Shown here piece after piece: positions 1-64,000 of a stretch of DNA of 64,000 nt. The stretch covers positions 1 to 64,000 of the forward strand of contig NZ_JAIEME010000010.1 of NCBI RefSeq assembly GCF_019752415.1, given 5' to 3'. The stretch's first letter is position 1; the number at the start of each line of letters is the position of its first letter. The notes under the pieces are model-generated. The model searched no databases. It saw only the letters and a list, made by a program, of their open reading frames with translations, and was not told where the DNA came from. Source of the stretch: Nitrosomonas sp. GTDB taxonomy: Bacteria > Pseudomonadota > Gammaproteobacteria > Burkholderiales > Nitrosomonadaceae. Position numbers and translations under genes: made by a program.

Positions 1-1
1 A

Positions 2-2587
2 GGCGCCGCCGCGATTCTGACATCTGCCGCCACTACGAATCGTGCAATGGGTGAGGAACTCATACAACAAAATGAAAATTTGGCGCATGATCGTGCTGCT
101 TTGGCCAGTATCGAAGGAGCCCGAGAACGCACTGCAGTAGCCTTGCGTGATAGCCGGACCCGGCTTGAGGTGGGGGGGGCAAGCGAACGCGTTGGTCGTT
201 GGTTGTGGAGTGAGCGGCGCCGGCTAGAATCTCTGGTTCGACTTGAAAACCGGCTGAAATTGATTCGTAATGACCTGGCTGATTTGCGATTGGAACGGGT
301 CGTGCTAAGCGAACAGCAACGAAGCTTGGTCGATATCGGCACTGTTGCCCAGACATTGACAGAGGCGCGTCCGGAGGCGAGCGACGATGGTCACGCCGAA
401 GAAAATGCAAATAACCAGCTATTCCCTTTGCTGCAAAAACGTGCCGAGTTATTAGTCTTGCTGGAGCCTCTACTGCAACGGCGAATCTCGGCACTGGAAA
501 AGAGCGAGCAAACTCTGCAGGAGCAAATCCAAGCTACCGAAGAATTGCAGCAGATGCTAGATCGTCACCTGCTATGGATTCCAAGCCATAGTGTGATCGA
601 TACAGACTGGTTGCAACGGCTCCCGGAAGGATTGCTCGACTTGATCAAGCCATCGCGTTTCATTACCACGATGGAGCTGAGTCTGCGCAACTTCCGCCAG
701 CAGTCCCTAATCTGGCTCGGCAGCCTGCTGTTAATGCTGGTCTTGCTGGAACTGCGGCGCCGCGCCCCAGCGCATATTGAGGCTTTAGCAATTGATACCT
801 ATCAGATACGCAAAGATAGCTACCAGACGACCATCACTGCATTGGGATGGACCTTGCTGGCTACTTTACCAGGGCCTGTCATGTTGATCTTGTCAGGGCA
901 ATTGCTACAAGGTATAGGTGATCCCGGACGATTCAGTCATTCCGTAGGCCAGGCTTGCATGTTGCTGGTAATGCCGGTACTGATAGTGCAATTGCTGCGC
1001 TGGACCAGTATGGAACGCGGCCTTGGTCACGCGCATTTTCGCTGGACTCGGCAGCGTCGTGTCGCATTGCGCTATGGTTTGCCGAGAATCGCTGTTGTCG
1101 TTTTACCGCTATATTTCATCTGTTCGCTGGCATTTATCCGTAAGCTTGACTTGGCTATTGATGTGCAGGCGCGCGTTGCTATTGTGCTGTGTTGCGTGGG
1201 ACTTGCTTGGTCCCTTTGGCGTCTGCTGGATGTTGGCCGTCTCTGGGTTGTTCGAGGCGTAATCGGTGAACCGTCGAGGCTGCGCAAGCTGCTGCGTCTG
1301 CTTCTGCCGCTATTATTGCTGGCTATTGCAACATTGGCGCTAGCCGGTTATATCTATTCTGCGGGTATGATGCTGCAGTCGTTACTGGCCAGCTTTGGTG
1401 TAATCGTTACGATTACCATCGCGCTGGGAATGCTCTCACGCTGGTTTTTGCTCGGAGAACGGCGGCTTATGCTGCAGCGGCTAGAGGAACGCCGCGCAAA
1501 GGCAGCTCAAGATAGCGTGGCAACCGGCGAGGTAACGGCAGAGCCGGAAGAAAATATCACGCTCGAACAGGTTAACGCGCAGACCAAACGGCTGCTTCGG
1601 GCGCTGCGTTTAAGTCTGCTCGCGTTGGGTCTGATTTGGGTCTGGTCTGCGGTGCTGCCGGCCATCGCGCGTTTGGACGAGATCGCGTTATGGCACTTCA
1701 GCGATAGCGGCCCAGATGGAACCACGATCCAGCAACCAGTCACTTTGATAGCTGTATTGCTGGGCATTTTTACACTGATTCTGACTACAGTTGGCGCCAG
1801 AAACCTGCCGGGATTGATTGAGATTAGTTTATTGTCACATATCCGCATTGATGCAGCTTCACGGTATGCCATCACCAGCGTGTTACGCTACACTATCGTC
1901 ATTGGGGGCACCCTGGTGGGATTGAGTTTTTTGGGCATGCGCTGGTCGCAGTTGCAGTGGATGGCGGCAGCTTTAACGGTCGGACTCGGATTTGGCCTGC
2001 AGGAAATCTTTGCTAACTTTGTGTCCGGTATCATTTTGTTGTTTGAGCGGCCATTTCGGGTTGGTGATGTGATCACGGTCGGCGATCTTTCCGGGCGGGT
2101 TACCCGTATCCGTACTCGCGCGACCACCGTTCTTGATTTCGATAACAAAGAAATTGTGATTCCCAATAAAACCTTCATTACTGGTCAGCTCATTAACTGG
2201 ACATTGACTGATACGATCACTCGAGTTGTTATCCGGGTAGGGGTTGTCTACAGCGCTGATCCGAATAAAGTACGTACGCTGCTATTGCAGGCTGCCAGGG
2301 AAGATGAACGAGTGCTGGCGGAACCAGAACCTTCATGCTGGTTATTGACTTTCGGTGCAAGCTCTCTCGATTTTGAGCTTCGTGTATTTGTTAACACCGT
2401 AATTCATCGGCTGGAAGTCCAGAATGCGCTGAATACAAGAATCATGGCATTATTTGCCGAGCATGGCGTTGAAATTGCCTTTCCACAACTCGATTTGCAT
2501 GTGCGTGACTTGCCATCTGAATTGACACGTAGCCAGACTCCTAATGCAATAAAGCAGGAAGAAGCGAAGACAGATCAATCGGGCTAA
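2..2587 (+). CDS. MscS/MscK (KefA)-family mechanosensitive channel, 5' end beyond the window edge
   Basis: ORF 47..2587 stays open in frame back to base 2. Multiple TM segments; C-terminal MscS signature (GLGFGLQEIFANFVSGIILLFERPFRVGDVITVGDLSGRVTRIRTRATTV). Confidence 0.9.
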   Translation, partial: GAAAILTSAATTNRAMGEELIQQNENLAHDRAALASIEGARERTAVALRDSRTRLEVGGASERVGRWLWSERRRLESLVRLENRLKLIRNDLADLRLERVVLSEQQRSLVDIGTVAQTLTEARPEASDDGHAEENANNQLFPLLQKRAELLVLLEPLLQRRISALEKSEQTLQEQIQATEELQQMLDRHLLWIPSHSVIDTDWLQRLPEGLLDLIKPSRFITTMELSLRNFRQQSLIWLGSLLLMLVLLELRRRAPAHIEALAIDTYQIRKDSYQTTITALGWTLLATLPGPVMLILSGQLLQGIGDPGRFSHSVGQACMLLVMPVLIVQLLRWTSMERGLGHAHFRWTRQRRVALRYGLPRIAVVVLPLYFICSLAFIRKLDLAIDVQARVAIVLCCVGLAWSLWRLLDVGRLWVVRGVIGEPSRLRKLLRLLLPLLLLAIATLALAGYIYSAGMMLQSLLASFGVIVTITIALGMLSRWFLLGERRLMLQRLEERRAKAAQDSVATGEVTAEPEENITLEQVNAQTKRLLRALRLSLLALGLIWVWSAVLPAIARLDEIALWHFSDSGPDGTTIQQPVTLIAVLLGIFTLILTTVGARNLPGLIEISLLSHIRIDAASRYAITSVLRYTIVIGGTLVGLSFLGMRWSQLQWMAAALTVGLGFGLQEIFANFVSGIILLFERPFRVGDVITVGDLSGRVTRIRTRATTVLDFDNKEIVIPNKTFITGQLINWTLTDTITRVVIRVGVVYSADPNKVRTLLLQAAREDERVLAEPEPSCWLLTFGASSLDFELRVFVNTVIHRLEVQNALNTRIMALFAEHGVEIAFPQLDLHVRDLPSELTRSQTPNAIKQEEAKTDQSG

Positions 2588-2804
2588 CAAGGCTGTTGAA
2601 AAACTATCGGAGTTGTTGTTGTGATGCTAAAAATGCTTATTTATCACGCATAAACGGCAGTTTTCACCTGTTTTTGCCTTGCATCGGCTGTCTCGAATCC
2701 ATTTTTAACGGCTTGCTAACCGCAAGGCATGTGTAAAATTATGAAGTGGAATAGTGGCCGTGCTCGTTTGGAATTATCCTGCCTTTATTTCGAGGAATTG
2801 CCGA

Positions 2805-4121
2805 TTACTTGGTCAGCATCGCGTTAATTTGTGTCAGCGTATCCTCGTCCAGTTCACCCGCTTCCGCGCTCAGACGTAATCTGGACATTAAATAGCTGTG
2901 ATAAGCTTTGGCTAAGTCGCGTTTGGCAGAGTAAAGTTGTTGCTGAACATTTAGCACATCCACTTCGGTTCTAACGCCGACTTGTTGTCCAAGAATAGTT
3001 GAATCTAACTGACTTTGACTGGATTTCAAAGCTTGCTTGAGTGCTTTTACCTGCGCAATACCATTCGTGACATTCAGATATTGCTGGCGTATTTGTAGCG
3101 TGATGTTACGCCGGGCGTTCTCCAAATCGTGTAATGCTCTATTCTGCAGCGCCAATGCTTCGCGCACTTGGGACTGCACAGAAAACCCCTGGAATATGGG
3201 AAAATTAAGTTGCAGCCCGATTGATTTTGATGTGAGATCAATTCCACGGCCAGTAATCGCACCACCAACACCGGTCTGATCACTGTATTGAGCGACCAAA
3301 TCCACTGTCGGGTAATGTTGCGCCCAGACTTTTTTTACATCCTGTTGCGCTATTTCATACGCAGCTTGCTGGATTTTCAGAGCAAAGTTCTTTTCTTCAG
3401 CAACACGCACCCATTCGTCCATGCTGCTATAACGCAAATTAGTCAAATCTGCGGCAATTTCTTTAGCGCCCACGAGATTTTCAGGGAAGCGGTCAATAAT
3501 GCCTTGTAACGTGCGTTTCTTGATTTCAAGTGCATTACGCGCAGCGATTTCTTGCGAAATAACCAGATCATGACGTGCTTGTGCTTCATTGGTATCCACA
3601 ATGGTGGATACGCCTACCTCGAAATTGCGCTTGGCTTGTTCCAGCTGTATCAGAATGGCTTTTTTCTGCGCTTCGGCGACTTCGACATCGATCTGAGCAT
3701 CCAAAACATCAAAATAAGCTTGCGCAACCCGCAATATCAAATCCTGTGCGGCAACGACAAATTGTGCATCGGCTTTGCTGACTTCTATTTTCGACTGCTG
3801 ATAGATGACAATATTCTGCATCCGGAAGAGCGGTTGCGTCGCGGAAAGGACAAGACCTCTGTTTTGAATAATATTTGTGCCGGCGAAACTGGTTTCTACT
3901 TCTTGCACCTGGCGCGTTGCCGAGAACGTGATATTCGGTAAAAACCCGGCTCTACCTTGCGGTAATTTTTCTTCTGCAGCTTGATAAGCAGCACGTGCCG
4001 ATCGATACTGTGGATCTTGGGTTAACGCCTCCTGATAGATACCCATCAAATCGGCTGCTTGCAGAGAGCAATGCCATAGAATGCCGATAAAGACCGCAAA
4101 AACAAATTGCAAGAATTTCAT
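2805..4121 (-). CDS. tolC: TolC-family outer membrane channel protein
   Basis: 438 aa, signal peptide, TolC-type repeats (ALTQDPQYRSARAAYQAAEEKLPQGRAGFLPNI; GVRTEVDVLNVQQQLYSAKRDLAKAYHSYL). Confidence 0.88.
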   Translation of the reverse strand: MKFLQFVFAVFIGILWHCSLQAADLMGIYQEALTQDPQYRSARAAYQAAEEKLPQGRAGFLPNITFSATRQVQEVETSFAGTNIIQNRGLVLSATQPLFRMQNIVIYQQSKIEVSKADAQFVVAAQDLILRVAQAYFDVLDAQIDVEVAEAQKKAILIQLEQAKRNFEVGVSTIVDTNEAQARHDLVISQEIAARNALEIKKRTLQGIIDRFPENLVGAKEIAADLTNLRYSSMDEWVRVAEEKNFALKIQQAAYEIAQQDVKKVWAQHYPTVDLVAQYSDQTGVGGAITGRGIDLTSKSIGLQLNFPIFQGFSVQSQVREALALQNRALHDLENARRNITLQIRQQYLNVTNGIAQVKALKQALKSSQSQLDSTILGQQVGVRTEVDVLNVQQQLYSAKRDLAKAYHSYLMSRLRLSAEAGELDEDTLTQINAMLTK

Positions 4122-4209
4122 GGATTTTTCCGATAGGAATTCGGAGCTGATGAAGCTTCAGTTATAAGTCGAACACAGGGTCGGATAACACATGTAATTT
4201 CTTTAATAC

Positions 4210-4863
4210 TCAAAAGGTAAACCTTGTCGGTTGCAGCGCATTGATGAGCGGTGGTGTGCTGGTTTCAAACAGCTTGGTTGTGGTGAATTCGCCGGGTACT
4301 ATACAAGTGATCAGTAAAGCTTCCATGACCGGATCTTCTCCGACAATCGCAAATAATCGTCCTCCCGGATTTAAGCTTTTCTGGAATGCATCGGGTAAAC
4401 CGGGCGTCGATGCCGTTAAAACAATCACATCATAAGGTTCATTTTTGGACCAACCACGTGCAGCATCACCCAGTTCGATGGTTACATTTGTGATTTCGTG
4501 CGCTTTAAGATTATTTTCTGCGAACGTTTTGAGTTCAGGAATGATTTCCACACTGTAAACATGCGCACCTTGATCGGCCAGCAGCGCCGTCAAGTATCCG
4601 CTGCCACTGCCAACTTCAAGAATTTTGTCTGTGTTTTTGACGTGAAGTTCCTGCACTACGCGTGCTTCCATTTTGGGGGTAAGCATTACTTGGCCATAAC
4701 CCAGCGGAATTTCCATATCGACAAAAGCCATTGCGCGATTCTCGGCTGGAACAAATTCTTCACGTTTTATTTTATATAGTAAATCCAGTACGTTATCATC
4801 CAATACATTCCATGTGCGGATTTGCTGCGCAACCATATTAAATCGAGTTTGTTCAAGATTCAT
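4210..4863 (-). CDS. Protein-L-isoaspartate O-methyltransferase family protein
   Basis: 217 aa with PCMT/SAM motif (ILEVGSGSGYLTALLADQGAHVYSVEIIPEL; RTWNVLDDNVL). Next to tolC. Confidence 0.85.
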   Translation of the reverse strand: MNLEQTRFNMVAQQIRTWNVLDDNVLDLLYKIKREEFVPAENRAMAFVDMEIPLGYGQVMLTPKMEARVVQELHVKNTDKILEVGSGSGYLTALLADQGAHVYSVEIIPELKTFAENNLKAHEITNVTIELGDAARGWSKNEPYDVIVLTASTPGLPDAFQKSLNPGGRLFAIVGEDPVMEALLITCIVPGEFTTTKLFETSTPPLINALQPTRFTF

Positions 4864-4929
4864 TTCTAATCCGTATTCTCAAATTGATGTAAGACTTGCA
4901 ATTATTTCACATTTCCATTAGCTTCACAG

Positions 4930-6965
<2,036 letters not shown>

Positions 6966-7024
6966 AGTTGATTGCACGTTCTTATTGTCAAATTCAATCT
7001 TATAAAAGCATAGAACACCACGAT

Positions 7025-7849
7025 ATGGATTTAAATTTACTGTTAAAAGCGTTGACCCTGGGCATTGTTGAAGGATTGACTGAATTTCTGCCGGTTTCTT
7101 CCACCGGTCATTTGATCCTGGTCGGTGATTTGCTTGATTTCAATGATGAGCGCGCCATGGTATTTACCATCGCGATTCAGTTGGGTGCGATTTTGGCAGT
7201 TTGCTGGGAATATCGCAGTAAGATCATCGAAGTGATCCAAGGAATCGGCTCCAATCCGGCAGCCAATCGTTTTGTGATCAACCTGCTGATTGCATTTTTA
7301 CCAGCCGCGATCATGGGCTTACTGTTTATTAAAACCATCAAATTCTATTTGTTTCATCCCGTACCGGTTGCACTGGCGTTGATCATCGGCGGTTTCCTAA
7401 TTTTGTGGGCAGAGCGCAGAACACATGTGATTGAAGTGGAACAAGTCGATGATATGGACTGGAAACACGCATTGAAAGTCGGGTTGGCACAATGCCTTGC
7501 GCTAATTCCTGGCACTTCACGCTCGGGTGCTACGATTATCGGGGGGTTGTTTTTTGGCTTATCGCGCAAAGCCGCCACAGAATTTTCATTTTTCCTGGCA
7601 ATTCCCATCATGTTTGCAGCCACTTTTTATGATGTCTACAAGCATCGTGAGTTTTTAGAATGGGATGATTTGGGCATGTTTGCGGTGGGTTTTGTGGCTG
7701 CTTTCATCAGTGCGCTGTTGGCGGTGCGCGGGCTGATCCGCTTTATCAGTAATCATGATTTTACGGTATTTGCCTGGTATCGCATCGTATTTGGTATGGT
7801 CATATTGGTGACAGCATACACGGGTGCCATTGGCTGGTCGGAAATGTGA
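7025..7849 (+). CDS. uppP: Undecaprenyl-diphosphatase (UppP/BacA)
   Basis: Motifs [20 protein letters not shown] and [33 protein letters not shown]. Start chosen at [10 protein letters not shown]. Confidence 0.95.
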
Positions 7850-8006
7850 ATAGGATAAAAGGCGAATTTAGTCTATATTTGAAGGAGTCTAAGCAAACAG
7901 CAATATAGATCAAAAAACAGAAGCTGTTTGGTTTGATAGATGCTCGGAACTAAATTAAAGCTCCGCTCTCACAAGGTGATATAACAAATCTAAAAGGAGT
8001 TTACGA

Positions 8007-8411
8007 ATGAAAATAAAATGGCCTGGATTTATTTTTAAGCGATTCTTAGCGTTATCCGTAATAGTAGCGGCAATGACGCTTATGCAGGCAAGCCAAGTAT
8101 TGGCACACGCCTCCTTAGTTAAAGCTGAGCCCGCTCGTCGTGCTGTGCTTTCCACACCACCCGCACGGATTCATCTCTGGTTCAATGAAGAAATTGAACC
8201 CGCCTATGCGGCGCTTTCGGTACTCAATGAGGATAAAAAATCTATTACGGATAACAAAGTAGAAGTGGATTCAAAAGACCCGAAGTCTGTTGTTCTGGAA
8301 TTACCGGATATGCAACCAGGGCGCTACACCGTGAAATTCCGAGTGCTTTCTGTCGATGGTCACGTGGTTGATTCAGAATACAATTTCACAGTTGCAAGCG
8401 AAAAAAAGTAA
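8007..8411 (+). CDS. copC: CopC-domain periplasmic copper protein
   Basis: 134 aa, signal peptide, then HASLVKAEPARRAVLSTPPARIHLWFNEEIEPAYAALSVL (CopC fold start) ... GRYTVKFRVLSVDGHVVDSEYNFTV. Confidence 0.88.
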   Translation: MKIKWPGFIFKRFLALSVIVAAMTLMQASQVLAHASLVKAEPARRAVLSTPPARIHLWFNEEIEPAYAALSVLNEDKKSITDNKVEVDSKDPKSVVLELPDMQPGRYTVKFRVLSVDGHVVDSEYNFTVASEKK

Positions 8412-8417
8412 AAAAAG

Positions 8418-10439
8418 ATGATAGAGATCGTTGCTACATTTGCCCGTTGGTCACAGCTGATTGCTAATCTGATATTGTTCGGTAGCTGTATTTTTCTTGC
8501 TATCGCTGGGCAACAAAAAGCTGTATTTGAAAGCGCTTGGGTAGTCCGGCTGGAAAAAATATTTCCATGGTTGGGTGGCGTCATTTTACTGGGATTGCTC
8601 GTTATTCTGGCGACAACAACAGGCGAAGCAACCGGTATTGCTGCTAATACGTGGCGGCCTGAAGCTTGGCTGGAAGTCGTGCAACAGACTCGCGTAGGAA
8701 AAATTTGGGCGGCTCGTGCGGTATTTGCGGTAGTTTTGTTAGGAGTCGCGCTATATATTCAGCATGTTTACAGGGTGAGGTGGCATTACATCCTATGCGC
8801 GGTTGTTGCGTCTTTACCTTTGATGATCGGATCACTCGTAAGCCATTCTGCCGCAGATGAAATGTCTGTCGTTTCAATACTGCCGTATGCGCTGCATGTT
8901 CTTTTCGCGGGTATCTGGTTTGGCGCTTTGCCTGCTGTCTTATTAATAATATTTAGTAAGAACTATTCAGACCAATCGTTGGATTTGCTGAGTATTAATA
9001 GCTTGAAAAAGTTTTCTTCTTTGGCTTTGCCAGCTATGGTCATGATTATGGCCACAGGCATTATCGTTGCTGACCGCATGATCGAGGAAGACTACCATGC
9101 AATGGTTGCTAGTTCGTATGGTTGGTTATTAAACATAAAACTCACATTATTGGCGATGATTTTAATCATCGCCTTTCAAGCTCGTTCCAGATGGTTGCCT
9201 TTGTTGATTCGAGCTAATACTGGCGAAGAAACTCAAAGCGGTGGCCAACAAATGAAGCGGTGGGTAAGCGTTGAATTTGTTCTTGCTATGATCTTGGTAT
9301 TATTGGCGACTATCGTATCTAATACCAAACCAGCAAAGCATGCTATGGTTGAGAATTGGCCCTATCCTTTTAGATTTTCAATCGATGCTACCTGGGAAGA
9401 ACCCTATGTTCAGATTTTTTTCTGGATTGGTGTGACACTTTTCATATTGGCAGCTGGCTCAATCGGGTTAGGTATTAAAAGCAAATGGGATATAAAAAAA
9501 CGCCTTGGTGTCCCATTTGTCTTAACAATGGCCGCCTTTGCAATAGCATTACCTAAACTGGCAGTGGTTGCTTATCCTGAAACTTACCAGAGTACGCCCG
9601 TTCCTTTTGACGCGATCTCTATCTCTAATGGATCGAAATTATTTTCACAGAATTGTACGACTTGCCATGGTCCGCAAGGTAAAGGCAATGGAATTATTGC
9701 AAAAACTTTTAATCCACCGCCCACTGATTTATTGACTGAAGCACACACGGCAAAACATACTGCTGGAGATTTCTTCCATTGGCTAACACATGGAATAGCT
9801 GCGACGGGTATGCCAAGTTTTTCCAGTAATTTGTCAGAAGAGGATCGCTGGGATGTTGTCAATTACATTCATGCCATGTCGCGCGGTTATAAAGCGCGCC
9901 TTCAGAGTCCTGAGATTGTTCCTGAGAGACCCTCTATTGGCCCGCCTATTTTTTCGTATTTTGCAAATGATGGATCCAGTGGGGTTCTAAAGGATTTTCG
10001 GCTTAAGAAAAATGTAATGATCGTATTATTCACTTGGCCGCAATCACAGGAACGACTGCAAGAATTGAAAGCATCGTATGATAAGCTCCAGGAGCTTAAT
10101 ACAATCATTTTAGCGATCCCGATGAGTAATCTGGACAAACAAGAAATCATAGATATGGCAGCGGATATTCCTTATCCGGTTGTAACAGAAGGTTCATTAG
10201 AGATAAAAAATAGCTATACTTTATTTCGAAGAACGCTTACTAATCCGGATATATTAAATGAGGGCGTGATCCCGGAGCACCTTGAGTTTTTGATAGATCG
10301 CTTTGGCTATTTGCGTGCGAGGTGGATACCTGCTATCGACGAAAGTGGCTGGGCAGATATCAGTGTTCTGACACAACAGCTTGCTCAGCTGAATAGTGAA
10401 AAGGAAATTCTTCCGCCACCCAGTGACCATGTTCATTAA
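8418..10439 (+). CDS. CopD-domain membrane protein fused to a class I cytochrome c domain and a thioredoxin/SCO-like C-terminal domain
   Basis: 673 aa: N-terminal multi-TM CopD-like region, then CTTCHG haem motif (DNA 9654-9668) in a cytochrome c context (GSKLFSQNCTTCHGPQGKGNG...GMPSFSSNLSEEDRWDVVNYIHAMSRG), then a SCO/AhpC-like tail (KNVMIVLFTWPQSQERLQELKASYDKLQ...FLIDRFGYLRARWIP). Confidence 0.83.
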   Translation: MIEIVATFARWSQLIANLILFGSCIFLAIAGQQKAVFESAWVVRLEKIFPWLGGVILLGLLVILATTTGEATGIAANTWRPEAWLEVVQQTRVGKIWAARAVFAVVLLGVALYIQHVYRVRWHYILCAVVASLPLMIGSLVSHSAADEMSVVSILPYALHVLFAGIWFGALPAVLLIIFSKNYSDQSLDLLSINSLKKFSSLALPAMVMIMATGIIVADRMIEEDYHAMVASSYGWLLNIKLTLLAMILIIAFQARSRWLPLLIRANTGEETQSGGQQMKRWVSVEFVLAMILVLLATIVSNTKPAKHAMVENWPYPFRFSIDATWEEPYVQIFFWIGVTLFILAAGSIGLGIKSKWDIKKRLGVPFVLTMAAFAIALPKLAVVAYPETYQSTPVPFDAISISNGSKLFSQNCTTCHGPQGKGNGIIAKTFNPPPTDLLTEAHTAKHTAGDFFHWLTHGIAATGMPSFSSNLSEEDRWDVVNYIHAMSRGYKARLQSPEIVPERPSIGPPIFSYFANDGSSGVLKDFRLKKNVMIVLFTWPQSQERLQELKASYDKLQELNTIILAIPMSNLDKQEIIDMAADIPYPVVTEGSLEIKNSYTLFRRTLTNPDILNEGVIPEHLEFLIDRFGYLRARWIPAIDESGWADISVLTQQLAQLNSEKEILPPPSDHVH

Positions 10440-10497
10440 TGCGGCGAAATTCTTTTCGCTTTGACCATTTTATTTTAATTAATACTCTGCGAGTAAA

Positions 10498-10953
10498 TTG
10501 ATGATAAGACAATTCATTCCATTAGCTTTGTTAAGCGCGATAGTGATGTTGTCACAGTTTGCTTGGTCCCATACTGATGAGTATTTGGCTACAGTTGAAG
10601 CGCCTCATGGCGGCCAACTTCGTGCAGCAGGTCCCTTTCATTTAGAGTTAGTTGCCAAGGATGGTGAGTTGACAGTGTATGTAACCGATCATGGGGATAT
10701 ACCAATTCCAGTGCAGGGTGGGCACGGTAAAGCAAATATTCAAGTAGGCAAGGCTAGTGAGCGAAAAGCCGTAATCCTTGTGCCAGAAAATGGAAATATA
10801 ATGAGAGCAAGCGGTCAGTTTAAAATTACTCCAGACACTTCAATTGCGGTTTTTATAGCAATTCCCGAATATGAAACGCAAGGAGCACGTTTTACCCCAC
10901 TCGCGCCTAAAGGAGATGGTGGTCGTAGACATAACCACGACCACGATCATTAA
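10498..10953 (+). CDS. Periplasmic hypothetical protein with His-rich C-terminus, copper-cluster associated
   Basis: 151 aa, signal peptide (MMIRQFIPLALLSAIVMLSQFAWS), C-terminal RRHNHDHDH. Follows the copC/copD genes on the same strand. Confidence 0.75.
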   Translation: MMIRQFIPLALLSAIVMLSQFAWSHTDEYLATVEAPHGGQLRAAGPFHLELVAKDGELTVYVTDHGDIPIPVQGGHGKANIQVGKASERKAVILVPENGNIMRASGQFKITPDTSIAVFIAIPEYETQGARFTPLAPKGDGGRRHNHDHDH

Positions 10954-11165
10954 TTAGAGTTCTGTCAGAAAATTAGCAAAACATAGTGGCGATAGCCCAT
11001 TTTTCCTTGAGACTTTGAAATAGTTTTAAACAGCAACCAATCAGCAATTGGCAATATTTATGGCGCATCTACAAAGGCAATTAAAAACTTCAAAAACACA
11101 CTAAAATTCATAATCAGAATTTGATAAAAAAGTTTGTTTATATTTTATATATACCAGGAGTTTAT

Positions 11166-11795
11166 ATGCACGGTCCCGGCACTCCCAACATTAGTCTTGA
11201 TCCCCAAACAATTCTGCGCCAAGAGGCGGAAGCCTTGATTAAAAAGGGTTCTGCTAAACCCACACTGGGGTGGGTGCCCGGTATCAATGCACTGTCAATG
11301 TTGTATGACCTGGCCAGGGCTCCTGAAACCGCTGGCGATGCGCTCAAATTTCTTCACGAGCTCCAAGTCCACCAAGTGGAACTGGATCTTCAGCATGAAC
11401 AGATGGAACAGGACCGGAGCGAGCTTGCGGAAGAGCTGACGCATTTTGTCGCTCTGTATGATTTCGCACCGGTCGCATACTTCACTGTTGATTCCAGCGA
11501 CAGAATCATCCAAGGCAATCGCGCCGGTGCCAGCCTATTGGGTGTCGCTTGCGGCGAATTGAGCGGGAAACGATTCGACAGCTTCTTCACACCTGCCAGC
11601 GGATTGGCGCTGCTTGCATTGTTGAAGCGGCTACGCTCCGGCAGCATCAGAGAAACCTGCGCGGTGAAAATTGACAGTGGTGAAGGTGTTTCACGCGACT
11701 TGCAGGTCGTGGCCAGCGTCTCGCCAAGCAACGGATATTTGCTGCTGGTACTTATGGATACAAGCGATCACCAGGAGCTTGACTCGCGTATTTGA
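11166..11795 (+). CDS. PAS-domain protein
   Basis: PAS-like region (FAPVAYFTVDSSDRIIQGNRAGASLLGVACGELSGKRFDSFF) after a coiled coil. Start at MHGPGTPN preceded by CAGGAG. Confidence 0.75.
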   Translation: MHGPGTPNISLDPQTILRQEAEALIKKGSAKPTLGWVPGINALSMLYDLARAPETAGDALKFLHELQVHQVELDLQHEQMEQDRSELAEELTHFVALYDFAPVAYFTVDSSDRIIQGNRAGASLLGVACGELSGKRFDSFFTPASGLALLALLKRLRSGSIRETCAVKIDSGEGVSRDLQVVASVSPSNGYLLLVLMDTSDHQELDSRI

Positions 11796-11834
11796 GTCTT
11801 GCTCATACGATTGGCCCCAACCAATAAGGTATGA

Positions 11835-12578
11835 ATGACTACTCAACAATTATCAATTCACTCGACCTGCCAAGAAGACCTGCAGCTGAACCGGCTGCTT
11901 GCGGTCCTGCCTGACGATGCTTTGAAGCGTTTGTCGCCACACCTGGTAAAGATAGAAATTCCCGCTGGCAAGGTGCTCTAAGAGTCGGGCAGCGAATTGA
12001 AGAACCTCTATTTTCCGCTCGACTCGATCGTTGTGCTGCTGTGCCAGATGGAAAATGGCGCTTCTACCGAGACAGCGATTATTGGCAACGATGGCCTCGT
12101 CGGCGTATCGTTGTTCATGGGCGGCACCACCTTGTCACAAGCGGTGGTGCAAAGTGCAGGCTGCGCGTTCAGAATTAAGGCCGCTCCAATGAAAACGGAG
12201 TTTGACCGGAATGGTGCCATGATGCACCTGCTGCTTCGCTACACGCAGGCGCTCATTACACAGGTGGCCCAGACGGCGGTGTGCAACCGTCACCATTTGC
12301 TGGAACAGAAGCTATGCCGCTGGCTGTTGCTGAGTCTGGATCGCCTGCCGGGTAACGAATTGATGATCACACAGGAAGTCATCGCGGGTATGCTGGGCGT
12401 GCGCAGGGAAGGCATTACCGAGGCTGCCCGCACCCTGCAAAAGCTGGAACTGATCGCCTATCAACGCGGACACATCACGGTGCTCGATCGTGCCGGCTTG
12501 GAAGCCAGAGTTTGCGAGTGCTATGCCGTAGTGAAGCGCGAATCACAACGGCTGTTGCCGGAACGGCTGGCGACCTGA
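11835..12578 (+). pseudogene. Crp/Fnr-family transcriptional regulator interrupted by an in-frame TAA
   Basis: ATG at 11835 gives MTTQQLSIHSTCQEDLQLNRLLAVLPDDALKRLSPHLVKIEIPAGKVL, then TAA (11979-11981), then the same frame continues ESGSELKNLYFPLDSIVVLL... through a C-terminal HTH (MITQEVIAGMLGVRREGITEAARTLQKL) to 12578. Confidence 0.75.
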
Positions 12579-12587
12579 AAACTGCCC

Positions 12588-15185
12588 ATGGACTCTCTGC
12601 CTGGCATCAACCAACCCGCTAATCCGTCGACTATAACGCGCATCGTCGGCATCGGCGCTTCGGCCGGGGGCCTTGCGGCACTGGAACTATTTATGGAGCA
12701 GGTGCCGCCGGAGAGCGGCCTGGCCTATGTCGTGGTGCAGCATCTTGATCCTACGCAAAAAGCTTTGTTGGCTGAGTTACTTCAGCGTGTCACCGAGCTG
12801 CCGGTACGAGAGGCTGAAAATAGGATGCGCGTCGAGCCGAATTGCGTGTATATAATCCCACCGAACACGGAACTCAGCGTGGTTGACGGTGTGCTGAATC
12901 TGGCAAAACCCACCGAGCCGCGTGGTTTGCGGTTGCCAATCAACGTTTTGTTTTCTTCCCTGGCGCGCGACCAGGGTGAACGCGCGATTGCGGTGATTTT
13001 GTCCGGTATGGGGTCGGACGGCACGCTAGGTTTGCAGGCGATCCGGGCATTGGGCGGTCTAACTGTTGTGCAGCAGCCCGATTCGGCGCAGTTCGACTCC
13101 ATGCCTCGGAGCGCCATTGCCGCTGATTGCGCCGACATTATCGCATCACCAGCCGAGTTACCAGCGCGCATTCTGGCCTATACTGCCCAGGCACCCAAGC
13201 TGCAGGAGCCGGGCATCGCTGCCGAGGAAGTGGTTCAAGCATCTTCGGAACTCCCGGCTTTGCCGGTGAATCCACTGCAAAGCATTTTCAGCTTATTACG
13301 CCAGCAAACCCGGCACGATTTTTCCGTGTACAAACCCAGCACCCTGCATCGCCGCATCGAGCGGCGTATGGCAATCCACGGGATCACCACACTGGCGCTG
13401 TACGCAGAATTCATGCAACAGAATACGCAAGAGATTGATCTACTGTTCAAGGAGTTGCTGATCGGCGTGACCAGCTTCTTTCGTGACCCCGCAGTCTGGC
13501 AACAATTGGCGGATTTCATTCTGCCGGAACTGCTGGCGCGGCAGACCACCGAGAAAAAACTGCGCGCTTGGGTTGTCGGCTGCTCAACCGGAGAGGAAGC
13601 CTATTCATTGGCCATCCTATTCAATGAGGTAGTGCAGCGACTGTCACTACACCACGATTACACGCTGCAAATTTTCGCCACGGATCTCAACCCGGATGGC
13701 ATTGCTATGGCACGCCGCGGGCTATATCCTGCCTCGATCAGCGCTGACGTGTCAGCGGAAAGATTGGCGCGTTTTTTCAGCGCACACGATAAATACTACC
13801 GGATCAGCAAGAACATCCGCGATATGGTGTTGTTTGCGCAGCACGATGTGGTGCTCGATTCACCTTTCACCAAGCTCAACTTGCTTTCTTGCCGCAACCT
13901 GATGATCTACTTCGACGCCACGCTTCAGCGCAGATTATTGCCCTTGTTTCACTACAGCCTGCGTCCAGGCGGCGTGCTGCTATTGGGAAGTTCGGAGACA
14001 ATCGGGCGATTCGAGCAGCTGTTCACCCCGATCGAGTCGAGATTGCGGTTATATTTGCGTCAAGACAATGCTTCCAACACCGACCAGGATCTGTTGGTGA
14101 AGTCGTTTCCTCCCCTGTCCAAGAATAAAAAGGAACTTCCAGTGCCCCATCCCACCCTTACTTCCCAACCCGCTGAGAATTTACAAACGGCCGCCGATCA
14201 GGTGTTATTGCAGATGTATGCACGTGCTGACGTGGTCGTCAATAACGCTGGCGACATCGTCTACATCAGCGGGCGCACCGGCAACTACCTGGAACCGGCC
14301 GCAGGTAAAGCCAATTGGAACTTCTACGCCATGGTGCGTGAGGGTTTACGCGCACCACTTGCCGATGCATTGAAACAGGCCGCCACGGAAAGCGAGCCGG
14401 TACAGTTGCGCGGTTTGCAAGTACAAGGCGCGGAAGGCGTGCAGCGTGTCGATGTTACCGTGCAGGCATTCCGCGAACCCGCTGTTTTGCAAGGCATGTT
14501 GCTGATCGTATTCCGTGATGTGGCGATGCCGTCGCCACGACGTGGAGGGCGTAAGGGGAAGAGTCTAGTGGAGGCTTCTCATGAGTTTGACTTGCAACAA
14601 TATCAGGACGAAATCCTGAAACTGCGCGAAGAGGCGCATGCATCAAACGAAGAACTGCAATCGACCAACGAGGAGTTGCAATCGACCAACGAAGAATTGC
14701 AATCGGCCAATGAGGAACTAACCACTTCGAAAGAAGAAATGCAATCTATGAACGAGGAGCTGCACGCGATCAATGCTGAGTTGCAGACTAAACTCGACGA
14801 TCTCGCTCTCGCCGAGAGCGACATGAAGAATCTGCTTAACAGTACTGACATTGCGATATTGTTCCTGGATCAGAAATTGAACGTTAGGCGCTATACCGAG
14901 CAGGCGTCGAAGATCATCAGTGTCCGGGAAAGTGACATTGGCCGGCCGCTTAGCGACCTTACCACCATCTTGCAATACCCGACGTTGCAAGACGATGCGA
15001 AAGAAACGCTGCGTACTTTAATTTTTTCCGAAAAACAGATTTCCACCGCAGATGACCGTTGGTATTCTGTGCGAATTATGCCGTATCGAAGACTGGACAA
15101 TGTAATCGACGGCGCCGTAATCACCTTTGTCGACATCTCCGCTACGAAGCGATTGGAATCGAAACTCCGCCAAGATCTGGATTAA
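12588..15185 (+). CDS. CheB-CheR fusion with coiled coil and PAS domain
   Basis: CheB methylesterase domain (IVGIGASAGGLAALELFMEQVPPESGLAYVVVQHLDP; ILSGMGSDGTLGLQAI), CheR (FFRDPAVWQQLADFILPEL; AWVVGCSTGEEAYSLAI; LLSCRNLMIYF), NEELQST heptads, C-terminal PAS. No histidine kinase domain. Confidence 0.92.
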   Translation: MDSLPGINQPANPSTITRIVGIGASAGGLAALELFMEQVPPESGLAYVVVQHLDPTQKALLAELLQRVTELPVREAENRMRVEPNCVYIIPPNTELSVVDGVLNLAKPTEPRGLRLPINVLFSSLARDQGERAIAVILSGMGSDGTLGLQAIRALGGLTVVQQPDSAQFDSMPRSAIAADCADIIASPAELPARILAYTAQAPKLQEPGIAAEEVVQASSELPALPVNPLQSIFSLLRQQTRHDFSVYKPSTLHRRIERRMAIHGITTLALYAEFMQQNTQEIDLLFKELLIGVTSFFRDPAVWQQLADFILPELLARQTTEKKLRAWVVGCSTGEEAYSLAILFNEVVQRLSLHHDYTLQIFATDLNPDGIAMARRGLYPASISADVSAERLARFFSAHDKYYRISKNIRDMVLFAQHDVVLDSPFTKLNLLSCRNLMIYFDATLQRRLLPLFHYSLRPGGVLLLGSSETIGRFEQLFTPIESRLRLYLRQDNASNTDQDLLVKSFPPLSKNKKELPVPHPTLTSQPAENLQTAADQVLLQMYARADVVVNNAGDIVYISGRTGNYLEPAAGKANWNFYAMVREGLRAPLADALKQAATESEPVQLRGLQVQGAEGVQRVDVTVQAFREPAVLQGMLLIVFRDVAMPSPRRGGRKGKSLVEASHEFDLQQYQDEILKLREEAHASNEELQSTNEELQSTNEELQSANEELTTSKEEMQSMNEELHAINAELQTKLDDLALAESDMKNLLNSTDIAILFLDQKLNVRRYTEQASKIISVRESDIGRPLSDLTTILQYPTLQDDAKETLRTLIFSEKQISTADDRWYSVRIMPYRRLDNVIDGAVITFVDISATKRLESKLRQDLD

Positions 15186-15187
15186 TG

Positions 15188-15212
15188 ACTGTCCGATCAG
15201 ATATCGGACAGT
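15188..15212. terminator. Stem-loop between convergent cheBR and ftsZ
   Basis: Perfect 10-bp inverted repeat ACTGTCCGAT (15188-15197) / ATCGGACAGT (15203-15212), 5-nt loop, 3 bp after the cheBR stop. No strong T tract. Confidence 0.5.
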
Positions 15213-15307
15213 GCATATAAACAACGTATCGCAAGCTATTTGATAGCATTGACAACCTTGTCGAATTACCAACAGGGTTGTCAAACGGCTTTCAACTTAA
15301 TCAGATT

Positions 15308-16459
15308 CTAATCCGCTTGCCTTCTCAAGAAAGCCGGAATATCCATGGGATCAACACCGGATTGACGCATCGCTGCTACGGTGGCATTGCTTCTTCTACC
15401 TGTACGCATGACGGCTGGCTCTTCTGCTGAATAAATTGAATCTCTGTCATCGGTTCCAGTACGGTTGTGGATAACAGTCAATGGTGTATTCTGGCTCTGG
15501 CTGACTAAACTGCCAAGCCCGGTCGCGACCATGGTTACGCGCAAATTATCAGCCATATTTTCATCAATCACTGTGCCCACAATAATTGTTGCATCTTCAG
15601 CGGTGAGATCTTTAATCGTATTCATCACTTCATGGACTTCGCGCATTTTCAGTGATTGACTGGCGGTGATATTTACCAAAATACCCCGCGCACCGGCCAG
15701 GGAAATATCTTCTAGCAGTGGACTTGAAACGGCACGTTCTGCTGCAACACGCGCGCGATCAACACCCATCGCTATTGCGGATCCCATCATTGCCATACCC
15801 ATTTCTGACATCACGGTTTTGACGTCAGCAAAGTCGACGTTAACCAAACCCGGACAATTAATGACTTCCGCGATACCGGCTACTGCACCATACAGCACAT
15901 CGTTGGCGGCTTTAAATGCATCCAGCATGGAGATATCATTACCTAACACCATCATTAGTTTATCGTTAGGGATCACGATCAATGAATCAACGTGCTGTGA
16001 CAGTGCCTCCATTCCTGCCTTAGCGGCTACCAGGCGTTTTCCTTCAAATGCAAATGGCTTGCTGACAACAGCTACGGTTAGAATACCCATTTCTTTGGCA
16101 ACTTGTGCGACAACGGGCGCTGCACCTGTCCCTGTTCCACCCCCCATACCTGCGGTGATAAACAGCATATCCGCGCCCTGAATCAACTCGGCAATCCGGT
16201 CACGATCTTCCAGTGCGGCTTCACGTCCAATTTCAGGATTTGCTCCTGCACCCAATCCTTTGGTAATACCTGTACCCAGTTGCAGTATTGTTGGCGCTTT
16301 ATTTCCTTTCAATGCTTGCGCATCAGTATTCATACTGATGAACTCAACGCCTTGCATGCCATTCTGGATCATATGGTCCACTGCATTGCTTCCGCAACCA
16401 CCAACACCAACAACTTTGATGACTGCCTCTTGAGTATCGTTATTCATGATTTCGAACAT
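15308..16459 (-). CDS. ftsZ: Cell division protein FtsZ
   Basis: Tubulin signature GMGGGTGTGAAPVVAQVAKE; C-terminal MDIPAFLRRQ. Confidence 0.98.
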   Translation of the reverse strand: MFEIMNNDTQEAVIKVVGVGGCGSNAVDHMIQNGMQGVEFISMNTDAQALKGNKAPTILQLGTGITKGLGAGANPEIGREAALEDRDRIAELIQGADMLFITAGMGGGTGTGAAPVVAQVAKEMGILTVAVVSKPFAFEGKRLVAAKAGMEALSQHVDSLIVIPNDKLMMVLGNDISMLDAFKAANDVLYGAVAGIAEVINCPGLVNVDFADVKTVMSEMGMAMMGSAIAMGVDRARVAAERAVSSPLLEDISLAGARGILVNITASQSLKMREVHEVMNTIKDLTAEDATIIVGTVIDENMADNLRVTMVATGLGSLVSQSQNTPLTVIHNRTGTDDRDSIYSAEEPAVMRTGRRSNATVAAMRQSGVDPMDIPAFLRRQAD

Positions 16460-16527
16460 AATGTTTCTCCTTTAGTACATTGAAATTAAAGCCGCTTGAC
16501 TGCAAATACAACCCTTGAAATTTCTAC

Positions 16528-17766
16528 TTAAAAATTTCTTTGAAACCACCCCTTCATTCTGGAAAAAATCTGCTTGGCAGAACCTCCCTGCATTCTTGAA
16601 CCCTGTTGATGCTGCATCTGCTCGATACCGGCCAGGATTAAACCAATACCTGTCGAGTACCGAGGCGTATGAATCACTTCCTTTAAATTGCCATGATAAT
16701 TAGGTAGGCCTAATCGCACGGGCATGTGAAAAATCTCTTCGCCCAGTTCCACCATGCCGCGTAATGAAGCAGATCCGCCCGTTATTACGATTCCTGAGGA
16801 CAGTAATTCTTCAAACCCGCTACGGCGTAACTCGGCTTGCACCAGACAGTAAAGTTCCTCCGCGCGGGGCTCAATCACTTCAGCTAGGGTTTGTTTGGAT
16901 AACTGGCGCGAACCGCGATTACCCACATCGGGCACTTCCACCATCTCTTGCGTATCGGCAAGACTTCTTAATGCACACCCGTAGCGGCACTTGATATCTT
17001 CAGCACTCTTCGTCGGGGTACGTAATGCCATCGCAATATCATTGGTTATTTGATCGCCTGCAATTGGAATGACCGCGGTATGCCGGATTGCCCCATGTGT
17101 AAATACCGCGATATCTGTCGTTCCGCCGCCGATATCCACTAAGCAGACACCCAGATCTTTTTCATCGTCGGATAAAACGGCCATTGCGGACGCCAGCGGT
17201 TGTAATATTAAATCCCGAACTTCCAGGCCGCATCGATGTACACATTTCACGATATTCTGAGCGGCAGATACTGCACCGGTCACAATATGCACTTTCACTT
17301 CCAGTCGTATGCCGCTCATACCCACCGGTTCACGTACATCTTCCTGGCCGTCAATAATGAATTCCTGATTCAGGATGTGCAGGATTTGCTGATCAGCCGG
17401 TATGTTCACAGCTTTTGCCGCTTCCATCACCCGTTCCACATCTTTTTCGGTGACTTCTTTGTCCTTAATGGGCACCATGCCATCGGAATTAAAGCCTTTG
17501 ATATGGCTGCCGGCTATCCCGGTATAAACTTCATGAATCTTGCAATCGGCCATCAATTCCGCTTCTTCTAATGCACGTTGAATGGCATTCACCGTTGTTT
17601 CGATGTTGGCCACCACACCTTTTTTCAATCCGCGTGAGGGATGGCTGCCTAAACCAATCACCTCAAAGCCGCCTTCTGGAATAACTTCCGCGACGATGGC
17701 CACAATTTTTGATGTGCCAATGTCTAGGCCGACAACCAAATTTCTATTTTCTCTAGCTTTATTCAT
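16528..17766 (-). CDS. ftsA: Cell division protein FtsA
   Basis: Actin-like ATPase motifs (VVGLDIGTSKIVAIV; GVCLVDIGGGTTDIAVF). Between ftsQ and ftsZ. Confidence 0.97.
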   Translation of the reverse strand: MNKARENRNLVVGLDIGTSKIVAIVAEVIPEGGFEVIGLGSHPSRGLKKGVVANIETTVNAIQRALEEAELMADCKIHEVYTGIAGSHIKGFNSDGMVPIKDKEVTEKDVERVMEAAKAVNIPADQQILHILNQEFIIDGQEDVREPVGMSGIRLEVKVHIVTGAVSAAQNIVKCVHRCGLEVRDLILQPLASAMAVLSDDEKDLGVCLVDIGGGTTDIAVFTHGAIRHTAVIPIAGDQITNDIAMALRTPTKSAEDIKCRYGCALRSLADTQEMVEVPDVGNRGSRQLSKQTLAEVIEPRAEELYCLVQAELRRSGFEELLSSGIVITGGSASLRGMVELGEEIFHMPVRLGLPNYHGNLKEVIHTPRYSTGIGLILAGIEQMQHQQGSRMQGGSAKQIFSRMKGWFQRNF

Positions 17767-17786
17767 CTAGCTCCATCTCCCTGGTC

Positions 17787-18563
17787 TCACGTTTCTCTCC
17801 TCGTGCCGGATTTACGTGGTACATGCTGCATTACTTCAGGCATGCGAATAGCAAAACCATTTGGATAACGCAAATCGACATATGCCAACGGTTCTTGTTG
17901 ATTTAGTCGAGCAATACTGTGGTTATATACTGAAACATAGCGGGTAAGTCTTTCCTCTATCTCATTTCGCCCTAACTCCAGTATTGTTCCGGTGTTTAGT
18001 TGAATACGCCAAGCATAGCGTGGGGTCAGGTTTATCTCCGCAATATGCTGTTGTAATGGCACCAGTATTTTATTGAAACGCGCATATTGCAGCGCGACTT
18101 CGTACGCACTGGCTTCATTGGGCCCGGTAAAAACAGGCAGATCCATTTCTACGCTAACCCGGAATACTTCGCCGTAAGTATTGACCAGTGCATGACTTCC
18201 CCAGTAGGCCAATGCCTGATGTTCTTCCAGTATTACATTCAGACCATTGGGCCATTTTCTGTTTACCCTGGCTTCACGAACCCAGGGTAATTTTATAAAT
18301 GCTTCTCGCACGGCAGTTAGATTGACCGAAATAAAGTTTCCTTCCATTTCGTTTCTTACAAGTTGCTCGATCTGCTCATGAGTAATATTGTGTAACTCCG
18401 TATCATTTCTCTCTGTACCCTGAACAGCCTGCACATTAATTTCTTTAATGGGGAATAAGGGCGGCTTGATAAGCTGCAAACTGATTGCATACAACACTGC
18501 CATCGCCACTAAAGCAAATAGTATCTTTGCTAACAAATCCAAAGCGTGATGGTTATTCCACAT
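17787..18563 (-). CDS. ftsQ: Cell division protein FtsQ
   Basis: 258 aa, N-terminal TM plus POTRA/FtsQ region ([30 protein letters not shown]). dcw position. Confidence 0.93.
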
Positions 18564-19470
18564 GAGATAAATCCAATATTCTCAAAACCAGATCCTCAAA
18601 CGAAATTCCAGCCGTCCTGGCTGCCATCGGTACCAGACTATGGCTAGTCATTCCAGGCGAAGTGTTCGCCTCGAGAAAATAAAATTGATTGGTTTGACTC
18701 AAGATCAAATCAACTCTTCCCCAACCCTGGCAACCCAACACCTGATAAGCCCGCAATGCTTGACTCTGGATTATCGATTCCAATTCATCCGGTAAACCGC
18801 TTGGGCAGAAGTATTTCGTCTCATTCGAGAAATACTTGGCTTGATAATCATAAAGCTCACCGGCAATTTCAATTTTCACGACTGGCAGTGGTGTTTCTCC
18901 CAGAATAGCAACCGTCAATTCCGTTCCTGCAATGAATTCTTCAGCGAGTACCAAAGCATCATGTTGTGCGGCCAATTGATACGCTGCTGCCAAATCCTGC
19001 TGGTGATGCACTTTACTCAAACCAATCGTGGATCCTTCCCGCGCTGGTTTAACAATCAGCGGTAATCCCAAGGTTTCAGCGACTTGTTCAAAATTACTGT
19101 CAGCTTGCAACAATTCATAGCGCGGCGATTGGATACCCGTTGCCTGCCAGATCAATTTGGTGCGCCATTTATCCATAGCGAGCGCGCTGGCCATTACACC
19201 ACTGCCGGTATAAGGCAATCCCAGCCATTCCAGCACGCCCTGGATTGTGCCATCTTCACCAAAACGTCCGTGCAGCGCGATAAATGTTCTATTGAATCCT
19301 TGATGTAAAAGTTCTTCCAGTGCTTGCTCTGCCGGATCAAATGGATAAGCATCGACACCACCTCTACGCAGTGCATCTAGAACAGCTTGCCCGCTTTGCA
19401 GTGATATTTCACGCTCTGCAGAACGGCCGCCGAGTAGAACAGCTACTTTGCCGAAGTTATGCGTTATCAC
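18553..19470 (-). CDS. ddl: D-alanine--D-alanine ligase
   Basis: [30 protein letters not shown]-grasp motifs; [19 protein letters not shown]. Confidence 0.96.
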
Positions 19471-20498
19471 TACGTAAGTCTCCTGGCATCGCCGATGATC
19501 CGGACTTCCTGGTGCAACTCGATAGCCGTTGCTTTTTTAACCCTGCTTTGCACCATCAGGATCAAGGCTTCAATATCCGTAGCTGTGGCGGTGCCGGTAT
19601 TGACAATGAAATTGGCATGTTTGGGTGAAACCATGGCACCGCCGATACTACATCCCTTCAAACCACAGGCTTCAATTAAACGCGCTGCATAATCCCCCGG
19701 GGGGTTGCGGAATACTGAACCTGCGTTCGGTTGATTGAGTGGTTGACTGTCGACGCGTTGCGCCAGCAGTTGCTTAATGCGTTGCCGCGATTCTGTCTGT
19801 TCCCCATGCGGCAATCTGAGATACCCGCCGACAAACCATTCTGGCTCAATCGTGCTGGTCAATTCGTGTTGTAGTGCTACGCTGCGATAGCCAATCGTGT
19901 ACTCACTCTGTTGGCGAATAAATACGTGTCCGCTGCGATTAATAATCTGTGGTTGAGCAACAATTTCCCAAATCTCCGATCCATAGCATCCTGCATTCAT
20001 TGCCAGCGCCCCGCCTATTGTGCCCGGTATGCCGGCGAGAAATTCTGCACCAGCCAGATTATGCCTGGCGGCAAATCGTGCAATCTTTGCACAGGCCACA
20101 CCGGCACTTGCATAAATGAGACCGCCGGACTCATTCTCCTCAATCAATCGTAAATCATTCAATTGTGCATGAAGTGCTATCACCGTACTGCGTAAACCAC
20201 CGTCCCTAACCAGCAGATTGCTGCCCAATCCGATGACGACAATGGATTCATGAGGTGATTCCTGCAGGAAATTTGCAAAATCGTCCAGATCAGCCGGCAC
20301 GTAATAATGGTCTGCATGTCCCCCAGCACGCCAGGAAGTATGTTTGCTCATGGGTTCAGCAGTACGCATTAGACCACGCAGAGCAGGCATGCTCGCATCA
20401 CCGGTCAATAGATCGTTTACTGACATAGCAAATCTTGTATTTGTTGACAAACCGCGCATTCCCCATTGATTCTCAGTATTCATAACCATTAACAACAA
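19470..20498 (-). CDS. murB: UDP-N-acetylmuramate dehydrogenase
   Basis: [58 protein letters not shown]. Start may lie internal to the ORF (e.g. MNTENQWG). Confidence 0.95.
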
Positions 20499-21912
20499 TC
20501 AACTTGTTCTTCAGTTGGGCGATATGCGGCGCTATTTTTGCCACAGAACCGGCCCCCATCACCAGCACAACGTCACCATCTTGCACAACATCAAGAATGG
20601 CTTTAGATAAGTCATCCACTTCCTCAATATAAATGGGTTCCACTTTTCCTTGCACGCGGATGGCGCGTGCCAATGATTTACTATCCGCTGCAACGATAGG
20701 ATCTTCACCTGCCGGATAAACTTCTGTGAGTAACAACACATCAACTGGTGATAAAACCCGGGCAAAACCCTCGAATGCATCCCGGGTACGTGTGTAGCGA
20801 TGCGGTTGAAATGCCACTACCAATCGCCGGCCAGGAAAGGCACCGCGAGCCGCTTTGATGGTTGCTTCCATTTCAGCCGGATGATGACCATAGTCATCAA
20901 CAAGCGCAAAGCTCTTCTGCGCGGAGAAATTAATTTCTCCGTATTGCTGAAATCGCCTTTCCACCCCGCTGAATTCTAATAGTGCCTTGATAATCGCCAC
21001 ATCCGGAACACCAATCTCGTTGGCAACCGCAATCGCCGCCAGTGCATTCTGTATATTGTGTAAGCCGGGTAAATTCAGGATGATCTCCAGTTGACGGGCT
21101 GAGCCATTAACACCGACCACGGCAGTGAACTTCATCTGATGATTTGCATACTGAATATCGATGGCGCGAACTTGCGCATCTTCGGACAATCCATACGTGG
21201 TAATAGGTTTCGTAATAGCCGGCAGCACGTCACGCACATTGGCATCATCCACACACACCACGGCCATTCCGTAAAAGGGCAGATGCTGTACAAACTCTAC
21301 AAATGTTTGCTTTAAGCGGTTGAAATCATGGCCATAAGTTTCCATATGATCTTCATCGATATTTGTCACTACGGTCAGAATTGGTTGCAAATACAAAAAT
21401 GAAGCATCCGATTCATCTGCTTCGACAACAATGAATTCACCACTTCCCAGTTTCGCATGACAGCCCGCCGCTTCCAGTTTTCCACCGATAACAAAAGTGG
21501 GGTCCATATCTGCTGCTGCCAGTATGCTGGCAATCAAACTGGTGGTGGTAGTCTTGCCGTGCGTGCCGGCAATTGCTATGCCGCTGCGTAATCTGAGCAA
21601 TTCTGCCAGCATTAATGCACGCGGCACAACCGGAATATTCTTGTTTTTGGCTGCGATCACTTCAGGATTGTCCGGCTTGACCGCGGTCGAAATAACTACC
21701 ACGTCGGCGCCGACTATCTGTTGGCTAGTATGACCGGCATAGACCTTTATACCCAGCTTGGCCAAGCGCTGAGTTACCTGGTTGTTCATCAGATCTGAGC
21801 CGCTTACCTGATAACCCAGATTAACGAACACTTCAGCAATGCCGCTCATCCCCGCGCCACCGATACCGACAAAATGAATGTGTTTAACTTTATGTTTCAT
21901 GCAGCGCTCCAC
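20473..21912 (-). CDS. murC: UDP-N-acetylmuramate--L-alanine ligase
   Basis: [45 protein letters not shown]. Confidence 0.97.
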
Positions 21913-22981
21913 TCAGTTCAATACAGGCCTCGGCCACGATTCGGGTTGCTTCCGGTTTTGCCTGACTACGCGCAGCTATTGCCATACCGAGCAATTTTTC
22001 CCGTGTCAAATTTGCCAGCAATTCAGCCAGTTTCTGCGCAGTCAATTCACTTTGTGGTAATAACACGGCAGCGCCATTGCTAGAAAGAAATCTGGCATTA
22101 CTGGTCTGATGGTCATCCACCGCATGCGGATACGGCACCAGTATGCTGGCGACGCCTGCTGCGCTTAATTCCGCAATAGTCAGTGCGCCGGCACGGCACA
22201 ATACCAAATCACAGGCGGCGTAGCGTATTGCCATGTCATCGATAAATGCGATCACTTCTCCGTCCAGCTGTAGTTCTTCATAAGCCTTTTTAACGGTTTC
22301 CAGATTTGCGGTACCCGCTTGCTGCACCACCGCCGGACGCTGATTCTCCGATATTAATTTAAGCGCTTGCGGCACAAGGGTATTCAAGATTTGCGCACCC
22401 AGACTGCCGCCTACGACAAGCAAATTCAATTTTCCTTGCCGACCGAGGAAGCGTTTTTCAGGCGTTTCTATTTGTGCTATCTCTGAACGTACTGGATTCC
22501 CAGAACATACTGTTTTTTCTTGATCAGCCTGAATGGCATCCGGAAATCCGAGAAAAATTTTATCCGCTAGCTTCGCCAGAACTTTATTGGTTAACCCCGC
22601 TACCGAGTTCTGTTCATGAATCACCAATGGCTTATTTAACAGTGATGCCATCATGCCACCAGGGAATGCAGGATAACCGCCCATGCCCAGAACCACATCA
22701 GGCTTCACGCGGTGAATAATCCGGACACTCTGCCAGAACGCTTTAAGCAAATGTAGCGGTAGCATCAACCAGGCGATCAATCGCTTACCCCGTAACCCGG
22801 AAAAACTAATCACTTCGGTTTCATAGCCATGCTGTGGCACCAACTTTAGCTCCATTCCTGCTTCAGTTCCTAGCCAAACGACGCGCCATCCGGTTTGCTG
22901 GAGATAATCAGCCACTGCCAATCCCGGAAACACATGTCCGCCGGTGCCGCCTGCCATAATCAGAATGGTAGGCGCGCTCAT
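21890..22981 (-). CDS. murG: UDP-N-acetylglucosamine--N-acetylmuramyl-(pentapeptide) pyrophosphoryl-undecaprenol GlcNAc transferase
   Basis: [57 protein letters not shown]. Confidence 0.97.
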
Positions 22982-24138
22982 ACGTTTAGCCCCCGCAACC
23001 GCTGCCGGTTTTCCCAGTCAATCCGTAGTATTACTGCTAATGCAATACAATTTGCCGTGATACTGCTGCCACCAAAACTTAGCAACGGTAGTGTTAACCC
23101 TTTGGTGGGTAAAACGCCCATATTAACGCCCATATTGATTAATGCCTGTACACCGATCCAGATACCAACCCCTTGCGCTACTAATGCCGAGAAAGGATTA
23201 CCCAATTTTGCCGCCAACCTGCCGATGACAAAAGCGCGCATAATTAGCCAGACAAACAATAGGATAACTGCAGCTACTCCAACAAACCCAAGTTCCTCAG
23301 CCAACACAGAAAGTAAGAAATCAGTGTGCGCTTCAGGCAAATAGAAGAGTTTCTCGACACTGCCTCCCAAACCGACACCAAACCATTCGCCGCGTCCAAA
23401 TGCGATGAGCGCGTGGCTCAACTGATAGCCTTTTCCATACGGATCCGCCCAGGGATCCATAAATGCGACCACTCGAGCCATCCGGTATTCCGAGCTCAAA
23501 ATTAGTTCGTACAAACCAATGGCCAGAATACCAATTAGCGCAATGAATATTTTTAAACTGACGCCCCCCAGAAACAGGATAGACATAACCAGTGCGGTTA
23601 CTACAAAAAATGCGCCGAAATCAGGCTCCAGTAACAATAAAAATCCCACGATGGATAGAACTACTGTGATTGGAAGAAACCCTTTCAGGAAAGAATTTAA
23701 ATCGCCCGCTTTGCGACTAACATAGTCAGCGGTATATAAGACCATAAAAAGTTTCACAAACTCAGAGGGTTGAATATTCACTACATAAAGTGAAATCCAG
23801 CGCTGACTCCCATTCACTTCATGACCGATACCGGGAATCAAAACCAGTGCCAGCATCAGGACACTGATCATGAACACATAGGTGACATATTTCTGCCATA
23901 TCCGCATAGGCACCTGAAAGGTAACCAATCCCAACAGCAATCCGATAGCCAGATAAGCGCTGTGCCGTAATAAATAATAACCGGCACGGTCGGCACCAAA
24001 CTGCGCTTCTGCAATCGCAATGGAAGCTGAATAAATCATGATCAATCCAATACTCAACAACAGCACAACCGACCACACCAGTGCCTGATCGAAATCGGCC
24101 AGAACCCTTTGCTTCTGATTGTTTGCTTGATAGATCAT
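22978..24138 (-). CDS. ftsW: Peptidoglycan glycosyltransferase FtsW
   Basis: SEDS family; [42 protein letters not shown]. Confidence 0.96.
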
Positions 24139-24141
24139 CAG

Positions 24142-25557
24142 TTAATGTTTTTTCTGTCCAAAACTAAAGAATTTGTTTTCAATATCTCTGACGGCTGCAA
24201 CAAATACTTCTGCGCGGTGTATATGATTTCTAAACATATCGAAGCTGGCGCAAGCGGGGGATAGCAATACCACATCTCCCGCTTGCGCAAGCAAAAAGCT
24301 TTTTTGCATAGCTTCTTCCATCGTTACTACAAAATGCAAAGGCACACCGCAATCTTTCAATTCGTCAGCAATGATTCCCGCATCACGACCAATTAGCACC
24401 ACTGCCCGGGCATTATTGGCAACCGCCTGTTTCATAAGTGAGAAATCTTGTCCCTTTCCATCACCGCCGGCAATCAATATGACATTCTGCTTCATGCCGT
24501 TAAGTGCTGCCACCGTTGCACCGACATTCGTACTTTTCGAATCATCATAGAAAGTAACGCCGTTAAACGCAGCAACCTTTTCCATCCGGTGCGGTAAACC
24601 ACGAAATTCCCGTAGCGCTGACAACAGCGGCTCCATGGATGTGCCTAATGCGCGACACATGGCCAATGCTGCTAGTGCATTGATAGCATTATGCAACCCA
24701 TTGACAACCAGCTCGGAGGTTTTCATTAATTGTAAATCCCCTTCCATCAGCCACAAATCATCCCCATCGTGCATGATGCCAAAATCTTTTTGCGTAGGGG
24801 ACTCATCCAAACCAAAAGTGATTTGCTTCCTGCTCGCCAATGCCATGGCACAGACACCCGGATCATTCCGGTTTAGTATCTGTATACCTTCATTACTCTT
24901 TTCATGTAAAAAAACTCTTGCTTTTGCCGCTACATAATCTTGCATACTGGTATAGCGATCTAAATGATCTTCACTCAAATTGAGTACTGTAGCTACATCT
25001 GCGTTCAGATTATGGGTCGTTTCCAATTGAAAGCTGGATGTTTCCAGAACCCAGGCTTGTGGCCAATTACCCGCATCTATTTGCTGCATGAGTGCATTTA
25101 AAACGGCGGGGCCAATATTGCCCGCCACTTCAACGTTCCAGCCTGATTTCTTCAACATAGCGCCAACCATTGCGGTTACTGTTGTCTTGCCATTCGATCC
25201 CGTAATAGCGATAACCTTAGGCTTTGGCATACCGCTTTGCTCAAGCGCCCAGGTAAAAAGAACCATGTCACCGATCACTGGTATTCCACGCTGTATGGCT
25301 TGTTGCACAAAAGGATCCGCCAACGGGACACCTGGACTCATTGCAATCATTTCGATGTCATCAAAAACTTTGTCTTCAAATTTTCCTTTGTACACCTTTA
25401 TAGCTGGATGTGTTTCCATGATTTCTTTCCAGTGCGGCGGTTCCAGCCGGCTATCTGCTGCACGTACGGTTGCACCCTGGCGCACTAGCCATTTCACCAT
25501 GGACAGGCCCGTTTCGCCCATTCCTAACACTAGTACTGTTTTATCTTGCAAAATCAT
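24142..25557 (-). CDS. murD: UDP-N-acetylmuramoylalanine--D-glutamate ligase
   Basis: [47 protein letters not shown]. Confidence 0.96.
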
Positions 25558-26639
25558 CTTAATTTTAATGTTGATAATCCAATTAACACCAGGATGATGG
25601 TAATAATCCAGAATCTGACCACCACCTGATTTTCTTTCCAGCCTTTTAATTCAAAATGATGATGCAGTGGCGCCATGCGAAAAACACGTTTGCCCAGTAA
25701 TTTGAATGATGCTACCTGCAACATCACAGACAGCGCTTCCACCACAAAAACACCACCCATAATTACCAGCACAATCTCCTGGCGGACTATCACGGTGACG
25801 ATTCCCAATGCAGCACCCAAAGCCAGTGCACCCACATCACCCATAAATACTTCAGCGGGATAGGCGTTAAACCACAGAAAGGCAAGCCCAGCGCCTGCCA
25901 TGGCACCACAAAATACGGATAATTCTCCTGCATTGGGGATATAGGGAATTCCCAGATACTTTGCAAATACGACATGCCCTGCCACATAGGCAAAAACAGC
26001 CAGTGCGCTGCTGATCATGACAGTCGGCATAATCGCTAAACCATCCAACCCATCGGTAAGATTTACTGCATTGCTGGTGCCGACAATAACAAAATAGGTC
26101 AATATCACAAAGCCAGTGACTCCCAATGGAATCGCTACTTCCTTGAAGAATGGTACGATCATGTCCGTTTGTGCCGGCACTTCTGCAATCGAAACCAGAT
26201 ATAGTGCAACAATAATGGCAATCAGCGATTGCCAAAAGAATTTGACACCTGCAGAGAGCCCCTTTGGGTTGCGGTAGACTACTTTCCGATAATCGTCTAC
26301 CCAACCAATTGCACCAAATCCCAGAGTAGTCAGCAACACTACCCAGATGTATTGATTGCTTAAGTCAGCCCACAATAAGGTGGTGAGTACAATTGACATC
26401 ACTATCAAGGCACCGCCCATCGTCGGTGTACCCACTTTCACAAGATGCGTTTGCGGACCATCATCACGTACGGATTGGCCAATTTTGTAGGCGGTCAGCT
26501 TGCGTATCATCACCGGGCCGATGATGAAAGAAATAATCAATGCAGTCAGAGCAGCCAGCATAGTGCGTAAGGTAATATAACTAAATACATTAAAAGCACG
26601 GATATCCTGAGCCAACCATTGGGAAAGCGTTAGCAGCAT
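25554..26639 (-). CDS. mraY: Phospho-N-acetylmuramoyl-pentapeptide-transferase
   Basis: [51 protein letters not shown]. Confidence 0.97.
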
Positions 26640-28039
26640 GGAATCCTCATGGGTTGTTCCAGTTGTCGGACCACTCGTTCCATATGCATAAAGCGCGATC
26701 CTTTCACCAACAGGGTGACATCATCGGCAAGCAAACTTTCGGTTGCATTGAGCAATTCGTCGATGGTGTTAAAATGTTGCGCACCTTTTCCAAATTCTTC
26801 TGTTGCGTAAGCGCTGAGTTCACCCAAAGTCAGCAATTGATCAAGCCCTGCATTGCGCGCATCTCTTCCAATCGTACGATGTAAATCAATGGCTGATTTG
26901 CCCAATTCGCCCATATCGCCGAGCACCAGTATTTTTTTCCCTACAGCTGCAGCCAGAACAGCCAGAGCAGCACGCACCGACTCTGGATTTGCGTTGTATG
27001 TATCGTCGATTAATAGTGCATGATGTAACCCCAGCTTTTTTTGCATCCGCCCTTGCACACTCCGAAATTGCTCCAATCCTGCTGCAATCATTTCTTTACT
27101 GATGCCCAATGCGGTCGCTGCGGCGGCTGCCGCAAGTGCGTTATAGACGTTATGCACACCTGGCGCCTGTAACTTTAATTCGACGACGCCATCCGGCAAT
27201 TTCAGCCGGATTTTGTTGACCAGTAAATCAATTTGATACTCGGCGCTTACCTGCGCTTTTTTCCGCAAACCAAAATCGACTATTTTACGTGTACCGGCAC
27301 ATTCACGCCACAATGTCGCATACTTGTCATCCGCATTAATAACAATTGCTCCTTGCTGATCGAGCCCGGTAAATATTTCAGCTTTGGCACGTGCTACTGC
27401 TTCAACCGAACCTAATCCTTCAATATGCGCAGCGCCTGCATTGGTAATCAGTGCTATGCTAGGTTTTACCAGCTGTGTCAAATAGGCAATTTCCCCAACA
27501 TGATTCATGCCCATTTCAATCACTGCATAACGATGCTGCTGCCGCAGCCGCAATAGCATTTGTGGCACACCAATGTCATTATTGAGATTACCTTCGGTTG
27601 CCAATACATAATCCGTCTGCGCATTGACTTCCGCTTTGCCAGTAGCTGTCGCCTGACGTAATATCGCTGCAAGCATTTCTTTGACTGTAGTCTTGCCGTT
27701 ACTGCCTGTGATTCCAATTACCGGTAGCGCAAAACGGCTTCTCCAGTGCGCCGCCAATTGCCCCAACCCCAATCGCGCATCTTTGACACGAATCAGGGGT
27801 AATCCGGCGGGCAGGTCATTGTCGTCAATCGCTTGTTGGATCATCGCGGCAATGGCGCCTTTCTCCTTAGCGCTGCTAACAAATTTGCTGCCATCAAATC
27901 TTTCTCCGGTTAAAGCGACGAACAAGTCACTCTCCCTAAGCGTGCGGCTATCTGTGCTCACTCCGGTGAATAGCACATCCTTTCCGCGCCAGTCGGCGTG
28001 CAATACGTCAGCAGCTTCCTTAACCGTCATCATGATCAC
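26630..28039 (-). CDS. murF: UDP-N-acetylmuramoyl-tripeptide--D-alanyl-D-alanine ligase
   Basis: [51 protein letters not shown]. Confidence 0.96.
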
Positions 28040-29586
28040 ACTCGCACTTTCATCGCCAAATCCTTCAACACTTGTTGCACAACCTTCATATCATTAAAAG
28101 GAATTTTCTGTCCTTGTATTTCCTGAAATTTTTCATGGCCTTTACCTGCAATCAGAACAATATCGCCGGGTTGGGCATTATCGATGGCCTGATAAATTGC
28201 TAACGCCCGGTCGGCTTCTATTTGATAGCTCTTTTTGCTTGCTCCAGCAACAATATCTTGAATAATGCTCAAGGGATTTTCCGTACGCGGATTGTCACTG
28301 GTGAAAATGACCTCATCCGCCAGGCGCGTAGCCACTTCACCGACCATTACGCGCTTGCCTTTGTCGCGATCACCGCCGCAGCCTACGACACAAAACAAAC
28401 GCGCATTTTGCCCGGCTGTTCCTTTCTTTTGACTGGCGGTGCGTGAAAGCTCACGCAGTGTGCACAGCACTTTCTCCAATGCATCCGGGGTATGCGCGTA
28501 ATCCACGATAATAATAGGTTGACCAACCCCTTCATATTTCTCCATCCGGCCCGGAATAGGTTGTACGCTTTGAAGTGAACGGACTGCATCCGGTAAACGA
28601 ATTCCACTTGCCAACAAAGTTGCAACGACAGCCAGCAAGTTTGATGCATTGAATTTACCTAGCAAACCAATTCTCAAATGTTCGTGATTATCCTCAAACT
28701 CAATATCAAACTCCATACCCGCGATATCCACTTTGAGATTTGAGCCATAGATCATTTTGAATTGATTAGAATAACGTTCTTCTGGAAAATGAAATCCATA
28801 ACCTATTGTTATTACAGACTTATTAGCGAGCTGTCGCGATAACTCAACACCCAGTACATCATCCATATTGATGACCGCATACTTTAATTCCGGCCAAAAA
28901 AACAAACGCGCCTTAGCAGCTGCGTAAGTATCCATATCCTGATGATAATCCAGGTGATCACGCGATAAATTGGTAAGCACGGCAATAGAGAACGTTGTTC
29001 CGTTGAGTCTCCCTTGCACCAAGCCATGCGAAGATACTTCCATTGCTACACTCTGTGCACCCCGTTCGAGAAATTTTGCCAGCGAGCGTTGCAACAGCGT
29101 GGCTTCAGACGTTGTATTTTCACTCGCCTCTAATTCGCTACCAAAACCATTTCCCAATGTTCCCAGTACGGCCGTTTTCTTGCCTAAACTTGTCATGGCT
29201 TGTGCGTACCAGTGACTGCAGGATGTTTTTCCGTTGGTTCCAGTAATCCCGACCACCCATAATTTTTGTGAGGGATTACCATAAACACTACTGGCTATCA
29301 GTCCTGCTTTTGCTCGCAATTCATTGATCGCCAACGCGGGAATATGCCATTCCGGATTCCATGAAAAATTTTGTGGATCCCAGAGAACGGCATTGGCCCC
29401 GGCTGCGATTGCTTGCGGGATAAATTTACGCCCGTCAGTGACTTCACCCGCGTAGGCTAGAAACGTATCTCCGCGTTTTACCAGGCGGCTATCCGTGACG
29501 AGATTCTCAATAGGAACCCCGATCTCATCCAGAAGATGATTATCAAATAATTTTGATGCTTTCTTTTTGACGGTCATCAAACTCAT
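28036..29586 (-). CDS. murE: UDP-N-acetylmuramoyl-L-alanyl-D-glutamate--2,6-diaminopimelate ligase
   Basis: GITGTNGKTSCSHWYAQAM; VDYAHTPDALEKVL; TSDNPRTENPLSIIQDI (DNPR meso-DAP motif). Confidence 0.96.
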   Translation of the reverse strand: MSLMTVKKKASKLFDNHLLDEIGVPIENLVTDSRLVKRGDTFLAYAGEVTDGRKFIPQAIAAGANAVLWDPQNFSWNPEWHIPALAINELRAKAGLIASSVYGNPSQKLWVVGITGTNGKTSCSHWYAQAMTSLGKKTAVLGTLGNGFGSELEASENTTSEATLLQRSLAKFLERGAQSVAMEVSSHGLVQGRLNGTTFSIAVLTNLSRDHLDYHQDMDTYAAAKARLFFWPELKYAVINMDDVLGVELSRQLANKSVITIGYGFHFPEERYSNQFKMIYGSNLKVDIAGMEFDIEFEDNHEHLRIGLLGKFNASNLLAVVATLLASGIRLPDAVRSLQSVQPIPGRMEKYEGVGQPIIIVDYAHTPDALEKVLCTLRELSRTASQKKGTAGQNARLFCVVGCGGDRDKGKRVMVGEVATRLADEVIFTSDNPRTENPLSIIQDIVAGASKKSYQIEADRALAIYQAIDNAQPGDIVLIAGKGHEKFQEIQGQKIPFNDMKVVQQVLKDLAMKVRV

Positions 29587-31313
29587 CCTTCTTCATCCAT
29601 CTCGGGTGTTGCCGTAAAGGTAATCACATTATTGGCGGGCGCATCGGGTGGAATATTCATAATGCGTAATGCGCCGGACATTATCTTGTTGAAGACAGGC
29701 GCAGCCACAGCACCTCCAAAATATTTTCCTGCGGAGGGCTCATCAATCATCACCGCGATGATTAAGCGTGGATTTGATGCAGGCGCATAGCCCACAAAAG
29801 TTGAAATATAGCGTTTATTGGCATACTGACCATCGATCAGTTTATGTGCCGTTCCCGTTTTACCGGCGACGCGGTAGCCACTAATTTGCGCCAATGGTGC
29901 TGTGCCGCCGGGCTTGGTTGCCATCTCCAACATATTGCTCATTGCCAATGCAGTATGACGTGAGATCACGCGTTGCCCCATGACGGGCATCGTTTGCTTC
30001 AACAATGAGATTGGTTTTAATTCGCCGCCGCTGGTAAAGATTGTATAGGCGCGCGCTAATTGCATCAGACTGGTTGAAATGCCGTGTCCATATGACATAG
30101 TGGCTTGTTCAATCGTGCGCCATTTATTATAGGGTCGCAGTATTCCGCTGGCTTCTCCGGGAAAACCTGAGTTCGTCAGCATGCCAAACCCGGAGCGATT
30201 AAACATCTCCCACATCGTTTGCGACTCAAGTGACAAAGCTATTTTTGCTGTCCCGACATTACTCGACTGTTGGATTACCTCGGCAACTGTCAATTCTCCC
30301 TTATTATTGACATCGCGGATGGTTTTTCTGCCTACTTGCAGCGTTCCTGGTGATGTCTGCATGACCGTATCCGCATTCACTTTTCCTACTTCCATCGCGA
30401 TTGCTACAGTAAATGGTTTTAGCGTGGACCCAGGCTCGAAAGTATCAATCAGTGCACGATTGCGAAGTCTTTCATTATTGATCGTTGATCTTCGGTTTGG
30501 GTTATAAGCCGGTAAATTGGTCAACGCCAGAATTTCTCCCGTCTGCGCATCCAGTACAACAACGCTGCCAGCCTTGGCTTTATTGGCATTTACCGCGTCT
30601 TTTAGTTCGACATGCGCGCGATACTGAATTCTTCTATCGATTGACAAAACCAGATCTTGACCCGGTTTGGGCGGGCGGATATTTTCAATATCTTCGATGA
30701 TTCGCCCTTTGTTATCCTTGATAACACGACGGCTACCCAAAGCACCGGCAAGTGATTCCTGCCAACCGCGTTCGACACCTTCTTGACCTTCATCGTTAAT
30801 ATCAGTAAAACCCAGGACATGCGCGGCAAACTCACTTTCAGGATAGTATCGCTTGGATTCACTGGTTAAAAAAATACCCGGAATCTTTAACTTCATGATC
30901 TTCTCGGCGGCATCCGGAACCACTTGCCGTTTTAGATAAACAAATCGGCTGTTTTCTCTTTTAATCCGGTGATCTATCTCGGCCACACTAATTTCAAGTA
31001 AACCGGCTAATTGTTTTAGCTGCTCGGGGGTGATCTTTACTACTTTCGGATCGGCATATACCGATGCGATCGGTGAGCTGATCGCAAGGATTTGTCCATT
31101 CCGGTCTGTGATCATTCCCCGGTCTGCATTCATTTCTATAACCCGGCTATAGCGCAATTCTCCTTTTTGTTGCAAAAAATCATGGTGCATTCCCTGCAAG
31201 TAGGCTGCGCGCCCTGCCAAACTGACTAAACCCAGCACCAATAAAGTGAGCAATAGGAATGAGCGCCATGCCGATAATTTGATTTGCGGTATCTCGGGTT
31301 TTATTTTTATCAT
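29583..31313 (-). CDS. ftsI: Penicillin-binding protein 3 / FtsI transpeptidase
   Basis: FEPGSTLKPFTVAIAM (SxxK), QSSNVGTAKI (SxN), GKTGTAHK (KTG). Confidence 0.97.
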   Translation of the reverse strand: MIKIKPEIPQIKLSAWRSFLLLTLLVLGLVSLAGRAAYLQGMHHDFLQQKGELRYSRVIEMNADRGMITDRNGQILAISSPIASVYADPKVVKITPEQLKQLAGLLEISVAEIDHRIKRENSRFVYLKRQVVPDAAEKIMKLKIPGIFLTSESKRYYPESEFAAHVLGFTDINDEGQEGVERGWQESLAGALGSRRVIKDNKGRIIEDIENIRPPKPGQDLVLSIDRRIQYRAHVELKDAVNANKAKAGSVVVLDAQTGEILALTNLPAYNPNRRSTINNERLRNRALIDTFEPGSTLKPFTVAIAMEVGKVNADTVMQTSPGTLQVGRKTIRDVNNKGELTVAEVIQQSSNVGTAKIALSLESQTMWEMFNRSGFGMLTNSGFPGEASGILRPYNKWRTIEQATMSYGHGISTSLMQLARAYTIFTSGGELKPISLLKQTMPVMGQRVISRHTALAMSNMLEMATKPGGTAPLAQISGYRVAGKTGTAHKLIDGQYANKRYISTFVGYAPASNPRLIIAVMIDEPSAGKYFGGAVAAPVFNKIMSGALRIMNIPPDAPANNVITFTATPEMDEEG

Positions 31314-31612
31314 GGTTCAATGCCTTTCGGAGTTAATCGTTCCTCTGCATTGCTGATCGAAACAATTTGTATACTGGAGGTTGCGGGCACTGTCATATTC
31401 AGATTCTCTTTCGCAATCTGCTCGATGCGTCCGTGCATGATTAATGTGCTTTGCTCCAGTTGCAATCTTCCCCATTCCACGTCCAGTTTTCGCTCTATTC
31501 CTTTTTCGTTCTCCAGTGCCATAAAAAGCTTGCGGGCTGTATGTTGCGAGGTCACTATGCCCAGTGCGCAAGCAATCACTACAAAAATAAAGAAAATGTT
31601 CAGTTTGAACAT
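31310..31612 (-). CDS. ftsL: Cell division protein FtsL
   Basis: 100 aa, single N-terminal TM plus coiled coil, between rsmH and ftsI. Confidence 0.9.
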   Translation of the reverse strand: MFKLNIFFIFVVIACALGIVTSQHTARKLFMALENEKGIERKLDVEWGRLQLEQSTLIMHGRIEQIAKENLNMTVPATSSIQIVSISNAEERLTPKGIEP

Positions 31613-31616
31613 CCGA

Positions 31617-32561
31617 TTATCCGTTTAATGTCATTCTTTCGGCCACTCGCATCACCGCACTCCTTGCTCGCGCATTCTCTGCTACTTCCAGTTCGCCCGG
31701 ATGAATTGCTTTGCCAATTAAGCGCAACGTCTGTTTGCTGAACCGTTGCAGCTCCTTCTCTCGTAACGGCACGCCGCGAGGAAGCTCGTCAGTACTGGCA
31801 CCTGTCCGCATAAACTGTTTGACCATGCGATCTTCCAAAGAATGAAAACTGATCACCACTAACCTTCCCCCTGGATTCAACAATTCAACACATTGCGGCA
31901 AAACTAGCGACAGCTCCTCAAGCTCCTGATTGAGATAAATCCGTATCGCCTGAAAAGCACGCGTCGCCGGATGCCGGAAATTTTCCCGTTGACGCTGGCG
32001 CGTGCGAACGACCGCTGCGATGATCTCGGCAAGTTGTAATGTGGTAACAATAGGCTGCCGCGTTCTTGCCATAATAACCGCTCTTGCAATCTGCCTAGCA
32101 AACCGTTCTTCGCCATATTCTTTTATCACCCATTCCAGTTGATCTTCCGTAACCGCCGCCAGCCACTCTGCCGCAGTCTGCCCGCTACTTGTATCCATAC
32201 GCATATCCAGCGGACCTGCAGAACGAAAGCTGAATCCCCGCGAAATTTCTTCCAACTGCGGTGAGGACACCCCCAAATCCAACAGCACGCCATCAATTTT
32301 TGTGATACTCATTTCCTGCAAAATCTGCCGTATTCCGGAAAAACTGCTATGCCGGATACAAAATCGCTTGTCGGCAATCGCCTCACCTGATTTAACTGCA
32401 GCAGGATCTCTATCCAAGGCGATTAACCGGCCATGCTCACCCAGCCGCGACAGTATCAAGCGGCTATGTCCGCCACGTCCAAACGTTGCATCCACATAGA
32501 CACCATCCGGTTTTATCGCCAATGCATCAACCGCTTCCTGCAACAACACCGCAATATGCAT
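31617..32561 (-). CDS. rsmH: 16S rRNA (cytosine1402-N4)-methyltransferase RsmH
   Basis: HIAVLLQEAVDALAIKPDGVYVDATFGRGGHSRLIL; DLGVSSPQLEEISRGFSFR; GGRLVVISFHSLEDRMVK. Confidence 0.97.
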   Translation of the reverse strand: MHIAVLLQEAVDALAIKPDGVYVDATFGRGGHSRLILSRLGEHGRLIALDRDPAAVKSGEAIADKRFCIRHSSFSGIRQILQEMSITKIDGVLLDLGVSSPQLEEISRGFSFRSAGPLDMRMDTSSGQTAAEWLAAVTEDQLEWVIKEYGEERFARQIARAVIMARTRQPIVTTLQLAEIIAAVVRTRQRQRENFRHPATRAFQAIRIYLNQELEELSLVLPQCVELLNPGGRLVVISFHSLEDRMVKQFMRTGASTDELPRGVPLREKELQRFSKQTLRLIGKAIHPGELEVAENARARSAVMRVAERMTLNG

Positions 32562-32581
32562 CTGCCCGTTTTACCGTTTTA

Positions 32582-33028
32582 TCACAGCGAAAAGCCATCC
32601 AGCTCAGGCGGCATATCGCCATCCTTGAAAGCCAGTGCATTTTCTATCTGTAAATTCCATTGCGTTTCATCCCACAATTCAAATTTTGTGCCTTGACCAA
32701 CCAAAACCACATCTTTGGACAAACCAGCAAACTGACGCAGCGGTGGCGACACCAGAATACGACCGGCAGCATCCATCTCGACATCACAGGCATTACCTAC
32801 CAGCAACCTCTGCAAGTTGCGGGTTTTGGATTCAAAACTGGAAAGATTATTGAGTTTTTGTTCTATCGGTTCCCAGGCTGGCTGAGGATAAATCAACAAA
32901 CACTTTGAAGGATCAACAGTGACTATCAAGTGTCCTGTGCAGGAAGACATCAGTTCGCCACGGTATCTTGCGGGTATCGCAAGCCTACCTTTCGCATCCA
33001 GACTGAGCTGCGTGATGCCACGGAACAT
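32582..33028 (-). CDS. mraZ: Transcriptional regulator MraZ
   Basis: MFRGITQLSLDAKGRLAIPARYR and second AbrB-like repeat (DVEMDAAGRILVSPPLRQFAGL). Start set at MFRG, which matches the family start. Confidence 0.95.
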   Translation of the reverse strand: MFRGITQLSLDAKGRLAIPARYRGELMSSCTGHLIVTVDPSKCLLIYPQPAWEPIEQKLNNLSSFESKTRNLQRLLVGNACDVEMDAAGRILVSPPLRQFAGLSKDVVLVGQGTKFELWDETQWNLQIENALAFKDGDMPPELDGFSL

Positions 33029-33062
33029 GCTGTCTCCTTTTATTAAGGGAAAATTAATCGAG

Positions 33063-33101
33063 GCCCACCAAATTTTCCCACATTCTCCCACCAGATCCCA
33101 C
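33063..33101 (-). promoter_or_regulatory. MraZ operator: direct TGGGA repeats at 10-bp period upstream of mraZ
   Basis: On the minus strand GTGGGA TCTG GTGGGA GAAT GTGGGA. TCCCAC on + at 33076-33081, 33086-33091 and 33096-33101, plus a GCCCAC at 33063-33068. Confidence 0.85.
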
Positions 33102-33261
33102 TTTAATCAAAAAACAGACGATAGTCAAGCAAGAATTGGGAAGTTTATAGTTATATGACAAAGACTTAATGACAAAGCCGATTGCAATCCAATAAGCAAT
33201 AAAATGTTCAAATAAATAAGAGAGATAGAAGAAATACTCAATGTGAATTGTTAGTTCTATT

Positions 33262-33963
33262 TTGAGAATGACTCCGAACAAGCTTGTTTTACCGCTGGAA
33301 AAATCGCACACTCTCCGCGTTCAACAATCCCACTTCAGCAGAGTTATGACACCGTTATACTGGACACAAGCGATACAGGAACTGGCTGCATGCGATACAG
33401 TCATGCAGCAGTTAATCCGGCAATTTGAAGACGCCACGCTCACTTCACGGGGCTGTGCTTTCACCACCCTGGCGCGTTCCATCGTCGGGCAGCAGATTTC
33501 CGTCAAAGCTGCCGAAAGCGTTTGGCAAAAAGTAATCCGCACCATTCCGGACATGACACCGCACACGATTGCTACAGCAGAACAGGATTTATTGCGAACC
33601 TGCGGATTATCCGCACGAAAAATAACCTACCTGCAGGATTTGTCGCGGCATTTCACCGAAGGGAGTTTGAATGAAACTACATGGACTGATAGGGATGACG
33701 AAACCATCATCAAACAACTGACCGAAGTGAAAGGAATAGGGCGCTGGACCGCGGAAATGTTCCTGATTTTTCACCTGCAGCGCCCGGATGTCCTGCCGCT
33801 GGACGATATCGGATTACAACGCGCGATCAGTCAACACTATTTTGACAAGCAATCGGTAGACAAAAAAACTATGCTCGAACTCGCTAAACCTTGGCAGCCC
33901 TGGCGCTCGGTCGCGACGTGGTATTTATGGCGTAGTTTGGATCCGCTGCCGGTGGCCTACTAA
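33262..33963 (+). CDS. DNA-3-methyladenine glycosylase II (HhH-GPD family)
   Basis: ARSIVGQQISVKAAESVWQKV; LTEVKGIGRWTAEMFLIFHLQRPDVLPLDDIGLQRA; PWRSVATWYLWRSLD. Real start may be MTPLYWTQ at 33346. Confidence 0.93.
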   Translation: MRMTPNKLVLPLEKSHTLRVQQSHFSRVMTPLYWTQAIQELAACDTVMQQLIRQFEDATLTSRGCAFTTLARSIVGQQISVKAAESVWQKVIRTIPDMTPHTIATAEQDLLRTCGLSARKITYLQDLSRHFTEGSLNETTWTDRDDETIIKQLTEVKGIGRWTAEMFLIFHLQRPDVLPLDDIGLQRAISQHYFDKQSVDKKTMLELAKPWQPWRSVATWYLWRSLDPLPVAY

Positions 33964-33981
33964 GCTGCTAACTTATTTAGA

Positions 33982-34956
33982 TCAAGCTCGGATTGGAATA
34001 CCCGAGACAACAACACGATTCTCTGCATCATCAATTCCAATTTTTTTGAGAGCATGAACAAATGCATTGAACTGAACTAAAGGATACTCAGAGGGACCGA
34101 TAATAAGACGATCGAAAATATTACAGAAATCTATATCCTCGATACCAACCACATTTTTATTTAAAGGCAGTTTGTGAACGATTTGTGGAACACTACCAAT
34201 TACTACAATTTCTTGTTCTACAAGAGTTGATGGCCATAGTTTTGGGGAATAAAAAATCCTCCATTCGCGCTCCTCTTGAAACCCTTGATGTTTAAGACAC
34301 ATTACATTAACCAAGAGCATAGTGAATATATGATCGCTTAGTTCATCGGGATCAATCGATCTCAAGAACATTTGATTCTCTTCGATTCTTTCAATAATGG
34401 TATTAATTTCGCTATGTAAATCATCTTTCTCAAGATAGGACACCGGATTAAAACCAATTACTAAGTCATCAGGCAAATCCATATTCTTTGGGACTCTAAA
34501 AACAATGGCTACGCGCGTTGAGTTTCCTCCAAATGCCCTCCACATCGATAATCTACCATGCTCATCTTCTTTTTCATCATGTTCAGATACCGATGCAATA
34601 TACGTTTCCAGCCGAATATTAGGACGCCATTGACTAAATTCTTTAAAAACCTTCTCGGCAATACCTGGTGAGCAAGAATCTAGCGCCTCTGAGAATTTAT
34701 CTTGATTAAATTTTTCTCGAAAAAATGAATTCAGCAGCTCAAATCCATGATTTACCTCTCGATAGTCTGACATGCACATTGTGTTACGCATCCATAAACG
34801 CTTGGTATTAATAATTTTTAGCGCAGATTCTGACGATGTGTAATGTACAAATCTTGCATGATTGTTTTCGCTGTAGAAACTTTTTTTACACTTACTAGCG
34901 GTGGGTAATAAGATGCTCTCAATCTTGTGCGCGTATTCAAGTTCTTGTGTAGTCAT
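33982..34956 (-). CDS. DUF2971-like hypothetical protein
   Basis: 324 aa; LRFVHYTSSESALKIINTKRLWMRNTMCMSDYREVNHG...LSMWRAFGG...EREWRIFYSP pattern typical of DUF2971. AT-rich gene. Confidence 0.75.
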   Translation of the reverse strand: MTTQELEYAHKIESILLPTASKCKKSFYSENNHARFVHYTSSESALKIINTKRLWMRNTMCMSDYREVNHGFELLNSFFREKFNQDKFSEALDSCSPGIAEKVFKEFSQWRPNIRLETYIASVSEHDEKEDEHGRLSMWRAFGGNSTRVAIVFRVPKNMDLPDDLVIGFNPVSYLEKDDLHSEINTIIERIEENQMFLRSIDPDELSDHIFTMLLVNVMCLKHQGFQEEREWRIFYSPKLWPSTLVEQEIVVIGSVPQIVHKLPLNKNVVGIEDIDFCNIFDRLIIGPSEYPLVQFNAFVHALKKIGIDDAENRVVVSGIPIRA

Positions 34957-35367
34957 GGTTAAAGATTCTTATCAAAAGTTATGCAGGATTGTTTAGTAAC
35001 ACAGTAACCAATCTTATATTCGCTATTCTATTTCTACTATCTTGTTAACATCGTGCTCCAGGATTGTAAACTCAGGAGTGGCAAGAATTTTAGATAAGTG
35101 ACTTTTGTTGTTAATTTATGCAATTGTAACTAGCTCTGTGGAAGAACAAGCATAGTTTTTCCCAGTTTTAAGAAGCTGAGCTAAAATTATGGCGCGAAAA
35201 ATTAAGTCAATACATACTGTTTATACGATTAGATTAGTAATCTTAAAATTAGAGATTCTAAGTTTAGGTTTTTACAAGACTTCTCCAAGATCCTAAACAT
35301 TTACCCACATGAAAATTCTCATTAAGTATTATCATTCGATCTTCTTTCGTTTGATTTCTCAAAATTA

Positions 35368-36525
35368 ATGAAACCAACCTATTTCGACCACAACGCCACC
35401 ACCTGCGTCGATGATGCCGTGCTGGATGCCATGCTGCCGTACTTCCAGCAGGAATTCGGCAATGCGTCCAGCCGCCATGGTTATGGCATTACCGCCCGGC
35501 GTGCGATTGATAAAGCGCGTAAGCAGGTAGCGGATGCGGTGGGAGTGCAGCCGGTGCAGGTGATTTTTACTAGCGGCGGTTCGGAAGCCAATAACTTGTT
35601 TATTCGCGGTGCGGCGGATAGTTTGAAACCGGGGAATCTTTTCATTAGCGCGATTGAACATCCTTGTGTGTTGAAACCGGCGCAAGCGCTGGCGCGTCGT
35701 AGTTGTGATGCGTGGAGTGTGCATCAATTAGCAGTGAATCCATCGGGGCAGGTTGACTGGGATGCTGCTGGCAGCGCCATGCGTGAACACAAACCGGGAT
35801 TGGTTTCTGTGATGCTGGCGAATAATGAAACCGGTGTCATTCAAGATGTCGCGGGTATTGCTGAGCTGGCGCGAGTGCAGGGCGCTACCGTGCATACCGA
35901 CGCGATTCAGGGATTGGGAAAAATCCCGGTGGATTTTGCTGCGCTGAAAGTGCATGCGATGACGTTGTCCGCGCACAAGATTTATGGCCCCAAAGGCGCG
36001 GCGGCTTTGATTGTCGACAAACGGTTGTTATTAAAACCGCTGATTTATGGCGGCGGGCATGAAAACGGGTTGCGTTCCGGCACTGAGAATGTGCCCGCGA
36101 TTGTGGGTTTTGGTGTTGCCTGCGAATTAGCCCGTTCCCGCTTGGCAGAAACCGCACAGCCTATTTCTCAACTGCGGGATGATCTGGAAAAAGGGCTGGT
36201 TGCCATGGGCGCGGTGATTTTTGGCGCCGGGGCTGCGCGCATCCCGAACACGTGTTATTTTGCGTTGCCGGATATCGAAGGCGACACGTTGGTGGTTAAG
36301 CTGGATAAAGCCGGTTTTGCTGTTGCCGCCGGGGCTGCCTGTTCCAGCGTCAATCCAGGGCAAAGTCATGTATTGAGCGCGATGCAGGTTGATCCGATGC
36401 TCGCGCGCTGTGCGGTGCGCATCAGCTTGGGAAGCCGCAACACACGTGAGCAAGTCGAGGATTTTCTGCGCGCAATCCAACGCATTGTTGAAGAATTGCG
36501 GCAGATCAGCAGTCTTTCCAGCTAA
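35368..36525 (+). CDS. Cysteine desulfurase family protein (class V aminotransferase, NifS-like)
   Basis: YFDHNATTCVDDAVLDAMLPYF; FTSGGSEANNLFI; LSAHKIYGPKGAAALIV (PLP Lys); GAACSSVNPGQSHVLSAM. Confidence 0.92.
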   Translation: MKPTYFDHNATTCVDDAVLDAMLPYFQQEFGNASSRHGYGITARRAIDKARKQVADAVGVQPVQVIFTSGGSEANNLFIRGAADSLKPGNLFISAIEHPCVLKPAQALARRSCDAWSVHQLAVNPSGQVDWDAAGSAMREHKPGLVSVMLANNETGVIQDVAGIAELARVQGATVHTDAIQGLGKIPVDFAALKVHAMTLSAHKIYGPKGAAALIVDKRLLLKPLIYGGGHENGLRSGTENVPAIVGFGVACELARSRLAETAQPISQLRDDLEKGLVAMGAVIFGAGAARIPNTCYFALPDIEGDTLVVKLDKAGFAVAAGAACSSVNPGQSHVLSAMQVDPMLARCAVRISLGSRNTREQVEDFLRAIQRIVEELRQISSLSS

Positions 36526-36548
36526 AGTGCCCTATAATCAATCCATCT

Positions 36549-37331
36549 ATGACGAATAATCCAATCACACGACCGGACAGACACACCAAGGCCATCATCC
36601 TCAGCGCAGGGCAGGGGCGGCGGTTGCTGCCGCTGACCGAAAGCACGCCCAAGTGCCTGTTGCTTGTTGCCGATAAGCCTGTGCTGGCGTGGCAGATTGA
36701 TGCGTTGCTGGCGGTGGGCATTGAAGAAATCACGATTGTCGCGGGTTTTCAGGTGGGTATGATCGAAACGCTGTTACAACAGCGTTATGCGAATCACCCC
36801 AAGATTAAAATATTGTTCAATCCGTTTTTTGAAGTGGCGGATAATCTCGCCAGTTGCTGGATTGCGCGTGGTGTGATGACGGGCGATTTTCTGATACTCA
36901 ATGGGGATACCGTGATCGAAGCCGCGCTCATCGCGCAGGTCTTGAATTCAAAACTGGCGCCCATTACACTCAGCGTGGATTATAAAAACGCTTACGATGC
37001 CGACGATATGAAAGTGCAATTGGATTCGGATGGGTGGGTGAAACAGGTCAGCAAAATAATTCCCCCGCATCAGGTGAATGCAGAATCCATTGGTCTGATT
37101 TACTTTCGCGAACAGGGTCCAGAGCGCTTCAGTCAAGCCGTCGAATCGGCATTGCGCCATCCGGCAGAATTGAAATCATGGTATTTGTCGATTATTGATG
37201 CATTGGCCAAGCAGCATCTGGTGAATTCCTGTTCCGTCAAGGGCTATCGCTGGTGTGAAATCGATTTCATAGAGGATTTGGCGAAAGCCGGTATCCTTTT
37301 TGATGAAAACCCATCAGGAATAAACCCGTGA
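36549..37331 (+). CDS. Nucleotidyltransferase (sugar-phosphate / phosphocholine-cytidylyltransferase-like)
   Basis: AIILSAGQGRRLLPLTESTPKCLLLVADKPVLAWQIDAL; DNLASCWIARGVMTGDFLILNGDTV. Confidence 0.88.
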   Translation: MTNNPITRPDRHTKAIILSAGQGRRLLPLTESTPKCLLLVADKPVLAWQIDALLAVGIEEITIVAGFQVGMIETLLQQRYANHPKIKILFNPFFEVADNLASCWIARGVMTGDFLILNGDTVIEAALIAQVLNSKLAPITLSVDYKNAYDADDMKVQLDSDGWVKQVSKIIPPHQVNAESIGLIYFREQGPERFSQAVESALRHPAELKSWYLSIIDALAKQHLVNSCSVKGYRWCEIDFIEDLAKAGILFDENPSGINP

Positions 37332-37777
37332 CATCAGAATCCGCAAGCCTGAATGCCACCATGCGCAAATTTGGCGCGCCGCAAACGATTATCCGGCAAT
37401 ATCAATACTGGTCGGTGATGCTACGCCCGGCGCAGGCGACGCTCGGTGCGCTGGTTTTAGCCGCGCATGAACCTGCTGAAGCCTTTTCACAACTCAGTCC
37501 AGCGAGTTTTACGGAACTCCATACCATCACCGGGCATATTGAATCCGCGCTGACTAAAGCGTTTCAATATGACAAAATCAACTATCTGATGCTGATGATG
37601 GTCGATCCGGATGTGCATTTTCACGTTATTCCGCGTTATGCCCAGCCCAGGCAGTTTGCGGATAGGGAATTTATCGATGCAGGTTGGCCGGCCATGCCGA
37701 ACTTGGGGCAAATCAACAAAACCGATGCGGCGATCAATCAGCGCATTATGAATTACATTCAATCCTGCTGGTCTTAA
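37328..37777 (+). CDS. HIT-family protein
   Basis: LGALVLAAHEPAEAFSQL...MMVDPDVHFHVIPRYAQP (HIT HxHxxP-like). Overlaps the upstream gene by 4 bp. Confidence 0.8.
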   Translation: MTSESASLNATMRKFGAPQTIIRQYQYWSVMLRPAQATLGALVLAAHEPAEAFSQLSPASFTELHTITGHIESALTKAFQYDKINYLMLMMVDPDVHFHVIPRYAQPRQFADREFIDAGWPAMPNLGQINKTDAAINQRIMNYIQSCWS

Positions 37778-37799
37778 GTGAAACGATACGAGCCGCCAA

Positions 37800-38861
37800 G
37801 TGACTGAAGAAAAACCGCCTTACATCAAAGAATTTCCGCTCCGCGAAGCCCATCATTTGGTACGCGACCTGATGACGCCGATTCCGTGGATTTATTGGAC
37901 TGATTTTCTGTTTCATATTACCTTGGGCTGGGCCGCTTTTTTCACCGCATTGTTGTCACCCGCGTTTTCTCTCTGGCAACTGGGCGGATTTGTGGTGGCG
38001 GTGCTGGCGTTGTACCGCTCGGCTGTTTTTGTGCACGAACTGGCGCATTTAAAGAAAGGCTCATTCAGGAACTTCCGCCTGGCCTGGAATATCCTCTGTG
38101 GCATTCCATTCTTGATCCCATCTTTTACCTACGACGGTGTGCATAATGATCACCATAAGCCGGATGTCTATGGCACCAGCGCGGATGGCGAATACCTTCC
38201 TTTCGCAACACGCAGACCCACGGAAATGGTTGCTTATGTCTTATTGTCCTTTTTATTGCCGGTCTTTCTGGTAGCACGATTCGTAGTGCTGACGCCCTTG
38301 TGTTACTTGATTCCACCATTACGCAAGATCGTCTGGGAACGCGCTTCGTCACTCACGATTGACCCTAATTACCGGCGCGCTGCTGACGCGATTCGCAATG
38401 ATCTGAACTGGCACCAGCAGGAAATTGCGGCCTGTCTGCTTGGTGCGGCTATCATTACGCTGGTGGTGCTGGATGTACTACCTTATTCGCTGTTGGTACT
38501 CTGGTATCTGATTTCTGTAACCGTTTACTTCCTCAATTCACTGCGTACGCTGGCTGCCCATGCCTATCGTAATCCCGGCGACCGCAAAATGACACTGGCT
38601 GAACAGTATCTGGATTCAATCAATATACCCGGCAATTTTCTGATTACGCCGCTCTGGGCACCGGTCGGATTGCGTTACCATGCCACGCATCATCTATTCA
38701 TGAGTATGCCCTATCATAATCTGGGCAAAGCGCAACGCCGCTTGGTCAATGGTTTGACCGATAATTCGCAATACATTAAAACCATACGCAGCGGTTTATG
38801 GGATGCACTCAGGCGCATCTGGCATGAATCATCCGTATCGGATACCACCCAACGCCAATAA
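37800..38861 (+). CDS. Fatty acid desaturase family protein
   Basis: His boxes HELAH, HNDHH and HATHH with TM segments. Confidence 0.9.
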
Positions 38862-38866
38862 CCGTA

Positions 38867-39607
38867 ATGCTTCGAGCTATTGCTTCAACAGCAAACACAC
38901 AGAAAAAGATCACGCAACTTGTCCTGCTGCGCCATGGGCAAAGTGTCTGGAATCGCGATAAGATTTTTACCGGCTGGAGTGATGTTGCCTTGAGTCCCAA
39001 GGGCGAAAGAGAAGCTGGACAGGCCGCCTATTTACTGAAGCAGGCAGGTTTTACTTTTGATCTGTGTTTTTCTTCCACATTACAGCGCGCCAAATCCACA
39101 TCACAAATCGTTTTGGCTTCGATGCAGTTGAACGAAATACCGGTTCACGAAAGCTGGCGATTGAACGAGCGTCATTATGGGGCACTGGAAGGGATGGAAC
39201 GTTGGCAAGCCATCAAGAAATTTGGTATCTGGCCCATCCTAGGCTGCCAAATTAAATTTGATGCGGCGCCTCCGTATCTGGATTCCCAGGATCCGCGTTT
39301 TCCCGGGAATCAACCCGGTTATACCGGTATTAATACAGATGAGCTGCCTTTGGGGGAGAGCATGCAACAAACCCTTGCGCGCTTTCAGCCTTACTGGCAG
39401 GAAACCATCCAACCGGAAATACAACAAGGGCGGCGAATACTCATTGTTTCCCACAAAAATACCCTGCGCACGTTAATGATGCTATTGGATCACCTCACCC
39501 CCGGACAGGTCATGAAATTATCATTGGCCACCGGCCGGCCATTGGTTTACGAACTGGATCAGCAATACAAGGCTATTCGGCATTACTACGTGGATCATCT
39601 CAAATAA
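38867..39607 (+). CDS. Phosphoglycerate mutase family (2,3-bisphosphoglycerate-dependent type)
   Basis: [88 protein letters not shown]. Divergent from canonical GpmA around the LNxRHYG..G region. Confidence 0.85.
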
Positions 39608-39619
39608 TCTACCTGCAGC

Positions 39620-40150
39620 ATGTCGAACTGCTATAGTTTTCAACCCATCGTCGACAACCATGCGAAAATCCTGATCCTTGGCAGCATGCCGGGACAGGCT
39701 TCATTAGCGGCAAACCAATATTATGCGCATCCCCGCAACGCCTTCTGGCCGATCATGGCGCAATTGCTGCAATTCAATCCGGAAGTATCGTACGCAGAGA
39801 AAATTACGGCACTAAAATCATCGCAGATAGCTTTATGGGATGTGCTCAGATCCTGTCATCGTATAGGGAGCTTGGACTCTAGTATTGAAGCCGATACGCA
39901 AACAATCAATGACTTCCAATCTTTTTTCCCGGAACATAGAGAAATTACCCATGTGTTTTTTAACGGCGGGAAAGCGGAAGCATGTTTTAAACGCTATGTC
40001 TTATCAGAAAATAACTTGGGTTTGCTGAGATTCACTCGTCTGCCCTCCACAAGCCCTGCCAATGCTCGATTATCTTTTGAAATTAAATGCAAAATATGGC
40101 ATGAAATGATTCACTCGGCGTTTGGATCAGAAAAGCCATTCCAAAAATAA
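39620..40150 (+). CDS. DNA-deoxyinosine (hypoxanthine) / Mug-type DNA glycosylase
   Basis: ILILGSMPGQASLAANQYYAHPRNAFWPIMAQLL; ALWDVLRSCHRIGSLDSSI; FNGGKAEACF; LPSTSPANA: UDG-superfamily signature. Confidence 0.88.
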   Translation: MSNCYSFQPIVDNHAKILILGSMPGQASLAANQYYAHPRNAFWPIMAQLLQFNPEVSYAEKITALKSSQIALWDVLRSCHRIGSLDSSIEADTQTINDFQSFFPEHREITHVFFNGGKAEACFKRYVLSENNLGLLRFTRLPSTSPANARLSFEIKCKIWHEMIHSAFGSEKPFQK

Positions 40151-40252
40151 GGCTTCGGAAAAATACTTGACGGCAATGCATGGGATGCGTTTTACTTATA
40201 TTGTGTCAGTCCGCTGTGACTATTCGATATTTAACTGAAAGGGGTCAATTCG

Positions 40253-40327
40253 ATGAAAAAGCTTGTTATTATTGCGCTGGTTATTTTTGCAGCTGGATAC
40301 ATCACCTTAATGGTTCAATATTTCTAG
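40253..40327 (+). CDS. Putative 24-aa single-TM micro-protein
   Basis: ATG AAA AAG CTT...TTC TAG = MKKLVIIALVIFAAGYITLMVQYF*, preceded by GAAAGGGG at SD distance. Not in the supplied ORF track because of its size. Confidence 0.4.
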   Translation: MKKLVIIALVIFAAGYITLMVQYF

Positions 40328-40508
40328 GAAGTTCCAGGGCCAGAAATAACAAAAAATAACCTAAACTCCTGGCATAAAACTCCATGAGAGCAAATTGAAG
40401 AAGGTTTGATCTTTGCAGCGTGCCGGTTAGATGAAAAACAGCGCTTATATTTCCTAGCTCTAAAAACTTCTTAGCAGCGCTGAATCTGCTTTTTTCCGGT
40501 ATCTATCT

Positions 40509-41543
40509 ATGCCTTTGATAAAAACAAATTGTTTTCTTTTCTTTCTTCTGGCCGCTGCAACTCTAATTTCACATACATGGGTTAACCAGTACGAACAGAC
40601 TGGACCTGAGCTATTAATGACCCACTGGAAATTCAAAAAAGCAGAAAGCAACCGGGTCGATATCACAGAAAATGGATTAAACCTATCAGCCAATGATGCA
40701 AAAACCGGTGTCAGTACTCGGAAAGACCTTCCGCCGGTTAATTCGGGCACTACCTTACTCATATCCGCCGATGTGAAATGTACGAATGTAGTGGCAGGCA
40801 AGAAACCCTGGAACTTGGCTAGAATTATTCTGGCACAGAATGACGGGGAAAAAGACCGGTGGGATCTGCCGAATACGGTTGTCGCTCTGACTGGAACCAC
40901 TGATTGGAAACATTATCGCACAGCTTTTACCATTTCCCCGGAAACCAAAAACATCCGATTGCTTGCACAATTAAATCAATCGACAGGATCATTTCAGATA
41001 AGAAATTTACAGGTCTATCCTGTCCGTGTGAATCAGGCGTATATCGGGGCAAGAGATACTATTCTTTTTGCATGGGGTACTTTTTTCCTGCTGCTGGCTG
41101 GCTCATGTCTATTCATCCGCGGGAAGACGGTCTTCTTCCGTGTATTGTTGCTAACTACCTTCATTGTCATTGTCGCCGGGATATCGCTGCCGGGTGATTT
41201 GAAAAACCAGGTTTCTGACGAAATCAAAATTCAGATTGATGCAGAAAGCGAATCATTTAAAACGGCCATTCCATGGGATTTATCCAAGGTCTGGCATTTC
41301 TGCTTTTTTTTCTTGTTTGGCCTGGTCCTGTGTTTAATGATGACAAAGGATTCCGCCATCCAGGTGGCGGCTATTATTCTGATGCTGGCTGGCGGCACTG
41401 AGATGGCACAACTCTATATTGAAGGACGATCCCCGCTTATCACCGATTTTTTCATTGATGCGGCAGGCGGGTTGTTAGGCATTATCCTAATCAAAGTAAT
41501 CGGTGCGAATAAAAATACTGTTCAATCTGCATACAATCAATGA
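40509..41543 (+). CDS. VanZ-like membrane protein with N-terminal beta-rich (carbohydrate-binding-like) domain
   Basis: C-terminal multi-TM with ...AGGTEMAQLYIEGRSPLITDFFIDAAGGLLGIIL (VanZ-type); N-terminal NLARIILAQNDGEKDRWDLPNTVVALTGTTDWKHYRTAFTISPETKNIRLLAQLNQSTGSFQIRNLQVYP. Confidence 0.8.
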   Translation: MPLIKTNCFLFFLLAAATLISHTWVNQYEQTGPELLMTHWKFKKAESNRVDITENGLNLSANDAKTGVSTRKDLPPVNSGTTLLISADVKCTNVVAGKKPWNLARIILAQNDGEKDRWDLPNTVVALTGTTDWKHYRTAFTISPETKNIRLLAQLNQSTGSFQIRNLQVYPVRVNQAYIGARDTILFAWGTFFLLLAGSCLFIRGKTVFFRVLLLTTFIVIVAGISLPGDLKNQVSDEIKIQIDAESESFKTAIPWDLSKVWHFCFFFLFGLVLCLMMTKDSAIQVAAIILMLAGGTEMAQLYIEGRSPLITDFFIDAAGGLLGIILIKVIGANKNTVQSAYNQ

Positions 41544-41573
41544 TCAGGTTTCCTGGTTTTTTCTGATAGAAAG

Positions 41574-42719
41574 TTACTCGCCGGTAACGGCTTGGTTGCG
41601 TCCCAGTTCTTTTGCCTTGTATAAGCGCGCATCAGCGATAGCCATATAACTGTCAATGGTGTCCATTTCATCGGGCGTCTTAGTCACGGTGCCGATAGAA
41701 ACTGTCAAATGTTTAGCACCATCGCTGTAACCATTGAGAATTTTTAGCTCTTCTATACCCTTTCTTATGATCTCTGCAAATTCCACTGTCCCTTGATGAT
41801 CCAAGTTAGCCGCTATTACACCGAATTCTTCCCCGCCAAGGCGAAAAGCATAATCGTCAGGGCGCTGGCAAAGTTTTTTTAATTTTCGGCTTATCTGGAT
41901 CAACACTTGATCACCTTTGCTGTGGCCATAGTTATCATTAATTCTTTTGAAGAAATCGATATCCAGTATGATTAGAGCAAGATAAATGTTGTGCCGATGA
42001 GCCCTTTTAATTTCACGGGCGAATACATTCCTAAAATGGCGGCGATTAAATAAACCAGTGAGCTGATCGGTCATGGCTAGCGCCTCTAACTTTAAATTGA
42101 CCTTTCGCAGCTGCTTATTGGCTTTATGCAGTTCAGCTTCGATCTTTTGGCGCTCATAGTTTTCACGCATTAGCACCAGCGTTCTTGAAGATAAGCTATC
42201 GTACATAATCATAACAGTCTCGATGAGTACTCTAATTGAACCGTTCATTTTCTTGTCTGAAACGATTTTTGCTTCTTCCAAAGACAGTCCTTTATTGACA
42301 TTTTGAACGACAAAAGCCATTCGTTTGTCATTATCCAAGATGTGGAAGGCTAGCCAGCGAATGAGGAATAAAATAATACTTTCAATAATCTCATTCTGCG
42401 GCTTGTTAGTTTCCTGCTCTTTAATTTCTACCACTTTGGGTAAGAACGATGAGTGGGTTAGTTGATGAGATGATAGCCAGGAATCATCGCCGAAGTACTC
42501 TATCCAAATAGCTTCCTCAGTTTCAAAATGAAACTCAGCATATTTGGCCAATGCATCAAAAAAATAATTTATTTCTAAATGATTACCGCGTACTAAGGCC
42601 CCTGCCAGTTCATTCAAAAGAGAAATAAGTTTCTGATGCTGCACATCAATTATTTCTATCCCCGTTTCAAAATTTTTATTCCACGGAAATACTTCAAGTT
42701 GATTTATATGTTCAGTCAT
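41574..42719 (-). CDS. Bacteriohemerythrin-GGDEF diguanylate cyclase
   Basis: Hemerythrin motifs (FETGIEIIDVQHQKLISLL; HFETEEAIWIEYF; SHQLTHSSFL; HILDNDKRM) followed by GGDEF (LTGLFNRRHF; RLGGEEFGVI). Confidence 0.92.
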   Translation of the reverse strand: MTEHINQLEVFPWNKNFETGIEIIDVQHQKLISLLNELAGALVRGNHLEINYFFDALAKYAEFHFETEEAIWIEYFGDDSWLSSHQLTHSSFLPKVVEIKEQETNKPQNEIIESIILFLIRWLAFHILDNDKRMAFVVQNVNKGLSLEEAKIVSDKKMNGSIRVLIETVMIMYDSLSSRTLVLMRENYERQKIEAELHKANKQLRKVNLKLEALAMTDQLTGLFNRRHFRNVFAREIKRAHRHNIYLALIILDIDFFKRINDNYGHSKGDQVLIQISRKLKKLCQRPDDYAFRLGGEEFGVIAANLDHQGTVEFAEIIRKGIEELKILNGYSDGAKHLTVSIGTVTKTPDEMDTIDSYMAIADARLYKAKELGRNQAVTGE

Positions 42720-42863
42720 AAAATCTTATTGGCTAGAAATCTCATATTAAGTTTGCAAGCACACCTGATCTGATTACCAACCATTTTTCCCATAAAAGAT
42801 AGTTCTGCGAGAATTAAGCATTGATACCTATTTCACTTAGGAAAAATAAGGGTGTGCATGCAT

Positions 42864-44327
42864 TCAGTACTTCACTTGCACGCGATATTTGAGTGTGATA
42901 GAACCTTCAGCAGGTACGGCCACTTTCCACATCGCTGTGTTGCTGGCGGGTTTGCTGTGCGGTTGGCTCTCATCCACCATTTTCCAATCACCCGGGATAG
43001 GTTCTTGCACAACAACTGTGGCCAGTTCCTTTTTAGCATTTTTAAGTGTGATTTCATAGGCGCTTTCAAAGCGATTAATGCCACTGGCACCGCCGGTACT
43101 TAACTGTTTAAACTCGACTTGTTTTTTATCCGCGGTCACATCAAACGATTGTCCTAGTTTCAAGCGTATGATCTCGTTCTTAGCGGTGTGGTCTATGTGA
43201 TCTTCACCAACAAACTGCGCATTGCCGGTTTTATCAAGCTTGTAAACACGTATGATGCCTTTCGGCAGCGGCATGCCTAATCGAGCCGACTCTTTATTAT
43301 CAAACTGCACGAATACATCCACTTTCATTTTTTGTCCCAGATCACCATAGCTGGCTGCATAATAGTAATCGCTGCCGGCCAGAACGAGCTCTTTACTTGC
43401 AGGCACAGCGGAAGCATTGAGTAGTGCGACTTGTTTGGTTTGGTTTTCGGCGATGGTTGTTAATCGATCCAGACTATATAAATGATATTCCATCAGCGCT
43501 TCTTCACGCATTGGTGCCGCAGCGGCATCAGCCATTATCTTGGCTCTCAGTGCCCTGGGTGCGGCAAATTCTCGCTGCACCCGATTAATATCACCCGCGA
43601 CTAATTGTAATTTTGCATTGGGATAGCTGGTACCGCTGGTATTGGTCAATGTTACCCAACCGGATAAATCCAGTTGATCATCTTTATCATTCAGTTCTGC
43701 GACATAATCCGCTTTCCAGGATAAGCCGCCCGTTAAGTAACTCAGCGCTATATCTTGTGTAGCTGCTCCGCGATTGTCCCCGCCAATTACTAGTGTAGGA
43801 CGATCGCGTAAATTGCTCGGTACATTATCAAAGATAATGCGACCAGGAATGCCCGTTTCGATGCGATCGGCCATTTTAAGTACCATGCCATTGCTGGCCG
43901 CGAGTACGATGGCGTTTTCTTTGCTTTCAACGCCAGTCGCTGGATTGCTTTTAACGACCGACACCGTTTGCCCAATGTATTTGTTCAATAAGCTTTGTGG
44001 AGTGAGCAAATCAAAGTTAAAGTTTTGTTCCAATACATCAATGCTGCCGGGATTGGTGATACTGCGCAGCAGCGCGGTTTCTGGCCGCATTTGCGCACTG
44101 ACATCGCGCCATGCCAAATTAAAATTACCGCTGACTAAAGTAACTTGCCGTAAATCCTTGATCAATGCTAAGTCATCGTTGTATATGGTCACTGCGACGG
44201 ATTTTTGTTCTTTGAGGGTACTCAATTGTTCGACGCTATCCGCGGCGATTACCTTGGTGTTACTGAAAAGAAATAGGCAGCTTATCGTTAGCAGGGCTAG
44301 ATTATGGGTGCGGCGTGTAGTGTGCAT
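42864..44327 (-). CDS. DUF4139 domain-containing secreted protein
   Basis: 487 aa, signal peptide, ALSYLTGGLSWKADYVAELNDKDDQLDLSGWVTLTNTSGTSYPNAKLQLVAGDI typical of DUF4139. Confidence 0.82.
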   Translation of the reverse strand: MHTTRRTHNLALLTISCLFLFSNTKVIAADSVEQLSTLKEQKSVAVTIYNDDLALIKDLRQVTLVSGNFNLAWRDVSAQMRPETALLRSITNPGSIDVLEQNFNFDLLTPQSLLNKYIGQTVSVVKSNPATGVESKENAIVLAASNGMVLKMADRIETGIPGRIIFDNVPSNLRDRPTLVIGGDNRGAATQDIALSYLTGGLSWKADYVAELNDKDDQLDLSGWVTLTNTSGTSYPNAKLQLVAGDINRVQREFAAPRALRAKIMADAAAAPMREEALMEYHLYSLDRLTTIAENQTKQVALLNASAVPASKELVLAGSDYYYAASYGDLGQKMKVDVFVQFDNKESARLGMPLPKGIIRVYKLDKTGNAQFVGEDHIDHTAKNEIIRLKLGQSFDVTADKKQVEFKQLSTGGASGINRFESAYEITLKNAKKELATVVVQEPIPGDWKMVDESQPHSKPASNTAMWKVAVPAEGSITLKYRVQVKY

Positions 44328-44418
44328 GGGATTTTCCTATAGTAATTACAGGCTACTACAATAGCGATAGAAGCTGCAAGGTGCAGCTGGCTAAAAGGGA
44401 GAGGGTTCAGCCCCGGCT

Positions 44419-44778
44419 TTACTTACCGGGTTTAGGCCGTTCAAACGATAGAATCTTGCCGACAGGCGCCTTTTCTAAGGTGCTGAGTATCTTTCTGGGC
44501 TCTTGGAGCGCATTGAGCAATCCATTTTCTCCAACCACATTGTTCCACATTTTCTGCGAAATCTGTAGACAGGCAGCCATTGGATTACTGGCTTGTTTGC
44601 GAACTTGATCGACTTGCCACTGCAAGCCGATCATCCTCTGTTTGAAATGTTCAGGTGATTGCGCTATCAAGTCATCAATCAATTGTTGACGCATGGATTC
44701 AAATTTCTCGGGTTCCTCCTGAGCCATTCTAGACCATTCGTCAAAGTCAAAATCGGATGTTTTTTCTTCTTCGTTCAT
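44419..44778 (-). CDS. DUF3135-like protein
   Basis: 119 aa; DFDEWSRMAQEEPEKFESMRQQLIDDLIAQSPEHFKQRMIGLQWQVDQVRKQASNPMAACLQIS. Confidence 0.75.
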   Translation of the reverse strand: MNEEEKTSDFDFDEWSRMAQEEPEKFESMRQQLIDDLIAQSPEHFKQRMIGLQWQVDQVRKQASNPMAACLQISQKMWNNVVGENGLLNALQEPRKILSTLEKAPVGKILSFERPKPGK

Positions 44779-45026
44779 TGGAATATTTTAGCATTCTTCA
44801 TTAGAGCACATGTAATCGCATTCGACTTTATCTGTTGAACCCGAAAAGAGCTAATTTGTATTGTTGATCGAGTCATATCACGATGGCGCTTATATTCTTT
44901 GTATCAGCCAGATCTTGTGAAGACTAAAAATTCATGCAGAGCAACAATAGAAACGGCAACTGCAGGAAAAAGTAAGGGCAAGGTAATTTTTAGTGAGAAT
45001 CTAATCTTGAATCCAGTCTTCCGGGA

Positions 45027-45497
45027 TTAGGCGCTTTCATTGAGAGTTTCTCGTACCGGAACACGCCAGATATAAAAGGCCAATATACTGCCAATCATAA
45101 CCAGCATGATCTTTTGCCATAGCTCCGGCACAATTAAAATAGAGCTGCCGAATGACAATGTCATCAATAAATAAGCCCAACGTTTGGCACGACACGGAAT
45201 GCTGTGATAGAGATACCACTCTCGAATAATTGGACCGGCGATTCGATTTTCCAGTAATTTGCGATGAAAATACTCAGAACCGCGGGCAAAACAAGCAGCG
45301 GCCAGAAGCACAAAGGGCGTCGTAGGTAATACCGGTAAAAACGCGCCTAGCGCACCCAGCAACAATGCCAAAAAACCGGCTCCCAGATACAGGGCGCGGA
45401 CCAACGGTGAGTCGTGCAGGCATAACAAATCAGCCATTTGCTGGTCTACTGTCTGCTGCTCATTCTGATTTGTTTCACGTTGTTCAGATGTATGCAT
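45027..45497 (-). CDS. DUF454 / YbaN-like inner membrane protein
   Basis: LGALGAFLPVLPTTPFVLLAAACFARGSEYFHRKLLENRIAGPIIREW. Confidence 0.88.
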   Translation of the reverse strand: MHTSEQRETNQNEQQTVDQQMADLLCLHDSPLVRALYLGAGFLALLLGALGAFLPVLPTTPFVLLAAACFARGSEYFHRKLLENRIAGPIIREWYLYHSIPCRAKRWAYLLMTLSFGSSILIVPELWQKIMLVMIGSILAFYIWRVPVRETLNESA

Positions 45498-45686
45498 AGC
45501 TTTGATGGATTCGGAATTCGCAGTGTAAAATTAAAAGAATTAGGCTATTTAAGTCCTTATGACCAAATTGATGTAAAAACGATCAATTCGAACACCGCCG
45601 CTGATAAAGAACGGATGTTACCAGTTATAATACCTGAGAGTTAATTGTTAGGATTAACCGGATTTAACTTTTTTCTTGAGGAAACC

Positions 45687-46151
45687 ATGCATAAAATGAA
45701 AACACTGTTTAATTTAAGTATCATCCTGCTGGCGTTGGCACTACTGCCGCAGACAGCCTTCTCTTATAAAGAACATGCCGCTGCTGATGAATCAGCGTTT
45801 AAGAAAATCGATGTCAAAGTCGGTGCCGGAGAGGAAGCGGAAATTGGAAAAACTGTCAATGTTCATTATACCGGCTGGCTTTATGATGAAAGCGCTCCGG
45901 ACAAAAAAGGTCCAAAGTTTGACAGCTCCTATGACCGTAAAGAGCATTTTTCATTCATGCTCGGCGCAGGACGTGTGATTAAAGGCTGGGATAAAGGCGT
46001 CGTCGGGATGAAGGTGGGCGGCCAACGCACGTTGATTATTCCGCCATCCATGGCTTATGGCGCACGCGGTGCGGGCAATATTATTCCTCCGGATGCAACC
46101 TTGATTTTTGATGTTGAATTAATCGGCCTGAAAGAGAGTTCACACTATTAA
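45687..46151 (+). CDS. FKBP-type peptidyl-prolyl cis-trans isomerase (periplasmic)
   Basis: Signal peptide; VNVHYTGWLYDESAPDKKGPKFDSSYDRKEHFSFMLGAGRVIKGWDKGVVGMKVGGQRTLIIPPSMAYG. Confidence 0.95.
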   Translation: MHKMKTLFNLSIILLALALLPQTAFSYKEHAAADESAFKKIDVKVGAGEEAEIGKTVNVHYTGWLYDESAPDKKGPKFDSSYDRKEHFSFMLGAGRVIKGWDKGVVGMKVGGQRTLIIPPSMAYGARGAGNIIPPDATLIFDVELIGLKESSHY

Positions 46152-46189
46152 ATCTATCATTTACCAGGTTTTTTAGGTGAATTTTATCC

Positions 46190-46243
46190 ATTGAGCTATT
46201 CGGTTGATTACGCTGCTGCTTCTGAATAGCTCAATTTGTTTTT
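46190..46243 (+). terminator. Rho-independent terminator after the FKBP gene
   Basis: 12-bp inverted repeat ATTGAGCTATTC (46190-46201) / GAATAGCTCAAT (46224-46235), followed by TTGTTTTTT. Confidence 0.85.
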
Positions 46244-46335
46244 TGGTTCTTAATTTTCTGCAATAAACAACGTACCATCATTTAAAATGTATTGAGCACT
46301 TCGCTAACCCGCTGTAGAAATTGACAGGGACCGCT

Positions 46336-49300
46336 ATGACTCCGACCATACAGCCACGTTTTATTCGATACAAGCGTCTGATTATCAGTCTCGGCGTGAT
46401 TGCGGCCCTAATCGTCATAGTGGGGGCGCTGATTACATTTTGGTTGCCGGGTTATGCCAAATCTCAACTCGAAACTCGTCTGTCTGAGGCTCTGCAACGC
46501 TCTGTCACCGTTACATCCATTGAAATAAAACCGCGTACCCTCGAGTTGATCGTACGGGGTTTTCGTATCGACGAGAAAGCTGGCGCCAATGAAACACGGA
46601 CAGCGCTTTTTTCTTTTAACAAGCTGACTGTCGATTTGAGTATTGAGTCACTCAAGCAGCGTGCGCCCGTCCTAACAGCAATCACTTTGATAGATCCGCA
46701 ATTGCGCCTGGTCCGGGAAAGCAAGGAGCAACTGAATATTTCCGATCTGCTGGAAAAATTCGGCCAACCTGAGGATGAAGAAAGCGCTGCGAGTGATCAG
46801 CGTAACCAATTCTCTATCAGCAATATTCGCATTGAGGGTGGCCGCTTTGAATTTATTGATCGATACAAAAATGCTGAGCATACAATCTCAGAAATAAATC
46901 TTGGCATTCCGGTTGTCGCCAATATCAATAGCGCCACGGCTGACTGGATTGAGCCGCACTTCAGCGCAAAGATTAACGGTGCGCCTTTTTCACTCGACGG
47001 CAAGTTGCGTCCTTTTGCGGCAAATCAGGAAGCAACATTGGCTGTTAAACTCAGTAATATTGATTTAACTCAGTTTGATCAATATGCGGACCTGCCAAAG
47101 GGAATCCATCTGCTTTCAGGTTATTTCGACAGCGATCTGCTGCTTACATTTGCTCAAGAATCCACTAAAGCACCTGACATTACCTTAACCGGCGCCACCA
47201 CATTCCGCCAAATGGCGATCAAAAATAGCGCAGTCGCCGCACCGTATCAGGCCGAGCTTAAGAAACTGAAAGTCGATTTGGCGCAAACCGATCTGACCGG
47301 TAAAAAACCATCGCAGGTCAAGCTGGCAATGGATCAAGTCGCCATCACCCGTGACGGCGAGAACGAACCGGCATTAGCGCTGGCAAAGTTGGCTATCGAT
47401 TCCATCACGGTCAATACAGCGGCACAGCGAATCGCATTAGGCAATATCACGCTGGATCGTTTGAGCACCACGTTGCGCCGCGATGCCAGCGGCACGATTG
47501 ATTTAACCCGATTGTTTAATTCCCTGGAAGCTCAGAATCCGGCGGAGTCTCAGATTCAAAGCCAAGCACGCATTCCTATTCCTGCCAGAAAACCGGGGCA
47601 TGCCAATGCCGGGATTAAACTGGCTGAAAAAGAGCCGGGATTGCCCGCGCCGGCACGCGCAGACAATAAACCTTGGGTGCCGCAGATCAAGAGCATTCAA
47701 CTCAAAGCTGCGACGCTACGCTATGAAGATCTCACACTGACAAAAATTACACCGATGATTGTCGATTCACTGGATCTAACCCTGGAAAGCATCGACCTGA
47801 ATGGCGTCAATCCGTTGAATCTGGTGCTGCAGGCGCAGGTAAACCAACATGGCAACTTTAAAGCCAATGGCTCGCTGGCTTGGGCGCCGCTTTCGGCTGA
47901 TTTAATGCTAAACCTTGATGCGGTTGACCTGGTGTCTTTACAAGGCTGGCTGGGTGATAGGCTGACGGCGCTTCTGACCAGCGGCGACATTTCCTTCACC
48001 GGAAATCTCAAAGCCAGTGGCAGTCCGCTGAAAATTCAGGCAAACGGGCAAGGGAAGCTCGCCAACTTCAATATCTTTGATAGTAAAAATGCTCATGATC
48101 TGCTGCGCTGGAAGAAGCTGGATATCAGTCATCTAAACTTTGTCAATGAGCCGTTGCTGCTGGATATCAGCACAATACACTTGAGTGATTTTTTTGCGCG
48201 CATGACGATTCTTCCGGATGGCAGCCTCAATCTCAAGCAAATTATTCAATCCGGCAAAACAGCGGAACCTGGTATTGCCGTTGCCGCTGTTGCACCCAGC
48301 GGTAACAGTTCAACCGCTTCAAAAGGCGAGACGCCCGTTCATATCGATAAGATTTTTCTGCAAAATGGCAGTATCAATTTCAATGACCGGTTTATTAAAC
48401 CGAATTACCGCGCAAATCTGACCGCGCTCTCGGGCCAGGTTGGTCCATTGTATCCCGGAAAATCCGGAAAAATAGACATACACGGCATGGTCAGCAAAAC
48501 AGCGCCGCTGCAAATTAGTGGAACGATAGATCCGTTCAGTGCCGAACTGCTGCTGGATATCGTTGCAAAAGTTAAAGATATCGATCTGCCGCCGTTTAGC
48601 CCTTATTCTGGAAAATACATTGGTTACGCGATTGAGAAAGGAAAATTGTCAGCCGATGTGAATTACCAAATCGAGAATGGTGCGTTGACAGCAGACAACA
48701 AAATCTTTCTGGATCAATTTACCCTGGGCGATAAAGTCGACAGTGAAGATGCCGTGTCTCTTCCGCTCAGCCTGGCGATTACGTTGCTTAAAAACAGCCG
48801 CGGTGAAATTAATCTCCATCTACCGCTCAAAGGATCTATTAATGATCCCCAATTTAACCTCGGGGATGTCATTTTCACCGCATTCACTAATCTGATCACC
48901 AAAGCGATCACCTCACCTTTTACATTACTGAGTTCCGTATTTGAAGGCGGCGAAGAATTATCCAAGATTTCCTTTACTCCCGGTTTTGCCGATATCGATG
49001 CGGAATCATTACAACGCCTGCAAACCTTATCCGAGGTTCTAAAAGATCGCCCATCACTGCAATTGGAAATTTCCGGTCACGTTGATCCGGCTGAAGACTA
49101 TGAAGGACTGAAGCTTGCCATCCTGCAAAACAAAGTAAAAGCGCAGAAATTAGCCGATGACGCCAAAAAAGGCATCGCCAGCGGCGCCATAACGGATATG
49201 ACATTAACCCCGGAAGAATATAGTAAATACCTTGAAATCGCCTACAAAAAAGAAGCTTTTGACAAACCCAAGAATGCGATCGGCCTAGCTAAGAGCCTTC

Positions 49301-49512
49301 CCGCCGCTGAAATGGAACAACTCATACTTGCGCATACCGTGATTACTGACAATGACTTACAAGTACTGGCAGAAAACCGCGCCAGCGCCGCGCGCAATTG
49401 GCTGATTGAAAAAGGGGAAATTTCCAGCGAGCGAATTTTTGTCGTGGGTATCGATGAAACGGAAGACAGCGATCAGAAGAGGGGCAGTTGGGCGGAGTTT
49501 TCATTGAAATAA
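46336..49512 (+). CDS. AsmA-like DUF748 protein with OmpA-like C-terminal region
   Basis: N-terminal TM, long repetitive beta-rich DUF748-type sequence (YAKSQLETRLSEALQRSVTVTSIEIKPRTLELIVRGFRI; PFSPYSGKYIGYAIEKGKLSADVNYQIENGAL), C-terminal OmpA-like region (LQLEISGHVDPAED...ENRASAARNWLIEKGEISSERIFVVG). Confidence 0.88.
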   Translation: MTPTIQPRFIRYKRLIISLGVIAALIVIVGALITFWLPGYAKSQLETRLSEALQRSVTVTSIEIKPRTLELIVRGFRIDEKAGANETRTALFSFNKLTVDLSIESLKQRAPVLTAITLIDPQLRLVRESKEQLNISDLLEKFGQPEDEESAASDQRNQFSISNIRIEGGRFEFIDRYKNAEHTISEINLGIPVVANINSATADWIEPHFSAKINGAPFSLDGKLRPFAANQEATLAVKLSNIDLTQFDQYADLPKGIHLLSGYFDSDLLLTFAQESTKAPDITLTGATTFRQMAIKNSAVAAPYQAELKKLKVDLAQTDLTGKKPSQVKLAMDQVAITRDGENEPALALAKLAIDSITVNTAAQRIALGNITLDRLSTTLRRDASGTIDLTRLFNSLEAQNPAESQIQSQARIPIPARKPGHANAGIKLAEKEPGLPAPARADNKPWVPQIKSIQLKAATLRYEDLTLTKITPMIVDSLDLTLESIDLNGVNPLNLVLQAQVNQHGNFKANGSLAWAPLSADLMLNLDAVDLVSLQGWLGDRLTALLTSGDISFTGNLKASGSPLKIQANGQGKLANFNIFDSKNAHDLLRWKKLDISHLNFVNEPLLLDISTIHLSDFFARMTILPDGSLNLKQIIQSGKTAEPGIAVAAVAPSGNSSTASKGETPVHIDKIFLQNGSINFNDRFIKPNYRANLTALSGQVGPLYPGKSGKIDIHGMVSKTAPLQISGTIDPFSAELLLDIVAKVKDIDLPPFSPYSGKYIGYAIEKGKLSADVNYQIENGALTADNKIFLDQFTLGDKVDSEDAVSLPLSLAITLLKNSRGEINLHLPLKGSINDPQFNLGDVIFTAFTNLITKAITSPFTLLSSVFEGGEELSKISFTPGFADIDAESLQRLQTLSEVLKDRPSLQLEISGHVDPAEDYEGLKLAILQNKVKAQKLADDAKKGIASGAITDMTLTPEEYSKYLEIAYKKEAFDKPKNAIGLAKSLPAAEMEQLILAHTVITDNDLQVLAENRASAARNWLIEKGEISSERIFVVGIDETEDSDQKRGSWAEFSLK

Positions 49513-49722
49513 GCAGGATTCTTCATGCTTGCACGAAAAGCGTCATGGACAATAACCCGGCAAACAAGGTTTTAGCGGCTTATCGATTTTCTACTAAATC
49601 GGAGCGGACGGCTGAATATTCATATTTCATCAATAGAGATCTCATTTATAAGTACAGAATAAAGCACAGTATGATTAATCATGCATAATCAATGCATCAC
49701 TTAAATCCATACACCTTCACGC

Positions 49723-52700
49723 TTAAGGCCGATTCCAAGATTCCCTCTCTTCTGCGATGTCTGCCGTTTCGATTTCACGATCCATGCCAACAATTTCATC
49801 TTCAATCCAAGACATCACATGCACATCGAAACCTTTACTCAACCATCCACGGAACTGATCACGCCTTGCTCTTAGATGCTGACTCCTTGGTCCACTCCAG
49901 CAACCGGAGTGAAAATTACAACTGATCCCACTTATAACTCCATCAAGATTTCGGTAATTCGTAAGTAATGCTCTTGTTAAAGCACCACCAAACTGGTCAT
50001 CCAGCGAGCTCGGTGCACAGTGCGCAATCATAGAAGCTCGTTCCTCCTGATCTTGTTCGATCCAATTTAGAATTAACTGGAGTGGAAATTCGGCAATTGG
50101 TGGTATTACTTTCTTTTCATCAAAACTGCCGAATCCACCTTTCAGCCAATTTAATATATCTACCCGCCATTCTGGAGCAATACTTAGCAGATGAGAAACA
50201 ACAATCCCCCACGCTTCTGTCGGACTCATACGGCATAGTGATTTGGCCAATGGTTCCACATAACCGTCATAGCTCAATCGGTAGTTGCTGCCCATTTGTT
50301 GCAAAAGCACATCAAGCAATGGCAGAGCTTTCGTTGAATCATAAGCTATCAGCTTATTACATACACTATGCCAATGGTAAGTATGCATGGTATCCAATTG
50401 CTCTTCAAAGTGAGTCTGTGCTGTTGACACTTTAAAAACAAAATCAGGATTCACAGGCCAAGCATTTTTCTCCAGAACCTGATCCAAAAGATCGACTAGA
50501 ACATTAGCTGAAGTTTGATCTTCACGTTTAGAAAGCAAGGTAAAAAGACGAACCAATTCATTTTGGGATACCGCCCGCCAGCTCATGCCATAACAAAGGC
50601 TGCTAAAAATATTTGATCCTATCCATCCCATTTCAAATGCATTCATGCATGCGATTAACACCTGATTGTCAAAACCGGAATACCAGACAAGATTGGCAAC
50701 ACGATTGGCGGTTTCTTCGTTAACCAGCAATCCAAGCAAAACCTCGCTCCATTTACTTGGATCTCGTTCCTTAAGACCAGCAAGATAGCCTCCAGCACAC
50801 TGAGAATTTATGGAATCGCTTTTGAATGAAAGTAAAGATATAAGGCGCTTGTTCTCCTTGTCCGCATTACACAAGGCTTGACCAAAAGTAAACAACGCCC
50901 CAGTCCTCGCGCTGCTGCTTACAAGTTTCGGTAACAGGCATTCAAATGCATTATCGTATCCAGCTACACGTTCCGCCAACGCTCGCACAAGCTTTTTAGG
51001 TCGAGTGTGCTTGCGAAGCTCATCTTCAACGCGATAGTCTTCCCATTCATCCCACGTTGTATCCAGGACATAGCGCTGGAAACGTGATGCCAAGTTACGC
51101 CTCGTAAGACGCCCTTCAAGACGTCGCAAGCGAAAATGCATTGATGAATCTTCTTCATCGCGATACCGACGTAACCTATCAATAAAAAAGTAATTTAACT
51201 TTTGAATATCAGTAATCAAGTCATTTGCAATTTGCTCAAGTATGGAAAAAACCGCCTCACGATGAGAGGGAATTTTCAATTGCTCACCCGCTGATTTGAT
51301 GATTGCCGAATTTGCTTCTCTGCGCAAAGCTTCATTCCAATCTCGTGTCTCATTGACCAAACAATCCCAGTAGCACTGAAATTCTTTACACCATTCATCA
51401 TTAGTCTGGGGGCACCAAAGAACAGCTCTTTCCTTGATTCCTTGGTGCTCAGGGCCAATCATCCGAAAATGCATTCCAGATGTATGCAGCGCTGATTCCG
51501 CTACTTTTAGTCCAATACGCTTTAATTCATCATCGTCTGAAGTAAGCATTTCTTTCAAGGCAGGCAGCCGCTCGGTTGGGCTTGCTTCGGTAGCTGCCCA
51601 TTCTGGACCGATCCGGAATAATGCCAATAAAGTACCTGTTGAATTGTTACTGTTCGTCGCATTCTCTGCAACCGCCAACCGAGCGAGTATTCTGGCCGCA
51701 CGAACAAATGTTGGTTTCCAAACGGCAATTTTCTCCAGCGTCCAAACGAAGCTTTGACGATTTTGCTCAAAGGAATAAAGTTCTTCCCGCGACCATGTGC
51801 CAAAAGTGTGCTCGATCAGCGCAAGAGTCGCTTCTGATTCGGCTTCTGCAAGAGTGGAAAGGAAAGATGTGCCTTTGTCCGAACAGAGAAAGTTACGATT
51901 TGCATAAATACCGTTCCGACGAAGAATTTCTCGAACAACTGGTGCAGCACAGGTGTCATGGGCGTAACGGAACATATCCATAAACCAGCCATGCAATGAT
52001 TCCGGCATGTTCTCAAACGCATTGACGAAATCAAAGCCACGTCCATACCAGTGCCAATATTCGCGCCACAAGTGGATGTGCAGTGCCCAGGGGACTATGA
52101 ATAAAGTTCGTGATCCTTGAAGAATTCGGCGTTCGCGTAATGACTGAACAATTTCCTGAAATCTGGACCAACTAACTGCCGAATCAGAGTGTGCGACAAG
52201 TTCTGAAATATACTTTGCCTCGGCACCCACCGGATCTTCAAAACCAAAACGGGAAAACAAAGCGATGTGCCTCATCACCAATGCAACTTGGCGAGCTTCA
52301 TCGCTCTGTTGTTTCGCATAACCAAAAAGAAAGCGATCCCAGATAGGTACAGTTGCAGGAGGTTTGAGAATATCATCTGGATTCGCTGCCAGATTCTCGC
52401 CAACTGCCTGAGCAACTCGAGGTGAACCTTCGCATATAGCCACCCAACGATCAAGATCCTTGTTTTTTCCAACGCAGTTTTCAAGGATTAATTTAATTGC
52501 TGGATCGGGAAGACGGGGGACTGAAACATATTCAATTTCCGAATCGCTACTTCTATTGCGCTCGTGATCAAGACTGATTAACTTCAATGACCCGCAGCGA
52601 TTCTTTAGATGTCCCCATATTTCTGACATTTCCTGTTCAGAAAGCTCGTCCAGAATCAAAATAAGCGGATATTTTGGGTTTTCACGCAACAATTCGCGAA

Positions 52701-53502
52701 ACAATTTTGTTTGTGAAAACTTGGAACCATGTTGAACGTAAAGAACACTGGGCGCGATTTCTTCCGAGCGCACTGCTTCTAATACTAGGCGAGTTTTCCC
52801 AATTCCCGGCTCACCCAATATCCGTATATGCTTTGTTTCTCCCTGCAATTTCTCTCGAAGCGAATTGATAAGCTGGGATTGATCTTCCGAAAGCGCAATT
52901 TGATTGCTCATATGTGCATGTTGCGACCACTCGGATACTGACAAGAAATCATCATCGCTGCCTCCCACTAAGGAAAGACGTAACGATGGGTAGCGTTCAA
53001 AATACGATGCAATTTGGGATTGCCCGAAAATTTCAATTTGCGCGCTTTTATCGGAAAACCCAGATTTCGCAAAAAGTTCCGAAATTAAGGATTGGCTATC
53101 ATTTCTTTGCTTAGGTGTCAGGTCAAGGCCAAAACAAACCAATAAATAGTGGCCGTCAAGCTCAAGAGTTCGCCTAACCTCGGATACCAATTCTCCTGAT
53201 TTGGATAACAATTCTTTTTCCAATGAGCTTCGCTGCCATGGCTTAAATGTTGTACCGGTTTTAAGCTGAAATCCATTTCTACCTACTTTCAAGAAAGTAT
53301 CTTGAGGCAAGCTATGAGCTGATTCTACTTGGGCATCAATTCCACCATCAGAGACATTAAGGTTTGCTGAAATAGTTACAGCATCAGGCCGTAAGCCAGC
53401 ATACCTTGCTTCGCAATGAAGTAATTCTCGAAACTTTGCAATAGCGGCTTCAGCACTGAGATTTCCTGTTAAATTTGGATTAAACGGCCCAGCTATACTC
53501 AT
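49723..53502 (-). CDS. Putative STAND-type NTPase with N-terminal PD-(D/E)xK nuclease-like domain (candidate defence protein)
   Basis: Start chosen at MSIAGPFN. DGGIDAQ (53329-53349) and FQLKTG (53254-53271) N-terminal pair; Walker A GEPGIGKT (52792-52815); Walker B LILILDE (52645-52665); long alpha-helical C-terminus. Confidence 0.72.
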   Translation of the reverse strand: MSIAGPFNPNLTGNLSAEAAIAKFRELLHCEARYAGLRPDAVTISANLNVSDGGIDAQVESAHSLPQDTFLKVGRNGFQLKTGTTFKPWQRSSLEKELLSKSGELVSEVRRTLELDGHYLLVCFGLDLTPKQRNDSQSLISELFAKSGFSDKSAQIEIFGQSQIASYFERYPSLRLSLVGGSDDDFLSVSEWSQHAHMSNQIALSEDQSQLINSLREKLQGETKHIRILGEPGIGKTRLVLEAVRSEEIAPSVLYVQHGSKFSQTKLFRELLRENPKYPLILILDELSEQEMSEIWGHLKNRCGSLKLISLDHERNRSSDSEIEYVSVPRLPDPAIKLILENCVGKNKDLDRWVAICEGSPRVAQAVGENLAANPDDILKPPATVPIWDRFLFGYAKQQSDEARQVALVMRHIALFSRFGFEDPVGAEAKYISELVAHSDSAVSWSRFQEIVQSLRERRILQGSRTLFIVPWALHIHLWREYWHWYGRGFDFVNAFENMPESLHGWFMDMFRYAHDTCAAPVVREILRRNGIYANRNFLCSDKGTSFLSTLAEAESEATLALIEHTFGTWSREELYSFEQNRQSFVWTLEKIAVWKPTFVRAARILARLAVAENATNSNNSTGTLLALFRIGPEWAATEASPTERLPALKEMLTSDDDELKRIGLKVAESALHTSGMHFRMIGPEHQGIKERAVLWCPQTNDEWCKEFQCYWDCLVNETRDWNEALRREANSAIIKSAGEQLKIPSHREAVFSILEQIANDLITDIQKLNYFFIDRLRRYRDEEDSSMHFRLRRLEGRLTRRNLASRFQRYVLDTTWDEWEDYRVEDELRKHTRPKKLVRALAERVAGYDNAFECLLPKLVSSSARTGALFTFGQALCNADKENKRLISLLSFKSDSINSQCAGGYLAGLKERDPSKWSEVLLGLLVNEETANRVANLVWYSGFDNQVLIACMNAFEMGWIGSNIFSSLCYGMSWRAVSQNELVRLFTLLSKREDQTSANVLVDLLDQVLEKNAWPVNPDFVFKVSTAQTHFEEQLDTMHTYHWHSVCNKLIAYDSTKALPLLDVLLQQMGSNYRLSYDGYVEPLAKSLCRMSPTEAWGIVVSHLLSIAPEWRVDILNWLKGGFGSFDEKKVIPPIAEFPLQLILNWIEQDQEERASMIAHCAPSSLDDQFGGALTRALLTNYRNLDGVISGISCNFHSGCWSGPRSQHLRARRDQFRGWLSKGFDVHVMSWIEDEIVGMDREIETADIAEERESWNRP

Positions 53503-53525
53503 ATAGTTTTTAATCCGTATATAAA

Positions 53526-53852
53526 CTAAGCCAAAGCACACCAAATTTTATTTTTTCCAATCTCCTCATGCATCCACACAGGATCAAGATCCGCGCCATT
53601 CGGCCAAGTGAGTGCGCCCAATTCTATTCGGACCTGAGTGAATAATTGTTTATCTTTCAGTGCGGCGAATATACCCGCCTGTTCACCGGAGATTAACTGC
53701 GTCATATCAACGGTACCGGTGGTGCCATCGTTGCAAGTCACGGAAAGGCAATAATTGGGCAGTACAGTCATTGAACGAATACGCCATGGTGCAACTGCTA
53801 TTCCTTCGATGAAATCTTGTTTAAAAATTGTGTCAAGTGATTGCCTGGTCAT
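53526..53852 (-). CDS. DUF2442-like protein
   Basis: 108 aa; VLPNYCLSVTCNDGTTGTVDMTQLIS...GIFAALKDKQLFTQVRIELGALTWPNGADLDPVWMHEEI. Confidence 0.85.
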   Translation of the reverse strand: MTRQSLDTIFKQDFIEGIAVAPWRIRSMTVLPNYCLSVTCNDGTTGTVDMTQLISGEQAGIFAALKDKQLFTQVRIELGALTWPNGADLDPVWMHEEIGKNKIWCALA

Positions 53853-53858
53853 CGTGTA

Positions 53859-54071
53859 TCAAGATTCTCTTGGAATATTTTCATCTTTCAGGTTTCTTCT
53901 CTGGTGCACTACAGCGAGTACAAAAATTACTTCGTCTTTTATCTCATAGATGATGCGATAGGAATACAGGAACAGCTCTCTCACATCTTCTTCATTGAGC
54001 TCCGGAACGACTCTTCCCATTTTTGGTAACCCGTTTAATTCATCGACTGCCTGCTGCGCCCAGATTACCAC
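53859..54071 (-). CDS. RelE/ParE-superfamily toxin, shortened
   Basis: 70 aa; GRVVPELNEEDVRELFLYSYRIIYEIKDEVIFVLAVVHQRRNL is the canonical ParE/RelE C-terminal half. Overlaps the antitoxin gene. Confidence 0.85.
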   Translation of the reverse strand: MVIWAQQAVDELNGLPKMGRVVPELNEEDVRELFLYSYRIIYEIKDEVIFVLAVVHQRRNLKDENIPRES

Positions 54072-54253
54072 GCATCAATTTCCCGTTTAAGTTGTTCGCT
54101 TGTCAGCGTTTCAGCTTGTGCGACGGCTTCTTGACCTTTTTTAATCTTATCCAGTACATAAAGCCGGTACATGATTTCATCCATGTCAGCATCCTCAGGC
54201 AACTGATTAATGACTTTCAGTACCTCCTGTTTTATTGCCAGCATATCGTTCAC
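54065..54253 (-). CDS. Antitoxin of a RelE/ParE-type module
   Basis: 62 aa; MNDMLAIKQEVLKVINQLPEDADMDEIMYRLYVLDKIKKGQEAVAQAETLTSEQLKREIDAW. Overlaps the toxin start by 7 bp. Confidence 0.82.
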   Translation of the reverse strand: MNDMLAIKQEVLKVINQLPEDADMDEIMYRLYVLDKIKKGQEAVAQAETLTSEQLKREIDAW

Positions 54254-54289
54254 CTCCCTTGATAAAAGAACTCAGCAATTTGATACCCG

Positions 54290-55954
<1,665 letters not shown>

Positions 55955-56040
55955 GGGTTTAATCTTTGTTTGATAGGTAAAAATTGATAGATAGAGAGTT
56001 TAACGCACGTCTTCCGGCAATGAAAGCCAATCCGCGTAGA

Positions 56041-56274
56041 TTAGGGTTTATCATTGATGCGGGTGATGGATACAAATTTATGGTTTTCATCAAAAACCAA
56101 TTCAAACTTGCCATACACGCCATGACTTTGCACCACTGAACGCAAGATATTTGCGGGAAAGCGGAGGATGCGCCCATCGGTTGTTTTCGCTACGACGACG
56201 TCGACTTCGCCTTCGTAATAATACAACAGTTGGTGCGAAGGGATTTTAAGGACAACGTGCAAACGCTGATACAT
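56041..56274 (-). CDS. DUF2835-like small protein
   Basis: 77 aa; LYYYEGEVDVVVAKTTDGRILRFPANILRSVVQSHGVYGKFELVFDENHKFVSITRI. Confidence 0.78.
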   Translation of the reverse strand: MYQRLHVVLKIPSHQLLYYYEGEVDVVVAKTTDGRILRFPANILRSVVQSHGVYGKFELVFDENHKFVSITRINDKP

Positions 56275-56289
56275 GGGAGAACATACGAT

Positions 56290-57564
56290 TTATGGCCGTT
56301 GAAGATAGATGCAGCCCATGGGATAAAGATCTTCAAAAATGGATCGCAATTCCAATCGGATTTTTTGCTCACTGGCACCGCATTTCATTTTTACTTTGCG
56401 AATAATACTGCTAATGGGCGTTTTTCCATCCATATAGCGGAAGCAAGCTTTATTGATTTTATTGCCCATTAACTGAAAAACTGTTTTTTCATTGTTAATC
56501 GTAAAAGTAATGCTAAGCGTTTCCTCTGGTTTTATCGCGTCATGGATGGCCATATTTTGATTCGCAAGCTCGTGCTCAAGAATAATCGCATTGTCTTCAT
56601 CGTCTATGGAAGCCGTACAAGACGCTTGTCGAGAAAGGTAAAACTGATGCTTGATATGATTGGAAAACAGTTTTTCTGCAAGGGATTGCTGTTCTTGGAT
56701 ATTTTTTTCACGCCATAACGATCGAATACTTTGATCGGCGACCAGATGAGCCGGATCGTAAAATCGTTTATTTGGCCCAAGAAAGGTCACCAGCTTTAAT
56801 TCTGCCGCTGCGGCAAGTGCATAGACTTCATTGACGTTATAACACCGGTCAACGCTATGCAGCAGCAAATCATACAAGCCTGAATCTCCGTATCCGCTGG
56901 CAGTAATCTCATTCGCCCATTTTTCCAAATCTTTGATAAAGGCATGATCGATAGGCAAAGCGCCGATAATGCGGCGCGCTAGGATCACTTTTTCCGGAAT
57001 GCTCACGTGTTGCGGAATCATTTCGCGAAATAAAGTCTGCAGTAAATAAATGGAGTGCCTGCCGTACTCGGCATACAACATCAGATAAATAGCACCATCG
57101 TCCTTCAGCGCACTTACGAGCGAGCGCGCGCCTTCCAGAGGATCATCTAAATGATGCAAAACTCCCGAGCAGTTAATGTAATCAAACTGTCCAATGTCCA
57201 GTTCCGGGATGGATAATAAGGATTCGGTTAGCCAGGTAATATTGTTCAATCCGCGAGCTGCGGCACGCTGTTCGGCAATGCTGCGCGATGCCGCAGACAT
57301 ATCCAGATAAACGATTTCCGCCGAAGTCTCGCGCAGTTGTTCAGCCAGGTTAATGACACTGTCTCCTGTTCCGCCGCCGGCGACCAGGCAACGGAAATCC
57401 TGGTTAAAATTTCGTTGCCCCCTGAAACAGCAATGATTCAACTCACTCAGTGTATCGCCCACGGTGCGCAACAATCGGACTTTCTCATCTTCCGGGTTTC
57501 TGGGAGGGTACGGCAATGCCTCATACTGCTGCTTTACCGAGGAAATCATTTTTGATTCGTCCAT
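56290..57564 (-). CDS. Class I SAM-dependent methyltransferase with extra C-terminal domain
   Basis: DFRCLVAGGGTGDSVINLAEQLRETSAEIVYLDMSAASRSIAEQRA; NCSGVLHHLDDPLEGARSLVSALKDDGAIYLMLYAEYGR. Confidence 0.88.
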   Translation of the reverse strand: MDESKMISSVKQQYEALPYPPRNPEDEKVRLLRTVGDTLSELNHCCFRGQRNFNQDFRCLVAGGGTGDSVINLAEQLRETSAEIVYLDMSAASRSIAEQRAAARGLNNITWLTESLLSIPELDIGQFDYINCSGVLHHLDDPLEGARSLVSALKDDGAIYLMLYAEYGRHSIYLLQTLFREMIPQHVSIPEKVILARRIIGALPIDHAFIKDLEKWANEITASGYGDSGLYDLLLHSVDRCYNVNEVYALAAAAELKLVTFLGPNKRFYDPAHLVADQSIRSLWREKNIQEQQSLAEKLFSNHIKHQFYLSRQASCTASIDDEDNAIILEHELANQNMAIHDAIKPEETLSITFTINNEKTVFQLMGNKINKACFRYMDGKTPISSIIRKVKMKCGASEQKIRLELRSIFEDLYPMGCIYLQRP

Positions 57565-57600
57565 CGCCTATCCTCGCAAGAAAAAAATTAATGAGATTCT

Positions 57601-57766
57601 TAGCCCGGATATTGCATGAATTGCACACGCCCTCACTTGTCTCTTGATTCCACAAGGGATTTGTCTCAGTCAGGTGTATAAATAACTACACCGTTTCTTC
57701 GAAAAATCCCTTGTGAAACCAATATCATGCGTGATCATCGTGCGAATTCATGCAATATCCGGGTTA
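57601..57766. repeat. 166-bp nested palindromic (MITE-like) element
   Basis: Terminal IRs TAGCCCGGATATTGCATGAATT (57601-57622) / AATTCATGCAATATCCGGGTTA (57745-57766), 1 mismatch in 22. Inner IRs TTCCACAAGGGATTT (57648-57662) / AAATCCCTTGTGAAA (57704-57718). Central GGTGTA (57673-57678) / TACACC (57687-57692). Confidence 0.85.
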
Positions 57767-57795
57767 GAAATTACGGTAAAGGCTAAAATACCATA

Positions 57796-58527
57796 CTAAA
57801 AATTCTCACCATCTTGCAAATAACGCCACTTTCCTTCCGGTAAATCCCGCAATCCAATGTTGCCGATACGCACCCGTTTCAAGCCGATTACTTTTAGATT
57901 CACCAGCTCGCACATGCGGCGGATCTGGCGTTTTTTGCCTTCCTGCAGGATAAAGCGCAATTGATTTTGATTTTGCCAGCTTACTTGCGCCGGTTTTAAC
58001 GCCTTGCCGTCCAGACTTAGCCCATGATTCAGCAACGCCAGCTTATCTTTCGGCAAAGCGCCTTCGACTCGCACCAGATATTCTTTTTCAATTTCAGAGT
58101 CCGCACCGATCAATTGTTTCGCAATACGGCCATCCTGCGTCAGGATCAGCAAGCCTTGGGAATCAATATCCAGCCGCCCGGCTGGCGCCAGATTTTTCAA
58201 ATGCGCAGGTTGAAAGCGCTTGGTGGATTGCGGATTGATAAACTGATTTTCCGGTTTGATCAACACAACTGCGGGGCGGTAGCCCGGTTCTGGCTGTCCC
58301 GAAACATAACCGATGGGCTTGTTGAGTATTAGCGTAACCAAGCTGGTCTGCTGCGATTGTGCCGCTCTGTTCAGTTTGATTTTCTGCGTGGGATAAATTT
58401 TTGTTCCCAGCTCAGAAATCTGTATGCCATCGACAAACACCCAGCCCAGCTCGATATAGCGATCCGCTTCCCGGCGCGAGCATATGCCTTGTTCAGACAT
58501 TAGTTTAGATAAACGAATTTTTTCCAT
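57796..58527 (-). CDS. 23S rRNA pseudouridine synthase (RluF-like, RsuA family)
   Basis: S4 domain ([31 protein letters not shown]), [50 protein letters not shown]. Confidence 0.92.
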
Positions 58528-58636
58528 GAAGCAGCTATAATATTGGGAAATACAAAGAATAAGTGCGAGGTTGGCATTACGCCTATTATAAAGGGAATCA
58601 ACAGATCATTTTTATTAACATCACCAGGATCATTTT

Positions 58637-59089
58637 ATGGAAACTACCGCAGCTATACTGGAAAAGGCGCAACAACGCGCCGAAGAAATGGAGCTTCCCT
58701 ACAAGGGTGCATTGCTTCCCATTGAAGCGTATCGCGTCTTACAAGAATCTGCCCAGGCGCAATTAGTAGATGTACGATCCCGTGCTGAACTGGATTGGGT
58801 CGGGCGCATTCCCGGTGCAACGGAAATCGAGTTGCGTTCATATCCCGGTATGCAACCCAATCCCGGTTTCCTCGATCAAGTGGCGGGGCAGGTCGATAAA
58901 AAACTACCTGTGTTGTTCATCTGTCGCAGCGGATCACGCTCGAACCAAGCCGCTATAATGGCCAGTCAGACCGGTTTTACTGATTGTTACAATATTTTAG
59001 AAGGCTTTGAGGGAGATAAAGATGAAAACGGCCAGCGGGGTAAAATTTCCGGCTGGAAGGCGGACGGACTGCCGTGGGTACAGAGTTAA
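58637..59089 (+). CDS. Rhodanese-like domain protein
   Basis: AQLVDVRSRAELDWVGRIPGATEIELRSYPG...VLFICRSGSRSNQAAIMASQTGFTDCYNILEGFEGD (active-site CRSGSR). Confidence 0.92.
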   Translation: METTAAILEKAQQRAEEMELPYKGALLPIEAYRVLQESAQAQLVDVRSRAELDWVGRIPGATEIELRSYPGMQPNPGFLDQVAGQVDKKLPVLFICRSGSRSNQAAIMASQTGFTDCYNILEGFEGDKDENGQRGKISGWKADGLPWVQS

Positions 59090-59162
59090 AGATGTTTTGA
59101 GCGATTTTTTAGTGCGAATTGTACTACAAATGCTTTTTACCACAGATACCGATTGAGCAAGA

Positions 59163-59194
59163 AAAAACCCGGAAACACCAGCTCCCGGGTTTTT
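59163..59194. terminator. Bidirectional rho-independent terminator between the rhodanese gene and the SucD/MtkB-like gene
   Basis: AAAAACCCGG (59163-59172) / CCGGGTTTTT (59185-59194), A-rich on one flank and T-rich on the other. Confidence 0.88.
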
Positions 59195-59212
59195 ATTTTA
59201 ACTACAAAATGA

Positions 59213-60100
59213 TTACATCTTAGCCAATACTTCCGCCACTGTCTGACCCATCAACGACGGTGTCGGGCAAATAGTGACGCCGAGTTCTTTCAATATCGCA
59301 ACCTTTTCAGCCGCACTTTCCCCCACGGAAGAAATGATGGCACCGGCATGTCCCATGCGCCGTCCTTCCGGAGCAGTCAGGCCGGCGATATAAGCCACCA
59401 ACGGCTTGGTCATATTTTCTTTGGCGAACCTACCGGCTTCCACTTCCTGCGGACCGCCGATTTCGCCGATCATCAGCGCTACCTTGGTTTCAGGGTCCTG
59501 CTCCAATCTTTCCAGAATGTCACGGTGTGAGCTACCGGTGATTGGATCGCCGCCAATGCCCACAGAGGTTGAAATCCCGATTCCCAGCAAGCGCATTTGA
59601 TCGGCGGCTTCATACCCCAGTGTGCCGGAACGGCCAACCACACCGACATTTCCACGGATATAAATATGCCCGGGCATGATTCCCAGCATGGCACGGCCTG
59701 GGCTGATGGTGCCGGCACAATTCGGACCTGCCAGCAGCATGCGTTCTTCCTTGGGGAAACGACGCAGGAAATTCTTCACCGTCATCATGTCTTGCGTCGG
59801 AATGCCATCGGTGATGGATACGCAATATTTGATACCGGCATCGGCGGCTTCCATGATGGAATCTGCAGCAAATGCGGGCGGCACAAAAACAATGCTGGCT
59901 TCTGCACCGACTTGATCGACTGCTTCTTTGACCGTATTGAATACCGGCAATCCCAGGTGGGTTTGTCCACCTTTACCAGGAGTGACGCCACCCACCACAT
60001 TGGAACCATAGTCAATCATTTCCTGTGCATGGAAGGTGCCGATTTTTCCGGTAAAACCTTGAACAATAATTCGTGTATTTTCGTTGATTAAAATCGCCAT
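59213..60100 (-). CDS. mtkB: Malate--CoA ligase (malate thiokinase) alpha subunit; SucD family
   Basis: SucD-family fold (GVVGRSGTLGYEAADQMR; GIGGDPITGSSHRDILERLEQDPETKVALMIGEIGG). Closely follows the MtkB pattern (GSNVVGGVTPGKGGQTHLGLPVFNTVKEAV; SITDGIPTQDMM; GPNCAGTISPGRAMLGIMPGHIY) and is adjacent to an mcl-like gene. Confidence 0.78.
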   Translation of the reverse strand: MAILINENTRIIVQGFTGKIGTFHAQEMIDYGSNVVGGVTPGKGGQTHLGLPVFNTVKEAVDQVGAEASIVFVPPAFAADSIMEAADAGIKYCVSITDGIPTQDMMTVKNFLRRFPKEERMLLAGPNCAGTISPGRAMLGIMPGHIYIRGNVGVVGRSGTLGYEAADQMRLLGIGISTSVGIGGDPITGSSHRDILERLEQDPETKVALMIGEIGGPQEVEAGRFAKENMTKPLVAYIAGLTAPEGRRMGHAGAIISSVGESAAEKVAILKELGVTICPTPSLMGQTVAEVLAKM

Positions 60101-60109
60101 TTTATACTC

Positions 60110-61291
60110 CTAGGCTTTTTTTGCGACGACTTCGTTACGTGCGCGTACGACTTTCTCCGCGGCATCTGCTAACGTATCGGCTGTGATAATCGGCAAGCCG
60201 CTATCCGCAATAATGCGGCGGCCTTCTTCTACATTGGTTCCCGACAGACGAACCACCAACGGTATTTTCATATCGATGTTTTTGACCGCATGTACAACCC
60301 CTTCTGCGATCCAATCACAGCGGTTGATACCGGCAAAAATGTTCACCAGCATCGCTTTAACACCGGCATCTGCCAACACCAAACGAAAAGCTTTTTCTGT
60401 ACGCTCGGCTGACGCGCCACCACCGACGTCAAGAAAGTTGGCAGGCTCGCCGCCAGCCAGTTTAATCATATCCATGGTCGCCATCGCCAGACCTGCGCCA
60501 TTAATCATACAGCCGATATCCCCATCCAGGCCGACATAGCTCAAGCCTGCTTCCGCGGCAGCGACTTCACGATTGTCTACTTGCGTGTTGTCACGCAACT
60601 CTGCAATCTTGTGGCGGCGGAACAATGCGTTCTCGTCAAAAGCCATTTTTGCATCGAGTGCAACGATTTCGTTGTTGGTGGTCAACACCAATGGATTGAT
60701 TTCCAGAACGTTGGCATCCAGATCGCGCAAGGCGCGGTAGCAGCCTTTGATCGTTTTAACCGCGTGATTCAGTTGCGCACTGTCGATATTCAAGGCAAAA
60801 GCCATTTTTCTCGCCTGGAAATCCTGCAACCCGACTGCCGGTTCGATATAAATCTTGAGGATCGCTTCCGGATTGGTTTCAGCCAGTTTCTCAATTTCCA
60901 TGCCGCCTTGCGCTGAACCGACCATGATGACGCGCTCGCTGCTGCGATCAATCATGAATGACAGATACATTTCTTTGGCGATACTGGTTCCTGCTTCAAT
61001 ATATAGCCTGGAACAGATTTTTCCGGCAGGTCCGGTTTGATGTGTCACCAGATTCTTTCCCAGCAATGCTTCGGCAGCTTGTTCCACTTCAGCATGTGTT
61101 CTGCAAACCTTGATTCCGCCCGCTTTACCGCGCGCTCCGGAATGAATCTGTGCTTTGACAACCCATACGTCGCCATCAATTTCTCTGGCGCGTTGTACGG
61201 CTTCCACTACGCTATAGGCTAAACCGCCTTCAGCAATTTTGACGCCGTATTCAGCCAAAATTTCCTTTGCTTGATATTCGTGAATATTCAC
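60110..61291 (-). CDS. mtkA: Malate--CoA ligase (malate thiokinase) beta subunit; SucC family
   Basis: ATP-grasp SucC-family protein with MtkA-like segments ([57 protein letters not shown]). Confidence 0.78.
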
Positions 61292-61390
61292 TTCAATTTC
61301 CTCAATAATCGCATTAAATTCAATTCGATAATTTTATATTGTCTCAATACACCGAGCCATAAAGATTAAGGCCGCTCAGTGCGGCCTTAT
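61291..61390 (-). other. Intergenic segment between the mcl-like and mtkA-like genes, with a strong hairpin overlapping the mcl stop codon
   Basis: TAAGGCCGC (61367-61375) / GCGGCCTTA (61381-61389), perfect 9-bp stem with a 5-nt loop, includes the TAA stop of the upstream gene. Confidence 0.6.
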
Positions 61391-62337
61391 CCATTTTTTG
61401 CTGCAATCGCTTCAGCGACTTTCACCACATTATTGGCCATTCTTTCAGAGGCGGCGTCGATTAAGCGACCATCCAGCGCAGCAGCACCCTTACCTTGCGC
61501 TGCAGCTTCTTTGAGTGCAGCCAGAATTCGTTTTGCTTTTTCAATTTCTCGGGCTGGCGGTGTAAATACGTCATTCGCCAATTCGATCTGCGTGGGATGA
61601 ATCGCCCACTTTCCTTCACAGCCCAATGCGGCCGCACGCTTGGCAGCCAATACGTAGCCATCCGGATCCTTGATATCGCCAAAAGGACCATCGATAGGAC
61701 GTAAGCCATAGGCACGGCACGCCACGATCATGCGACTGATGGCAAAATGCCATTGATCGCCAGGATAATCCGGATTCAGACCGCCGATATTGGTGGTTCT
61801 GGCCCGGTTACTGGCGGCATAATCGGCCACGCCAAAGTGCAATGCTTCCAGCCGTCCTAACGTGCCATTACGCGCTATATCTTCCACATTGGCCATCCCC
61901 AGCGCTGTTTCGATCAATGCTTCCAGGCCGATTCTGTTTTTCAGGCCTTGCTGCATTTCGAGCTGGGTAACCATGGCTTGAACCATATAAATATCTGCAT
62001 AAACCCCGGCTTTAGGGATTAACAGCGTATCAATCTTATGCCCGGCCTGCTCCACCAGATCAACGACATCCCGCACCATATACTGGGTATCCAAGCCATT
62101 AATGCGCACTGAAACCGTGATGCCATGACCTTTCCAATCCAGATCGTTGAGCGCCTGGATGACATTCTTACGTGCTTGTACTTTGTCATCGGGCGCTACG
62201 GCATCTTCCAAATCGAGGAAAACAAAGTCTACGCCGCTATTGAGTGCTTTCTCAAACATCCCCGGATTGGAACCTGGAACGGCTAATTCACAGCGTTGTA
62301 CCCGCTGAATAGTGGTTTCGTATAGCGTGTGACTCAT
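61387..62337 (-). CDS. mcl: Malyl-CoA/beta-methylmalyl-CoA lyase (HpcH/HpaI-CitE family)
   Basis: RCELAVPGSNPGMFEKALNSGVDFVFLDLEDAVAPDDKVQARKNVIQALNDLDW; SVRINGLDTQYMVRDVVDLVE; FGVADYAASNRARTTNIGG; GLRPIDGPFGDIKDPDGY; GKWAIHPTQIELANDVFTP. Confidence 0.85.
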   Translation of the reverse strand: MSHTLYETTIQRVQRCELAVPGSNPGMFEKALNSGVDFVFLDLEDAVAPDDKVQARKNVIQALNDLDWKGHGITVSVRINGLDTQYMVRDVVDLVEQAGHKIDTLLIPKAGVYADIYMVQAMVTQLEMQQGLKNRIGLEALIETALGMANVEDIARNGTLGRLEALHFGVADYAASNRARTTNIGGLNPDYPGDQWHFAISRMIVACRAYGLRPIDGPFGDIKDPDGYVLAAKRAAALGCEGKWAIHPTQIELANDVFTPPAREIEKAKRILAALKEAAAQGKGAAALDGRLIDAASERMANNVVKVAEAIAAKNG

Positions 62338-62608
62338 TTTTTCTCCAGAATTAATAAATATTTATAGTAATGAAAAGGCCAATAGACGAACATGCCGGAT
62401 GCGCTATTTGTTTTTTAGTGTCATCTCACCTGATCTGCTTATGTAGCAGGCATGGAATTAAGGCATTCTTTAGTTCTTGATTTTGCAACGCAGGTAATCT
62501 TGTTGACGTGAATGGTTAGAATGATTGGTTAATTTTGGTTCGTCTTTTAAAGACTGACTAATTATTCAGTAAATTATATCCATTCTCCGAGAATTTATCC
62601 ACTGACTC

Positions 62609-63577
62609 TCAGAGTTGCGCGCAAGCATGCGCCGCGACGGATAGCTTTTGGTAGCGTGCAGCCCACTCAAACGGAATAACGGAGTGCTGTTCACTGTGCT
62701 GCGCTGTATACGCCGCCATGATGGCGCCGAGCATGATGGCACGGCCACAGCTGTCGCCGCCGATGCGGATATTTTCTTCGATGGCAGCACGATAATCAGG
62801 TGCATATTGAGCAATGTGCGCAATCACTGGTAACCCCTCCAGAACGTGACAGGCTGAACCAAAGCGTTTTGCCACTGCAACACTATCGAGTTGGCGGGTT
62901 TGCAAAGCTTCTTCAAGCAAGGGTATCAATTTCTCTCCAGCGTGCGGTAGCACGCCTGTAAGTGCTTGGGTGATGGATTTGCCGTTCAATACTTCCAGCA
63001 AAACGCAACCCGCATACTGCGCGGCTGCAACCGCTGTGTCATTATGATTGGTCAGTCGCACGACCTGCTCAATTTTAGCTTTCAGCGCTGCTTGCGACCC
63101 GGTATGCGTAGCTACTACCACCGGTATTGCTGCCAATGCGGCAAACTGATCGTCATCAGCGCCGGAATTTTCCGGGAATTCTTCAGGTTTAAGGGGTAAT
63201 AGTGTTTGTAGGGTTTGGCGTGTGGGTGAATCGACATAACCGATATAAGCGCCGCCCGGACCAAAATGACTGCGGTATTCCGTCTGGTACGCAACGCGAT
63301 CAAATTGGCCATGCTGCGCAAAATGTCGCAACATCAGCAGGCATATCTCACCATACCCGGATGAATCACCCGCTGATTTATTGCCATGCGCAAAATATCC
63401 GCTAGTACCGGCAAAATCATTGGCATCGGGCTGCAAAAAAACCAATCCTTTAATTTTTTCGATCTGTGCAATACGCTCGGAATCATAAAGCCAATGCAAA
63501 CCCAATGCCGCAGAATCTGCAATCAATGCGCCTAAAATAGCCGCCACACGGGGCTCAAGCCGAATACTAGAATTCAT
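62609..63577 (-). CDS. ADP-ribosylglycohydrolase (DraG/ARH)-family protein
   Basis: AAILGALIADSAALGLHWLYDSERI at the N-terminus and IGGDSCGRAIMLGAIMAAY near the C-terminus (ARH family pattern). Confidence 0.85.
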   Translation of the reverse strand: MNSSIRLEPRVAAILGALIADSAALGLHWLYDSERIAQIEKIKGLVFLQPDANDFAGTSGYFAHGNKSAGDSSGYGEICLLMLRHFAQHGQFDRVAYQTEYRSHFGPGGAYIGYVDSPTRQTLQTLLPLKPEEFPENSGADDDQFAALAAIPVVVATHTGSQAALKAKIEQVVRLTNHNDTAVAAAQYAGCVLLEVLNGKSITQALTGVLPHAGEKLIPLLEEALQTRQLDSVAVAKRFGSACHVLEGLPVIAHIAQYAPDYRAAIEENIRIGGDSCGRAIMLGAIMAAYTAQHSEQHSVIPFEWAARYQKLSVAAHACAQL

Positions 63578-63598
63578 CGTATTTTATAAAATTGGGAT

Positions 63599-63781
63599 TT
63601 ATTTAATTTCAACTTCGTCCGGTATCCTGCGCGCTTCTTCTGCCAGCATGATTGGAATACCGTCTTTGATCGCAAATGCAAGCCGATCAGGCTTGCAGAT
63701 CAGTTCCTTGTCATCTTTTTTGTAGATCAGCGGCCCTTTACACAGGGGACATACCAAAATATCCAGCAATCTTGCATCCAT
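63599..63781 (-). CDS. Trm112-family (YcaR/UPF0434) protein
   Basis: 60 aa; [49 protein letters not shown]. Confidence 0.93.
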
Positions 63782-63817
63782 AATTTTCCTTGTTCACACT
63801 AATGTTGATGGACTATT

Positions 63818-64000
63818 TTATAACTTACTCAGAATATCATCCAATTGATCCAAGCTGGTATAGTGAATGACAATATTGCCTTGACCATTCTTCTTCGGCT
63901 TAATCGCCACCTGCGCACCAAGACGCTCGGAAACATCTTCCTGTAATCGCAACAGATCTCTATTGGGTTTTTTTATCTGTTTAAGTGCAGGATGTTCTAT
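63818..64000 (-). CDS. parB: ParB chromosome-partitioning protein, C-terminal fragment cut by the window edge
   Basis: Minus strand reads ...NRDLLRLQEDVSERLGAQVAIKPKKNGQGNIVIHYTSLDQLDDILSKL*, typical of the ParB C-terminus. Stop at 63818-63820. Confidence 0.88.
   Translation of the reverse strand: MEHPALKQIKKPNRDLLRLQEDVSERLGAQVAIKPKKNGQGNIVIHYTSLDQLDDILSKL

Follow-up and report, generated by a model that had tools for sequence, protein, structure and literature searches.

The question raised by this locus is whether four tightly packed genes beside ettA in a Nitrosomonas contig make up one defence operon or whether a single large NTPase gene has come to lie next to bystanders. In the window (the 64,000-nt stretch of contig NZ_JAIEME010000010.1 that we analyzed), the ORF list confirmed the layout on which the original prediction of an operon was built. 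Four minus-strand genes lie head to tail, with a 7-bp overlap between the antitoxin-like and toxin genes, a 6-bp gap between the toxin and DUF2442 genes, and 23 bp between the DUF2442 and NTPase genes (Table 1). An alternative TTG start of the NTPase at 53544 is possible, and the ATG is the start conserved in two homologous loci (L003 and L004). The four genes may be co-transcribed; a promoter and terminator scan of the locus returned no more signals than shuffled sequence.

Table 1. Features of the locus and its two flanking genes, in coordinates of the window.
Feature	Position	Strand	Details
Antitoxin-like gene	54065..54253	-	62 aa, GTG start; adjoins ettA
ParE/RelE-like toxin	53859..54071	-	70 aa, GTG start; 87-bp in-frame internal deletion
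DUF2442 protein, DhiA antitoxin homologue	53526..53852	-	108 aa
PD-λ-4_A-like nuclease-STAND NTPase-helical repeat protein	49723..53502	-	1259 aa, ATG, ORF intact
N-terminal effector	52953..53502	-	residues ~1-183, with an approximate domain end; D52GGID56...Q79LK81, a motif of PD-(D/E)xK type in its QxK variant
STAND-type NTPase core and presumed winged helix	52032..52911	-	residues ~198-490; Walker A and Walker B
All-helical solenoid, presumed phage-ligand sensor	49726..52002	-	residues 501-1259
ettA-like ABC-F gene	54290..55954	-	conserved core gene bordering the variable site
DUF748/AsmA-like gene	46321..49512	+	conserved flank on the opposite side; name from sequence reading

The 1259-aa protein had been proposed to begin with a nuclease on the strength of a DGGIDA...FQLKTG motif. 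This motif is present, with DGGID at residues 52-56 and FQLKTG starting at residue 78, and it includes the D...(E/Q)xK catalytic motif of PD-(D/E)xK (Mrr-like) nucleases (D56 and Q79-x-K81). Nine homologous N-termini of the nuclease type, with identity to the window protein down to 19%, share six invariant residues (D52, G53, G54, D56, Q79, and K81), and the D-x3-D...Q-x-K motif is kept in 15/17 family members. We do not regard the motifs of this protein as chance occurrences, because of this invariance and because the P-loop that follows is kept in 17/17 members. The Pfam searches found no nuclease domain in the protein. Alignment with hhalign gave a weak local match to Mrr_cat on the two motifs only (probability 5%, pairwise E 0.0074), and comparison with the Cap4 nuclease (PF14130), a weak test with two sequences only, showed no similarity. 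The AlphaFold model of residues 1-559 represents the N-terminus poorly (pLDDT 51). From the conserved motif, we predict that the N-terminal domain is a DNA-cutting nuclease, which names candidate catalytic residues that are open to testing.

The predicted GEPGIGKT P-loop and LILILDE Walker B were also found, the former at residues 230-237 and the latter contributing D285 and E286; together, they are of the NB-ARC/AAA_16 kind. G230, G233, G235, K236, and T237 are invariant. Pfam matches to AAA_16 (E 1.1e-4) and NB-ARC (E 0.0087) both lie below the curated cut-off. A conserved block at residues 412-478 follows the NTPase, where the structure model is of low confidence, and we presume that a winged helix is located there. 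The low-confidence N-terminal model has NLR resistosomes (NRC4 and Sr35) as its best fold matches, alongside AVAST5 and Apaf-1, all weak (E > 0.001) and taken here as no more than a hint.

The C-terminus, for which TPR or HEAT repeats had been suggested, is modeled at residues 501-1259 as entirely helical (pLDDT 74), with no strands of at least three residues. Its fold matches are of the HEAT/ARM type (SF3B1, karyopherins, and CAND1; E ~1e-5 to 1e-4). This HEAT/ARM-like α-solenoid is presumed to be a sensor of a phage ligand.

The original prediction described the protein as Avs-like or as a new STAND defence protein. In PADLOC, the only strong defence match was PD-Lambda-4_A (E 1.5e-40, 137 bits, over residues 28-1007). 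This match supports the reading as a defence-type protein of nuclease, STAND, and helical repeats. The Avs identity was not supported, as no Avs model was among the PADLOC matches at E ≤ 1. Sequence searches of the PDB with the single protein and the family profile retrieved no solved Avs chain and nothing relevant; matches to apolipoprotein and Clp were dismissed as compositional or generic P-loop similarity.

A close copy of the NTPase was present in 1/61 genomes, that of the window itself. The nearest syntenic copy, in L004, is 87% identical and frameshifted near residue 958. Members of the same clade, some with a fused HTH, occur in Nitrosomonas, in Nitricoxidireducens, on cyanobacterial and haloarchaeal plasmids, and on a P2-like prophage contig, where the gene adjoins late-control-D-like, tape-measure, and tail genes. 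In the viral scan, the family-wide alignment was too diverse and a closer alignment gave this prophage-contig relative; no relative turned up when L037 and L032 served as queries, and the phage records contained no homologue. Elsewhere, relatives adjoin GmrSD, Fic, and further defence-type genes, with an overlap of the GmrSD gene in L033, such that the homologues do lie near defence genes or on mobile loci, as the defence reading had anticipated. The N-terminal part is also exchanged: an α/β-hydrolase replaces the nuclease in L029 and L030, and HTH_37 is added in front of the nuclease in L034, L036, and L038. We count these swaps in favor of defence, as STAND defence proteins make such swaps.

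Transcription and signaling are among the roles of STAND proteins, and the NTPase might on this ground be a STAND-type regulator or a non-defence signaling ATPase of host physiology. We consider this very unlikely in view of the patchy occurrence of the gene, its carriage on plasmids and a prophage, the conservation of the nuclease motif, the swapping of effectors, and the homology, in PADLOC, to a defence protein that was obtained by experimental selection.

Three small genes precede the NTPase. No significant Pfam match was obtained for the antitoxin-like protein, which is named from its position and is 100% identical in G008, 89% in G019, and ~70% in three further genomes (G036, G006, and G430), always adjoining ettA. 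A PADLOC match of this protein to Cas8c (E 0.009) was judged to be chance. The toxin matches Pfam ParE_toxin (E 3.1e-10) over profile positions 33-88 of 89 only. Alignment to L094, the 99-aa copy that G008 has at this site, shows 29 residues (87 bp) missing in frame, and the deletion is flanked by AGTCG repeats. With these internal residues deleted, the toxin does not have a complete ParE toxin fold and is probably inactive. Pfam confirmed the DUF2442 domain of the third protein (E 2.6e-10). The ORF list has no DUF4160 (DhiT) toxin gene beside this DUF2442 gene; an intact DUF4160-DUF2442 pair adjoins ettA in L004, L104, L107, L108, L110, and others.

In Nitrosomonas, the site on the 3′ side of ettA is variable. 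Toxin-antitoxin-like genes occupy it without the NTPase in 15/40 genomes, and in one of these, G019, the interval between ettA and the DUF748-type gene holds the HEC-01A/B defence pair; homology of the window with G019 resumes at 49516. Two NTPase matches near ettA (L130 and L131) were dropped, as they cover only ~37 residues of the P-loop.

These observations bear on the hypothesis that the four genes form one defence operon, in which DUF2442 and the toxin-antitoxin pair would control or guard the NTPase and phage interference with the antitoxin would trigger both toxin and nuclease. The head-to-tail packing fits this hypothesis, DUF2442 directly precedes the NTPase in L004 too, and experimentally found defence systems with toxin-antitoxin-like parts exist (PMC9519451). 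However, the toxin lacks its 29 internal residues, L004 carries DUF4160-DUF2442 instead of a ParE pair, and none of the small genes is near the NTPase in L003 or in any other homologue examined, while in 15/40 Nitrosomonas genomes genes of this kind persist beside ettA with no NTPase. Furthermore, similarity between the window and L004 runs unbroken from DUF2442 through to the NTPase, and the DUF2442-NTPase pairing therefore counts as one event. We thus find the operon unlikely. The predicted functional partnership of toxin-antitoxin, DUF2442, and STAND genes was not upheld, nor did the neighborhood survey find it conserved, with the toxin-antitoxin and DUF2442 genes absent beside every NTPase homologue searched except L004.

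A smaller unit of NTPase and DUF2442 only, with DUF2442 as a transcriptional autorepressor or chaperone-like regulator, is improbable to the same degree. The locus occurs in two genomes (those of the window and L004), and DUF2442 precedes the NTPase by 23-26 bp in each; repression of its own promoter is a property of the DhiA antitoxin (PMC8198452). Against this, the window DUF2442 is nearer to the G008 copy (76% identical), which has no NTPase downstream, than to the L004 copy (67%), compared to 87% between the two NTPases, and L003 has no DUF2442. The best reading of these comparisons is that the toxin-antitoxin and DUF2442 genes are older residents of the site and not proven partners of the NTPase.

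We favor, as the probable explanation of the locus as a whole, a horizontally acquired STAND immune receptor that is encoded by a single gene, belongs to the PD-λ-4_A superfamily, and carries a sensor-triggered nuclease, beside older toxin-antitoxin and DUF2442 genes. The NTPase is probably an abortive-infection nuclease inserted downstream of a decaying toxin-antitoxin cluster, its gene having presumably been gained horizontally into the variable, defence-prone site between ettA and the DUF748-type gene. At rest, the P-loop NTPase would be kept closed by the helical C-terminal sensor. Once the sensor had bound a protein made by the phage, ATP-driven oligomerization would be favored; the nuclease domains at the N-terminus (DGGID...QxK) would thereby come together and begin to cleave DNA, aborting the infection, presumably with cell death. 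The antitoxin, the deleted toxin, and DUF2442/DhiA would at most lend transcription or stability of the DNA site.

On this reading, an apparent head-to-tail defence operon can come about when a gene inserts where decaying toxin-antitoxin genes are already present, and gene packing by itself does not show that the genes are partners. Further defence genes of ammonia oxidizers may be sought in the ettA-DUF748 interval.

Compared to known systems, the small genes resemble two toxin-antitoxin types in part. The window has the ParE_toxin domain and overlapping small upstream gene of ParDE/RelBE-type systems, but its toxin carries the 29-codon in-frame deletion. DhiTA is a type II toxin-antitoxin system of DUF4160 and DUF2442 from Dickeya dadantii (PMC8198452); the window has a DUF2442 domain homologous to DhiA, but a ParE-like pair stands in place of the DUF4160 toxin. 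The NTPase appears to share with Avs/AVAST proteins (types 1-5) a layout in three parts (effector, STAND NTPase, and sensor repeats), and its low-confidence N-terminal model weakly matches the AVAST5 filament fold, whereas by sequence it matches neither an Avs model nor an Avs chain. PD-λ-4 is an E. coli defence system found by functional selection (Vassallo et al. 2022, PMC9519451). Homology to PD-λ-4_A extends across ~980 residues, with the same order of DGGID...QxK N-terminus, P-loop NTPase, and long C-terminal region and a similar length (1264-1278 aa vs 1259 aa). In contrast, full-length PD-λ-4_A members score 1019-1129 bits vs 137 bits for the window protein, which is ~20% identical to them and falls in a separate, well-supported clade; PD-λ-4_B (PDLC03992) had no match in the window's genome (G000) or in six other genomes with PD-λ-4_A-like proteins. 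By sequence, the protein is a distant relative of PD-λ-4_A in its own clade. This clade may represent a STAND nuclease defence family of bacteria and archaea that consists of one gene and has not been described before, separate from PD-λ-4 and Avs and with its own phage ligand, a proposal that we make tentatively. The relationship extends PD-λ-4_A, an E. coli defence protein that has received little study, to a modular STAND receptor family that exchanges its N-terminal part and is found in both bacteria and archaea.

The four minus-strand genes proposed by the original prediction were confirmed on the window sequence with their coordinates and spacings (table), and the NTPase reading frame, counted from its ATG, is unbroken over 1259 aa. 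Pfam confirmed DUF2442 and matched the toxin partially to ParE_toxin. It gave no significant match for the small first gene, which is called an antitoxin solely for its position. Compared to the copy in genome G008, the toxin is missing 87 bp in frame, with AGTCG repeats at both sides. The 29 residues lost lie in the expected N-terminal helical region of ParE, and we infer that the window toxin has lost function.

Coordinates of the window genes and related features
Feature	Location	Strand
ettA-like ABC-F	window 54290-55954	-
Antitoxin	window 54065-54253	-
Toxin	window 53859-54071	-
DUF2442	window 53526-53852	-
NTPase	window 49723-53502	-
DUF748/AsmA-like	window 46321-49512	+
Second DUF2442 match	G000:C46:82-285 (L001)	
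Second PD-λ-4_A gene	G000:C14:18189-22016 (L026:6187-10017)	
HEC-01A/HEC-01B	L095:785-2585 (G019)	
349-aa protein	L094:1149-2198 (G008)	
ettA, two parts	G027:C1:2334022-2335167; C1:1663557-1664465	
Hydrolase-STAND homologue	L030:5598-10309 (G028)	
Two-gene homologue	L135:8959-12736 (Haloarcula marina plasmid)	
Another NTPase	L004:17185-19658 (Nitrosomonas RBC022)	

The sole strong PADLOC match of the NTPase was PD-Lambda-4_A, over residues 28-1007 (E 1.5e-40); none of the Avs models matched at E<=1. By sequence, the protein is related to PD-λ-4_A, though distantly, and is not an Avs; the proposed Avs-like identity was not borne out, while a role as a defence protein is probable. The window's genome also holds another PD-λ-4_A gene, a bona fide one (1048 bits), which a single in-frame TAA interrupts close to the N-terminus; in G021 (L032), a relative with matching gene context is intact.

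When Nitrosomonas relatives and the wider class were searched, a family of proteins of about 1250-1375 aa emerged. In a 17-member tree, the window NTPase groups with L003 (Candidatus Nitricoxidireducens, 71%), followed by L139, a copy from a P2-like prophage, and L037 (47%). These four fall inside a supported 11-member clade, apart from the PD-λ-4_A proteins; the clade also takes in proteins from haloarchaeal and cyanobacterial plasmids and three relatives of the HTH_37 type (HTH_37 is shown for L034; L036 and L038 have similar N-termini). In an α/β-hydrolase-STAND homologue from G028, transposase-like ORFs seem to break the gene after the hydrolase part, and the Haloarcula copy is annotated as overlapping 346-aa "ATP-binding" and 914-aa genes, a natural split or a frameshift.

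Across nine aligned nuclease-type N-termini, only 12 columns are invariant, among them D52, G53, G54, D56, Q79 and K81; by sequence, these six form the D...QxK variant of the PD-(D/E)xK signature. The Mrr_cat profile alignment, by itself not significant, falls exactly on DGGID and QxK. Both motifs are kept in 15/17 family members; L029 has an α/β-hydrolase instead of the nuclease, and the Thalassobaculum copy keeps QxK without an exact DGGID match. The P-loop is invariant. The C-terminal 759 residues form a predicted all-helical solenoid (pLDDT 74) with HEAT/ARM-type PDB matches (E about 1e-5 to 1e-4), but the N-terminal model was poor (pLDDT 51). Among its top fold matches are two resistosomes (NRC4 and Sr35), the AVAST5 filament and Apaf-1; since all have E > 0.001, they are no more than a hint.

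The ettA 3′ side was taken from 40 Nitrosomonas genomes (some stretches short, at contig ends) and searched for the window's genes. Antitoxin, toxin, DUF4160 or DUF2442, whole or fragmentary, occurred in 15 genomes, and the NTPase was absent from this side in all 15. In G008, ettA is followed by an identical antitoxin, a 99-aa toxin, DUF2442 and an unrelated 349-aa gene; in G019, by an orphan antitoxin, an RHH gene, HEC-01A/HEC-01B and a DUF748-type gene. Window homology to G019 ends at 54061 and starts again at 49516, and that to G008 ends at 53548, close to the DUF2442 stop codon. These breakpoints indicate that the NTPase is an addition, inserted after DUF2442 and before the DUF748-type gene. 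Near NTPase homologues, no TA/DUF2442-type genes were found in 16 other whole-genome neighbourhoods, five plasmid neighbourhoods or L003, some stretches being short. The suggested TA-DUF2442-STAND partnership is not conserved beside the homologues in these stretches, and the best explanation for the combination is an insertion into a variable site that was already there.

The HEC pair (AAA_21 and DUF4276) points to a defence hotspot between ettA and DUF748. The 349-aa protein of G008, with no Pfam or PADLOC match, sits where the window has its NTPase and is possible new cargo of the site. In single-contig G027, ettA appears to lie in two separated parts, a rearrangement or an assembly fault.

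Elsewhere, the homologue has a 4-bp overlap with a GmrSD-type gene (L033), lies beside a Fic gene (L037) or, on a viral contig, adjoins late-control-D-like, tape-measure-like and tail-chaperone-like genes (named from sequence reading). The closest syntenic relative of the window, L004, reads DUF4160-DUF2442-NTPase, the NTPase being frameshifted near residue 958. Another NTPase, with a GEGGIGKT P-loop and split into two ORFs, lies about 5.4 kb downstream of this frameshifted one.

Studied STAND systems combine an effector, ATP-driven oligomerisation and sensor binding to a phage protein (PMC12724215, PMC12931631). By analogy, the window protein would most likely detect a phage protein through its solenoid, oligomerise and cut DNA, aborting infection; we infer each step, from sensing, oligomerisation and cleavage to cell death.

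DUF2442 and DUF4160 have been shown experimentally to be the DhiA antitoxin and DhiT toxin (PMC8198452). As L004 keeps both, the window carries a DhiA homologue without its DhiT: compared to DhiTA, the antitoxin is kept and the toxin is absent. The window's genome has another DUF2442 match, a stronger one (E 3.5e-21), close to the end of a contig. Compared to PD-λ-4, the window system is without a PD-λ-4_B partner, none being found for the NTPase in a model search of its genome, and its large protein is distantly related to PD-λ-4_A.
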